This document shows, one piece after another, positions 1 to 64,000 of a stretch of DNA of 64,000 nt; the first letter of the stretch is position 1, and each line of letters starts with the position of its first letter. The stretch spans positions 93,842,537 through 93,906,536 of the forward strand of contig OZ024936.1 of the NCBI GenBank assembly GCA_964017235.1. Reading direction: 5' to 3'. The stretch comes from Sabellastarte sp. h YS-2021 (lineage: Eukaryota; Annelida; Polychaeta; Sabellida; Sabellidae). The translations under genes were made by a program, and so were the position numbers. Below the pieces are notes generated by a model. The model had not been told where the DNA came from. It saw nothing but the letters and a program-made list of their open reading frames with translations, and ran no database searches.

Positions 1-127
1 TATTAAATATTTTATTTGGTTCTTCAATATTAAATATTAATATTTACAAAAATATAATGCTGTCACTGGATCTTTATTTGTTATATGTGAACTCTCTCTT
101 ATTTATTTGTTATATGAGCTGTCTGCA

Positions 128-581
128 AGAGGTAGGGCCAATTTCACAAAGGGGCTCAGATTTAGTCCAGTCCCAGTCTGTGCCATTGACTCAAACATGA
201 GTCTTTTACCTCAGCCAAGGTTTTTGTTTTAAACAATTTTCATAGAAGGGGCCTCAGTTGAGACCAAGCTTATCAAATAACCAAAGAGGTTTCCTGTGAT
301 ATGTGACCCTTTCTAGTCAAAATATTTTACTTGTGACATATGTTCTTTGATTGACATATTTTATCTCTGGTAAAATGCTAATTGTCAATGGGAAACCTTG
401 TGAACACGTACAAACATCTAATACTACTTTAACAGGCTGTTTTGTATACTTGTACCTCATTTTCAACCATTACAAATTATGAAGTGGAGAAAAAAATTAT
501 GACAGCCATATTTGAGCCTCTGTTCACAAAACTTAAGTCCACTACTTACCTGGCTCAACATTTGAGCCAGTTGCTTAGCTA
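128..581. mobile_element. MITE-like repeat (TTTCACAAA family), truncated copy
   Basis: This stretch begins with GGGCCAATTTCACAAAGGG and runs through a body shared with the copies at 12143-12609, 36890-38440 and 43885-44460. The shared landmarks are 'accaagcttatcaaataacc', 'ttatctctggtaaa' and 'gacagccatatttgagcctc'. No coding capacity is visible. The right end is lost where a CR1-like LINE tail abuts it at about 582. The family assignment (non-autonomous DNA element) is inferred from short inverted ends seen in the better copies. Confidence 0.6.
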
Positions 582-1390
582 AATTCTAATTCTAATTGGA
601 CTTTTATAGCGCTTAATCTCCCCAAACAAGAGGACTCTAAGGCGCAACAAAACAAAAAGCAGTCAACAAAATTCTGTGTCCAGGGACATAACAGGGGTCG
701 AACACCATGGAGAACGCCAGGAGGATGATTCAGGCTAGGGTGGATATGCTTTGGTGTACAGGTAGGTTTTAAGCTGTTTTCTGAAGGAGGCCAGGGATGG
801 AGAGGCACGAATCACATCAGGGAGAGTATTCCACACAGTAGGAGCATCAAACGCAAAACTATTACCAAACTGTTTGACAGATTTATGAACAGAGGGGCAG
901 AACTTTGGAATAACTAGGAAATTACCACCACTTTGACTGCGCCTGGTACTATAAGAACTGCTGTAGGAAGAAAGATGTGGTGAAAAATACCTGGGAAAAC
1001 CTGTGTGAAGATACTTATAAACAAGTGTGACTGTCTTGAACACAATGTGCTGTTCAACAGGAAGCCAATGCAGTTTCTTTAGCACAGGAGTTATGCTGGT
1101 GTATCGACTGGTGTTTGATACAATTCTAGCTGCACTATTTTGGATGCACTGTAATTTGTGTAGATTGAACTTGGACAGGCTCCTGAAAAGTGAGTTGCAG
1201 TAATCCAACCGACTACTAACAAGAGCGTTGGCTACAAGCACAGAAACATCATGAGTAAGAAACCGCCTGACATGTCTGAAGTCACGGAGTTTAACAAAAC
1301 AACTTTTGCAGACATGAATAACAAACTTTATGTAAACAGATGTACAATAATTCTAATGAAGTATAGAGTACATAGTCAAAGGAACTCCAA
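582..1390 (-). mobile_element. CR1/L2-like LINE 3' fragment with C-terminal reverse-transcriptase ORF
   Basis: The - strand ORF at 735-1241 (168 residues) reads RLDYCNSLF, then IQNSAARIV, KLHWLPV, FAFDAPTVWNTLP and SFRKQLKTYLY. This is the usual C-terminal end of CR1/L2/jockey-group LINE polymerases, after the catalytic domain. It is followed by a 3' UTR with the conserved block GGAGATTAAGCGCTATAAAA and a short TTAGAA-type tandem tail at 582-600. The copy is 5'-truncated, as is usual for LINEs. The same 3' end recurs about ten more times in the window, on both strands. The right edge is uncertain because a minisatellite follows. Confidence 0.85.
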
Positions 1391-1394
1391 ATGA

Positions 1395-1890
1395 TTTAAC
1401 AATCTTTTGAATAGAAAGTGTAAGGATTTGACAAAATTTACAATGGAAAGACTAAGGTGTTGCAAGGATTTGACAAACTTTATAGTGGAAAGTCCAAGAT
1501 GGTACAGGCATTTGACAAACTTTGCAGTGGAAAGTCCAAGGTGGTGCAAAGATTTGACAACTTACAGTGTAAAGTACAAGGCAGTGCAAGGATGTGACAA
1601 ACTTAGTAGTGGAAAGTCCAAGGTAGTGTAAGGATTTGACAAACTTAACAGTGGAAAGTCTAAAGTGGTGCAAGGATTTGATGAACTCTCTGATAGAAAG
1701 TGAAACGGATTTAACAAACTTTAAAAAGTCAAAGTGATAAGGGGTCCAAGGATTTAACCAACTTTATAACAAAAACTTTAAAAAGGTGCAAGAATTTGAA
1801 ACATTTCTTAGTGAAAGTGAAAGAAAATGCAAGGATTTAACAAACTTTAGAATAGAAAGTTAAAGGAGTTTTCTATAAAGTGTCTTACCT
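1395..1890. repeat. Minisatellite, ~43-48 bp unit
   Basis: About ten degenerate copies of a unit built from 'gcaaggatttgacaaac' and 'agtggaaagtccaaggtggt' follow each other. The short ORFs across it are products of the repetition. The reverse complement of the same unit occurs at 42480-42690, directly after exon 13 of the SLC23 gene, so this array belongs to the inverted duplicate described at 1395-2700. Confidence 0.8.
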
Positions 1891-1954
1891 GGTAAGCTGT
1901 TACCTGGTGAGGGTTTTTTTTCGTGAATTTCTGTCTTGAATTTTTGTCTTGTCT

Positions 1955-2310
1955 CTAATTCTAATTTGACTTTTATAGCGCTTAATCTCCACTAAGTTGT
2001 GGACTCTAAGGAGCAACAAGACAATAGCAATATGCAAAATTCAAAATCCAGGGACAGAAATAGGTCGGCACCACGGAGAACCCATAAGAGAAAATGAGCT
2101 AAGGAGGATAAGCCTTTGCGTAGAGATAGGTTTTGAGAGTTTCTTTCTAAAAGAGGCAATAGTGGGTGATGCATGAACGCTTTCAGGGAGTGAATTCCAA
2201 ACAGTGGGAGCATCAAAAGCAAAACTGAAACCAAACTGTTTAGTGGACTTGTGAATTTTAGGTTGAAACTTTTGGAACATTAAGGAAATTTGCAACACTA
2301 ATGTCCTAAA
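1955..2310 (-). mobile_element. CR1/L2-like LINE 3' fragment
   Basis: It is 5'-truncated. The - strand reads FGFSFAFDAPTVWNSLPESV and SFRKKL, and is followed by the AGATTAAGCGCTATAAAAGT block and an AATTAGAATTAGAG-like tail. It is about 80% similar by eye to the copy at 582-1390 and shorter at the 5' end. It sits inside the inverted duplicate of the SLC23 exon 13 region. Confidence 0.85.
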
Positions 2311-2699
2311 TCTGATTGTCTCATGACGTGCTTTTCATATTTCTTAATAAAAATTATGGTTTAGTCTGAAAAGTTAATATTGTCTTTATAGTATATGTAT
2401 TGTTCATTGAATAATATCACTTTTGAGGCCTTGTGTTTACATCTTTGAAAACATCTGTCTAAATCTTCGTGTCTTGCCTTTTGTTACTGATCAGTTATGG
2501 TTATTACTTCTAATTAATTATTTTTATTTTCGAACATCAAATGCAATATTGAAAATAACCAACTAAATACTTTATAACTTGTTGCTGTATTATATAATTG
2601 AAGATGAGCTTCATTTTGTTTGCTAATATAAAGCATATTCACACTAATGAGAACATCTGAATGGATAAATGTCAAAATATTTTTAAATGCTTGCTTTTA

Positions 2700-3120
2700 T
2701 TCACTCTTTTTGACATCCTGGGGCAACGAAAGTGGACAACCTCCCATTGGTGCCTTACAATATGTAATATACTCAGTATGACTTGTGATAACTAGTTCTT
2801 TTAACATTTTGTTAACAAAATATATCATAACTTACATGTAGACTTACAGACATTTTATGTGTATTATTATCATTAAGTGGTATAAATATCGAAGAATGGT
2901 GAATTAATACATTAATATCAAATGGGCATATGGAAGCCTTGACTCTGGGATTAGGTTATAACTTTATCCAGAGGATTCTACCTGTCAATTCCATCAAATA
3001 CATGTTTCCAAAAGTTCCACCTTCTTTTGAATCAAGAATTTATCAGGCTTAATGTTTCTTGCACCAAATAAGTCTTTTTGTAATTTCCTTTTTTATTTTA
3101 TATTCATTGTTTGCATACTA
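2700..3120. other. No recognisable feature
   Basis: AT-rich single-copy-looking sequence. No ORF with family resemblance, no tandem repeat and no long inverted repeat was seen here. Confidence 0.5.
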
Positions 3121-4083
3121 GGGGCGGTATTCACTAACATTCCTATTTTAGTCTTAGTCCTAACTTCAGTAATTTATCATTTCAATCATATGCCTGATTT
3201 TATTTTTAGTACAGTAATCACAATTTTAGCTCTTAAATCTTCATGTAGAATTAATATACTTCAAATTACTAATGCCCCTGTTCCACCAAAGGACTAAGCC
3301 CTGATCCTGTCTGGGACCCTTAATCGTGGACAGTCGGTGAAAAAAAAGATAAAATGGGCGGGAAAACTGGATCGGTATTACAGTCTGGGATTAAGTACAG
3401 ATCAGCCTCAGGAAGCCTGAGGAGGCCCCAGGTGGCCTCAGACAGTCCCCGACTGGTCTGGGACTAAGAACCGACTAAGCCATTTTTCTGGTCGGTTTGA
3501 TCCAAGAACTGGTCGTTGACATACCGACTGGGTCCCAGGACGCCTCAGGGCTCCTGGAACTAAGCCCCGACTAACCCACGACTAAGTCCCGGTGTCCTCA
3601 GGCCTTCTGAGGCGTCCCCAGTCTTCCCCAGACTGAGATGGCCGATTCTTGTTTTGCAATGGGACTAAGGGTCGCAGGAGGCCTGTGACTAAGGCACTAA
3701 GGGTCTGGGACTAAGGGTCGGGGACTAAGGATCGCAGGCGGCCTGGGACAACATAGGACTGTGTAAATTTGGTCTGAGAATGCCTGGGGAAGCCTGGGAC
3801 TGGACATTTTGTTTATGGCGCGAAAAAATAATCGATTTGGGTCGGGAGAAATATCAAACATGTTTGATATTTCTCATGGCCCCAACCGACCCTTACAGGA
3901 TGCCTGGGACTAAGGAAATTTTCAAACCGACCCTCAAAAACCCTTAATCGGGAGCCTTAGTCGTGTGGTGGAACACCTACATAACTAAATTTGATTATTG
4001 ATTTAGAGTATCGTAAGAAAGTGATGATTGATAATTATGTATAAGATAGGATTAAGATTAGGAATGTTAGTGAATACCGCCCC
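3121..4083. mobile_element. MITE with 25-bp perfect inverted ends (GTATTCACTAACATTC family)
   Basis: The left end starts GGGGCGGTATTCACTAACAT and the right end is its exact reverse complement over 25 bases. The inner flanks stay similar ('ttagtcttagtcctaa' against 'aatcttaatcctatc' read inward). There is no coding capacity. A second element (3279-3975) fills the middle. A diverged relative with the same terminal motif lies at 5784-6558, and a fragment at about 56640. No clear target duplication was found. Confidence 0.8.
3279..3975. mobile_element. GC-rich element nested in the MITE, ends TGTTCCACCA
   Basis: The inverted ends are TGTTCCACCA / TGGTGGAACA, each followed inward by a GACTAAG-type motif. 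The interior is far more GC-rich than its surroundings and packed with variants of 'gggactaagg', 'gcctgggac' and 'ccgactaag' in both orientations, so it can fold extensively. It contains a 30-bp perfect palindrome at 3846-3875 centred on CATG. It is non-coding. A fragment sharing the palindrome occurs at about 45110-45150. Confidence 0.75.
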
Positions 4084-4124
4084 AGAATATATATTTATGA
4101 GTAATCATAAGTATAAGGTTTAAG

Positions 4125-5445
4125 GGCAATAGTCTACTTGAAAGATTTAACTGATCGTTAACCAGCTAAACCAGTGGTGAACCTGGGCCTCTTATTAAAT
4201 GTCTATTCCAGGTTAATTTCAGTAAGCCTACCGTTTAAATAGTCCTTACAAATTTTTAGTATATTTACCTTATCCAGTTTATCATTCCAAATACCAAATA
4301 AATTAATACATAATATCAGAAATAGACTCTTTATCAATGCAGGCGAAGGATCTGGCAATGTACTAAAGAATGATTAAATGTAAAAACTATAAAAATTTCA
4401 ACAATTGTTATTTTGCCAAAGGGTAATAGGTGATATTTTATTAAAATTGTTCAGTATTAACTTTGTGCAATAATTGTCAAGTAATTTTTCTGCACCATTC
4501 CGTCAAGACCTTATTAATTTTCAATTGGACAACAATCTTAAAGGTACAATTATATTATTTGTTTTTATTTTGTTGAATGAAGTGTTTACAAATGGAACAT
4601 AATACAATAGTTGAAATGAATGAACACAGAACTGGTTAGCTGGTGCCATTAATCATTTAAGAATTCTAAGATCTACACTGAACTCTAATTTGAGCCCTTT
4701 GATGTCTCACTCAATCGTTTCTTTCTTGGTCCAGATCAACTTAGTGTTCATCTTAAATCTGGACATGGAGCCAAATGTCTCATATATATCCTAAGCAGCA
4801 TGCAAGGAACCATCCATTAATAATTTTGCTTTATCAGCACACTGTGTGAGTCTGTCCTTATTGTTTCCTATTTTGTAACCTTCATATTTTGATTACTGTG
4901 TATTAATATTGAAATTGTTTTAGCTTGCTATTGAAGCTGAGGCAATTTTGAAAATGGCTTAAAGCAGCAAAATTGGCCGCCACTTTTTTAGGATTGTGCA
5001 GTCTTTGTTTTATCTTGGCAAACATAAGGCAATGTACAATATTATGTTTGTCAAAGAAAACAAAGACTGCACAATCCTAAAAAAATGGCAGTTTGAACAA
5101 TTTGAAAAAAAAATCACCTGTCACCCTTTGGCAAAATAACAGTTGTTGAAACTTTTATAGTTTTTCCTCAAATCACTTTTTATTTTCCAAATCCTTCTCC
5201 TGAAATGATAAAAAATCTATTTCTGATAGCATGTATAAATTTATTTGGAATGAAGAATCAGATAAGGTAAATAGACAAAAACAATTGTAAGGACTATTTA
5301 AGCTGAGGACTTAAAATGCTTGACCTTGAAAAATACATAAACTCACTGAAATTAACCTGGAATAGACATCTAATAAGAGATTCAAGTTAACCACAGGTTT
5401 TTCCGGTTAATGATCACTTAAATCTTTCAAGTAGCCTATTTACCT
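4125..5445. repeat. ~1.3 kb imperfect palindrome
   Basis: The arms 4125-4560 and 5090-5445 are inverted copies. For example, 'gtctattccaggttaatttc' faces 'gaaattaacctggaatagac', and 'gttattttgccaaaggg' faces 'ccctttggcaaaataac'. Close to the centre a second hairpin (4989-5083) pairs 'aggattgtgcagtctttgtt' with its complement. The right arm overlaps Tx1/L1-like coding sequence. The arms have diverged, so this is an old structure and not an assembly fold. Confidence 0.8.
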
Positions 5446-5760
5446 TTGGGCCAGCATGGTGTAAAAAAATCAAGGATAAAAAATCCTTTTCAGAAAAACG
5501 TTTTAAATTCCTGGCAATATTGCTTAAACGGGTTGTTCAATAGAAAGTGGTGAGGATATCTTAAATGGCCCTTTGAGATATAATAAGACTATAAATAACC
5601 CTTTATTCCATCCAGCATGGCACCACAAATATATAACATTTGCTGTCGATTTAATAAATGCAAACATGACTTTTCATTTAATATTAGAACTAAAAGAGTT
5701 GTATATTTGTCCTCATGTTAATGTTCTAGAATACTATAGAATTAATATACTTAACTAAAT
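5200..5760 (+). mobile_element. Tx1/L1-like LINE fragment, post-RT region
   Basis: Broken + strand translations read YKFIWNEESDKVNR, then LDLEKYINSLKLTWNR after a small frame correction, then NNPLFHPAWHHKYITFAVDL at 5573-5755. These match in order the region after the RT catalytic domain of L1/Tx1-type LINEs (FIW...KI.R, SLK..W.RR, W...GI..V.DL). Several stops and frame changes show it is dead. It continues out of the right arm of the palindrome. Confidence 0.6.
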
Positions 5761-5783
5761 CATTCTTAAGCAAACTTGGACCA

Positions 5784-6558
5784 GGGCCTGTATTCACTAA
5801 CATTCTTATTGTTAGAATAAGAATTTTCTTAGAATTAGAAAATTTTCTTATTCTTCGAAAAAAATTGTATTCAAAAAGCAATTCTTAGTTAAGAATTATT
5901 TCTAATTCTAATTCTTAGTTAAGAATAGTAAACAAAACATGTTGCATGCATAAAGTTTTTGATGTCACTTGATTAGTTATGTGATTATTTACACCTTTTT
6001 TGTTTGAAATGGAGTCAGAATTAGGTGCCGGATTCACAAAAGGTCTTAATCTTAGCCTTTTCTTAGGCTTAGCCCAGTCTTAAACACAACATTTTTTTCA
6101 GCTAAGAATTTTCATAAATAGGTATTTTTAAATAGTATTGTAAATTTAATTCTAGCCATTTGAAATTTTGAAGTGGGTAAAGTATACATGGTAGCCACAT
6201 TTAAAACCAGTCAACAAGATAGCATAAATCATTCACTTCAGTCTTTAATTGTAAATATAAACCTCTTAAAAATCATGATAGGAAAAAAAACACTAAATTT
6301 TTCTGGTCACAGAAAAAAATGTCTATTTGCAGGCAATTGATATAAAAACATGAAATATATCACCTCTTTCTTAACTTAAGTAAGGTCCTGATCATTCTTA
6401 GATTTGAACATCATTCTTAGAAAAAATTCTAAGAATCAGAAAAAATTCTAAGAATAAGAATTTAGTGAAAACCAAAAAGTCTTATTTTTAGAATTTTCTA
6501 AGAAAAATTCTATGGCAATTCTTATTCCAAGTTTAAGAATGTTAGTGAATACCGGCCC
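5784..6558. mobile_element. MITE, GTATTCACTAACATTCTTA inverted ends
   Basis: The left end GGGCCTGTATTCACTAACAT and the right end (read in reverse complement GGGCCGGTATTCACTAACAT) pair over about 25 bases with one or two differences. The pairing continues into 'aagaattttcttagaa' type sequence, so the ends form a long AT-rich stem. At about 6027 a further 'cggattcacaaaaggtctta' motif suggests a nested relative. It is non-coding. Confidence 0.75.
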
Positions 6559-6906
6559 AGATTTGAACCATTATCTTGAGGTTCCCCACTTTGCTTCAGT
6601 TTTCAAGTCTCGAAAGCATTTTGGACTCAGTTTTGCATATGACGCACCTATGATTTGGAATGATGACCTTCCTGATGAGGTTCGCCCTGCAAACTCACTT
6701 GCCTCCTTCAGGTCAAAGCTGAAGTCATACCTCTTTGTAAAATCATATCCACCCTAAATTTCCAATCACCTCCTGCTTTCTCAGTGGTACTGACCCCTGC
6801 AATGTCTCTGATTTATGAATATTGAACAATGTTTTTGTGTGATGCACTTCAGAGTCTGCCTTTTGTCAGAGATTAAGCGCATTAAAAGTGCTAATAGAAT
6901 TAGAAT
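6559..6906 (+). mobile_element. CR1/L2-like LINE 3' fragment
   Basis: The frame ending at 6757 reads KHFGLSFAYDAPMIWND, then SLASFRSKLKSYLFVKSYPP and stop, as in the copies at 735 and 2041. It is followed by 'gattaagcgcattaaaagtg' and a short 'aatagaattagaat' tail at about 6906. It abuts the MITE at 5784-6558. Confidence 0.85.
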
Positions 6907-6939
6907 AGTTTGCATTATTCTTTCACAAATGGGGAATTA

Positions 6940-8600
6940 TCTATTACACAAAAACAGTGGTTGATTACCTTAATTCCAAAATGAAACAAACCTACAGAAC
7001 TAGTAAAACTTTGCAGCTGATTACTTTGCTTAATGTTGATTATAAGCTTTTGTCAGGAATTTTGATCCTTGGGATGAAAGGCGTGCTCCCTAGAGTAATC
7101 CAAAGTGAGCAAAAGTGCTTTTTGAAAGATAGATAAATTGGTGAAAATATTACGACAGTCTCATACTATTTTAAATGCATAAAACAAAAAATAACTGGAA
7201 TGCTACTTCTTAGAAGCCTTGGATTACTTGAAGTGGGATAACCTTTAGTCAGTCTTAAAAGCTTATAATTTTGGAAATGATTTTAGAACCTTGCTTTTTT
7301 CATTTTTTATATATAAATTTTAATAACAAGTGAAACTGATAAAATCATGACTATGTATAGCAAGTATAAATTTTCCTTAATTGGGAGGATAAATGTTTTA
7401 AAAACTTTAGCTTGACCAAAGTTAGTGTATTTATATACAGTATTACCAAGTACCTCAAAATTTTTGTTTGATGTTGGGGAAAACAATTTAAAGAATTTCT
7501 TTGGAACAAAACTACTTAACAACAAACAGCTAGAAAAAGATATTTAGAAGGTAGATTAAAACTAATAAAAATGCATGATTTCAATAATTCATTGAAACTA
7601 TCTTGGTTAAGAAGGTCAATGACCATGGACGGTGGTTTGCAAAATAATGTTGAGTGGTCTCTGAAAATAAATAAAAAAATGACATTAGAATTCGATAATC
7701 ACTGATCGAAATAGTAGAAAAAGGCTTAAACCTTTTCTGGAAAGATGTTCTCCAGATTTGGGGAATTTTCAAGTTAAAATTTAGTCAACATGTGAATTGT
7801 AGAATAAAACTTCATAGGGGGAACTTTCTTTATGAAGAACAAGAATATGATCATCAGGTCAGCTTAAATGATGCAAAAATGTGTCTAATATGTAAATGAC
7901 ATTTTAAGAGACTTTCTGTATCAGATTTTGCTTCGAACAATGCCAACCTAAAAGTTTCTCACAAAATGTTAATTGGATGATAGTTCACACTAGTAAAGAA
8001 ATATGTGTACAATACAAAATGTGATAAAAAGTCATTAAATACTCAAGTTTTTAAAACTTGATAAGGTATTATTATTCTGTAGAAAAGTGGATAGTACAAA
8101 TGATTATGGTATTGTGATGGGTTATGCAGATAAATGGAAAATGCTGAATTGCTTGATTGAACCAGGTTTTAAAAACTAATAAGATAAAGTATCAATATAA
8201 TGTAAATATTTTGATTTAAACCACAAAACAATCTGAAAGGAGACATAATTATGATAACTCTTTTTCGTTAGTTTTTCCGGGTTTTTTTTATTTTCTCTTT
8301 GTAAAAACATTATATACACATGTGTATTCAACAGTAAAAAAGAAGTTTCTTTGATTTGAAAGACTTTAAATGGGGTGTATTATATATATTATGCATAAAC
8401 ATATCCATAGGGCATACTGTGTGATGCTGCTTCTTTATAAAGGTCTTCGTAAGAGGTTTCCAAACTCTATCTACTCTGCACCAGGTTCCCAAATCAATAT
8501 TAAATGGAGGAATAAAGATTGTTCATTTATTCTTTTTGTAGCTCAAAACAAGTATGAAGTTCAATTGCTACCTGGACAAAAATGTAAATAGGCTTTTCAA
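6940..8600 (+). mobile_element. Degenerate Tx1/L1-like reverse transcriptase
   Basis: Frame-broken translation on + reads LNVDYKLLSGIL, GVLPRVIQSEQKCFLKDR, IGENITTVSYYFKCI, and further on KYKFSLIGRINVLKTLA and PKLVYLYTVLPS. This order is that of L1/Tx1 reverse transcriptases: the N.DYK / VLP.VI...Q.GF..GR block, then the F.L.GR..VLK.L.LPKL.YL...LP block. Many stops make it a dead copy. No 3' tail was recognised. It probably belongs to the same family as the fragments at 5200 and 20985. Confidence 0.65.
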
Positions 8601-9119
8601 TTAATTTCAAGATACAAGTCCTCATTTATTATTATTTACAAAAAGATGTAAACTATGACCTAATTAATCTGAATAAAAACTAAATAAACAAAAAAGTTTC
8701 TCAGAAAAGGTGCTTTCTTTCAAATTTGTTAGAGTGTTTGGGCATTTTCAAGAAACAAGGCTGAAAAGTCTTTTGGTCTACATGCCCAAGCTGCAAACAT
8801 TTTCAGTAAATATCAACTGTTTTTAACAGCTAGATAAGTTGGGTATTATACCTAGTTCACAAGCTACGTGTGCATAAAAATATTAAACCTTTCTGGGCTC
8901 CTTTGTCGCTCAATACATTAGGCGTCATAAATTGGGAATCGTTGGATGGGACATGTTAACCAAAACACGGACAGTATTTCCACCAAGTAACAGAATTTTT
9001 TCAAATATTTGAAAAACCTTTAATGGGTTCTCACATGCTAAACTAAATGTAAACACATAAGGGGTGAAGAGGATGATGAGGTTTCTACACAAGGTCTATT
9101 TATAGAGCAATAAAGACAA
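8600..9119. other. No recognisable feature
   Basis: AT-rich sequence between the LINE relic and the solo LTR. No repeat structure or coding pattern was seen. Confidence 0.5.
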
Positions 9120-9123
9120 CATC

Positions 9124-10045
9124 TGTTACATATATGGGCGCTGTGTCTGTGCATTATTTAATCTAGGCTTTATATATATATGTATTAACAGCTAAAGTAA
9201 GGGAGTTATTGATTTTGTTTTATGTAGTACTGATGTTTATTAATCTATTTATAGACTGGGGGGAATCCCTCTAGACTAACCACAGTGATGATATTAATAG
9301 ATTTGGGGAAACGCTATAAGCTACCTGTAGGTTCTAGAACTTCCTCACTTGATCTGGTGACTGGTATTATATTCAAGTTAGTTCTATAAGATTCTAGAAT
9401 TTCCATGACCATATATAAGGACTGTACATCTGACCACACATCAGCATAGTACTTGCTGGCTATAAGGAAGGCTACTTGTGTCTTAGAACTAATGTCAAGT
9501 GGATATAAACTACTTGTGTTGTTGCAAACTTTTACTGGAGTGAATTGGATACATTGTCTGAATTGACTTGCTGTACTTCGGATATTGTGCATTCATATAA
9601 CAGAAAGTGGATTTACTGCATTTTGGACATTGTTCATATCTTGGCGAAGACAGTACAGTTGTGCAAACTCTCTGAATATCTCTATACAGACATTTTGTGT
9701 GATTGGATATCAACAGGATAACAGGATAAGGACATTTCATGTTTTCGAACATTGAACAGATCACAGGATACAGATATCTGTGTGTTAGTTGACATTGGAC
9801 AGATCACAGGACGGATCACAAGACATATTGCTGGATACAGTGGACAAACTTAACTGTCAGTTACAGTGGTCAGGTCAGATTGGTTGCATTATTGTATCAT
9901 TGTGTGTACTATTGAGAGCATACCAGTTGACTGTAATTATTTTTAATTGTTAAATAAATTTATTAAGTTAAACTTTTTGTCTTTTCCTGTTGCAACTCAA
10001 AAGCAACCGTTAATTGCTACCGTACTTGTCCCGTGACCATAACCA
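9124..10045 (+). mobile_element. Solo LTR
   Basis: Begins TGTTACATATAT and ends ACCATAACCA, obeying the TG...CA rule, and is flanked by a 4-bp target duplication CATC (9120-9123 and 10046-10049). A TATATAAGG box lies at about 9412 and AATAAA-type signals near 9950, as expected inside an LTR. An inverted copy with its own target duplication is at 37302-38309. No internal retrotransposon domain adjoins it, so this is a recombined solo LTR. The superfamily is not determined. Confidence 0.85.
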
Positions 10046-10169
10046 CATCATAAAGCAAAATTAAAGTGCAAGTTATGACAACCTAATATAGAATATTAGG
10101 AATAGTGTAACAGGCCTTTATATATAGAAAGTGTGTGCTATACACAAAATGAAGATGCTCCAATGAACT

Positions 10170-10450
10170 AAGCAGCTTGGCCTTAACTTTGCATATGACT
10201 CTCTTTGGAACGATCTGGCCGATGATTTATATTCAGCCCCTCCCCTGTCCTTATTGAAGTTTAAGCCCTATATCTCTTCATAGCAACCCTAGTTGTTGGT
10301 ATTTTTTCAAGTCTTTCTCTGTGACGCTGGCCCACACTATGCATCTGGTTAAAAGCTTATAAATCTCTGCTTTTCTGTATTATGAGCCTCGATTCTGTCT
10401 TTAAGATACAGAATAAGCATTATAAAGATACTATTAGAATTAGCATAAGA
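10170..10450 (+). mobile_element. CR1/L2-like LINE 3' fragment, diverged
   Basis: The + strand gives LNFAYDSLWNDLADDLYSAP after a one-codon gap and then SLLKFKP, the decayed equivalent of FAFDAPTVWNTLP..SFRK. The 3' UTR is compressed ('attctgtctttaagatacag') and ends with 'actattagaattagcat'. Confidence 0.65.
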
Positions 10451-10569
10451 ACACAATAAAAATGGGGGTAATAGGATCAGTATACAGTAGACTCTGGCTT
10501 ATTTTAACCCTTCTAGGATGCATCACTCTTGATAATGGTGAGTTTCCCTGTGACGTCACAGCAGCTCTA

Positions 10570-11330
10570 TAATCAATTTAATCTTATAAGTACTTTTATA
10601 GTGCTTAATCTTCATTCGTACAGGCAGAGTCTAAGGCACAACTATAAATAAACGTATTGATTAGCTGTAGGTTCATTTACATATCAAGGTTATGCCGGAG
10701 AAAACACAGATGTAGCAGGGTGGATACGGCTTTTGCAGACAGATAGGTTTTCAGCCAAAGGAGGTAATAGATGTGGTATTTCAGACATTTTCTGGTAGGT
10801 CATTCCAAATCTTAGGAGAATCAAATGCAATACTTATACCAAAGTGTTATGCTGAATTGTAAATAGAAGAGTGGAAAGGAAGAACTGTCGTTACTGATGG
10901 CCAGGGTGGCTACCTCTGGTGCTGTAGGGCCAAGTACTCAGTGACAAGGCATGGTCTATAATAGCTCAGAGAACCACTGCAGAGAAAGTTGTAGACCAAT
11001 GTTGCCATTTTGAACATGCAACAGTACTCACCAGGCAGTCAATGGAGTCACTTGAGGATGGGTGTCACATGAACATATTTTATCTTGTTCATGACAATAT
11101 GTGAGAATATGTTTTACCTTGTTCGTGATAAGATGTATTACGTATACCTACAGCTTATGTAGGTTGAAACTTGACAAACCTGTGAGCAGAGAGTGACAAT
11201 TGTCCAGAAAACTTCTAACCAAAGCATTTGAAGCAAGGACAGCCACTTCATGGGTTAGAAGATGTTTGATTGCGGAAACAAGACCTACAAGGGCAAAATC
11301 AAACTAAGGTATATCAATATAGTCACAGTG
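10570..11330 (-). mobile_element. CR1/L2-like LINE 3' fragment
   Basis: The + text starts with 'aagtacttttatagtgctta' followed by 'atcttcattcgtacaggcag', the reverse complement of the LINE 3' block. On - the reading FGISIAFDSPKIWNDLPENV is visible near 10795-10850. Similarity continues to about 11280, parallel to the copy at 582-1290. Many frame breaks are present. Confidence 0.75.
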
Positions 11331-12140
11331 TAGAGCACACAACCAATTAGTTTTACTGTGTATTGTGTGATGACCAAATACATTCAGAAAAAAAAACATA
11401 TTTATCTTCAACTGTCTTCAGAAGCGTCAAAGCTACACAGTTATATTTTATTCTCCGAGGAATTGTTTTGGAATATGTACATGGAATATGTATTGTCTCT
11501 TCATGTTTCTACATTTACATAAACGGATGTTAAAAAATCTTGCTTAGTTAGAAATGTCATACAATGTCATATACGGATGGAAAATAAATTAAGGTATATG
11601 AGCAGCAAGTATTTATAATTGGCAGTATAAATGAAAATATTGCATAGCTACAGGGACTGTAGAAACTATGTTTTTTGTGAAAGATAGTTTCCTTGGGCAA
11701 AAATTTATCACGAGGGAGTGTGTTAAACTCACAACAATCAGTACTAACACTCACAGTACTACTTCACTTAATTTCATATGTAAATACTTATTTACTTTAT
11801 ACTTTAAACCTCAACAAACATACCTATCACTTGGGCATGATCCTGAATAAATTTCTCCTTGTAACAGTTTATGCAGGCCTGTGTGATAGACAATTGACTT
11901 AATTCAGTTGAAGTTGTCAACTTGTTAAATTGCAGGAATTGTAATCTGAAGGATCAGTTTTGTTGTTGAATCTTCTTTTTGTGAGTAACTATTAATTTGT
12001 TCTTCATTCAGTTCATTGTGTGCAGTACTAATATTGATCCCAGTTCAGGCTTGACAAAGAGATAAATTTGTGGTGATGTTTATCTCATTAATATTGTATA
12101 TTGCATAATATGAATCAGCAAAAATTGGTCTGGCGAACTT
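11330..12140. other. No recognisable feature
   Basis: AT-rich. Short overlapping ORFs on both strands at 11557-11902 show no family resemblance and no splice context that I could trust. Confidence 0.45.
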
Positions 12141-12142
12141 TT

Positions 12143-12609
12143 GGGGCTGATTTCACAAACAGTCTTAGTCCTGTCTCAGGCTCAAAGTTAAACCTTTTGT
12201 CTCAGACTTTTTGAACTTTTTTACTTGATTCCAGAGGATCAGACTCTATGTATTTCACTATTGTATTCTCTGCTGTCTCAGTCTTAGCCACTGGTTACAA
12301 ATGATGAGACTGGTAGGTACACCCTCTAAAGTAGTCTTTGAACATTTTATTATGGTTACAAGGTTTTTACAGATAAAATGTGTCAAAAAAGATTTATGTT
12401 ATACCTGGAATATTTTGACTTGAATAAACAGTCACATAACATGGAAAAAACCACTGTGGTTATTTGATAAACTTGGTCTCAGATTTAGATCCCTTCTGTG
12501 AAAATCGTTTGAGACAGAAACTTTGCTGAGCCAAAAGGCTTTGATTTGAGACCTTGGTTTAGCCTGGGACCTGAGTAAAGTCAAAGTCATTTCGTGAATT
12601 CTACCCTTG
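12143..12609. mobile_element. MITE (GGGCTGATTTCACAAA family)
   Basis: Left end GGGGCTGATTTCACAAACAG. The right end reads in reverse complement as AAGGGTAGAATTCACGAAAT, an imperfect match. The interior shares 'atatttgataaacttggtct' type sequence with the copies at 128, 36890 and 43885. It is non-coding. A SINE is inserted just after its right end. Confidence 0.7.
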
Positions 12610-12637
12610 GCCTCCACCAAATTTGGGTATGTGTGGA

Positions 12638-12876
12638 CAGGGGCCACGGTGGCAGAGTGGTAACACTCTCGCCTCCCACCTCTGAGGCCGGGGTTCGATC
12701 CCCGTCACGGCCTCAAGTGGGAAAGCTGGTGGTTGTTTGCCGTTGGTCGGCAGTTTACAGTACAGAACCCTAACAAACTCTATGTACTGGTTTCCTCTGC
12801 CCTTCCAACTACCCGTCGTGATATGACCTGTACAGTGTTGAAAGCGATGTAAAACCCCAAATAAAATTTTAAAAAA
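12638..12876 (+). mobile_element. tRNA-derived SINE (family 1), with 14-bp target duplication
   Basis: The head (about 12640-12715) is tRNA-like, with an A box around TGGCAGAGTGG and a B box GGGTTCGATCC. The unrelated body that follows (ACAGTACAGAACCCTAACAA, CTACCCGTCGTGATATGACC) ends in 'ccaaataaaattttaaaaaa'. Both flanks carry TGGGTATGTGTGGA (12624-12637 and 12877-12890), direct proof of LINE-type insertion. Other copies are at 29645, 36056, 48572 (-) and 51665 (-). Confidence 0.95.
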
Positions 12877-13407
12877 TGGGTATGTGTGGAAATTTCATCT
12901 CTCTGTAGCTATGAATAATATTTACGTCATTTAATTTTTATAATGTAACATTTAGGATTTTGAATATTTGAATAAATGTAACACTTTGGTCGCACCTTTC
13001 TGTACTGGGCGGACAGGTAACATCAAACAAGCTTGTGTACTTTCAGTTGTTGATTGTTGTGATTTGGTTTAATTTGAATCTTATAAGAATCTTGTAAGAC
13101 ATCATTTACATAATTCAGATGGATTTGCACTAGGTTAGAATATATAACACAGTATGGAATGCAAATTCTGTTCGGGACCCCTTTTTAAAAATGTTTTGCA
13201 TAGCTGGTACATCCTTTTATATGAAAATTTACGCACTGGCAGAGTGAGGGGGTAGGATGGCTATAGGGGCATTCTTCAACATCTGCTACCGAGATATGAA
13301 GTTTCTGTTTGGAGCAATAAGGACAAAGTCATCTACTGCATAACAAGTATTTAAAAAAATATCTAAATCAGAAATATGTGACCCAGGCTCAAGAATAGAA
13401 GGATCTG

Positions 13408-14132
13408 GACAATTCGGCCCTTTGCCAAATCGGCCCTCGGCAAATCGCCCTCTAAAAACTTATCCCTGGGCAAATTGGCCCCCAGGTTAAAAAATAAATT
13501 GTAATGCAATAAGAGTATTTTTTAGCACTTAATCTCCATCATATGACAGACTCTAAGACTGACAAATATTTAGTAAGCACAGTACATCAGGTGGTCATGT
13601 ATTAGGTTATTAATTAAATAACATTCTTATTAGATTGTGATTTCTGTCATATGTTTAACATATTCGCTTTTAGAGTGCAATAATTCCGAGGGGGCTCATA
13701 CCTTACAAAAGATATTAAGATTGTCTTTTTGTCTTATGTCTTTTAGACACGTGTTTATTTTAGGAAAAGTTAAATTAGATAATCACATTATGTCAAGGGT
13801 GATAACTACTTTAGTAGTATTTAGTAGAAGCAAATTAACCTATATCACAGATTTGTGTCTGCTGTAATAAATACCTTTAATCTTCTCTCCTGTACCCACG
13901 TGTTTGTTTTAGAATAATTTAAAAAAAAATTAAATTATTACAAGTGCAATTTACTTACTGGGGATTACGTTCTTTAATGTTTTTATTGGATTATATGTTA
14001 GGTGAACCCACCCCTTCTGTTCACTAGCACATCATTTTATTATTTTTGTCTTTGAGAGTACAGAAACTTTCTGGGGGCCGACTTGACTAAAGTATTTTAT
14101 CTTGGGGCAGATTTGACATGGGCCGATTTGTC
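13408..14132. mobile_element. MITE with GACAAATCGGCCC ends, carrying a LINE tail relic
   Basis: Left end GACAATTCGGCCCTTTGCCA; right end GGGCCGATTTGTC. Near both ends, short blocks of the type 'caaatcggccc' recur in alternating orientation. Inside, at about 13510-13570, is a piece of the CR1-like 3' end in - orientation ('tagcacttaatctccat'). The copy at 29342-30317 has the same LINE relic in the same place, so the relic is part of the element. Confidence 0.75.
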
Positions 14133-15085
14133 TATGATTCAGAATACATATCCAATCACTTCTTTCATATAAGTAATCCCAATAAATGAAGGTACTCTGC
14201 CTTTATGTAACTTTTGGTGTTTAGTTTCAAAAATAGCAGTATGTGAACTGTACTCAGGTTCCAGTCTATCACCTACCCTGGATTACAAACCTAAAAGTTC
14301 TTTCATTTACTTTATCAATTTGTTGGCAAAGTGTGTTGTGATTTTTATTTAGTATTCACGTATAAACTACAGCCTTAACTTAAATTTTTCCTTCTAGATC
14401 ACGCTAAGGAGAGGCCATATCTAAGTGAATAATAGCATTAATAGCTAATATGTGTAATTTGCTTGTAACTCCAAAATGACTACATTTTTGGCATTTTAGT
14501 AAAATATTTTGTTCAGCTACTTCCTCTGTACCCATAAGATGGTGCCTGTTTTGGAGGTCTACCTCAATAGCTAATTGAGTAATAGCTATTCTGTGTTGTA
14601 AAGAGAAGAAATGAGTAAATCGCTTTTCCTTTGTAATTGTCATAGTAACAATGTTTCGATGAAATATGGCACTACTACTCTATGGCTACTGTAAACATGT
14701 AGAATTTTTTACCGAATATCGGACACTTGGATTTTTGTGTACTAAGGACTACTGCTTTATGGCATCTGACAAAAATTAGAATTTTCCAAACTTTGTCCAC
14801 CATCTTGAATATTGGTGGAACTAAAAAACGGTGTTTATCTCAAAAACTGTAAGAGATAGAGCAATTTTGGGCAAACCTTTGACCCCATGGTTTGAAGAAC
14901 TATCCCTTTAGGGCCTCTGAAAAATTTAGACCTTGGCAAATTTAATTGCAATTGATACATCTTTCAAAGTCTCACAGAAGTTTTCATAAAATGGTACATA
15001 GAATCAATTTGGTGTTGCATGAACAGCAGCCATCGATTCAATCCTATCTTAGTCATTCAGCTACAAGCTCAGACCATCCTAAGCT
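14133..15085. other. No recognisable feature
   Basis: A - strand ORF at 14404-14643 reads without family resemblance. No repeats or hairpins of note were found. Confidence 0.45.
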
Positions 15086-15245
15086 CCTCAGTGGTCTGGT
15101 GGTTAGCCAGGTTGGTGTCTAACCACAGGCTGTCCCGTACATGTGGGCTCGACACACAGTGGCCCTCCTGAGGGCTTGTGCTAATAAGACCCTTGCTGTT
15201 GAACAGGGCGTAAAACCCCTGTATTTGACCTATAAAACGCTCCTA
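15085..15245 (+). mobile_element. SINE-like sequence
   Basis: 'tcagtggtctggtggttagc' resembles a tRNA A-box region and 'catgtgggctcgacac' a decayed B box, followed by 'ggcgtaaaacccctgtattt'. The tRNA-like order suggests an old SINE head. No tail or target duplication is certain. Confidence 0.4.
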
Positions 15246-15767
15246 GTAAGCAAGAAAATGATACCTTTTATCATTTCTGATAAATAACCCTCTATATAAA
15301 ATAACTCAGACGTTAACCATTTGTTAATTTTATGAGAAATCCTTTCAGAAAATTTTATGACAAAACTGTACAGAAATCTCTTTTGCAGTCACTACTAAAA
15401 ACTATTCCTTCAATCAGACAAATCATTCTGCTACAAGCCTAAAATAGTCCAATAAATGTGAACAAATCTCCCTTCATATAAATATGGAGTAAATCTTTAT
15501 TCATTAAGATAGGCTAGATGAATATCTACCCTCACCCCTGACTTGGGGAGCAAGGTGATTGTAATTGAAGGTTCTTGTCCATGTACATAAAACTGAAAAT
15601 ATACATATTATTAAAACATTTTTTTCACCTGGGGGATCAGAACCTTGATTTGTCCTGAAAGACGGTCTGGGTAACAAGCAGTATCGCAAGTCCAGAATTA
15701 TTATCATCCTTATACACAGTTTTTTTTTTTGCAAATTATTTAGTATTGTTTTATGTAATTTGTGCAG

Positions 15768-15848
15768 GCCTACCTGTCAACGGCTTCTGCAAATGGTACA
15801 AAAGGATTAAAATGGAAACTAATGATGTAGGCAGAGATCAACATAAAG
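15768..15848 (+). CDS. SLC23A1-like: SLC23 exon 1 (coding from 15812)
   Basis: A plausible acceptor (TTTGTGCAG, ending 15767) and the donor GTATTC at 15849 bound the exon. ATG at 15812 starts [12 protein letters not shown]. The exon ends one base into a codon, matching the phase of exon 2. The frame upstream of the ATG is open back to the acceptor, so the ATG may be internal if a further 5' exon is spliced on; I chose it because it gives a family-typical length. Confidence 0.7.
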
Positions 15849-18800
15849 GTATTCTGCAACATTTATCTTTGATTTTCATGTAAGCAACAACTTTAGCAAG
15901 TGAGAAGGGACATTACACACGTATTACTGTGAAATACTACAAATATTGAGTTGAAGATGATATAAGCCTGATTTAAAATTGTTACCCTCATTGTCAGACC
16001 AAATATGGTTTAACAGAGGTAACTGCATGTAAAAGTATGTGTGCATCAAAAGTTAGATTTTTTTTGTTATAACAGTCATGGGTAACACACTATCCTAGGA
16101 ACACAGAGATATGGGTCAAACCAAGGTACAGGTAGATGACCACTTACAATGGTTGTCCTCTGTCATTGTATCCTATCTCCAGTTGCAAGCTGAAGAACCT
16201 CAGGGGTGTTGGTGAATGGTCATACTTGATTCTCTGTCTTTTATTTAATGGAATGTCAGTCAACTGAAACGTTGGGCTATACCTGTGCAGTCGGGATCAG
16301 TTAAATAACTCTTTGATCCCTGTAGTACAAGGAGATATTGTACAAATATTCAATATAATATAAAGGTTTAAACTTATTAATTCTTATTATTCTTGTTAAT
16401 TTAAGTACTTTTCTACCATAGGCAGGTTATGCTTTTGGACAGTTTGTGTGTCTCTGCTCATGGTAATTCCATGGATGCTGGTCTCCATACTGTCAGTACT
16501 CGTAGACCCTCATGAAATGTCGTGGGCTGAGGCTGCACTAGCATTGGCTCCTCTATGGGGACTAAAGCCTGAATCTTCTGAGGCTATTATTTCTGATGTG
16601 GGTCTTCAAAAAATTAAATTGTCCTGAATCCATTGCTGCCTCTCTGTCACTTCCTTGGGAGCCTTGCCAGACTTGGACTGGGTATATTTTCCAGAGTGGT
16701 CCTTTCAGATTCCAGCCAAGTAGTGCACACTTTTGCTGAGAGGTTGCAGCTGCTTGCAAATCTTCTACATAGGCAATCCTGGCCTTGTCCTTAAATTTCT
16801 CATGGATTTTGTCATAAAGTTCCTCATGATCATTGGCAAAGTCTACAATAACCTACTCATCTGAGTCTGTTAAATAAATGTTTACCATATGTCCTATGCA
16901 CCTGAATTGGAACTCAGTAGATGCACTGGCCTCTTCTCCACACTCTGTGTCCATTTTACTTTCACTCCTGTTAGTTCTTGTTTTTTTTTGTGTGGTCACT
17001 GACTCCTCAGTCTGTGACTGTGGAGTTTCTGCACTCCTGGATTCCTCCCTCTCCCTCTCCTCCCTCTGTTGTTTCTTGGCCTCCCGTCTCTCCCTCTGTT
17101 TTCTCTTCTTCTTCCTCCTCTGTGTGTCAGCAGCTGTATCTCCCAACTCAAACACTGTAGGTGTGTCTTTGGGGCTTATATCTTCCTCACATTCTTTCTT
17201 GCCATTTTAGGACCCTTCTTATAAATCATATCAAAGCAGTATCAAAAGTCCCATTTTCCATGTATTTTCAATGATTTTGGCCATCTGGCGTTATTGCAAA
17301 AGTAAAAAATGTATCTTTATGAAATATTTCATGTGCTTAGGTGCTGGCCAAAGGAATAAGTGATTGCATTTTTTGAAAGATCCAGATCATATTACGGATA
17401 CAAACAAAGACTGTATGTTTTGGAAATGTTATGCATTCTAGTGAAGCAAATAATCACTGGCTTCATAGTTAATCTTCAAAAAAATGATTTCCAAAATTGC
17501 TGATTCACTGATTTTTGTTATATTGTATATGCTCCCTCTTGTCTTATGGCCTTGTCACACAGCTCCATATGGTTGTAACGTTTTGGTCCAAGATATCATC
17601 CCCATGACTCCAAACCAGAACATTCAGAAATGAGCCATTCCATAAATTGTATTGTATTGTGTATTTATACTCAGCGCAATATCTCCATATACTACCGGAC
17701 TCAAAGCGCTAGTAAACCAATCCGACTGCACAAGTACAGTCCCAACGCACAAGTAACTGACATTCCCCTAACTGGAAGATAGAGGCTCAAGGATGACCAT
17801 TTATCAACGTCCTTGGGGTTCTTTAGCCTGCCACTGGGGATAGGACCCAATGACAGAGGACCGCCATTTTAAGTGGTCATCCGAGCCACTATGTATCTGC
17901 CTGTACCTGGGTTTGAACCCACGTCCTCTGAGTTCCTAGACAAGTGTGTTACCCGCTAGGCCACAGTGGCAGATAAAATAGTGGTTAATCTCCATCTATT
18001 GATAGAATCATTAAGCCAGAAACATTGAAGGGGATAGCTGATAATTGCCACCACTGTAGCTGCTAATGATCATGTCACTTTTAAAGATTACAGTCAGGCT
18101 TTGCATCTCAACACACCCTTTCGGGGGATTTCACATAAAACAAACCTCAGCAAAGAATGTATTTTACAGAAGTCTGTAGGAATTTTTGTATTACAAATAA
18201 AATTTGTTGCCAATGTAGCCCATGGCTAATCCCCCACCACATGAGAAATTAATTATGTATCCTTAACCAGTTGTAATTTACAAATAATAGGAACAGGCAC
18301 TGCAAAAGAGAAAATTAGTCTGCTGGATATAGAAGAGAAGGATGTGGCAGACAAGTCTGTTCCACACACTGAAATGATGTATGGTATTACAGATGTTCCA
18401 CAAGTATTCACAGGTCTACTTCTGGGTCTGCAGGTAAATGAATATTACTTGTAACATAAAATGTCACCTTTTTATGTCATGAGTAAAAGACATTCACACA
18501 GTCCCAAAGTTATTTCACTGATTTAATAATTTATAATAGTTTAAAATGATATCTTGTTCCTCATTAAGCCTTATGTTTTCTTTGTAAATTGAGGTACAAT
18601 TCCTTTTTACATTTTTTTTCAGAAAGTTAACATAAGGGAAGACGAGTTTACTTCAATTGCATATATATGTTTGTCTGCAAACATAACTAAAACACTATAC
18701 ATTATGTTGGTTTCCTGTTTCTCAACATAATTTGGGGCCTATCTGTGGCTTAATCCTTTTCAAAGATGATCTGAATCAAAATTACGAACCCAGAATTGGT

Positions 18801-21800
18801 TTTGTAATCTTTTTGACCAATTAAGCATGTATAACTCAAAAATTATTTATGAGATAACGGCTATATTTTCATACAATGTGGCGGTCTTCTTATGGCTTGG
18901 TTCTCTGATCTGGTTCAAAAACCAATAATGTTCTTTTATTTTCAGCACTACCCACTGGTATGGGCTTCTGTATTCACAAGGACTACTTGTTCATTACCTC
19001 ACATTCTCTGTTGTTCTGTCTCTTCCTTTTTTATACAGTCAAGGCATACATTAGGCAAGGTCAAACTTAGGTCTTGTGCCCTGTTCAACAGCTATGGCCA
19101 TATTGAGATGGGCCCTTAGTATTGTCACTCCTGGTTGTCTGAACCCACACAGACTGTGATTACATGCCAAATCAGTTAACCCAGCAGGCCACTTAGGATC
19201 ACACTGTACACTAGCTATGGTATTACTCTATCTTTACAGTGTTTTCTCTGTCAAACCGTGGTCATTGTCCATCCCAAGTCCTCACCCCACCCATCTCTGT
19301 GGCAAAGCTGAAGCTAGAGTTATGCAGCTGAGTTTCACAAGACAATTATGTTTCTCTCTTTACTTCCATCAAAATACCAACTGTAATATGATAAAATATT
19401 ATAAAACAGACACCTGCGCAGTCAATGAATATGCGTCTCTGCGCATTTTGTGAGAGAAATAGAGAAACTAATGTACACTGTTCCAATCTACGAACATGGT
19501 TGCAGAATATAATTTCGAAAGGTTAAAATAACCAATAAACAGAAAGCTTTGTAAAAAGACCTAACAAACGTTTTATAATAGAAATAAACTACTTATGCTT
19601 GGACTTTATCAGCGATTCAATCACAAAAATATCCTCTAAATAAAGGACTCAGGCTTTCGGCCTTCGTCCTTTATTTGAGGCTATTTTTGTGATTGACTCG
19701 CCGATAAAGTCAGCGCATACATAGTTTATTTCTACACTAAAACATTATGTTTGTTTTACTATTTCTTCATCTTTTTTTTTTCTTTTTGTTTTAGTTTGTT
19801 TAAAGATCTTATTATTTTTAGCACTTTTTTGTATTTTGTTTTTTTTTTATCTTGTTATTTCTCAGCATTTCCTTTCCATGTTTTTTGGCAATCTTGGAAC
19901 ATCTGTCATCATATCTAGTGGTTTATGTATGGCTGAAGACCCCATTGTCAGAGTTGAAGTTTTCGGTGTCACATTCTTCACCAGTGGTATTTGTTCTATA
20001 ATCCAGGTTTTACTTGGAGTGAGGTAAAGCACTTTTATTTTTACATCAACCAAGAAGGTATTATTTTCATGACCGTTTCCCTGTTTGTCCATCAGTCTGT
20101 TTGTCTGTCTGTTCGGTTGTTAACATGATTAAGCAAATGCTACTGGTGGGACCTACCTAAAAAAATCAGAAGATTGGTCTTGGTCCAACTTAGATCCCAT
20201 TAACTTTTGAGAGTGATCTGTGTCACCATCTGGATAGAAAACAATCCAGACTTTCCCATTTACCTATTTATACCTGCCTTGGCAGCAGTATGCACTGTCT
20301 GTGTGCTCTGGTCTTTAAATATATAAAGTAAATTTTACCAATGATATCTACAAAAATATATCATGAATGAAGATATCATTATTAATTTTTTTGCAAGTTT
20401 CTTGCCATACTAATGATAAATGATTTACGGTTAATTAATGCATGATGACCACGTGACAGAAATAGTTTGCATATAAATTGTCCAGATGCATTTTCTGCTG
20501 GATCTTTATCACATCTGTGTGTTGATGATAAGTAAGTGATGTTGAATTTGGAGTATGGAGTCGACAATATGAATTTAAATAATTACTATTATTTTATATT
20601 GTATCAATCTCAAGTGATTGCATGACAGTTCATGCAAGACATACCTTTTGTATTAAATCTGGGTTTTTTCACTAAAGAAAGTACTTTGATTGTTTTGTGT
20701 GTTTAGTTTATGATAGTATTTTAGTTTTGTTCAAGTTTTTTGGCCATATTAATGATTAATGATTTGTGGTTAACTAATTCATGATGACTAAATGAGAGAA
20801 ATATGTTGCATGTAAAATTGTCCTGATGCATTTCTTGTCATGCTGGATCCTTATCACATCAACATTGCTGAGTGTGATTTAATGTGTATGTGTGTACATG
20901 TGGAATATATAAATACCAATTATTTTCAGTATGTCTATAATTTTCGAGATATTATTTAGAGTAACTGATTTCTTCCTATAATATTATGTATAATGTTCTA
21001 GAAATGTATTCACTTGGATCATTAAATTGTAGAGGCCTGAGAGATAAAACAAAGGGTCTTGCACTCTTTAATTGGCTAAAAACTAAGTACAACGGTCAAA
21101 CTAAGTACAAAATTCAAATGAATTGGATGAAAACCAGTGGAAAAAATAGGGTAACAAAATATTTTTTCACATGGGCAGTCAAATAACAGTGGTGTTGCAA
21201 TATTAACAGCCATTAACTAAGTTATTGCATTCACAAATATTACCAAAGATACTGATGGACAAATTGTGCAAGTGGATTGCACAGTACATGAAATGAAGTC
21301 ACAGTAAAATGTATATGTACAAACAAAAGATAAAGTGAATTCCTTGAAAATGCACATGTACTGGTTAAAAATAATGGAGACAAAAACGGTGTAGTGGGAG
21401 GGGATTTAATACCTATCTCCACCCAGAGTTTGATAATAAAAAGTGGAAAATTAAAAAATTTATTTGATTATGACACAAATGTATTGGACTTTATTGAGAA
21501 TATAGAAGGTTCTAGAAAAGTGTATACAACAAGGTATCTGGAAGGTACTAAGAGACAGTCTTGTCGGCACTGATAAGACCGAACCTGTAAACAACATAAA
21601 AAACATAAAAAAATCAATAGCACATGCTGATACACACTTTTTATTCAATCCTTTGAATTTGTTTCTTGCTTGTTATGCATTAGAATCTGTCTTTTGACGG
21701 AGATTAAGCGCTATAAAAATCATATTGGAATATTAGAGTAAAGGCAAATTAAACTGCTGTGAACCTGTTTTTATGTACAAGGCAGCGATTATAACTGTTT

Positions 21801-23475
21801 TGAATTTTATACAATATCCTAATTTCCATGGGCATATCTTTCTGACTTAACAGATTACCAATAATACAAGGATCTACATTTTGTCTGTTGATACCCGTGC
21901 TATGCTTTCTCAATTTGCCGAGGAACAAATGCCCAAATGTACAAGGTAAGTTAGGAAAAGTGCATATATATTTTTAATTAAATTCAGTTGAATATAATAT
22001 TTATCCATAAACTAATATTAATAAGTGTATTTTAATTAAATTCAAATGAATAGAATATTCATTCATTAATTAATTAATTAATAAGTGTGGAATGGTGTAA
22101 CTTGAAGAACAACCATTTTCTAGAACATGTACCACCTTTTAGGTATAGAAAAAGTAGCTGGACAACAAAGTTTAGCAAACTATTCTAACTGCAGTCATTT
22201 TAGAGTTGTAAGCAAGTGACTTAAAGAAGCTAGTGATACTCTTACTCACTAAGCTATGGAACAACATATGCAAAAACCCAGCAAAATGATGGAAGATATT
22301 ACAAAGTACGCTAAAATAATTTTTAAAAGGGAGCCCACAGCCCTTCACTTTTGAGAAAACTGCATGATAATACATTTTCACCCATATATACACAGACAAG
22401 AGGCAAATCTTCAGAGAGACTCATTTCAAGATATATAAACCGCAGTCCTATAAAGTAAATTTGGTATAAATAAAACCATGGTGAAGTTGTAATTTAGCAT
22501 AAACATTTTAGTGAAAATGGAAATATTAATCTCGTCTAATCTGCTGCTTTAGTTTATGGACATACGAAGCCAACAAGAGAACTTTGTCGTGGGTGTGGAA
22601 ATGGGAAAATACTTGCAAACTGGACATCTACACTTTCACACAAATAATTGCATTAAATTTCTTTCGGCATTTTTGAGAAATAAACCAATTCGTCCCTGAA
22701 ATTTAAAAGGCCTATTCAGGTTGGGCTGATGGTTATGAGATCACAATGTATAAAAGAAATAACCCGACTTACTCAGAGTACCATTAGAATAGAAAAGATC
22801 TTTGTGATTATATCTTATTTTTCACCATTCTTTTGTATGAAAATCTTGTAATAGTTAGTAAATAATTGTTCGTGTTTAAATTCAAAATATATTACATTAT
22901 TGTAAGTGTTTTTGGATGAGATAAAAGTTATGGTCTGAAGTAATCAGTGGTAATATTTATGATTTTTCATTTGTGACAATATTTACCATTTGTCTGTCTT
23001 TCGCCTCTTTTGATGGAAATTAAGTGCTATGAAAGTCATATTAGAACTTGCAAAATGATCATGCAGTGTTGTAGTATCACTGTAAACGATCAACATTACA
23101 CCAAGGTGCTATCCAAATAATGGGCATCACTTCCAGTCACTTCTGATCATTAATTCTCACCCCATCCAAATTTGATCAATCACTGGCATTATAGTTTCCT
23201 TGTTAATCAAAGTGTTCATGTGACTTCTATTGCAGAATCATGTTGGACAATGAATATCACAAATAGCACAGACTGCATAGAAAAGTACAGCTCTGAATAT
23301 GACAACATTTGGAAGTCAAGACTTGTATCTGTATGTCTTATACAAACTTAATTCAGTAACGTTACATAGCAAGATGTATTCCACCAACATTTGTCATTAA
23401 ATTATATATTTGTCACATGTCTGTTGGAAAAATTGTACACATCTACTTGACCTTTGACATTTACAAGGTCATATG

Positions 23476-23520
<45 letters not shown>

Positions 23521-26500
23521 AGCATGTTTTGTTTCTTATACTGCATTTGCTTGTGACATATTTTTCATATGACATGAGTCATAGTCAACAACCTGACCAG
23601 TACTAGATTACCCTTGTTCATATTACTCATGATATTTCTCCAGTTTTGTTCCATTCATACATAGTCATCAGATAGCCACTCACTTGTCCATTCATTTCCT
23701 TTTAATATGTTAAGAATTTTTATTTGGCTTACAGACATTTAAAAAATATTCATAAATATTCAGCATATGTGGTTGAAAATGTCATCTTAGTGCTTCTCTT
23801 TGTATTAATATTAATATTATTCAATATTTACACAATATTTATATTTCTGCAAGTTTCCCTACTAACTCTTGTTGAGTATTTATCAAATTTAGATCCTGAT
23901 AGATGCTGTAATATTTATTTGAGGATATCTTGTATTGTTCTGTAAGGGGCCCAAAACTGTCCCTTATGTGGAGGTAACCCGACCAAAATTCAACAAGGAC
24001 TTCATCCATACTTGCTGTTGGTCCTTTTTCACTGTCTCACAAATTATAAATATGTGAAATAAACTTTGAATGTAAGAATTACAGACAGCTTTATTCAAAA
24101 ATACATATTTTGTTTAAAAAGGTATCCTGTTTCTGCTATATAGTGCAAAGTTTTATTTGTGAAAAAAAAAGATTTTATAACCATTCACACAGAGCAACAT
24201 ATGTGAAAACACATGTGAAAGATATTTTCCCATGTAAAAGTCCCCTTATATATCCATGTTTAAATCTTGTTTCCCCACTTATCTTTATGAGCATCTATCC
24301 TCTTTAATTTCCTCAAATTTATCAATGGAAACTCATTAGAATCTATGCTAATGTGTGGTATATAAGTAAAGGTAATTAATTATAAGGGTATAAAAACTTC
24401 ATAGGTTTTCGTTATGTATTTATGTATATTTAAAGTGTGAATTGTTATTTACTATTTAGGCTATATTACAAGAGTTGTTAATAAATTTGTATGTATATAC
24501 ACAGTTTACAATATTCACACTGCAAGTTTGCAAGGTTTATACAGTACTGAATATGTTCTATGAAAACATAGAACTCATTATTGAATTCGCTATAACCTAA
24601 TTTTATAGGATGAAAAAATACCTAAAATACCATATTTTCTCATGCGTTTATTTTCATTATAATCTGACAGTTTAAAATCAACCAAATGAAGGCACAATAT
24701 AGATAATTGATCTGCCTATCAAAACCCCAGTTACCCTTCAGCCAGTATTGCCTACATTTGGCATCCAAACCCCATGAAATTTGTGAAGGCGGAAATTTTG
24801 AACATTTCTGTGCGTGTTGACAGGTGAAACAGGGAAAGATCGAGTTTCAAAATTTGTGAAGGCGGAAATTTTGAACACCTCTGTGCGTGTTGACAGGTGA
24901 AACAGGGAAAGATCGAGTTTCAAAATTTGTGAAGGCGGAAATTTTGAACACCTCTGTGCGTGTTGACAGGTGAAACAGGGAAAGATCGAGTTTCAAAATT
25001 TTGCAGACAGATGTGTATCACCAATTACAGGAATGAGGCGTTTAACACAATGCCTATAAACGTAGGCAATAGCCCTTGTATTGTGAAAATCCGGGTTAAT
25101 AGATACCTGATTGCCAGTATTATGAATCAACTTTGTACTGTTTTAAAAACTTGATAGAAATATAATACCCCCAGTGACTATCTTTCTGTACAATAAAGTC
25201 ACCTGTACCTGTCCTACTTTAAGTAAAATATTCAATAAGAAGTACATTCCAAAATGATGTCCTTGTTCAAGCATTGTTACTATCCTTGTTGTCACAGTGT
25301 TACTGTCCCTGTACCCTTATTGTTACTATACTTGTTCTAGCATTACTACTATTCCTGGTCACACATTGTTGCTATCCCTGTTCCAGCATTGTTACTTTAG
25401 GCACAAACTTATGGTCCACTTGATCTTGAGATGGAACTTGTGCAATCTTGTCATCAAAAGATCGTGCACCCTTCTTTAGGTGGTGCAAACAATTTCGAGA
25501 TGGAACTGCTCCAACTTAGGATATCTATCACAGAATCTTGAGATATGATTGGATCTATTATTTTTTTCATTTTTGTGGTGGTCACTGATTGGCTGATATT
25601 TTAGGGTTAGGATCCTAAGTTTGGCTGGCCAGTCTTAAGATGGAATGGGACAAGCTAGCACATCTTGAGACTGGCCAGCCCATTTTATGATGACATAGTT
25701 ATGTCAGCACCTTTAAATCTAGTAAATTTATGATGATATGTCACCTGTATATATAACAAATTTACAGATATGGTTAAATTCAATCCAATGTGAATAATGT
25801 ATTTGAACTCCTTATTTGCAATCATATGCAAACTATATGAAATTAGATAAAATATTTATTATAAAAAGTATTAAACCTTATAAAATGCCCCTTTTCTGTG
25901 ACAACAGAGCAATATCAAACTAATTAGAGTTTTTACATTGAAACCATTTCTACCCAGGGTAGTACACTGACCTATTTGTGAATTACCAATGAAATCATTT
26001 AACAGGCATGTGGGTGGAGCTTAAAGTAACCATCAAGGGTAGTATGGGTGGTCAGTGGTGTACAAAGGGTGTTTAGCTCATTAACAAAGAAAATTTTAAT
26101 ATTAACCCATTTTATTGGAGGGATGAAGGACATAGTTCACATTTCACCATCAGCAGGGCCAAATATGACTGTTCTTCACTATGCAAATGGTCAATGCAAA
26201 GGAACATGTATGTACAGTATTGTACACCTTTTGGCTTTTGCTAGTCTTATTCTAGGCTCTTAGATATTTTTTAAAGTATTATATTTTATATATTTTTCAA
26301 ATAGCAAGTACTAAGTGTGACTGAAAGAAGCAATTTGACCTACAGAAAACATAATTAATTTTCAAAGGGAGTCAGCATTACATTTTATGGTACATTCTAC
26401 TTAATTCTAACAAGAGTCTATTAGCTAAGGTCCAGGATCTAATACTAAGTTTTTATATTTCATGTAAAAGCCAGCGTAGTATTCGTACAGACTTACAATA

Positions 26501-29500
26501 TTTTATGTATTCAGCCAGGGGCTCTGGTACAGACCATGGGCAAGGCTAGATGTATTGTTACAGTGAATTGATAATATTATACACCAGGGTGTGGGATTGG
26601 TGTATTGAAAATATCACTTGAAGTATATGTATGGAAGAGCATTAGTGCCACAGAAAAAAATTTTTTGAATTGTCAACTTAGTATCTCCACATGTTGACAT
26701 AATATCTCAACATGTTGAGATACTATCTTAACATTTGCATAGTGAAGAACAGTTACTTAATATCTCAACATGTTGACTTAGTATGTCAACTTGTTGAGTT
26801 AATATCTCAACTTGTTGAGTTAGTATCTCAACATGTTGAGTTAGTTTCTCAACATGTTGACTTACTATCTCAACATGTTGAAATACTAAATCAACATGTT
26901 GAGATATTAACTCAACATGTTGAGATACTAAGTCAACATGTTAAGATACTAACTCATCATGTTGAGATAATAAGTTGACAACTAAAGAAAAAAACTTTTT
27001 TTTCTGTGGCACTAACACTCTTCCATATATATGACATATTTCAATGATGTGTAAAATATATCAAGTTACACAAATAATTTCTTGGTACTTCCTTTTTCCA
27101 AAATATCCTGCACCAGTTTTTCCTCATGTAAAGTATAGAAAAGCCCTGCAGGGAAAACCCATACAGAAAAAAGTCATACAATTTGTGGACCCCATTGAGA
27201 ACACCCTACACCATTTTTGAGACTGGATAGTCCTTTTCAGATAGTACAATGTGCAAACATAAACTGTTTCCTATCACTTACATATCACTTTTATTTTTTC
27301 AAAATTATTATTGTTTTTTACGGAGCCCAGGAAGGGACATAGAACTGTTTTCTTGGCATTTTTTTATCTCGTTCCCACGAGATAGGAAGTTATGGCCACG
27401 AGTTAGCAACTCATTACCACAAGTTAACAACTCATTACCACAAGTTGACAACTCATTACCACAAGTTAAAAAGTAGTTCCCAAAGGTTAGCAAGTTGTTC
27501 CCACATGATAGCAAGTTGTTCCCACAAGTTATAAAGTCATTCCCACAAGATACTAAGTCGTGCCCAGAAGTTAGAAAGTCGTTCCCACAAGTTAGAAAGT
27601 CGTTCCCACAAGATAGCAAGTCGTTCCTACAACATAGCAAGTCGTTCCCATAAGTTAGCAAGTCGTTCCCACAAGTTAGCAAGTCGTTCTCACAAGCTAG
27701 CAAGTCGTTCCCACAAGTTACCAAGTCGTTCCCACAAGATAGCAAGATAGCAAAATGCCTGTTTTATGGCACTTTCCTTGGTCCTTCTAAGATATTTCAG
27801 TATGTTACATTGGACTGGGTGCTATTTGGCACAGCATACCTTGCAGTATCTCCGCTGCACTGGATTCTCATACAAGCTATGTACCTAGATGCAGAAAAAC
27901 TCGTGTTTGCCAACTTGTGGGAACGACTTGCTAACTTGTGGTAATGACTTGCTATCTTGTGGGAATGACTTGCTATGTTGTGGGAACGAGTTAGTATCTT
28001 GTGGTAACGACTTTGCTAAGTTGTGGGAATGAGTTTATATCTTATGGTAATGACTTTGCTAACTTGTCGGAATGAGTTAGTATCTTGTGGTAATGACTTT
28101 GCTAAGTTGCGGGAATGAGTTAGTATCTTGTGGTAATGACTCTGCTAACTTGTGGAAAAGAGTTAGTATCTTGTGGTAACAACTTTCTAACTCGTGGGAA
28201 TGATTTACTATCTTGTAGTAATGACTTGCTAACTTGTGGGAATGATTTTCTAACTTGTGGTAATGACTAACTATCTTGTGGTAACGAGATAAAAAAATGA
28301 GAGAAAAACAGTTCTATGTCCCTTCCTGGGCTCCGTAGTTTTTAGAATTTGCTAAATACACATTTATGGTTTCGCAAACTAAAATATGAAGAAATACTTT
28401 TAACATTCACAATACAAATAACATATAAAAAATTATTGTATTACTATTGAAAGGAAAATAAACAAATCCCAATTGTCAAAAACAAATTTTAAGTTCAACT
28501 GACTGTAAAAATTCTGGAACATAACTCCATTTCTACTTGAAATTTCACTGCAATGTTCTTTTTGATTAGTTATCATCGAGAGATTGAGTAACTGTAATCA
28601 AGTGTGGTTTTACTTTGCTAACAAAGTGACTATTTTATTGTTTCTAAAACTACAAAGGGGCATGGGGATTGAAAATTACAGCACATGGTAGTTTCACTAG
28701 CAATTGAAATACCCTTTAAGTAATTATCAACCCTTTCATTTGTAAACTAACCATAATTTATAGGGCTTTCTCCAAGATCTAAAAAATGGTATCTTGCATT
28801 TCTACATGGATATTAAAAATTGTTGGGCTTTTCTCCTGTAGGGCTTTTCTTTGTAGGGCTTTTTTCCCGTTTCCAATCAATAACACTTTTTATAACCAGC
28901 CACTTGAGCCTTCATAATAGATTCTACTGGCCAGTCCTTAAAAGGTTCCAACAGACAATACATCATATTGTCCTGTTTTTTATGTGAACACAAATATTGC
29001 TCTACACATACATAAAGTTGCCACCCCTCAAATTTTATTTAAAAGAGGCACTGCCATATTAGGCAGGTCACTACCTGGCTTACTTCCCACTGGTGTACAA
29101 TGTAAAAACTCTATTATGTAAGATCCTGCAATAATGTCAGAATGTCGTATCACTACAACTTCAGTAAATTATTTGATCACATTATCTCCACTACATAGTT
29201 ACTAAACACTGATCAGAGGTCCAAAAGGTTAAATCTAGAGAGTTTAACCAGTTAAGACAGTGAAAAATCAACATAACAGGCATGGCTCCTTATTGCAACT
29301 TAAAGGGCCAAGCAACATAAAGCTAAAGTAAATCGGGAGCTGCACAAACCGCCTCTTTGCCAAATCGACCATTGGCAAATTGGTCCCTGAAAAACTCGGT
29401 CCCCAGGTATAAAATAATGAAATATAATGCAATGACAGTACTTTTATAGAGCTTAATCTTCATCATGCAGCAGACTCTGAGGCTAACAGATATTTATTTA

Positions 29501-32500
29501 GATCAGGTTAACATGTATCAGAATATTAATAACAAATAATAAGAGACAATTCTTTGTGGTCATATTATGTTCCTTTCATAATTTGACAACTTCTAAAGTT
29601 ATAATTTATCAGAGTCTAATTAACCTATTTCAAATATATTAGGGGGGCCACAGTGGCAGAGTGGTAACACTCTCGCCTCCCACCTCTGAGGCCGGGGTTC
29701 GGTTCTCGGCACAGCCTCAAGTGGGAAAGCCGGTAGTTGCTTGCCATTGGTCGGCAGTTTACAGTACAGAACTCTGACGAACTGTATGTACTGGTTTCCT
29801 CTGCCCTTCCAACTACCTGTCGTGATATGACCTGTACAGTGTTGAAAGCGACGTAAAAACCCCAAATAAATAAATAAATAAAAGATATTAGGGTGCTCCA
29901 TCAAGTCCTTTTAACTTACGTTTTAAAAAATATAAAATATAATAAAAAATATAAAAATATACAAGAAAGTGGTAGCATACACTACATAAACCAGTGACTT
30001 AGTATCTCAAGTGGCATATACAAAATTTAGCATGGCATTTATTTCTCCAGCAGTAAATCCATTTTGAAAGACACTGATATATAGCAGATATTTAATATTC
30101 CCTACATGTTTTAAGTCTTCCTCATTAATTGTATTGATAACAGTGATCTCTCACTGCTTTCAAAAGCTTATAATTAGAATTACATATTATTTTTATTGAT
30201 ACATTAGTCTGGTAAATAATATGATTCAGAGTTTTAGATATATTAGAGCAACTACCATTTATACATTATTCAGTAAACAGTTTAATGAGGGTTGATTTGG
30301 TAAAGGGCCTATTTGTCTGAGGCTTTCGCAAGTCAACAAAAAGCAAACTTGCTTCTTGGATCTTTAACCTTTCCATCTTGGGTTCAAACCTTGGGTGAAC
30401 TGTTATAGCTGGAGCAGCTCTGGCTCATAGATCGAGTTAATCATAAATTCAAGCCCAACATTAATGTCCCTATTGTAACAGTTTTACTGCCATTGTTACT
30501 ATCCAGTTTTACATTGTTACTATCCTTGTTCCCTCATTCTTACTATCCTTGTTTCCCATTGTTACTATTCTTGCCATGTTACTACTATCCCTGTCACCAC
30601 ATTGTTATTATCTTTGTTCCAATATTGTTACTCTTGGTCCTGCATTGTAAAACTATCTCTGTTCTCATAAAGAATAAAGGGTGGTATTTGGACCCCTCTA
30701 TTCCTCTGAGAGGTAATTAATTATACATATTGATTAATGCCAATAGGAACAATGGTTGGGACATCCGTAATATATTTGAGTTCTTGCTTTCTTCTTGAGT
30801 TCAGAAGTAATGTTTTGGTGGTAAATTTTTGCGCCAATGTTTTTTATGTATATGGGTACTGCTAAAATTGTTAATTTTGAACAATTTTGGACAGTAGGTA
30901 CATTTGGCCAGTCTAGTGCATACTGGGGGTAGTGTAGACAGAAGTTTTGCTTCTTTGGTGGGAGGTTAATTGATTTTGTTGGATGTGGAATGCAACTGAA
31001 AGAGTTACCATAGTAACCAACCCACTTGTTGAATAGTACCCAAATTGGCATAAATACTACCATATAAGCTTCCTAAGCCTTAAAATAGCCTAAAGTACTT
31101 CATGAGGTCAAGTCTCAATATACATTCAAGCCTCTGATGAGACTGATCCTACAGGAAGTCGAAATGTAAGCTAATAACTAGCTATATTTTAGGCTCAATA
31201 AATCCTACTGACATAACAGCAAACCCTTCTTTTTATCTCTGTTCTCACATTGCTACTTCCTTTATTGTTGCTATCATTGTTTCCTTATTTGTTACTATAG
31301 GAATAACCCCTGACCAAACCACGGTATACGCAGAATTTTACCATGGTTTGAGGTTATAAACCCCGAAGGTGAAACCATGGTAAAATTCTGCATATACCGT
31401 GGTTTGGGAGGGGATTATTCCTATTCTAACATGACAAATTATTTTAAGATGAATAATTATTCCAAATTTTACTGTAAAACGGTCATTGTTACGACAGCCA
31501 TAATGAGCGATAAAAGGGAGTAACAGGGTTATGCTGTATTTTACCGGGGAAGTATTTCGTCGTTTAGCCAATCAGAATCGAGGACACATCCGTGTCATGT
31601 TAGAATATCCCTGTTCCCATATTGTTACTCCCTCTATTTACTTATTGATACCACCCTTGTATGCACCTTCTTACTTCCCTGTACCCACAATGTTACTGTC
31701 CTTGTTTAAGCTGTTGCTACCTTCCCTTTTCCTATATTGTTACAATCATTATGCCAGCATTCTTACCATTCTTTTTTATTCATTTTACAATCCTTCCTGT
31801 TTTTTTTTGTCTTTTAGTTGCAGGGTTCACTCATGACAGCCTCTGTAGTGGAGATGCTACTGGGCCTCACTGGAGTTGTGGGATTTCTGTCAAAGTATAT
31901 TGGTCCACTTACCATTTGTCCCACCATCACACTTGTTGGTATATCGCTTTTCAAAACAGCAGCAGATTTTGGTGAACAAAATTGGCCCATCTACTTCATG
32001 TAATTGCCATGAATATTCATACTGTATTTATTACAACTGTTAAAATTAAAAAACAGCTTTTATTGTGAGAATGGGGTGAACACATTATAAGAAAACTTTA
32101 TGAATTTTCTGCAAGAATGTCCAGCAACTAGGTGTAATACGTTTTAGTACTAACTGTACCTCAGGTTTGACGTTGCAGGAATTAACTCACACTTATGTGA
32201 CTCTAGTTTCAAATCTAGCTCATGATAATGACACAATAGAATAGAATAGAATAGAACATTTAAAAAGCGCAAAATTGCTACAACATCCTCTAATGTGCTC
32301 GAAGTCAAAAAGGGAAAGTCCAAGGACATATCAAGTCAAGATCCAAATAAGTGCCCACTGGGGGGAGATGTACTATGGTGGAGGATATGCAAGTCTAAAC
32401 AAATAGGTTTTTAGCTGGCTTCGGAAACCTGTTATTGTGTGCTGTGATCGGACCGATTGTGGGAGTTTGTTCAATTCAGCAGAGAAGCCATTGCAAAACC

Positions 32501-35500
32501 TTGCCTACCAATGGCCTTTCTAGAACAAACTGAGGAATGAGAAAGCCAATTGCTGATAGCTGATAGAACATTAGAAGTAAAACTTCAGTTTTAATCTTAT
32601 ACTGTAGGTTTGTTGTTTATTTTTACCTCAATCAAGGGAGATATGTGTTTGATGGTATTTATTTGTTTGTTAACAAAATATCTTTGAAAAATCAACGGAT
32701 TTTGAATTAATTTTTAGGGAAATGATGACAATAAAACAAGAAACAAATGATTCAGTGGTGGTTGTCCAGATAACCATCTGGATCAGGAAGTTTTCAAAGG
32801 ATCTTTGATCATCGCAAGGTCCATTTTCAATACAAGTGTATTTACCGCCATAATTAATTGTCACATTGTTTGGTAAGAAAATGCAGGACACTCTGAGAAG
32901 AGTTTATATAACATTTCCAAGTTTAATCCAGTTCCAAGCAAAATTGGGGATTCTATAATTAAGAGCAGGAAAAAGTAGGTGTGGAATCGAGGTTTTTGGC
33001 TGATGTCTGACCCCTTCACTTTTCTAATTAAAGTTATGTTCTATCTAAATATATGTTTTTCAGGACACTGTTTCTATTGGTTTTATTCTCACAATACTTG
33101 TCCTCTGTTGAATTACCCTTGCCTACCTACGCAAAAGAGAGCGGATGTAGTTTCAGTCGATTCCCTATATTTAAATCCTTTCCTGTAAGTACCGATTAAT
33201 TTTAATATAACAGTTTATACTATAATTTTTTGTACTTGAGTGGACTAGTTGTATAAGATAAATTGTAACTTTGACTTTTTTTGCAAATGTACAGTGACAG
33301 CTCAAGCATGCAATTTTGTTAGTATGATCCCCAAGCAGCTAATTTTCTATTATTGCCATATTTGGTAAAGCCAAGGAGTTGTTCTAATATGGCATTCAAT
33401 CTGTCCTCTTATATCCGTCACATCAAAACTTATATACCATCTATTCACCAATTGCTCATCCACCCCAATGTATTTTTTTTCTTTTTTTTGGCATACCCAT
33501 GATAACTGACATTTTTCAATTCCCGGACATCTGATTTCTTTTTGGATCCACGCTTGTGGGTGTGTTGCTCCTTAGAATCTGCATGTTGCCGAGATTAAGC
33601 ACAATTAAAGTCATATTGTAATTTGAATGAAAATTAAAGAATAAAACACTAATTTGATAGAGTAAATACAATGTTCATACACAGAGTTTTTTATTTTCAG
33701 ATTTTCTTGGCCATCTTGGTCTCCTGGTTTATATGCTTTCTTCTCACCCTTACGAATGCTATTCCATCAGACAGCACACACTGGGCCTACAAAACCAGGA
33801 CAGATATCAATAAAAATATACTGGCTGAATCCCCTTGGTTAAATTTCTTTTGGCCAGGTATGTATCTGACGCAGAAGACTATTTCAGGTTGAGTACAACA
33901 AACATTTTATGAAAGATTGGACTTTTGATTATGAATTAGTAAGGGTAGTAATTTTACATAAACTAGATTTTACAAAAATTACAGGCTTTCACCAAATTAA
34001 GAGTTAACTCTTTTTCGCAAACAAACCGGTGACACATAAAAGTACAATGAAGTATGTTATATTGATGACCTTCTGAAACTATGCAGGCAAATATGGTATT
34101 CCTCAAGTAAGTATCTCACTGGTTGCTGGTATGGTTGCTGGCTTGCTCATATCCGTGATAGAGTCTATTGGAGATTATCATGCCTGTGCCAAGATGTGTG
34201 GTGTCCCAAATCCACCTAAACATGCCCTGAACAGAGGTAAGATAATCTTGTTTTAAATTAAGAATCACCTTTTTCAATGTTATAGATGATGACAATGAAT
34301 TTTCCAAATTTTCTTTGTGGTCAGAAGTCTTAGATTTGTAAAATCTATCCAGACAATATATAATCCTAGCTCTCTTCATTTTAAAAAGTGGTAGACTGTA
34401 GAGACTGTAGTTTTTAAGATGTCATGCCTTTGCAATTACAATGCATGTTAAGTAGCCTTACTAGCATCATTCCTTAGCATTGTCAGTTCTATTCATACAC
34501 TATTATATCTTTCAGTGTATAAATGATGGTTGTACATTAAAAGAATGTCAAAGTCTCTCTTTAGGGACTCCTGGCCTGGCGTGATATTCACTAAAGGTCT
34601 TAGCCTTAACTTTTGTGTAAAATATAGCCAAGTTAAATCTAAAAATTTCACAAAGACATTTGGTGAATATGATCCCTGGATTATCATGGCTTTTGAAAAT
34701 CTAATATGGAACACAGGAATCTTCATTGAGGGAGTGGGGTGTTTTGTGGCTGGACTGTTAGGAAATGGAGCTGGAACCACATCATACAGTCAAAATGTTG
34801 GATTAATAAGTCTGACAAAGGTGATATTTTATACCTGTTGATGTTATTGATGTTTATTAGTTTTCCTCTGTAATGTTTTGTGTGCTTAAGAAAAAACTTC
34901 CATAAAGACTTCCATAAAAGTCCATGTTTTAGTTAATCAAACCCACACCAAGGAAAGATATCCTTGGATTTTCTCCCTGACTAAAAAACCTTTCACTCTT
35001 CCCTATCATGTACATGAATTCAAACAAATATATCAATTACTCACAGTTATTTATTTTTCTCTCCCTCAGAACCATTTAACAGTAAGAATATTAAGCTAAC
35101 GCTTATATTGTATTAAATATACAAGAAATGATTCAGCACCCAACAGAAAATATACACACATAATAAAACACACATCTAAGGCAGGCATATATATATACTT
35201 GAAAGTCTCCCACCAACAATACATATATATACATGTAGAGTTGCGATGAACATCTAAGCAATTGTCAGTGAATGCAGTTACCGATGTCTATCAGTGACAA
35301 CTTTAAACCACTTAATTTGTTGAAGCCTTATTCCACTTACTTGTAAGTATTTCTGAGAACAGTTGAATATATATACACTAAAACTCTATTACAGTTGTTC
35401 TGGTTACCGGAGTCATATCTTGCCAGAGTCAACAGAGGTGACAATGCCACCACATCTGTTTGGTTTCATTGGTCTTGTGTCTGATATCTATTATCAGCAG

Positions 35501-38500
35501 TAGCTAATTTTGAAATTAAATGTCTCATAGGGCAACATAATCCATTGGATTCTGATGAGAAGTCATACATCTCACCTGCTAAAAGGCACTTCTCAGTGTG
35601 GCGACTCATTTATGCCACGTTATATCTTTTCCCAGCACGCCTTGACCAAATACATGTAGTTTTTTTGATACTTCTGACAGATACATTGAATTCCGATGAG
35701 AAGTTACACATCTCACCTGCTAAAAGGCACTTCTCAGTGTGGTGACTCATTTACGCCACGTTATATCTTTTCCCAGCATGCCTTGACCAAATACATGTAC
35801 TTTGTTTTGATACTTCTGACAGATACATTGTTCCATTTTCTATCAACAAAAAGTTCCAAATGGTGGCAGGAATCTGTAGATACTGTAATACACATCTATT
35901 TTGTCTTTTAAAATGTTTAAAACAACATGCAGAGATTGTGACACTTTGGTTGACATGGTACATCTTGAGAAATAAGGCTGGCTGACAGCTTGGTTATACA
36001 GATATGTGTTGTAAAAGCTACAGCACCAAGAATGTTGTATAAGTAGAAGGGTTTAGGTGGGTCACAGTGGCCTAGTGGTAACACACTAGCCTCCCACCTC
36101 TGAGAAAAAGTTTGAATCCCAGCCTGACCTCACGTGGGAAAGTTAGTAGTTGTTTGCTGTTGGTCATCAAAGCACCTTGACCAACTGTATGTACTGGTTT
36201 CCTCTGTATGTCCATCTTCCCGTCACAATATAACCAATTAGGTACTAGATGTGACGTAAAACACACAAAAAAAATAAATGGGAGGCATTTATTTTTATCA
36301 GTCATCTGGTTTGTTGGCTTCAGGCTATCATTCCCATTTGCATGTTTTAGACCGATTCTCCTCAATACAAACAGATCCAAGATCCTTTGGTCTGAAGTTT
36401 TCACCTTGTTTGAAATACAGTTTAATTGTTTCCATTATTCATAGATTTATTGTGGGACTTCCCTTGTTTTAAAGCCTGTACATAACTTGATACACAAGGT
36501 GAGAAACTTTGTATGGTCCTGCAAACATTGCATAATAATTTACATTAAATCAATGTAGAATAAATGTAATTGTATGTATGCTATAATCCATTAATTAATA
36601 CCAAAATTGTGATATATTTTCCAGGTAGCGAGCAGAGCTGTTTCATATTATGCTGCAGGGATAATGATATGTGTTGCAATATTCAACAAATTTGGAGTTG
36701 TCTTTGTGACAATTCCCTTACCAGTTGTTGGAGCTGCATTTTGTGTTCTGTTTGGTTTGTACTTAATTATAATGTAATGAAGTATTTCCATTATGATTTT
36801 AAATTATTTTTATGTTTTTCCTTCTATGATATTGTGTAACTGAATATAAGAATATGAAAATAGCGTGGGCCGAATATAAGGCATCAACTTTTTGTAACAT
36901 TTTAGTTCAGCCAAGGGCTAAAACTAAATGGATTTCTTCAATGGTCTATATTTGAGCTTTGGCATAGCCACTGGTCAAATGCTAAGACAACCTGTCTCAG
37001 ACAGGTAGATAGTGGGCTTAAGGTTTATCAACAAAGGTTCCAATATGGCTGCTATAATTATACCTCCATTTCACAATTAGAAATAGGTGAATATTAGGTA
37101 CAAATATATAACACTCCCCACAAAAGTATTCTGTGGGCGTTTTCTTGTCGTTATAAGGTTTTCCAGTGCAAAACCACATTTTACTAGGAATGAAATGTGT
37201 CAAAAATTATATATGTCATCAGTAGAATATGCTGACTGGGAATAAAGTGTCACATGACACAGAAAACCACTGTGGTTATTTGATTAATTTAGTCTTACCT
37301 ATGTTACGGTCACGGGCAAGCACGGTAGCAATTACCGGTTGTCTTTAAGTTGTAACAGAAAAAGCAAAAAGTTGAACTTAACAAATTTATTTAATAGTCA
37401 ACAATAATGATTACAGTCAACTGGTATGCTCTTAACCAAACACACTAATACAATACAATAATAAGATCTAGCTGACCTGACCACAGAGATTATGAGTTAA
37501 GTTTATCCGCCGTATCCAGCAATCTGTTCCGTAATCGGTCCTGTAGTATATTCCAATGTCCTGTGGTCTGTCCTGTGATCTGTCCAATGTTCACTCACAC
37601 ACGGATATCTATATCTTGTGACCTGTCTCACACTCAACAACACAAAAGGTTCTTGTCCTGCTATTCTTTATATATCCAGTCACACAGAATGTCTGTCTGG
37701 AGATATTTAGAGAGTTAACACAACTGTACTGTCTGCTCCAAGATGTGGACAATGTCCAAAATGCAGTAAATTCACTCTCTGTTATATGAATGTACAATAT
37801 CCAAAATATCTAAAGTACAATAAATCTGTCCAGATGATGTATCCAGTTCACTCCAGTAAAAGTTCAGTGATATAAGCATATATTATACTCCAAAACACAA
37901 TAGCTCTCCTTATAGCAAGCGAATACAAAGTTCCCTTGTGGTCAGATGTACATTCCTTATATACATTCACAGATTTCTCTGGAATTGTACAGAACCAACT
38001 CAAAAAATAAATCTTGAGCCATCTAGGCCAAAGGAGGAAGTTCTAGAAACTACTGGTAATTGGGTTTCCCCAAATCTAACATAACCACTGAGGGGGGATT
38101 TCCCCCAGTCTGTGAACAAATCAATAAACACTAAAACACAAAAATCAATAACTCCCTTACTTTAAATGTTAACACACAAAAAGAACCAACAACACAATTA
38201 TCTTTTATGACAATGTATAAACATAAAGCTTAAATTAAACAATGCACTAATATAGTGCCTAATATATGTAATATACAATGTACTAATATAGTGTCCAATA
38301 TATGTAACACCTAAGACCCCTTCTGTGAACACAACTTGTGCTTAAAACTTTGCTGAGCCAAAAGGCTCAGATTTGAGTCAGTGGCTCAGCCTGAGACTGG
38401 GCGAAATCTATGACCTCTCATGAACTTGGCCCAAGCCAAATATTATTTTTTGCAGGAATGATTATTGCTATTGGGCTATCCAATCTTCAATTCGTTGATT

Positions 38501-41500
38501 TGAATTCATCAAGAAACCAATTTGTTCTTGGGTTTTCATTTTTCATGGGAATAGCAATATCTGAATGGACGCAGGCACATGAAGACACTATAAAAACAGG
38601 TAGATGTTGTAGTTTTTATTAATCAATTAATCCAAGTGACATGATATACAATAATCATGCACAGTAAATATACTTATCAGAAACATGGGACTTATAAGTC
38701 GACATAGTTACTTATGTGGAAACCATTTCAAAAAGTCATTTACAAGGCTTGACAGTTTCACAAATCATTCATTGCACTAAACTTCACTGTAATATTTATA
38801 CAATTAAAATTATACACACATTCGTTTTTCTCATAATTACAATTATACATACATTCGTTTTTCTCATGTCCCATGCTTCTACTGTGTATATGTGTAAATA
38901 TCTTGGTTCAGATGTCATAATTTTCACAAATTTATCTTGATCAGACATATGTTTAAAATTTGAACAGTAATATGACATTTATTCATTCAGATTTTTTTAT
39001 TTATCTGAATACATTCTCATTCTCAGTTAAATGGGACAATTAGAGGCCAAATTGTGGCACAGCAGTGATGCTTATAAAATTCATTCTCATTGTCCCTATT
39101 GGGTAACAGCACATAGAGCATCTTGCCACAAAATTTTTCATTGTTCTCTATTACAGATTTCTTATATAAATGAAATAATAATCTGCATTTAATTCTGAAC
39201 TCTAGTAAACTTGATAATAAAACATAGTGAAGCCAATGAAATATCACTGATCTGATTTAAATATATTTTTTTCTTTAAAAGATACTGTATGGCTGAAAAA
39301 AATCTGTAAAACACAATGCAAGTTACAAAAGTGACTTTATGCCAATGTTTATTACAATGTGAATGCTTCCATTGTTGTCTTTAAAAGTTATATACAAATA
39401 AAATATAGATATCAACAGATTTTGTAAAACATACTGGACAAGAAACCAACAGTGATTATACCTTTTACTTTCATGATTTACGATTTCTATGTTTGGTAAC
39501 GTAATTCACATGGAGTAAGGAAGCAAGCAGACCAAGGTAAAAACAGTTAAATATAAAATTCTGAAACTATCACTATATTCTTAAAGTGTCAATGAACTGT
39601 GTGTAAACTCCTTTAAAGCTATAAATGCATCTTTTGGTGTATTATCTTCAAGAATGGGCATCTTAGCAGGATAAAATGAACATAAATACCAAATAAGAAT
39701 GCTTATTTATCAGACTTTTGCAGTAATTACAAAAATGTCTGTTAATTTAACTTGTTTAAGGGGGTTATTTTCATAACATAATCTCACACATGACATTATT
39801 TAACATTTGTTTAGATTACATTTAATCTGAAGCTGTTATAAACAACCAGCAGATGTCTGTAATATTGTAACGTAATTCACTTACTTTGTTTGCAAATGCC
39901 AGCACTTTTGTCAAATTATGTTCTTAGATAATTAAAACAGTGTCTCATTATTCTATGGTGATGTAGAACACAATCAGTATACATGTACATATCAAAAAGC
40001 TAATACCAATATCTGTATGTGCATTACTAAACTTGTAAAGTCAATGTGTATGGTTAAGAATGTGGGGGTGACTAACTTTACATAATATGGCCTTACCCTC
40101 TACCCAAATTGCATCCCAGTTTCTTGCCCATTTGAATGAACATCCACTCTTTGAACTGACATTTTGCAAACTACTAACTTTTGTGAAATTTCAAACTTTG
40201 ATAAATTTGATAAATCAATGTTTCAAAAGTCGTTGTTTTGAGCTGCTACAAAATCTATTTCTGAGAATGGTAGATGAAATCGATTTTGACTAGTCTTTAT
40301 TGCCCTTACCATTACCTTGTAAGATATGTATTCTATAAGATATCACAACTTGTCTTAAAATGTCCACCATCAAAACACTGACTACAAATGATGGATGTAT
40401 TTTCTGACACCTTTATAGTCTAGTTCCGTTGGAACAACATAATGAATTGTTTACATTCCCGCCCCTTTACTGGCTGTACAGGCAACCAGAAAACAAAACT
40501 GGGTCTTCTTCACATTCTGGTTTCAATGCAAAATAATATCTCAGTGAACTTTTAACCTTTTTAGTGAAGCACCCCATTTCTAGTCCTTTGTAAGTATACA
40601 GTATTGTTTGGCCTTCTCCGCTACTTTCCCCCACATGGCATTGTTTTTGCATGTGCATCAGTTGTGTAACTACTTGAACTACAAATTATTGAAGTAAATA
40701 CCCTTCATCTCTCCCACCCTTTCACAAGTTGATTCCATGCGGCAACAAATGACTGTAGTCAATGAGAGCATAAATGTCAAAGAGCAAATAGTTATAACTC
40801 ATCAATTCTAGAAAATTTCATATTAATTTTAAGAACTTATAAACATCAGATTGAGCTACATTTGAAGTCAAGTAGATGTAACTGATGCAGAAAGAGTGTT
40901 CATTGCACACTAATCTTTAATACTGCTCTGGTTGAAAGGTTTATGTCTACTCTAATACTCACATCCTTCTGCCATATACTGTGACAAGGTACATAAAAAT
41001 AATCTATACCATAACAACCTAGTACCTGATAGTTATTTGTAATAAACGATGTGTGCAACAGAATATAAAATAATATTATGCTTAAACTCTGTCATTTCTC
41101 CCACGTGGTCTTTTCCATGCTGTTAGAAATGCTTAAACATGCTGCAGTCAACTGCTTGTGAAAAAATTACCCATTTTTGTCAGTTCGGGGTAACGTAATT
41201 CACAGTAACATAATTCACTGAATTATACTAAATCAAATATAAAATTCAGGGCTTTGTGTTGATATTGATATAATTGTAATATACAACAAAGGCCAAGATA
41301 TGCTTATCATAAATAGTCTTCTTATTATCCTCACATCTTGAGGAAATGACTGGTAACGTAATTCACATGAGAAAATACAGAATTCTACTTTTTGGTACTT
41401 CCTTAAGAATCGCTTGTATTTGTAGTCTTCTGCTGAATTATTACTTACACATTCTGATAATCCACTTATTCAGGAATTATTTGCACTAAAAAGTTAGACT

Positions 41501-43689
41501 TTTAGAATTACCAAATATGAACAAAATTAAGTGTTTATAATGGTAATGTAATTCACAAGAATATTTTGGACATTTTCAATTTGGCAAAAAATAACATTTT
41601 GTTGATGTCTTTTAAATTTTTTTTTGATATTTGCATGGTGCAGATTAACTGGAAGCTACGTAGTATTGACTTAACCCCAGTTAACCACATTAAAGACAAA
41701 AAATGTTATTGGAATTTTAATACCCAATCTTTGGACACTGTGTTTTGGGGCCATTTTCATAGTTTAATGATAAATTTCAATAATAAAAGTACATCAAAAC
41801 CATAACAAACAATATATCACCAGATTCGTCTTTGCTTAAACTAAATAAATAGATGCAAAAAATTAGAATAAGTTAACTGACAGCCAGATATGTGTCTGAG
41901 ACACCTTATTTTCATAATTGTCCCATTTAACTGAGTATGGGTGGAATATTTATATTAGCAAACAAAATGAAGCTCATCATCAATTTTATTATTACGGCAA
42001 CAAGTTATAAAGTATTCTGTTGGTTGTTTTCTATATTGCATTTGTTGTCCAAAAAGCACAAATAATTAACTAGAAATAATAACCACGTATGATCAGTACC
42101 AAAAGGCAAGGAAAAATAATGTAGAGATATGTTTTTGAAGATGCAAATCCAAGGCCTGAAACTTGACAGTATTAAACTAACAATACATGTACTATGAAGA
42201 CAAAATTACTTTCTCAGGCTAAACCACAGTTTTTAAAAAATGAAAAGCAAGTCCTGCAACAAGATAAAAATTCATTAACTTGTGCTTATAATATTCATAC
42301 AGAAATAATTTCCCATGCATTAAAATGCTGCTATTTCAACTTATTTTTTTATTTCATGTAGGGGTAGGAATCATTGATGATTTACTCAGTATTTTGCTCA
42401 GTACAAGCATGTTTGTTGGAGGTGCTCTTGCTCTTTTATTTGACAACACTTTACCAGGTAAGAGACTTCAGGTTTTTCCCTTTAAAATCTACTCCTAGCA
42501 CCTCCTTTAACTTTCTATTCTAAAGTTTAAATTCTTGCATTTTCTTTCATTTGCATTTAGAAAGTTTTCAACCCCTTGGACTTTTCATTGTAAAGTTTGT
42601 CAAATCTTTGCACCACCTTAACATTTCAATTGTAAAGTTTGTCAACCGTCATACTTTCTGTTTAAAAGATTTGCTAAATGATTTACATTTCCTTTTACTA
42701 TGTATTCTATATTTCATTAAATTTACTGAACGTCTCTTTACATGAAGTTTGCTATTCATTGTTTATATGCTTTAATGCAAAGGCATATTTCAGCAACTAC
42801 AAACTACTACATAAAATTCCTCTTCTTAATATTAAAATTATCTCTGCCAAAATGATTACACATTCTGAATTTGATACATTTCCCTAATCCAAAGATTTGG
42901 ATTTTCTAATGATTTCATTACACTTCTCTGGATGGACCTCTCAGATATTACAGACATCTCAAGTTGAACCGGGCACACAAAAATTGTCAGCAAAGTTGGT
43001 GAAAGTGTTCCTGTATCTCTAATTTTAAGTTGTAAGGTCACATTGAAGACATCAATCATGCAGGGTGATCTCTTTAATCATATATGTGATCACAAAGAGC
43101 TAGACTTCTTGAAATGAGTTTTATTATCCAAACCACACTGTATTTGACCAAAATACTAGGACATACAGAGTGTGATGGTTAGTAGAAACGTCCCTGTCCT
43201 TGGATCACCGTGTGGGGTCTTGCGAGTCAATGGCAAACTGTCCATTACCTTGCATGTCCCGCAAAAGGTTTGAAATGTTTCAAATTTCTGCTTCTGGTTT
43301 CAGTACCATGAGCATGCAGAGACGATTTCACGCATGCGCATATGAATTTCGTACTACAGTAACAGAGGGCGTGGTCCATGGTGTACATAAATTTGTAATT
43401 TGGCCGTATTTTAGTTTAATATGGCGACTTAAGTTGAGTTAAGTCCAACACAACTACTTTATATGCTTTCCTATGATATTTAATTTATTTAGGTTGTAAG
43501 AGCAGCTTTACAAAGTATGAAAGTCCAGAAATGGATAGAGATTCAAGTGATTCAGAAATTCCAGATGGAGATGTAATGAAGGTGTATGACCTTCCGGCAT
43601 GGACAAGAAGAGTCACCAAGTTACAGTTATTTAAATGTTTACCTACTTGTCCTATCTATCAAAGGAATAGAAAAACATCATCAATGTAA
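15812..43689 (+). CDS. SLC23A1-like: SLC23 / NAT-family transporter, complete, 14 exons, 601 aa
   Basis: Multi-pass plasma-membrane transporter of the nucleobase-ascorbate (SLC23) family. Coding exons: 15812-15848, 18291-18433, 19866-20023, 21854-21945, 23236-23330, 31818-31999, 33064-33184, 33701-33857, 34087-34236, 34717-34820, 36625-36754, 38456-38599, 42362-42457, 43493-43689. All junctions are GT-AG and all phases agree, giving 1806 nt; vertebrate SLC23A1 has a similar length. Landmarks: QH pair at residues 60-61 (TM1), extracellular loop with two N-glycosylation sequons in exon 5, TKY-GPLT core in exon 6 (YIGPLT), IESIGDY at 353-359 with the conserved Glu354, signature [10 protein letters not shown] at 404-413, and FVDLNSSRN at 469-477. 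Family members move ascorbate with Na+ or nucleobases. The Gln opening the signature, where ascorbate carriers have Pro, leans towards nucleobase-type substrates (inference). The start at METND is the first ATG in exon 1, but the frame is open to the upstream acceptor, so an additional N-terminal exon is possible. Confidence 0.95.
16085..16375 (+). mobile_element. tRNA-derived SINE (family 2), diverged copy
   Basis: Matches in the forward sense the reverse complement of 17640-17975. Shared blocks are 'aggtacaggtagatgaccac', 'ggttgtcctctgtcattg', 'cctatctccagttgcaagct' and 'aaggagatattgtacaaata'. The head with the B box (GGGTCAAACC) is decayed. It lies in intron 1 of the SLC23 gene. Confidence 0.7.
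16425..17215 (-). mobile_element. PIF/Harbinger-type element fragment, MADF-like ORF
   Basis: On - the ORF 17155-16853 gives a very basic, Arg/Glu-rich coiled stretch ([20 protein letters not shown]), then [17 protein letters not shown] and a stop. Immediately after, [20 protein letters not shown] is readable and resembles the start of a MADF/SANT-type DNA-binding domain (V.F...H..LYD......KDK). Frame breaks follow. A second copy is at 45780-46680 (+), there associated with a Harbinger transposase relic, which supports the assignment as its companion DNA-binding protein. Confidence 0.6.
17640..17975 (-). mobile_element. tRNA-derived SINE (family 2)
   Basis: On -, the head reads CTGCCACTGTGGCCTAGCGG (A box) and GGGTTCAAACCC (B box), then a body, ending on the + left with 'cataaattgtattgtattgt', a short tandem tail. 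The last 60 bases (AGCGCTTTGAGTCCGGTAG, GGAGATATTGCGCTGAGTAT) resemble the 3' end of the CR1-like LINEs of this window, suggesting the partner LINE. Confidence 0.85.
18291..18433 (+). CDS. SLC23A1-like: SLC23 exon 2
   Basis: Acceptor ATAATAG, donor GTAAAT. It encodes the cytosolic N-terminus and the start of TM1: [20 protein letters not shown]. The family pattern is Y.I.DVP......LLGLQH. It ends in phase 0 with the Gln of the QH pair. Confidence 0.95.
19580..19733. mobile_element. Foldback hairpin MITE (154 bp)
   Basis: A single long stem: 'agaaataaactacttatgct' pairs with 'gcgcatacatagtttatttct', and 'caatcacaaaaatatcctct' with 'gaggctatttttgtgattg', closing on a short loop around 'ctcaggctttcgg'. 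It lies in intron 2, 133 bases before exon 3. Such a transcript would form a near-continuous ~65-bp duplex. Confidence 0.85.
19866..20023 (+). CDS. SLC23A1-like: SLC23 exon 3
   Basis: Acceptor TTTCTCAG, donor GTAAAG, phase 2. It encodes [22 protein letters not shown] and [16 protein letters not shown], corresponding to the rest of TM1, TM2 and TM3. His61 completes the QH motif across the intron. Confidence 0.97.
20390..20890. repeat. Two direct repeats of ~170 bp, ~350 bp apart
   Basis: 'ttgccatactaatgataaat' to 'tggatctttatcacatc' (20402-20515) recurs as 'tggccatattaatgattaat' to 'tggatccttatcacatc' (20740-20860), about 80% similar. Both lie in intron 3. Origin not determined. Confidence 0.7.
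20985..21648 (+). mobile_element. Tx1/L1-like LINE endonuclease remnant
   Basis: [20 protein letters not shown] at 21012-21072 is the N-terminal start of an APE-type LINE endonuclease (LN.RGL.DK.K...LF.WLK). After frame changes [11 protein letters not shown] at about 21390 fits the GGDFN region, and [17 protein letters not shown] follows. Downstream frames are broken. No ORF1 and no RT adjoin. Confidence 0.6.
21650..21742 (+). mobile_element. CR1-like LINE 3' tail
   Basis: 'gcattagaatctgtcttttg' and 'acggagattaagcgctataa' are the last ~90 bases of the CR1-like family. Ends 'cataTTGGAATATTAGAG', a decayed tail. Confidence 0.8.
21854..21945 (+). CDS. SLC23A1-like: SLC23 exon 4
   Basis: Acceptor CTTAACAG, donor GTAAGT. 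It encodes [20 protein letters not shown] and ends in NKCP, matching the family RLPL.Q...F..LVP and the conserved KCP. Confidence 0.96.
22985..23050 (+). mobile_element. CR1-like LINE 3' tail
   Basis: 'gatggaaattaagtgctatg' with 'aaagtcatattagaac' is a short remnant of the same family in intron 4. Confidence 0.65.
23236..23330 (+). CDS. SLC23A1-like: SLC23 exon 5
   Basis: Acceptor TATTGCAG, donor GTATGT. Encodes [18 protein letters not shown] and IWKSRLVS. The sequons NIT and NST mark it as extracellular; IW..R is the family motif before the QG of exon 6. Confidence 0.93.
23477..23518 (+). repeat. Poly(C) run of 42
   Basis: An uninterrupted run of 42 C in intron 5, 147 bases after exon 5. 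It is very unusual in this AT-rich setting. The length may be inexact, because sequencing and assembly often mis-size such runs. Confidence 0.9.
24778..24999. repeat. Tandem repeat, 3 x 73 bp
   Basis: Units start at 24778, 24851 and 24924 with AATTTGTGAAGGCGGAAATT; each contains GTGCGTGTTGACAGGTGAAA and ends GATCGAGTTTCAA. Units 2 and 3 are virtually identical, unit 1 differs by two bases. The similarity points to recent duplication within intron 5. The ORF across it is repetitive and not a gene. Confidence 0.92.
25265..25400. repeat. Minisatellite, ~21-bp unit (cluster 1)
   Basis: Degenerate units of the form 'cattgttactatccttgttc'. The same array type reappears at 30480-30665, 31232-31297 and 31607-31800, all in intron 5. 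Confidence 0.75.
26613..27048. mobile_element. Foldback element A, satellite arms
   Basis: Inverted ends of about 45 bp ('tatggaagagcattagtgcc' against the reverse complement of 'ggcactaacactcttccata') flank A- and T-runs, then an array of 20-bp units with the self-complementary core TCAACATGTTGA. Left half units read TTAGTATCTCAACATGTTGA; right half units are inverted. The 88-residue ORF at 26712-26978 (QHVEIL repeats) is a by-product. Confidence 0.85.
27321..28335. mobile_element. Foldback element B, 20-bp satellite arms
   Basis: Ends: CGGAGCCCAGGAAGGGACAT and its exact complement, with at least 28 paired bases each; TA on both sides could be a target duplication. The left arm (about 27345-27745) is ~19 units of ACAAGTTAGCAAGTCGTTCC. 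The right arm (about 27905-28290) is the same unit in reverse complement. A unique spacer lies at 27746-27904. The 145-residue ORF at 27308-27745 (CGNDLLT repeats) is a by-product of the repetition. No transposase is present. Confidence 0.9.
29342..30317. mobile_element. MITE, GACAAATCGGCCC family, copy 2
   Basis: Left end GCACAAACCGCCTCTTTGCC; right end GGGCCTATTTGTC. It shares with 13408-14132 the CR1-like tail relic ('tatagagcttaatcttcatc' at about 29448) and its surroundings. A family 1 SINE (29645-29884) interrupts it. Confidence 0.7.
29645..29884 (+). mobile_element. tRNA-derived SINE (family 1)
   Basis: GGCCACAGTGGCAGAGTGG (A box) and GGGTTCGGTTC (B box), body as in 12638-12876, tail (AAATA)n. 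The 9-bp flanks ATATTAGGG at 29636-29644 and 29885-29893 are a target duplication. It sits inside the MITE 29342-30317. Confidence 0.93.
30480..30665. repeat. Minisatellite, ~21-bp unit (cluster 2)
   Basis: Units like 'cattgttactatccttgttc' and 'cccattgttactattcttgc'. Same type as at 25265. Confidence 0.75.
31232..31800. repeat. Minisatellite, ~21-bp unit (cluster 3), split by a MITE
   Basis: Units at 31232-31297 and 31607-31800 ('cattgttactccctctattt', 'cacaatgttactgtccttgt') are separated by the hairpin MITE 31298-31606, which therefore inserted into an existing array. The right end nearly reaches exon 6. Confidence 0.75.
31298..31606. mobile_element. Hairpin MITE (TAGGAATAACCCC family)
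   Basis: A stem pairs 'taggaataacccctgaccaa' with 'ttgggaggggattattccta', and 'gcagaattttaccatggttt' with 'aaaccatggtaaaattctgc'. It is followed by ATTCTAACATGACA, whose complement ends the element (31593-31606). The sister copy at 55801-56133 has the same layout. Confidence 0.85.
31818..31999 (+). CDS. SLC23A1-like: SLC23 exon 6
   Basis: Acceptor CTTTTAG after a long T-rich tract, donor GTAATT. It encodes [38 protein letters not shown] and [15 protein letters not shown], the best-conserved part of the protein (QG....S..VE...G, YIGPLT..PT). The 8.5-kb intron before it holds both foldback elements. Confidence 0.98.
32240..32570 (-). mobile_element. CR1-like LINE fragment, diverged
   Basis: Starts with an AATAG microsatellite tail, then 'aacatttaaaaagcgcaaaa', and further in 'gtttgttcaattcagcagag'. 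The order mirrors the 3' ends of the other copies in - sense. The coding part is unreadable. Intron 6. Confidence 0.45.
33064..33184 (+). CDS. SLC23A1-like: SLC23 exon 7
   Basis: Acceptor TTTTTCAG, donor GTAAGT. Encodes [20 protein letters not shown] and [11 protein letters not shown], matching LFSQYL...LP and the IFK.FP of the family. Confidence 0.97.
33570..33632 (+). mobile_element. CR1-like LINE 3' tail
   Basis: 'cttagaatctgcatgttgcc' and 'gagattaagcacaattaaag', short remnant ending 70 bases before exon 8. Confidence 0.6.
33701..33857 (+). CDS. SLC23A1-like: SLC23 exon 8
   Basis: Acceptor TATTTTCAG, donor GTATGT. Encodes [20 protein letters not shown] (a TM segment), then [17 protein letters not shown]. 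The RTD...I...PW pattern is standard for SLC23. Confidence 0.97.
34087..34236 (+). CDS. SLC23A1-like: SLC23 exon 9
   Basis: Acceptor TATGCAG, donor GTAAGA. Encodes [20 protein letters not shown] and [18 protein letters not shown]. Glu354 in IESIGDY aligns with the substrate-binding Glu of TM8 in UraA and UapA (family knowledge). Confidence 0.97.
34575..34679. mobile_element. Tiny MITE (~105 bp) upstream of exon 10
   Basis: CCTGGCGTGATATTCACTAA at the left and, in reverse complement, CCAGGGATCATATTCACCAA at the right. The ends pair over about 28 bases with four or five mismatches. It lies inside intron 9 and ends 37 bases before exon 10, so the exon's branch point may lie in or beside it. Confidence 0.65.
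34717..34820 (+). CDS. SLC23A1-like: SLC23 exon 10 with NAT signature
   Basis: Acceptor GAACACAG, donor GTGATA. Encodes [25 protein letters not shown] and [10 protein letters not shown]. The last ten residues are the NAT signature [Q/E/P]-N-x-G-x4-T-[R/K/G]. The first position is Gln. The acceptor lacks a strong pyrimidine tract. Confidence 0.97.
35540..35828. repeat. Tandem duplication, 2 x ~141 bp
   Basis: TCTGATGAGAAGTCATACAT at 35551 and TCCGATGAGAAGTTACACAT at 35692 begin two units that share 'cacctgctaaaaggcacttc', 'cacgttatatcttttcccag' and 'gatacttctgacagatacat', about 95% identical. Intron 10. Confidence 0.88.
36056..36275 (+). mobile_element. tRNA-derived SINE (family 1), diverged
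   Basis: GGTCACAGTGGCCTAGTGGT head, decayed B box (GTTTGAATCC), body 'accaactgtatgtactggtt', 'taaaacacacaaaaaaaata' end. Older than the copies at 12638 and 29645. Intron 10. Confidence 0.8.
36625..36754 (+). CDS. SLC23A1-like: SLC23 exon 11
   Basis: Acceptor ATTTTCCAG, donor GTTTGT (weak but GT). Encodes [39 protein letters not shown]. Aligns with the SR.V...A...........F...P.P..GG..C of SLC23. Confidence 0.96.
36890..38440. mobile_element. MITE (TTTCACAAA family) split by a solo LTR
   Basis: The left part 36890-37301 and right part 38310-38440 match in order the copy at 43885-44460 ('ctgtcacatgac'-type and 'actgtggttatttgat' blocks, then 'gaccccttctgtgaac' and 'ctgagccaaaaggctcagat'). The LTR at 37302-38309 lies between. 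The right edge is about 20 bases from exon 12. Confidence 0.75.
37302..38309 (-). mobile_element. Solo LTR, second copy
   Basis: On + it starts TGTTACGGTCACGGGCAAGC and ends ATATATGTAACA. On - it is the counterpart of 9124-10045. The target duplication is CCTA (37298-37301 and 38310-38313). It lies in intron 11 of the SLC23 gene in antisense orientation, 146 bases before exon 12. Confidence 0.88.
38456..38599 (+). CDS. SLC23A1-like: SLC23 exon 12
   Basis: Acceptor TTTTTTGCAG, donor GTAGAT. Encodes [20 protein letters not shown] and [27 protein letters not shown] is nearly invariant in SLC23A1/A2. A MITE copy ends about 20 bases before it. Confidence 0.98.
39022..41935. mobile_element. 2.9-kb inverted-repeat element with GTAACGTAATTCAC repeats
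   Basis: Perfect 21-bp ends, 39022-39042 (CTCAGTTAAATGGGACAATT...) and the complement at 41915-41935. Inside, GTAACGTAATTCAC or a one-base variant occurs six times in the same orientation at about 39496, 39867, 41190, 41205, 41353 and 41543. No transposase domain was recognised in the short ORFs (39023-39247 -, 40087-40293 +, 41566-41805 +). The inverted duplicate near 2650 lacks this element, an empty site. It occupies most of intron 12. Confidence 0.8.
41936..42255. repeat. Intron 12 sequence duplicated in inverse at 2321-2650
   Basis: 'gaagctcatcatcaattt', 'acaagttataaagtattctg' and 'catttgttgtccaaaaagca' are each found as reverse complement at about 2605, 2575 and 2535. Overall similarity is about 80%. 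Confidence 0.8.
42362..42457 (+). CDS. SLC23A1-like: SLC23 exon 13
   Basis: Acceptor TTCATGTAG, donor GTAAGA. Encodes [20 protein letters not shown] and [11 protein letters not shown], matching D..L..LL.T.MFVGG.LA...DNT.PG. Its donor side is found again, inverted, near 1885-1910. Confidence 0.97.
42480..42690. repeat. Minisatellite in intron 13, inverse of 1395-1890
   Basis: Units of the type 'gtaaagtttgtcaaatcttt' and 'gcaccaccttaacatttcaa' are the reverse complement of the array near the left end. Only three or four units here against about ten there. It starts some 25-40 bases after the donor of exon 13. Confidence 0.8.
43493..43689 (+). CDS. SLC23A1-like: SLC23 exon 14 and stop
   Basis: Acceptor TTATTTAG. 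Encodes an acidic cytosolic stretch ([20 protein letters not shown]), then [20 protein letters not shown] and stop TAA at 43687. The YDLP...R.T.L...P.CP.. end is as in the vertebrate proteins (YDFP... ICPVF). Confidence 0.95.
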
Positions 43690-43797
43690 AATATGTGCAT
43701 GTTTCTAATTCATTCATGATTGAGAAGTCATATATGATATAGTAAAGCATAACTGTGACATTTTACAACAATGTCAGATCTGCACATAAATATCATT

Positions 43798-43803
43798 AAT
43801 AAA
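43798..43803 (+). terminator. Poly(A) signal of the SLC23 gene
   Basis: AATAAA 109 bases after the stop codon, followed within 30 bases by a T- and GT-rich stretch (TTTTTGTTATATC). It is the first canonical signal downstream. Confidence 0.75.
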
Positions 43804-43884
43804 GCTTTTTGTTATATCATACAAGCTGTCTTCTTTTATGTAATACAAAGCTTAAAAGCTGCATTCTGTGCAGGTTTTTAAACC

Positions 43885-44460
43885 TGGAGCCGAGTTAACA
43901 AATGGTCTTAGCCTGGTCCATGGCAAAAAGTTAAGAATTTCGACTCAAACTTTTGGAACATTTTAGTAGAGCCCATGGGCTCCATTTATGGATTTCACCA
44001 AGTCTCAGTCTAAGCTTTTATCTAAGTGACTTGCTCAAATGTTAAGCCAGGTAGGTATTGGACTTAAGTTTTGTAAACAGAGGCTCAAATATGGCTGTCA
44101 TGATTTTTTCTCCACTTCAAAATTTGTAATGGCTGAAAATTAGGTACAAGTATAAAAAACAACCTGCTAAAGCAGTATTGGATGTTATGTGTTTACAAGG
44201 TTTCCCATCACAAATTACACTTTACCAGAGATAAAATATGTCAAAGAACATATGTCATCAGTAAAATATCTCGACGACTAGAAAGGGTCACGTGACAGAA
44301 AACCTCTTTGGGTATTTGATAAGCTTGGTCTCAACTGAGACCCTTCTATGAAAATTGTTTGATACAAAAACCTTGGCTGAGCCAAAAGACTCACATTTGA
44401 GCCAGTGGCTCCTGAGACTGGGCCAAGACCTTTTGTGAAATCAGCCTTATAGCTCCTAGA
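43885..44460. mobile_element. MITE (TTTCACAAA family), fullest copy
   Basis: Left 'gagccgagttaacaaatggt' followed by 'cttagcctggtcc'; right end in reverse complement 'aaggctgatttcacaaaagg'. Interior includes 'aaatattttactgatgacat' type sequence in inverse. Non-coding; 80 bases after the SLC23 poly(A) signal. Confidence 0.75.
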
Positions 44461-45779
44461 GAGCTCATATATAACAAACAATAGATCCAGCTACAGCATC
44501 ATATTTTTGTAAATCCCATATTTAATATTAACGAACCAAATAAAATACTTACTATAAAGACTATCAAGACAATTCCCTTCCAAACAAGAGCTCTCAGAGA
44601 GTATACTTCCAACACCTCAAATATTGCTTATGCGAGTGTATTGATAAAAATAAAACAATTTATATAAATAAAAAAATTTAAATAATCACGATTATATAAT
44701 TTATTGATAATATTATTATAATACAATTACTATAATAAAAGATTTTGTAAAGTTCTCCAAATAAAAACAATTCTACCTGAAACCAGTATAATTTATTGCA
44801 ACACAATTTCTGTGAGAGTGAATGTATCTGAGATGGAACATTCAATTTGGATTATAAAGCGAGTCAAGATTGATACCTCTGTAGTACAACATTTGGTTTT
44901 CAAGATCTTTGCCATAGTGCAAAATATTGCACACAGTTGTTTAACAAACACTATCCCAAACTGGATAAGTGCCAAAGTGATGCCCACTGGGGGAAGCCAA
45001 TGGTGAATTAGGGTAAGTAATGATACTTCAAACAAAATTTTGTGGCACTGGAAGAAAGTTAAGCCTAATACCTAGCCGAGACCTTTCTCCAGAGGCCAAG
45101 GCAAGATTCTCTGAGGGTCGATGAAATATCAAACATGTTCGATATTTTTTCTGACCCACAACAACAAGCGGAAACTACAACTGATCCTAACTGACTGTAA
45201 ACATTGCTTATGACCCTCGAAAAATGCATATTTACGGAGTCATCCCAATGAAACACCAGCTTGATCCTGACTGTGGCTCTGCCCACATGGAAACCATCCC
45301 ATCTTGTCTGTCTCCATCATAGTCACCTCTCATCTTCTCTTAAACTGTTACCATCTTGTCAGGAAGCACTTTTAGACCTGTCTGAGTCTAGTATCCCGAC
45401 ATCATTCCACAACAGGCCATAGAATAATACCGACTGTACGTGAAAGGAAACGGCCTGTCATAAAGATCCCCAACCTGATGGGAAGTCTCCAAGTCTTTGG
45501 TCACAGATTCATTAACATGGCAGTAGGACAAGCCGGAAACACACCAGGTCAAGATGCAAACGGAAACCAACAAGTTACAGCAACAGACATGCCAGGAAGT
45601 GTGTAAGACAGGCTTGCTTCATTTTACTGACCCACGGCTTGTCGGTTATGCAATCTGTGGGTTTAAAGATGAGTTGGCCTGTGGAATGCATCATTTGGAT
45701 TTTCAACTCTGACAGACAACTGGCAGCGTTCAGAGAGGCTCGTGTTTTTTTAAAACAAATTAGCTTAAAATTCAGTGTA
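44461..45779. other. Unassigned repeats, no gene
   Basis: Very AT-rich to about 44780. At 45110-45150 is a piece of the 3279-3975 element with the near-palindrome GAAATATCAAACATGTTCGA. The opposing short ORFs at 44793-45035 and 45388-45573 show no known domain. Confidence 0.45.
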
Positions 45780-46690
45780 CAGATATAACTTTGGCTGGCT
45801 AGGTGATGGGATTTTGTTTTTACAAAAGAATGTGAGGAAGACAGAAGGCCCCAAAGACACACCGACAGAGTTTGAGTTGAGAGATACAGCTGCTGGAATA
45901 CAGAGGAGGAGGGAAGAGAGAGAACAGAGAGAGAGGGGGGGGGGGCAGTGAAACAACAGAGAGAGAAGGGTAGAGGGGTAAGCCTGGAGGGTGGACACTC
46001 CAGAGGAAGAAACTTCCCAGACAGTGGAGGGAATGGCTGAAAAAAGACCAAGAACTGAGAGGAGTGAAGGTTAAATGGATACAGAGGGTGAAGGAGAGGC
46101 GGGCAAATCACAATGTCAATCCAGGTGCAAGGAAGGACATGTGATGAACATTTGCTTAACAGATTCAGATTAGGTATACTTTGTCGAGGATCATGAGGAG
46201 CTTAATGAAGGTGTGCAAGACTTGGTTCAAATCCCAAAGGACTCACTATGGAAAAACTCCAACTCTAGGCAGGCTCCCAAGGAAATTATAGAGGCAAAAC
46301 TGGATCCAGGACAAGTTCAACTTCTTCAAGACCCTCATCAGAAGGGCCTCAGCAAAGCTTCAGGCTTCAAGTCCCCATAGAGAGGAGTCAGTGCTAGTGC
46401 AGCCTCAGCCCACATTTCATGAGGGTCCATGGATAGCGTAAGAGTGGAGACCAGCATCCTCTCTGACACAACACACCAGCCACCCAGTGGCAGTACTGCC
46501 GGTACCAGTGTAGTGACTCAACCTTCAACAGTCAACCAGCAGGTCATGCACCAATTTGTCCCAGATTTTGGGCACATGCAGGAGACCATCAGAACAGCCT
46601 TCTGCAACTACCTGGCATCTGAAGTTGAAAACTTGGAGGAAAGAATTTTAGAAATGAGACGGTTAAACTTTTAAGTGGGATATACAGCAG
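45780..46690 (+). mobile_element. PIF/Harbinger-type element, MADF-like ORF copy
   Basis: Parallels 17215-16425 in order: 'agaatgtgaggaagac', 'gagagatacagctgctggaa', 'catgtgatgaacatttgctt' and 'aacagattcagatt' with the frame for NICLTDSD then VEDHEELNEG, then 'catgagggtccatggatag'. The last part is a clean ORF at 46429-46674 ending LEERILEMRRLNF, a coiled-coil-like end. Many stops precede it. Confidence 0.6.
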
Positions 46691-47840
46691 GGCTGAATCC
46701 CTGTCAGCCACAGCAACCTACACGTCTTAGGAGCTCCAGTACCACTTCCACGTATGTGGCACAGACTTATCAGTAGCAGAAGCCAGCAGCAGAAGCCACA
46801 GAATATATCTTGCATATTCCAGAAAACCAGATGCCAGCAGGCCAGGGCTTACAACCGGTTCAACAGACCCAAGTGGTGCCCAGATGACAGCACAAACCTA
46901 AGGAGCCACAGACTTCTTACATAACTTACGACCAACAACCTGGGACTTCAAAACAGATACATTTCACCATCAGCCAGAGCAAGGTCTTCAACCTACTGTC
47001 AGTGTCCGCTGTCACAGGTGAAGAAAGTGCACACATCATCTCAGAACTCACTAGCATTTTTGGGAATGAGCATCAGTCACAAGCAAACTACAGATGGATA
47101 CACCTCAACTGTTAACACCAAGTGACCCGTGTCAACATGTCACCTCTCCTACAACCACCCAGCAGCAAGAGCCTCCTCAGCAGCCAGCCAAGTGCCCCAG
47201 CAGTAAATCAAGCCCAAGCAGCAGATGCAGTAGATTTTACTGCACCTACCTACAAACCGTCCTTTTCAGGACCGCTGCTGCAAAATGTCCTTTTCAGGAC
47301 AACAGCTAATTCATAGATCCTTCTCAGAACCAACCGAATCCTCCCAAAACAATTACTAAGCTACATGTTAAAAAATCTCAAAACAAAAAACCATTACACA
47401 GACCAAACACAAGGCCCCAAAACACAAGAAATGAGAAAATATTTTGACCTTTGACAAATTTTTCATATTTGAAAAATACTTTTGACTTACAAAATTGACT
47501 AAACGATTTTGAACATTGAGATTTTTTAAGTTTGAAAAAAAAAAATTTCAAAAAACTGACCTTTCACTCTTAAACTATGAGAAACTTTGAAAGTTATAAA
47601 AAGATTTTGATACTTCACAAAGTGTCACAGTTAGAAATATTTTTTTTGAAATTTACTGTGGGGGATTAAAAATGGTGTACAAGTTATTAAACAGTATTAT
47701 GGGACTTGTTATTGATATGAAATTGTTTGAAATATTATTGGGAATTTCCTTGCAATGTTTGAGAAATTTGTTGGAAATTTGTGGGACATTGTTGTATGAC
47801 TAGAAGTTTTTGGAACAATTGGGTAGTACTGAAAAGGACT
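46690..47840. other. Gln/Pro/Thr-rich degenerate sequence of the Harbinger-like element
   Basis: Broken + frames are rich in Gln, Pro, Thr and Ser (for example TSYITYDQQPGTSKQIHFTI near 46912-46975). From about 47370 the sequence is A/T-rich with no pattern. It probably belongs to the element between its two ORFs, but no domain is recognised. Confidence 0.4.
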
Positions 47841-48490
47841 GACAGATGCCAGCTTCCTTTGCAAGGGTAGTTCCTCTTCACATCTCAGATCCTGTCCTCC
47901 TGCCCAGCCAAGGTCTCGCTGATGCTTTGCCTCCCCCAAAGGATTCCTGTGGTTTTCATCAGGCACACATACCACTGCTTTATTTGGTATGGCTGCTATG
48001 TCATCTGCTGGGGTGGGTGCCCTGTCTAGTCTACCTTGGTGTGTTCTCAGCATGTTTTGCAACATAGCACATGTAAAATAATGTTTTCAGCCTTTGCTCC
48101 ATTGTGCCTGGTAGGATCCTGAATCTGCTTGCCAGGATTCCAAACACATTCTCAATAACCCCTTGCCTCTTGAGATCCTGTAGTTGGATATTTTCTCTTG
48201 CCTTGTGAGTTGTCTTCTGCTGTAGGCTTTGACAAGCCATGCCATCAAGGCAAAGGCGTCTTCACCCAGCAAAAAGCAGTGCTAATCTGGCCCTGCCTCC
48301 CCCAGGGGTTCACATGCCGAAAGGCCAAGGTGTAATCCTCGATCTTCAACTTGCTGCGATGAAATATCTGCATCTGATAAAGATCCATTTGACCCCACAT
48401 GAACCCGGAGGAATTTGTAATCAGCATTGTCCATGGCTAGCAGCACCAGGGAAACGAAGTTGGATACTGGTTGGATCTTCCTCAAAAGAA
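47840..48490 (-). pseudogene. PIF/Harbinger (DDE_Tnp_4-type) transposase remnant
   Basis: On -, successive broken frames read [66 protein letters not shown] and, near the end, APTPADDIAAIPNKAVVCVP. These follow the C-terminal two thirds of Harbinger nucleases (VD..Y.F..VD.G..G..SD, L.GD.AF.L..WL..PY, N..LS..R...E..FG.L..R). The last Asp block and Glu are recognisable. Frameshifts at about 48240 and 48060 kill it. Upstream it is interrupted by a SINE at 48572. Confidence 0.85.
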
Positions 48491-48571
48491 AATCTTAAGA
48501 TGCGTCTTGGTCCAACTGAGGTCTCATTAAATTTCAAGTGATCTTGAAAAGTAATCTTGATTTTCTTATTT

Positions 48572-48876
48572 ATACATTTATTTATCTGGGGTTTTAAGCG
48601 CTTTCAACACTGCACTGGTCGTATCACGACAGGCAGTTTTGTGGTCAGAGGAAACCAGTACATACAGTTGGTCCTGGTCATATCACGACAGGTAGTTTTG
48701 TGGTCAGGGGAAACCAGTACATATAGTTGGTTCCGTACTGCAAACTGCAAACCATCAGTAAGCAACTATCAACTTTCCCACATATGGTCTGGGGTCTGAA
48801 TCCCAGACATCAGAGGTGGAGGGGGGGGGGGGGGGGGGGGGGCGAGTGTGTTACCACTGTGCCAACGTGGCCCCTG
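48572..48876 (-). mobile_element. tRNA-derived SINE (family 1), - strand, internally duplicated
   Basis: The + text runs tail to head: 'ggggttttaagcgctttcaa', then a ~57-bp block 'catatcacgacaggtagttt' to 'aaccagtacatatagttgg' present twice, then head remains up to 'gccaacgtggcccct'. A G run (about 20) replaces the head middle. Target duplication GATTT(T/C)CTTATTT at 48559-48571 and 48877-48889 (one mismatch). Confidence 0.85.
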
Positions 48877-48889
48877 GATTTCCTTATTT

Positions 48890-51330
48890 CGTAATTTGGT
48901 GAAGGTGTGCAGTGTCTGAGTGCTCTTGCTTTGTACATTTTTATTGTATACTTGATCATGGTACCTCTTAATGATTGCGTGCACAGATATGCAAGTCTTA
49001 TCCATTTGATCAATGGGACCTACTGTCCAAAGGAGTATTGAGATGCATAGAATTGGACAGTTCTACAAATGTGATGTCTTATAATAATGTAGGGCCATGA
49101 GGCATCATATGTGCCCTCGTTTGACCTATACTGGGAATACACCATCACATTAGAATTTGATCATCTTCAATTCCACAATGAGAAAAGCTAAGAAAGTATG
49201 GAGACCTGAAGTAACTTAAGAAAACACTGGTTACCTGCCCTGGACCTTGTTGACTGGCATAAAGTGGGAAAACATTATGAAAACAAAGACACAAAATATT
49301 GATTTTTTACACTTTTATTTTTCTCTCTTATGAGTGTATTTTTTGGTATATATACAATTGCACTATTCTGTCCATTAAAGATTAAAAACTTCATACTGTA
49401 CAGTGATATATAAAGCAAAATAAAGCTGTTTTTTTTTCATTTTAAATTCTATGTTTACTAGAGGCTAAGGTTTGACCCAAGCGCAATCTGTGCATTATAT
49501 ATATATATACATATATATATCTAATTCCAAACCATTAGTTATTAGCTTGTATGTGACTTGTGGAATGTTAACTTACCAGAAAACAGACACGAAAACTTGT
49601 ACAGCAATTTGATGAAATTTGCCATATTCTGTGAAATTCGCTTGTGTGTAAATTCCCTTTTATTTCCATATGATGAATTTTTTATACATATGTAATTTTA
49701 GTGCCTATATTTAGGTCTCGGATCTTTCCTGATAATATTGGCACATATTTGGATTACCACGTCACATTATCTGGCAAATTTCACACTTATTACTCACTCC
49801 TTGTGAAAAGATTTCTAAAGAAAACTACTGGAAACACACAACGGGAAGACTGAATAGTCTGAGCAAGGCTAACATAGGATAAGGAAATGAACCATGTCAC
49901 AAAGATATTCTACTGTTACTGTTTCAATTTTAACATTTATTTTTTCAGTTTTAAGTTGAAATATGGCACATATTAACATCAATTTACACACAAAAAAGTC
50001 ACACATAAATGCAAGATTTCCAACAAGAAAAACTACATTGTTTCTATTATTCCGTGTCTTAATATTTCACCACTACTGTATTTCTTTCATAGTGAACATT
50101 TTGCACAGAGATACATATTTTTTTTTACAGTTTACCGCTCCACACCATAACTTGGCACAAAACAGAATATTGATCAATCAGATTGACCTTTGCAACAGAC
50201 CCTACCAAATAAGGTAATGGTGAAGATAGCTTATGTCGGCACAAACATACTACACCATTGTTTCCAGGGCTTTCTGTTCACAGATCAAGGCTTACGACAA
50301 CTTGGGGTGCTGAGTACTAATAGGTATTATATTATTGCACATTAAAATAACATAGTAAACAAGTTGGTCGATTAGATGTTTTGTGGGTAAACTACATGCA
50401 CAACTTTGGACTTTTGTATGCATATTTTACACAAAGAAATCCACTTTATTGCACTAAAAGTAAGCAGAAATAAGGATTTTTGTGTCCAAGCTGTCCCACC
50501 TTACGGCAACTTTAGATGGTGTTTTGAGTAACTTTAGATGGTGCTGTTTTCTGGTACAAAATATAAAAATCTTTAATCTTTCTTGTTTGGTGTAAATAAG
50601 TATGGATTTCTTAAGAGTGAAGTAGGCATCCACCACAAACACTTGTACACATATACATCAACAAAAACCTGGTGACTTTACTAACCTCTAATAAACCCCA
50701 GTAGCTTGATGCTTTTTTTGTCAAAAGGCCCAAAGTAAAAATTTTGTTAAATGTTTCACAGCATGAGAAATCTCAAAGGCTTGTGTTTCTAGAGATCAGC
50801 TTTTTCTTTAGTTTCATTCTTTTTTGTCTCAAGACTTTAACGAATTGTGCACTACTCTAGTGTTTCTCATTGCTTTGCAGCTTCAGCATATGGAGCTAAA
50901 CATCAGTCTTATTGAACAAAACTTTATGAAGGGCAGTGGAATAAAATTTTTCACACAAGTTAAACACTTTCCTGAAAACGTTCGGTTAATTCTCTATCTC
51001 CCTGGGCAACACACACGGCCAATAAAGTTCAAAATACAAAGTATTATAGTAAATATTCCCATATTAGATCTACACTTATTGTGCCTTTCCACTGATTTTT
51101 AGGCAGAACTCTTTTTTTGATAATTAAGTCCTCTCAAATACATATATTTACCATGGATGTAACATACCAAATTTGCATGTTTTTTTTTGTCAGGGTCATA
51201 AAGGCCGGGTCTGTAACATCGGGATTTTGGTATTGAAGACCAATTCACTTGAATACTATGACACTTTACATTTTGACTAACAGCACACAATAGTGAGAGA
51301 AAACGTTAAATATCAGAAACAAACTCCAAG
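48890..51330. other. No gene seen
   Basis: AT-rich; a (TA)n stretch at about 49496-49522. The short ORFs show no family resemblance. It could be 3' flank of the - strand gene at 61 kb, but nothing shows this. Confidence 0.4.
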
Positions 51331-51339
51331 TTTGAAGAA

Positions 51340-51590
51340 ATTGTAAACTTTTATCTCATATTTTTCTATATTGTTTGTATTACTTTTATATTGATTTCTT
51401 TCGAAACAACTGCCATGTTTTGTTTTCTTCAATTACAATTTCTGTGGGTAATCCTACTCGACTGGGGATATATGTTAGAACACAAATTTTTTTTGATGTC
51501 CCGGAATTGGTACAGTTTTACACTGGCGGGATACCGAAATGGAAACTCTGCTACCAGCCCTGCCCTATTGCCCTCTGGGAACACAACTAT
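51340..51590. repeat. Segmental repeat, copy 1 (uninterrupted)
   Basis: 'gaagaaattgtaaacttttatc', then 'gatttctttcgaaac', 'aactgccatgttttgttttc', 'gaacacaaattttttttgat' and 'ccagccctgccctattg'. The same order occurs at 55760-55800 plus 56134-56310, where a hairpin MITE separates the first block from the rest. Confidence 0.75.
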
Positions 51591-51664
51591 CACTCGTATA
51601 CATGAAGAAACTGAAGCTTGAAGAATTTGCTTTCACCAAAACCATATAAATTTATATTTTTTTT

Positions 51665-51815
51665 CTTTTTTAATTGGGGTTTTAAGTCACTTTCAACACT
51701 GTACAGGTCATATCACGAAGGGTAGTTTCACGGGCATAGGAAACCAGTACATACAGTTCGTCAGGGTTGTGTACTGTAAACTGCCGACAAACGGCAAGCA
51801 ACTACCTTTCCAGGA
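51665..51815 (-). mobile_element. tRNA-derived SINE (family 1), truncated
   Basis: 'ttggggttttaagtcacttt' to 'caacactgtacaggtcatat', then 'gaaaccagtacatacagttc', with the head missing after 'caagcaactacctttcc'. Confidence 0.8.
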
Positions 51816-51819
51816 GAGG

Positions 51820-54800
51820 CCCTGGATAAATACTATATGTTGTCATTAGATGAACTCAACCCAAAACAACTGAGAAGAGAGTGAGGTAATTAAATGTAAA
51901 ACACCCACTCAGCCATTTAGGTTATTTATGTTGGACATTGAAGTAACAGTCACAAGACTCACACGGACCTATTGTGAACTGCATATTGGACAGAAAACTT
52001 GTATAATATTGAATGATGTTATACATTGAAGCGTGTGTAAAAAAGGATATACAAGAATATTTCAAACACAAACTGTACATGAGACAAGCTTAAAAAAACG
52101 CATGAAAATTTGACTGACTGCAGCTATTACACTGTACAAATTTTCATATTAAGTATATTTACATGGTGTAATATCTCGAAGCAGTTCCTTGACTTCAATA
52201 AGGTGTTGGACTCTTGACAAAAACTGACATAAAGCTGGGTAACTGGATGATAACGTTAACCAACTCAAGGTACAATTGAAGCAACATACATGAATAACTT
52301 GACGTTTCACACACAGAAAATAGCCACAAGTAGAACCTAATTTAGTGCACAAAGTGTTACTTTTATTTCCCCATAGGTATAACAAGGTACAAGAAGAACC
52401 TGGAAACTCCTTTGAATCCAAAGTGTTAAGATCTTAATGTTAAAACACTACACCAGTGTCACTAAATGTGGAACGGCATAAATATTAGACAGTTGGTCAT
52501 TATCTTGTCTCATTTTTTTGTGCAATTTCCCAAAAAATGTTAAGAAATGCATTAAGTGACCCCTAATCTATGTATACCTATCACATAAACAGACATGGCT
52601 GCCTATTTTGTGTCATTATCTAATATTAATGCCGTCTAACATTAGTGACCAGACACACAGGATTACCAAGTGTGGAGTGATTACCAAGTACAAGGCATTG
52701 CGATAAGGCTGAATTATGTAATACCTTCAGTACTTTATATTTTTCAAAGTGGGTAGAACTAGAAGTTGCCATAGGTAGAATGGCTGACATTTTGCAACTT
52801 TGACTTGGACCAAATCCATTGTGTGGCAGATGATGTGAAAAAAAAACAATTATACAACAATGAATGATACTATTCACCTTGATCCCAGTATTGGGGGAAA
52901 CTCAATGTTATTAAGTTATCAAGGTTAGAGAAATCTAAAGACTTTGCGACCTTTTACAAAATATTATTTTCAAGATTTTGTTGCTATGTTTATAAGCATG
53001 TTCATTTTTACTAACTGCAATTTCTTGACAGAGAGCCTATTCAATATGGACAACGTCAGAACACATCTTTTTACATTGGTCAGATACAGATATGGATAAT
53101 GTTTAACCAACTCTTTACAACTTCCTATAGAGTTTCACAATTTGCAGTGACAATAAATACTATAGACTGATTTCAAGATCACCGAATACCCTTACTTGAC
53201 GTCCCATGACCTAATCTATGCTAAAGACAATGATATTAAAATGTTGCATTGACAGCAAAAATGAATATACACAAACTTATCAAAAGGTTGGTTTTATTTA
53301 CAATTTCACTTGCTAAAGGGACGCTCGTACAAACAACAATACAATAGAAGATGATATAATCAACTATAAAGTGGGAACAACAAAAAACTTATCTCTTTGC
53401 AATGAGGTTACAAAAAAGTAATTTTTATATTAAAGAATGCCCCTTCTTTCTGACTGGTAGGTATCATCAGTATATAACACAGGGCCCTATTTAACAGAAA
53501 CCAAACCTCCTGATATCTCGCAAAACTTTTACAACTTTTTCATCATTTACTTCAGCTGAAGGAGTTCACCTCTGAGCATATTCTAAATTGGTTGTATTTT
53601 ACTGACAAATGACCCTCAAATTCTATTTTCCCTGACTTTGACACCAGATATTGAGCATAAATACTGACATTGAAACTATATGACAAGAGCAGCAAGTCCA
53701 AACACTTGTAACAAGATAAGCAAAGGGCGTACAAATCCCTCTGTGCGTCACATGTATTCAGATCTATTCTGCTAAAATAACCACAGCTGAGACTTACTGA
53801 GATAAAAGGGACAGACACGAAATATTTCTAATTACCCAGGATCTGACTACAACAGGGTAAATTGAAATGGAGTCTTTTATTTGCTTCCACTTAAACAAAG
53901 GATTCTATGTGAAAGAATCTCATTGCACATGGTCGAAAGATGGTATTTTCGAAAAAGAGCTTTGTGGACTGTTTAACATGCAATGAAATGATTGTATGCA
54001 AGTATGTTAACAAGCAATATACTGCTATATGAATATCGATAAATGTAGCCTCCTGTGCTGTTTTCATCCTCGTTTCTAAATACCTCAAGAGACAGTATCT
54101 TTACAACTACTTTACATCTTGATCATCCAAATTTTTACGTTGATAATTTTTTTTAAGATTGACAAGAAATTGCATTACTTGTGCAGTAGTTTTGTCTTGA
54201 GTTACTTTCAGATCTTCCTTAAATATTTTTGTTTATTTTTTGATAAATGAGGTACAAGAACCTGTGAAAATGGTGCATTTTACAGGGTGAAATAATATTT
54301 TAATACTGATTGATATGCAAATAACAATTTGAGTCCTATATCAATATTGAAATTGCATTTCAATCACTACCCCAGTGACAAGTCAGTTTAGCTTATCAAT
54401 CAGGCTTGGCACCAAATCCTTCTGAAATGATTTAAATTCTATGAATCCGAATCCTTAAAGGATTTCAAGCCAAGCATTATATCAATATATAATCACTCAA
54501 GCTTGTTTGTGTCTCGGTACTTTGAAATATCAATCAAACCTTGGAACAAAATAAAGACACAGGAAGTTGAGTACGATATGTGAAAATGGACGCCCAAAGT
54601 ATTTAGAAATTCTCTACATTTTGTATCGACTGAAAATAACTACTTTCTCTAAATATGACAGTATACAGAATAAAAGACATGAAATACTTGCAATTCTTTT
54701 CAGTTAATCATTGGAAAATACATTTCTGTACAAGAATGTAGAGATATGGTTGAATAACCGATTATTTAATGTTATCAGCGATGTCACACTATTCACCGAC

Positions 54801-55759
54801 AATTAATTGAATAGCCATCAAACGGTCCATCCACTAACTACACTACATTTCAAATTTTTTAAACACTTACACTCGCCACACAGGAATTAATAGAGTTACA
54901 CTGACTAGAGAGTAGAGAACTTGAATGTGTCAGGCATTTCTACACATTTGTCATACACTAACAGCACACATCCAAAACATTGTAAATTAGCCATTTATGC
55001 CTCAAAAATACAGTAACCTCATCACCTGAGGCTTTCATATCCCTTTTTTATTGTCCATACATTAGAAACACCTGTGACAGCTGAAGGGCTGTTGGACAAG
55101 TTTGCAGTTTAGCAAGACAATAGAAATTTATTACCAAACAATATGTAGTTAATCTACATCTTACTACTGGTAGAAAAAGATATATATGACAAAGAAGAAA
55201 TTTCCATCTCCACCAGCAGTAAAGAGGCTAAAGCGAGTGAGTATAGACTTATGTTAACAAGAGCACTGAGGGAGTGACTATCTCCACCCAAGCCCGACAC
55301 CTCAACCATATTATAGGAGTGCAATGACAAAAAGTCCTTACAAAAGTCCTCCCTTGACCCACAAGTGGTTGCAGATCGTTCCAATTCTTTTGCAGTGCTA
55401 TATTAGACAAGGAGTCAAGGACCTACTTTTTTTGTAATCTTAAAAATCCTTAGCAGAGGTAATTCTAGTTTTTTCCCAAATAAGACAAGCAGACTCTGAT
55501 GAGAGTTTTTTCTGGTAGAATCTCCGACTGTCTCGGGTGAGACCACAACTGGAGTTTGTTCCAGGACAAGTTGCAATCACAATCTGCCTTCAGCCTGATA
55601 TTGTTCTGGATTGGAGATTCTATCTTACAATTGGTCGTTAACACTGGCATCTCGGTATGGCCACCATTTCCCTTTATTACTGTGATGACACTTTACAAAA
55701 TGGCCTCTCAAATACCAGCACAAATAATTTGGGGACAAAGTAAAATATGAATTATGAAG
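51820..55759. other. No gene seen
   Basis: Nearly 4 kb without recognisable coding exons, inverted repeats or known repeats. Short ORFs (for example 53552-53818 -, 55154-55384 -) lack any domain. Confidence 0.4.
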
Positions 55760-56310
55760 AAATTATAAGCTTTTATCTTGTATGTCTACAGATTTTAATA
55801 TAGGAATAACCCCCGACCAAACCATGGTATATGCAGAATTTTACTGTGGTTTGAGGTTGTAAACCCTGAGGGCAAAGCCCGAGGGGTTTATTGTGTCAAA
55901 CCCTGGTAAAATTCTGTGTATATCATGGTTTTGGAGGAGGTTATTCCTATTCTAACGTGACAAGTGTTCATTTTTTTTAAAAATATTATTTATTATTTAC
56001 ATTTTTATGACAAGAGTCGAGACAGCCATAATGAGCGATAATAGGGAGCTAAAGGGTCGTGCTGATTTTACCCATGAAGTATTTTGTTGTTCAGCAAATC
56101 AAATTCACAGACACATCTGTGTCACGTTAGAATACTTGTGTAGAGATTTCTTTGAGAACTGCCATGTTTTATTATCATGATCTTCACGTCCCGTAACAGG
56201 CCCATTCAATTGGGGTTATGCTCGAACACAATCTTTTTCGGGTGGCGTAAAATCAGAACAGTTTTGTACTTGCAGAATACCGATATAATCTACTACTGAC
56301 CCTGCCCTAC
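55760..56310. repeat. Segmental repeat, copy 2 (interrupted by a MITE)
   Basis: Blocks 'gaagaaattataagctttta' (55757-55776) and 'gatttctttgagaactgcca' (56145) onward to 'ctgaccctgccctac' (56300) match copy 1 at 51340. The intervening 55801-56133 is the hairpin MITE. Confidence 0.72.
55801..56133. mobile_element. Hairpin MITE (TAGGAATAACCCC family), copy 2
   Basis: 'taggaataacccccgaccaa' pairs with 'ggaggaggttattccta'; the internal 'gcagaattttactgtggttt' pairs with 'aaaccctggtaaaattctg'. ATTCTAACGTGACA in the middle and GTCACGTTAGAAT at the end. About 80% identical to 31298-31606. Confidence 0.85.
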
Positions 56311-57649
56311 TTTAAAATATATGCTGACTTGCACATTTTCTATCATATAATTTATACAAGTTAAAAAAGGACCTTCTGATAAAAACACACAGCTTAAAAC
56401 TCTGCTCCACACTGACAGATAAAAGATGCGTAGTACATAATGTACGTATATATATATGGTAAGAGTTTAAAAACACAACATGCTTTTTGATTGATAAAAA
56501 ATGCAAGGACGATATAGAATTCAAGAATGCCTGTACAGAGAAATGATCGTGATTTGATAAATTACACTAATATCACTGGTATACGCAGACAGCCCTATGT
56601 ACACAAGTATAAACTAACGTAGTGTCCTTTCATACAGCCCGGAGTCTATATTCATCAAAATTCTTATGCTTATAATTACTCTTATTGTAATTTTATAGGA
56701 GAAAATAGCTAGAATGAGAAAGAACCAATTTATTTAGCAATTATAATTAAATTTCCCAGAATTCTAGAATTCAAAAAAAAAATCTTGGTGAGTTGGTGAC
56801 TTGGTGAAAGCAGAAGAAAAGACTAAGTTTTATAGTGATCAACTAAGTGTCAGTCAAACAAATATGGTGGGGGATGCAAACAAATATAGTGAAAATAAAA
56901 TTTCAAACATCTAACTGGATGCTTTTGGGCGGACAAAAATGACAGAAAACTAAGGTTCATCAACATTAAAAGTATTTCAATAGTCTTTTCCAAGTTTCCA
57001 GTTTGCAACTTTGTACTGGGTTTTCTCTGCAAAGCCTAACCTACAACCCCTGTAATGAAGTACAAATTGAATAAATCTTAAGTACCTTCTGCACATCTAC
57101 AAATTTGTTGTATATTATCAATTTTCTATCCAGGCTGTATTTCGGACATAAATTTACAGAACCCAACTTTTGTTCAGGATCACTTCAGCTTAAAAAGAGA
57201 TAAATGTCTATTATACTAGTATTCTAAGTAACAGTTCAGATGACATAATTAAAAAATGTCAAAATGTGTCCTGAGAGATCATAGTGATTGGTAAGCTTGA
57301 AACAATCAATCATATTCACCAATTATTAGATTATCAAAACACCTGTCGACACCAATATTGCTAAACTGGTTAACTGTTTTATTGTGTATATCACCCCTTG
57401 TGAGATTTTACACGATCATTAAAACTATGAATATTTCGAGTTAAGACCTTAAAAGATATCAAAGCATTTTCTCTGTATTTTATTTTCAAAATATTATATT
57501 ATTAGCTAATTAACCATTTTGTTTACATCCAAAACACATGTCCATGTGATGTTTTCAGTATTTTCTCAACCATGCTTAACCTCAAAAACTACAAATCGGT
57601 TAGTCGACGGTTAAAGCAAACGACTACCCAGCTAGCAAATTTTGCTCAT

Positions 57650-57800
57650 CGTTTCAGCCTTAGTGATTAGCCAGTTGGACTTTGTAGCAGGGGGTCTGAG
57701 GTTTGAACTCGGCTAGACTAAATGATAGAGCACCACCATCTCTTATTCCTCACTAATAACAGTAAACGCCCACAAGCATAAACTGGAATAAGAACCTATG
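57650..57800 (+). mobile_element. SINE-like tRNA-related sequence
   Basis: 'tagtgattagccagttggac' (A-box-like) and 'ggtctgaggtttgaactcgg' (B-box-like) lie about 40 bases apart. The body that follows is unknown. No flanking duplication found. Confidence 0.4.
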
Positions 57801-58409
57801 ACAGATTATCATGTAGAACAGGTCGGGTTGGGTGGGTTGGTGCTTACACTTGCTTTCAACAAATAGTTTTCTGTCACACAAAAACAGGAGTTAATAATAA
57901 AGTAATAAAGTAAGTAAATAACGACAAGAATATTTCTTTTGTAAAAATACTTGAATTAGTTGTGGACGTTTGCTCTCGCCAAAGGAAAGGGTACTTTATG
58001 CAATAAAACTAGGTATTACATAATATTTTTTTACAGAGTATAAAACTATAAATTGAACATTAATGTTAAAAACTCTGCTGCCTGAAAAGACCATTACCGG
58101 TGTATTCAATAGATCTCTTCTTGACAACATTTGTAATGTATGAAAATCCTCACCTAACTTAAGACACAGAGAAAAGTTAAAATGAACAAAAGTTAATATT
58201 TAAAGAGATATAAATAGCATTACACTAGATTGCAATGCCGAAGTGATCCAGTGCAGAAGTTGGCTGAAACAGAATATAAATTCTTAAAACATCAAAATGA
58301 CACAAGTCAGTCAGTTTCAGAGATAAAATCAAGATTAATTAAAAAGAGCAGTTTCAGTCACTAAGTGTAAAACTTTGAATATTTACCTAAACAGAGTAAC
58401 AAATGAGAA

Positions 58410-58730
58410 CTTTTGTCACAGTATGAGACACTCAGCCATGAGGAAATGTCCACTAATCACACTCTTTTCACTTTGAATTATGGACGACTCCGTTACATTC
58501 TATGGTATGTGAAAGAAACAAACCAGGACGGCTCTGTTTCAACAGAACATGCCATGAAAGAGACAGCCTTAGAAACTGTCATTCCCACAGTAAAAGTTTC
58601 ACAAAAAGCACAAGATATGAAAAGACAAAGAAAAGAAGAAAGAAGATGATTTACTGCCATTGCAGAAAACCATGGAATTGACCCAAGCTGTCGGTTCGGT
58701 AACCTTGGCAATCACATCTAATTTCTCCAT
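58410..58730 (+). other. ORF of unknown origin
   Basis: 58413-58649 encodes 78 residues (AMKETALETVIPTVKVSQKA, ending KRQRKEERR) followed by further open codons with a stop. I recognise no domain. It abuts the gag relic and may be part of the same decayed element. Confidence 0.3.
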
Positions 58731-58975
58731 ACATTCCAGCGCCGACTAAACCAGAATACTTGGACTTTATCCGATGAAGAAGAGAAGAGGTTACAGACCT
58801 TTTATGACAAATTCGAAGCTTATGTCACCCCAAAAAGTAATGAAGTTTTCACCCGCTACAAGTTCCAAGCTCGAGTTCAGGCTGAAGGCGAGCCTTTTGA
58901 AAACTTTGTCACCGATCTCAAGTTGTTAGTAAAAGACTGTTCATATCCAGAGGATGAGAAAATGGTGCATGGCCA
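58731..58975 (+). pseudogene. Ty3/gypsy-type gag relic
   Basis: A short open stretch reads FYDKFEAYVTPKSNEVFTRY, then FQARVQAEGEPFENFVTDLK and LVKDCSYPEDEKMV. This is the conserved capsid portion of gypsy-group gag (KF..Y..P..N....R..F..R.Q..GE....F...L..L...C.Y). The next codons are out of frame, and no protease, RT or LTR follows. Stops on both sides. Confidence 0.75.
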
Positions 58976-58999
58976 TAGAAAGGCATTCGACTGGTGAGG

Positions 59000-60205
59000 A
59001 AGAAAAGGTTGTTTCAACCCTTAAAAAGTGCTTGCAACCATTTGCAAGTTCAATGAGGAAGGGGAGTGTGGAGAAAGTTCACGCCAAGCAGTTCAGGAAG
59101 CCATCCTTGGTTCAAGAAGCTTAAAGAGCTTAAGTCTAGTCAAATAGCCGACTACCGCAGAGATCTGGAGCCATATTATAAAGAAAGTGGAAAGAAGAAA
59201 TTCTGGTCACTGTACCTTAATTAGGAGAGTGGACTCTTCATTTATGGCATGATAAAATCTGGCATACCCATAACGCTCAGTGTCTCTCAACAGTTTGCTC
59301 AGCTGAGAAATGAGCAATTTTAAGTGTTTGATGAGTGGTGTAGGCATCGGAAAGCATGTCGCCATTTGTTGGATAATATAGTATTTGTAACATGTGATTT
59401 AATGTCTTGGGTCAGCATTTGTAAAATAGATGTACACATTAGGCGATCAGTGGTCCTGTTACCACAAGAAGTCACGGACAGCTATAGGTCATTCATGCTT
59501 GAACATTCATAGAAAAGAGAGTGATGATTATATTGTGATTATATTTATAGTCCCAGACAGAAGTGGGGGAGTTTTAGCATAAATGCTTTAGTGGCAAGAC
59601 CTATCTTGTTGTCTGTTCTTAGATGAAGATTAACATTAATTAAGCTCCAAACAAACCCACCAAATAACACAGACTCTTTATGTACTTTTTTCCTGGCAAA
59701 ATCTTGGTAATGTTTTCTTCCCATCAAGTAAGTAGAAGTCTTTCAGAGCCACATATATGCACCAGGTTAAGTTTCTCTGGGTGTGTTTGTTTGTTTGCCC
59801 AAGTTAGAAAGATGTGGAATAATTATAGGAAAGATAAGAAATTATGTTCTGGATACAACAACAAAAAAATCCAGAATTTTCAAAGGTCCCATCTTTTAAT
59901 GACTTTGGCTTTCTGATTGACTTTCTACTCTAACAGCAATCAGGGGATCTTCATGAAAGTTTTTATGTGGGTAGGGTCTGTCCAACAGAAGAAGTGATTA
60001 CATTTGGAGGAAACTTGATCATATTCTGAATACAAAAAGAATCCCAAGCATTAAAAGAGTCCCCTGATGGAGGTTTGCACTCTATGAGTGCTTTGTAGCT
60101 TTAATTTTCTCCAAAATCCAAAACAATCGCTTTGACATCACATTTAAACAGTTCCAATTCTTTAAACAGTTCTCATTCTTTCAACATTTTAAATCTTATT
60201 TAACT
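59000..60205. other. Degenerate sequence, no gene
   Basis: + strand frames near 59000-59300 ('SLVQEALKEL', 'DYRRDLEPYYKESGKKK' with frame breaks) look like a dead ORF but I cannot name it. The rest shows nothing. Confidence 0.35.
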
Positions 60206-60209
60206 GTAA

Positions 60210-60600
60210 CAAATTATTTAAGCATTTAATCTCCACTGAAAAGCAGACTCTCAGTTGCAAATCCAGGGACAAAAATAAAGGTCAACATTGTGGAGAGTCA
60301 GGATTAATGAATGGGGTAGTGTACGACTTAAGTTTCTTTCTGAAAAGGACAACAGAGGAGGAAGCTCGAGATCTCATCAGGCCACTAATTCTACACTTTC
60401 AGTGCAGCAAAGACAAAACGGTAACCTAAGACTGAATATCCAAAGATGTTAATGTTTTTTCATGAATTCTAAATATATAGCCAAGGTGGAAATATATATT
60501 GTGTGATTTATAACCGGACAAGATCTGGCACACAGGTCATGGTGGACCTGAGGGGATGACCTCGGGCGAATGTCACATACTTTAACAAAGGTTACATTTC
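60210..60600 (-). mobile_element. CR1-like LINE 3' fragment
   Basis: 'ttaagcatttaatctccact' with 'gcagactctcag', then 'aaatccagggacaaaaataa', 'gtggagagtcaggat' and 'agtttctttctgaaaaggac'. Same order as at 582-1100 and 1970-2300. Confidence 0.75.
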
Positions 60601-61254
60601 TAACTATATACTACAATAACTATTAAGATTCTCCACACCCCCAAGACGGCACACAAGGCCCCCACATACACACGATAACAAAATAGACCATTAACAATTA
60701 AACCCAAACCACTTGGATTCGACCCCAAACTTAACAAACACAGGGCAACAGCTCATGAATGTTGCCACAAGAAAACACGCAAACCATCTGACTAGAGTGG
60801 CTATTGCTTGAAGATCTTCCATAACCATGGTATAATGACGGATAGCCATTTGCAATTCTAAAATCTTAGAAAACAAAAACTTATCAACAGCCAAAACAGG
60901 TGTAATCACTTTACCACTGATCACACATGTTAAATACGTCATAGCTTCAGCACAGGCCACATGACCTCAATGGTGGTCACGTGACTTCACCAGGTATCAG
61001 ACAACATAAATCAGGGTCAACAGGCACTGCCGCCTGAAATTTGCAGTTATATTTTACAACAGGCTCTAAAACTTTTGTTCAAGCAAATCCTCAGTGCTGG
61101 TAGCATATTTGCAGCAATTTTTTTATACAAAATAAAGGTTTTGTTCATTTCAACGACCTGGTAACTTTTCCATCACTAACTTTACTATTACTCAACCAAT
61201 GAACCCATCTGACCTGTGGTAAAGCTTTATATAGACAATACGGGGGAGGGAAAT

Positions 61255-61784
61255 CTATATAACAGTCTGGCTCTGGGGAGGACCTACCACCAGGTGATGC
61301 CTGGAGTCGTAACTCTCGTACCCAAAATCCGGCACACTCTGGCTGTGTTTTCCCTGCCCGGTACTACTGGTACTTTGCCCAGTACCCCAGAGATCGGGCG
61401 ACTGTGCATTTCTCCTCCCGTTTTCATTCTCTTCATTCTCAGTATTTGGCCGCCGGTTCTTCCGTCTACTTTCACTACTGCCAAGTATTTTCCGCTGGCT
61501 GCTGACGCTACTGGGCGGCAACGGTCCCAGGGAATCGTCGCTGTGATAGTCCTGCCCATTGCCACCGTGGCCGCTGTTATTATTTCCCGGAGTGGAGTCC
61601 TTGGAGTTTTTATTGGTGGTTTTGTGAGAGTTGTCGGTGTAGGTAGAAGTCTGCGTGGTGGGGGTGATGGTGTCATAAGCTTTGTTCATGTTGAACGGCT
61701 GTTTGGGGGGGTCGCGGAAGCTGCTTCTAGCGGGGGAACGGTAACGCATCTTGATGTATTCTAACTCATCGTGGACCAGCTGAG
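61255..61784 (-). CDS. Probable 3'-terminal coding exon of an unidentified gene
   Basis: On -, acceptor TTTGTTTCCAG (intron side 61785-61797) opens a frame of 175 codons to a stop at 61255-61257; upstream of it the sequence is intron-like. It starts QLVHDELEYIKMRYRSPARS, continues PPKQPFNMNKAYDTITPTTQ, then is rich in Asn, Ser, Thr, Gln and Gly, with basic patches (SESRRKNRRP), and ends VVGPPQSQTVI. The final QTVI fits a class I PDZ ligand (S/T-x-hydrophobic at the C-terminus), so a cytosolic tail of a membrane protein is likely (inference). GC content is well above its surroundings, as in coding DNA. The alternative + ORF 61216-61764 has no splice or homology support. The 5' exons are outside the window. 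Confidence 0.6.
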
Positions 61785-61789
61785 CTGGA

Positions 61790-62734
61790 AACAAAAGGAC
61801 ACAAGAGATAAAGTAATAAAGATATATAGAAACAGTCAAAATTTACATACATTTCTGCATTGGCTGACAAGGAACAGTAACATCAAGTTTTGACCATCAT
61901 GTCCAAGGTGCAAATATTGCACATTTTCAATTATTGAATATCTATGACAGTTTCCAGCCCAACAATAAAACTCCATTGTACTTGATAGCTTTCAAAGCAG
62001 TGATTTTCTATGTTTCAACTATGTTGCAAGCTGATCTGAAATTTGTTACTGTTTACATGGGCCTGACAATTTAATTAAACGGACACACACATATGAGTAT
62101 GGGAAAACCCTTTTGCAAAAAATGGATTGCAAATTTGATAAAGTAGACTGTATGTTTCCACCATAAACCATGTTAGATCTATATAGATAAGGGGACATCT
62201 AGGTCAGAATACTTTTTATTCCCTGTACGAACTTACTATGGATATTTAAAGTTACAAATTAGTCGGCATGTGCCAATTTTCATACATATTATAAAAACTA
62301 TGTAAGCTAAAAATATGTTACTAGAGTTTCTACTCATTTTCTGTTGCATTAAAATTTGTGTAGAAACTTCAGAGAAAACTGAAGTTAAAAAATGAAGCTT
62401 TAAGAACGTTTTATTTCTTTTCTTTTTCTTTGGCATATTTAGAATGCAGACTTATTTTACTTATTATTCATACAAAATGGTGGACAATAAAAGTAAAACA
62501 TCCCTCACTGAACACATACAAAAAGAAAAGAATATAATATTGTCATCTTCATCAATGATAAATCTTTTCATATATGTCATTCAGGAAGTTTTCTTATTTT
62601 ATTTTTACATACAATCACGGTTGATATGAAAGGATATACATTTATATATTCAATGATTGACATTATTGTGGTAGAGTAATGATTATGATTAAACATCTAC
62701 ATATCAATAAGAAAGAAATATGGATTTAATTACA
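61790..62734. other. Presumed intron of the - strand gene, no features
   Basis: AT-rich. No further exon with the matching phase (previous exon should end one base into a codon, or in phase 0 if CAG at 61779-61781 is the acceptor) was found here. Confidence 0.4.
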
Positions 62735-62957
62735 ACATATATATGTATATGTCGTGACAGAACTTAAAATTTGACACAACTTAAAATCTTTGGATTTCAT
62801 TGGTTTGGAGGGATTTTAAGTTCTATTTTAAATTCTGTCGACAGAACTTAAAATTCTGTTAACAGAACTTAAAGTCATGTTTATATAACTGTAATCAGAC
62901 AAATAAAGTATAATATATTCATTTAAACTTAATTGGTGATATGCAACATTAAACACA

Positions 62958-63379
62958 TACCGTAAATGATCTATTTAGCGCACATGCCCTTGTAAACGCA
63001 CCCTATCTCTTTTCAAGGCAATATACTTGACAACTTCTAGTGGGTGGACAATTAGACAGTGACACAATCACAGTTGGTTACAAAAGGTTTCTAATGATCG
63101 ATTATTCAGCTTAAATTTTACCTTTCTTAATTTTTCTCAATATCCACATATTTTTTATATAATTTACGTATTTTTACGTAATAAATTGACATTTTTGCCA
63201 TGCATTTCGAGTTTGTTTATATCTACCACCATATTTACAGGAAGTGGGTATTTTTAGTAGATTCTAAATGTCGGAACACCATTATTCTTACCGGATTGAC
63301 CTATACTTCATCCCGGAAAGTGTTTCATGAAAATAGTTTTTCCTTAGCGCACTGTGCGCTAAATACGTCATTTACGGTA
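62958..63379. mobile_element. MITE with TACCGTAAATGA ends
   Basis: Left TACCGTAAATGATCTATTTA with GCGCACATG, right the complement with two or three changes (GCGCTAAATACGTCATTTAC). About 28 bp ends, ~422 bp long. TA occurs at both outer edges. Confidence 0.82.
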
Positions 63380-63403
63380 CATCATTCACTCAGTTTAGCA
63401 CTG

Positions 63404-63656
63404 CGATTATATAAAGAAACAGTAAAGAAACATAATGGGACACATATTTACATTTTGTTTACATACAGTCACCACTGACTTTAGCACGGTGATCATGGAA
63501 AATTCTTTTGAAGGAACATGAAAAGACATATATTGAAACAATTAAACTAGTAAAACCAGTATTATTTACAAGTCTATATTTTGTTAAATACTGGTTTTCT
63601 TGTTTCAATATATGTCTCTTAATGTTTCTTTACCGTTTCTTTGCTATAATCATAGT
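63404..63656. repeat. Long hairpin
   Basis: 'gattatataaagaaacagta' with 'aaagaaacat' pairs with 'atgtttctttaccgtttctt' with 'tgctataatc'. Inside, 'agacatatattgaaacaa' pairs with 'ttgtttcaatatatgtct', and 'aaaccagtatt' with 'aatactggttt'. Three paired zones form one stem structure. Confidence 0.8.
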
Positions 63657-64000
63657 GAATAATGTATGTGTTTATATTGTATATCACAAATAAAGTTTAA
63701 AATGAATATATTATACTTTATTTCTCTGAATACACTTGTATAAACATGATTTTAAGTTCTGTCAACAGAACTTAGAATTTTAAGTTCTGTCAAGAAATTG
63801 ACAGAATTTTAAATTCTGTTAAATTTTAAGTTCTGTCACAACATATATATGTTAATTATATAGAATACAAGTAACATGAGAAACTTAAAACAATATCATT
63901 CTTTATAAAGTAATATAATAATTAAAAGAATGTCACTATTTTGTATGAGAAACAAATATAATAATTTCCTCAATTGTTTGTCCAAGATATGACAAACATT

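Follow-up and report, generated by a model that had tools for sequence, protein, structure and literature searches.

A foldback element with 21-bp repeat arms in the genome of Sabellastarte sp., likely of the IS3EU/GingerRoot type

In the genome of the polychaete Sabellastarte sp. h YS-2021, arrays of one short tandem repeat face each other between inverted ends. This locus raises the question whether such a structure is a transposon or a chance inversion of a satellite and, if it is a transposon, to which type it belongs. The window, i.e. the whole stretch of DNA that was analyzed, comprises 64,000 nucleotides of contig OZ024936.1 (assembly GCA_964017235.1, positions 93,842,537 to 93,906,536 of the forward strand).

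Anatomy of the element and its surroundings

The foldback layout with inverted arms and inverted ends, which had been proposed in an initial annotation of the window, is present at this locus, and its dimensions were corrected. The element spans 1019 bp (27319 to 28337) and is bounded by perfect terminal inverted repeats of 33 bp (TACGGAGCCCAGGAAGGGACATAGAACTGTTTT), each separated from its arm by a spacer of 19 bp (Table 1). The ends had been placed at 27321 and 28335 with inverted repeats of 28 bp, which misses 2 bp at either end, since the terminal TA is part of the element. The repeat unit measures 21 bp rather than 20 bp, 18 units were counted per arm where about 19 had been given for the left arm, and the centre has a length of about 155 bp instead of 159 bp. 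With Tandem Repeats Finder, a period of 21 was obtained for both arms, and the right arm showed an additional 43-bp rhythm. An open reading frame of 145 amino acids on the minus strand (27308 to 27745) consists almost entirely of left-arm repeat and could easily be mistaken for a gene; that it runs over the arm is due to the 21-bp repeat corresponding to seven codons.

Table 1. Coordinates of the element and its host repeat in the window
Feature	Position	Strand	Remark
Host repeat of ∼3.2 kb carrying the element, ends approximate, inverted TAGAGTTTTTACATTG ends (by eye)	25925 to 29113	.	Alignments to L002, L006 and L007
Left target-site duplication, GTTTTT	27313 to 27318	+	Occurs once in each of the four unfilled sites read
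Left terminal inverted repeat, perfect over 33 bp, TA at the outer end	27319 to 27351	+	
Left arm, inward-running array of 18 repeat units (21 bp each), consensus GTTCCCACAAGTTAGCAAGTC	27371 to 27748	+	
Centre, about 155 bp	27749 to 27903	+	Short form of the non-coding middle domain common to longer copies
Right arm, 18 inverted 21-bp units as in the left arm, partly in 43-bp two-unit pairs	27904 to 28285	-	
Right terminal inverted repeat, perfect over 33 bp, TA at the outer end	28305 to 28337	-	
Right target-site duplication, GTTTTT	28338 to 28343	+	

Among the matches listed (rows for L001, L002, L006 and L007), the alignments of the host repeat to L002, L006 and L007 begin or end near 25.91 to 25.93 and 29.11 to 29.13 kb. 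The TAGAGTTTTTACATTG ends of the host repeat also have TA at the outside, and no 6-bp duplication is visible around them at the window copy. The host repeat carries two satellite-armed structures and occurs in the genome with and without the element.

The second structure (26642 to 27015) is palindromic, with inverted ends TTAGTGCCACAGAAAAAA that enclose an array in which the palindrome TATCTCAACATGTTGAGATAC recurs with a period of 21 bp. Its 18-bp end had 103 exact matches in the genome (control 0), partly in facing pairs. A relationship between the 21-bp unit of the element and this neighbouring array (26.68 to 26.97 kb) was not supported by shuffle tests: the unit is identical to a hand-picked variant of the array at 12 of 21 positions and to its consensus at 9 of 21, and 8.6 and 88% of the shuffles, respectively, were equally good.

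Further repeats are located around the host repeat. Two diverged, similar 23-bp arrays in the same orientation flank it (25260 to 25396 and 30490 to 30632), a 73-bp tandem repeat with 3.1 copies and 98% match is found at 24777 to 25001, and a run of 42 C at 23477 to 23518. The region 29645 to 29885, terminating in AAATAAATAAATAAA, is by eye presumably a tRNA-derived SINE.

Target-site duplications and unfilled sites

The flanks outside the TA ends were compared in 15 rows, which had been selected non-randomly from best matches, exact ends in contig order and pairs chosen by the authors. These rows, all with both ends available, remained after collapsing copies at the same places (L001, L018 and L030) and copies at the host site of the window copy (L002 to L008 and L031); a further two pairings, which were alternatives in L043 and L055, were dropped. 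An exact 6-bp duplication was found in 8 of the 15 rows (GTTTTT, GGGATC, GATTAC, CACACC, TAGGTC, GAAATG, AGATAG and GATATG), five of six positions matched in four rows, and three rows showed no duplication. No row matched exactly at 3, 4, 5, 7, 8 or 9 bp, and the only exact 2-bp match was that of L051, whose 6-bp match is also exact. When left and right flanks from different elements were paired as a control, 3 of 210 combinations reached five of six positions and none was exact. The rows without a duplication are L016, L033 and the 15-kb pair L047/48. Since L016 and L033 have nearly identical flanks in opposite orientation, they appear to derive from a single insertion whose surroundings were duplicated, which reduces the number of independent sites to 14. 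Within the collapsed group at the host site, the duplication is exact in L004, L006, L007 and L008, one position off in L005 and two positions off in L002 and L031; for L003, no second end was found under the threshold used.

The joined flanks with one GTTTTT were used as a query for copies of the host repeat that lack the element. All 40 matches that were scored, out of 488 candidates, run through the join with no element in between, and the four unfilled sites that were read each contain a single GTTTTT: ATTGTTTTTAGTATTT (ATTGTTTTTAG). A partner transposase with TA target preference had been considered in the initial annotation, as would fit a Tc1/mariner-like or other TA-duplicating element, and TA is indeed present at both outer ends of the element. 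However, a duplication of TA predicts the empty site ATTGTTTTT-TA-GTTTTTAG, with TA between two GTTTTT, and it leaves the further 6 bp that are duplicated in 8 of 15 rows unaccounted for. The single GTTTTT in the unfilled sites therefore indicates that TA is the element's own end and that the target duplication is the 6 bp outside TA..TA, which makes a TA-duplicating element extremely improbable.

A chance inversion of a satellite, or a spread by segmental copies only, would require no transposition at all. The window copy and several close relatives do share one insertion site within the host repeat, and the copies at this site (L001 to L008 and L031) are best read as one insertion that was multiplied as a passenger. 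In contrast, eleven sites beyond that of the window copy have different flanks and their own 6-bp duplication (seven exact, four at five of six positions), and copies of the host repeat without the element exist, so that an origin without transposition is hardly credible. The 6-bp duplications and the unfilled sites show that the element has transposed.

Copies, arms and centres of the family

The genome search with the ends and the repeat unit, as proposed in the initial annotation, revealed copy numbers beyond chance. For the 25-bp end, 1478 matches at up to two mismatches (732 forward and 746 reverse) were found in the 1.79-Gb genome, compared with none in either orientation for the reversed-pattern control. 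Two neighbouring 21-bp units in strict form gave 9697 matches genome-wide versus 0 for the control. The termini are TA..TA in the window copy and most listed pairs, and a changed terminal TA was observed in L011 and L043 (TA/CA), L033 (TA/TT), L031 (TA/AA) and L002 (TT/TA).

Among the 100 unit-pair matches listed from the start of contig C1, 12 clusters could be distinguished by eye (within about 3 kb). In six of these, both strands carry units and those of the plus strand lead in every case, which is foldback-like; one of the six has an additional plus-strand unit afterwards. The other six clusters show units on a single strand under the strict pattern, which misses many units. Nine of 20 10-kb stretches (L040, L042, L046, L052, L053, L054, L056, L057 and L058) lay beyond a right end, outside the element, and were used as flank only; these contained no strict unit pairs, the exception being the first ∼65 bases of the element in L056 and L057. 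For the right ends L041 and L045, a search over 10 kb revealed no left end.

Two groups of ends have a common flank. L019 and L020 (G000:C1:108817507 and 108817706) are two left ends 199 bp apart in one orientation with the common flank TAAGCCCTAGAC, and the first of them shows no array in the 60 bases seen, corresponding either to a solo end or to an incomplete tandem copy. The nearly identical right ends L021, L022 and L023 (G000:C1:110.825 to 110.837 Mb) are spaced 5.7 to 6.6 kb apart and are probably a tandem duplication containing an element end.

The units per strand in 11 elements were 18/18, 32/8, 19/9, 7/14, 23/13, 0/17, 17/15, 22/21, 39/12, 20/13 and 45/36. Arm length thus spans 0 to 45 units per strand, while the ends stay. 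A one-armed copy, which in the initial annotation had been named as the sign of a chance satellite inversion, was found in L038. Its left arm is missing, yet both ends and an exact 6-bp duplication are present, and L038 is therefore a variant of the transposon and not an inverted satellite. Mean unit identity was 0.770 for units of a single arm, 0.751 when the two arms of an element were compared and 0.754 to 0.755 between elements, and 0.768 between elements at an equal position near the end. Slippage or gene conversion in the arms had been suggested before; a change in arm length is supported, whereas strong recent homogenization is not apparent from 0.770 within arms against 0.751 to 0.768. 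It is concluded that the copy number of the units changes, but that the arms, with similar identities within and between them, are barely homogenized one by one.

In 418 units from these 11 elements, accepted at up to seven mismatches to the consensus and thus enriched in consensus-like units, the commonest letter reaches 0.89 to 0.99 at each position of the core T-T-M-C-C-A-C-A-A-G-W-T-A, except for its two two-letter sites (M and W). Two A's beyond the core are equally well kept, and the remaining positions are more mixed. By analogy with Galileo, the regular spacing of the 21-bp units at two helical turns, together with their conserved core, suggests that they are putative protein-binding sites. 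Sequence comparison of the terminal repeat with the 21-bp unit showed no similarity, so the sequence gives no sign that one protein binds both.

The longer copies L011, L039, L049, L050, L051 and L055 (1.5 to 2.4 kb) have a common centre of roughly 500 to 950 bp, about 150 bp of which is retained in the window copy. The two parts of this centre are co-directional in L039, L048, L035 and L050, and the last part is inverted in L011, L049, L055, L051 and others, which points to internal recombination. Differences in the centre by codon position were 0.158, 0.097 and 0.120 and thus gave no coding signal, many of the rows compared being non-independent, as the copies concerned are related or duplicates. 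In L048, an open frame of 135 codons crosses the centre; it was considered as a gene and rejected, with a best Pfam E value of 0.2 and no third-position excess; the Pfam scan covered the centre peptide of L048, and other copies were listed for open frames of at least 150 codons.

Transposase candidates, assignment and proposed mechanism

None of the copies read contained a recognizable transposase, and the search for an autonomous partner was unsuccessful. Searches of the genome with IS481 and IS3 models resulted in many integrase-like matches in long open frames, which, judged from the frame lengths, look like retrotransposon integrases. When 100 integrase-like matches (C1 to C4) were compared with 100 listed exact ends on these four contigs, the nearest was 12 kb away. 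Four integrase genes are 98 to 100% identical to the query protein (L063-L064, G000:C20:38488077, C19:31894748 and C11:80843144). The integrase core is present in this group (read in part, L063 and L064), and by eye the region after it is presumably an OTU protease; we take the group to be possibly a young Ginger-like element. In 1391 bases of L063/L064, the best match to the TACGGAGCC end had 9 mismatches of 20 on either strand, and the group was rejected as a partner.

Sea-urchin foldback (TU) elements also have inverted arms with short tandem repeats; their sequence is different and their duplication measures 8 bp. In the passages of the literature used here, sea-urchin foldbacks are mentioned (PMC4079207), and foldback elements are mostly assigned to Mutator, Galileo being an exception that belongs to P (PMC4079207, PMC3573991). 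Likeness to the FB elements of Drosophila had been noted in the initial annotation, and the window family does share the layout of FB, Galileo and Tetris, with long inverted arms of tandem repeats, variable in length, around a non-coding centre. In the parts of the respective papers drawn upon, Galileo of Drosophila is described with internally repetitive inverted arms, a P-type transposase and a 7-bp duplication (PMC3573991), and Tetris, placed in Mutator by its authors, as a non-autonomous foldback with 8 to 10 bp duplications, whose arm repeats, like those of FB, are able to become satellite arrays (PMC4079207). Duplications of 7 to 10 bp differ from the 6 bp of the window family, in which none of the 15 rows matched exactly at 7, 8 or 9 bp. 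The likeness is one of architecture; a 6-bp duplication with TA..TA is the published signature of IS3EU/GingerRoot, and an element of the P or Mutator superfamily is considered quite improbable.

In the passages of PMC10045372 on which the comparison is based, IS3EU families always have TA..TA termini and usually 6-bp target-site duplications, and GingerRoot has a 6-bp duplication and mostly TA..TA. Both features were found in the window family. Its long 21-bp satellite arms are a difference, as they are unmentioned in the published description from which the likeness is drawn, in the part of it used here. An autonomous copy of this type would carry an IS3/IS481-like DDE transposase. Membership of the window family in IS3EU/GingerRoot is likely from these sequence features, and it is unproven because integrases were found but none is tied to the family's ends. 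For the same reason, that no transposase is tied to it, the family could represent an undescribed superfamily with TA ends and 6-bp duplications; this is rather unlikely, as the combination is already that of IS3EU/GingerRoot. Dada elements have a 6 to 7 bp duplication within small RNA genes, and in the part of the report consulted the U6 and U1 families are without terminal inverted repeats (PMC3706591), whereas the window family has 33-bp inverted ends and unrelated duplication sequences. The oyster satellites CgiSat35 and CgiSat47 are annotated as DNA/IS3EU in the section used of PMC8268682, which shows that tandem repeats had been connected with IS3EU before. A full-text literature search (titles, starts of abstracts and some passages) gave no published description of an IS3EU foldback with satellite arms.

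The window element is thus most probably a cut-and-paste DNA transposon, non-autonomous and of the IS3EU/GingerRoot type, that later spread passively in a host repeat. An autonomous relative would provide a DDE transposase in trans; this enzyme would bind the terminal repeat, cut at TA and insert the element with a 6-bp stagger. The 21-bp units with their conserved core TTMCCACAAGWTA may serve as secondary binding sites for the transposase or a helper, and changes in arm length would result from slippage or from unequal exchange. Later, the window copy would have been multiplied as a passenger of the ∼3.2-kb host repeat. For the arm repeats of Galileo, secondary transposase-binding sites have been proposed, and in the passages used such repeats are called convergent among superfamilies (PMC3573991).

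It is tentatively proposed, as a possibility with the odds somewhat against it, that an IS3EU-type lineage evolved the foldback independently of P and Mutator, and that extendable arms of phased 21-bp binding sites improve the capture of a transposase made elsewhere, so that the family scatters a satellite through a large genome. If a third type of transposon has the foldback architecture, here with ∼1500 ends and unfilled sites in one genome, this would support repetitive arms as a convergent trait, and the naturally occurring arms of 0 to 45 units offer a graded series for studying the binding-site idea.
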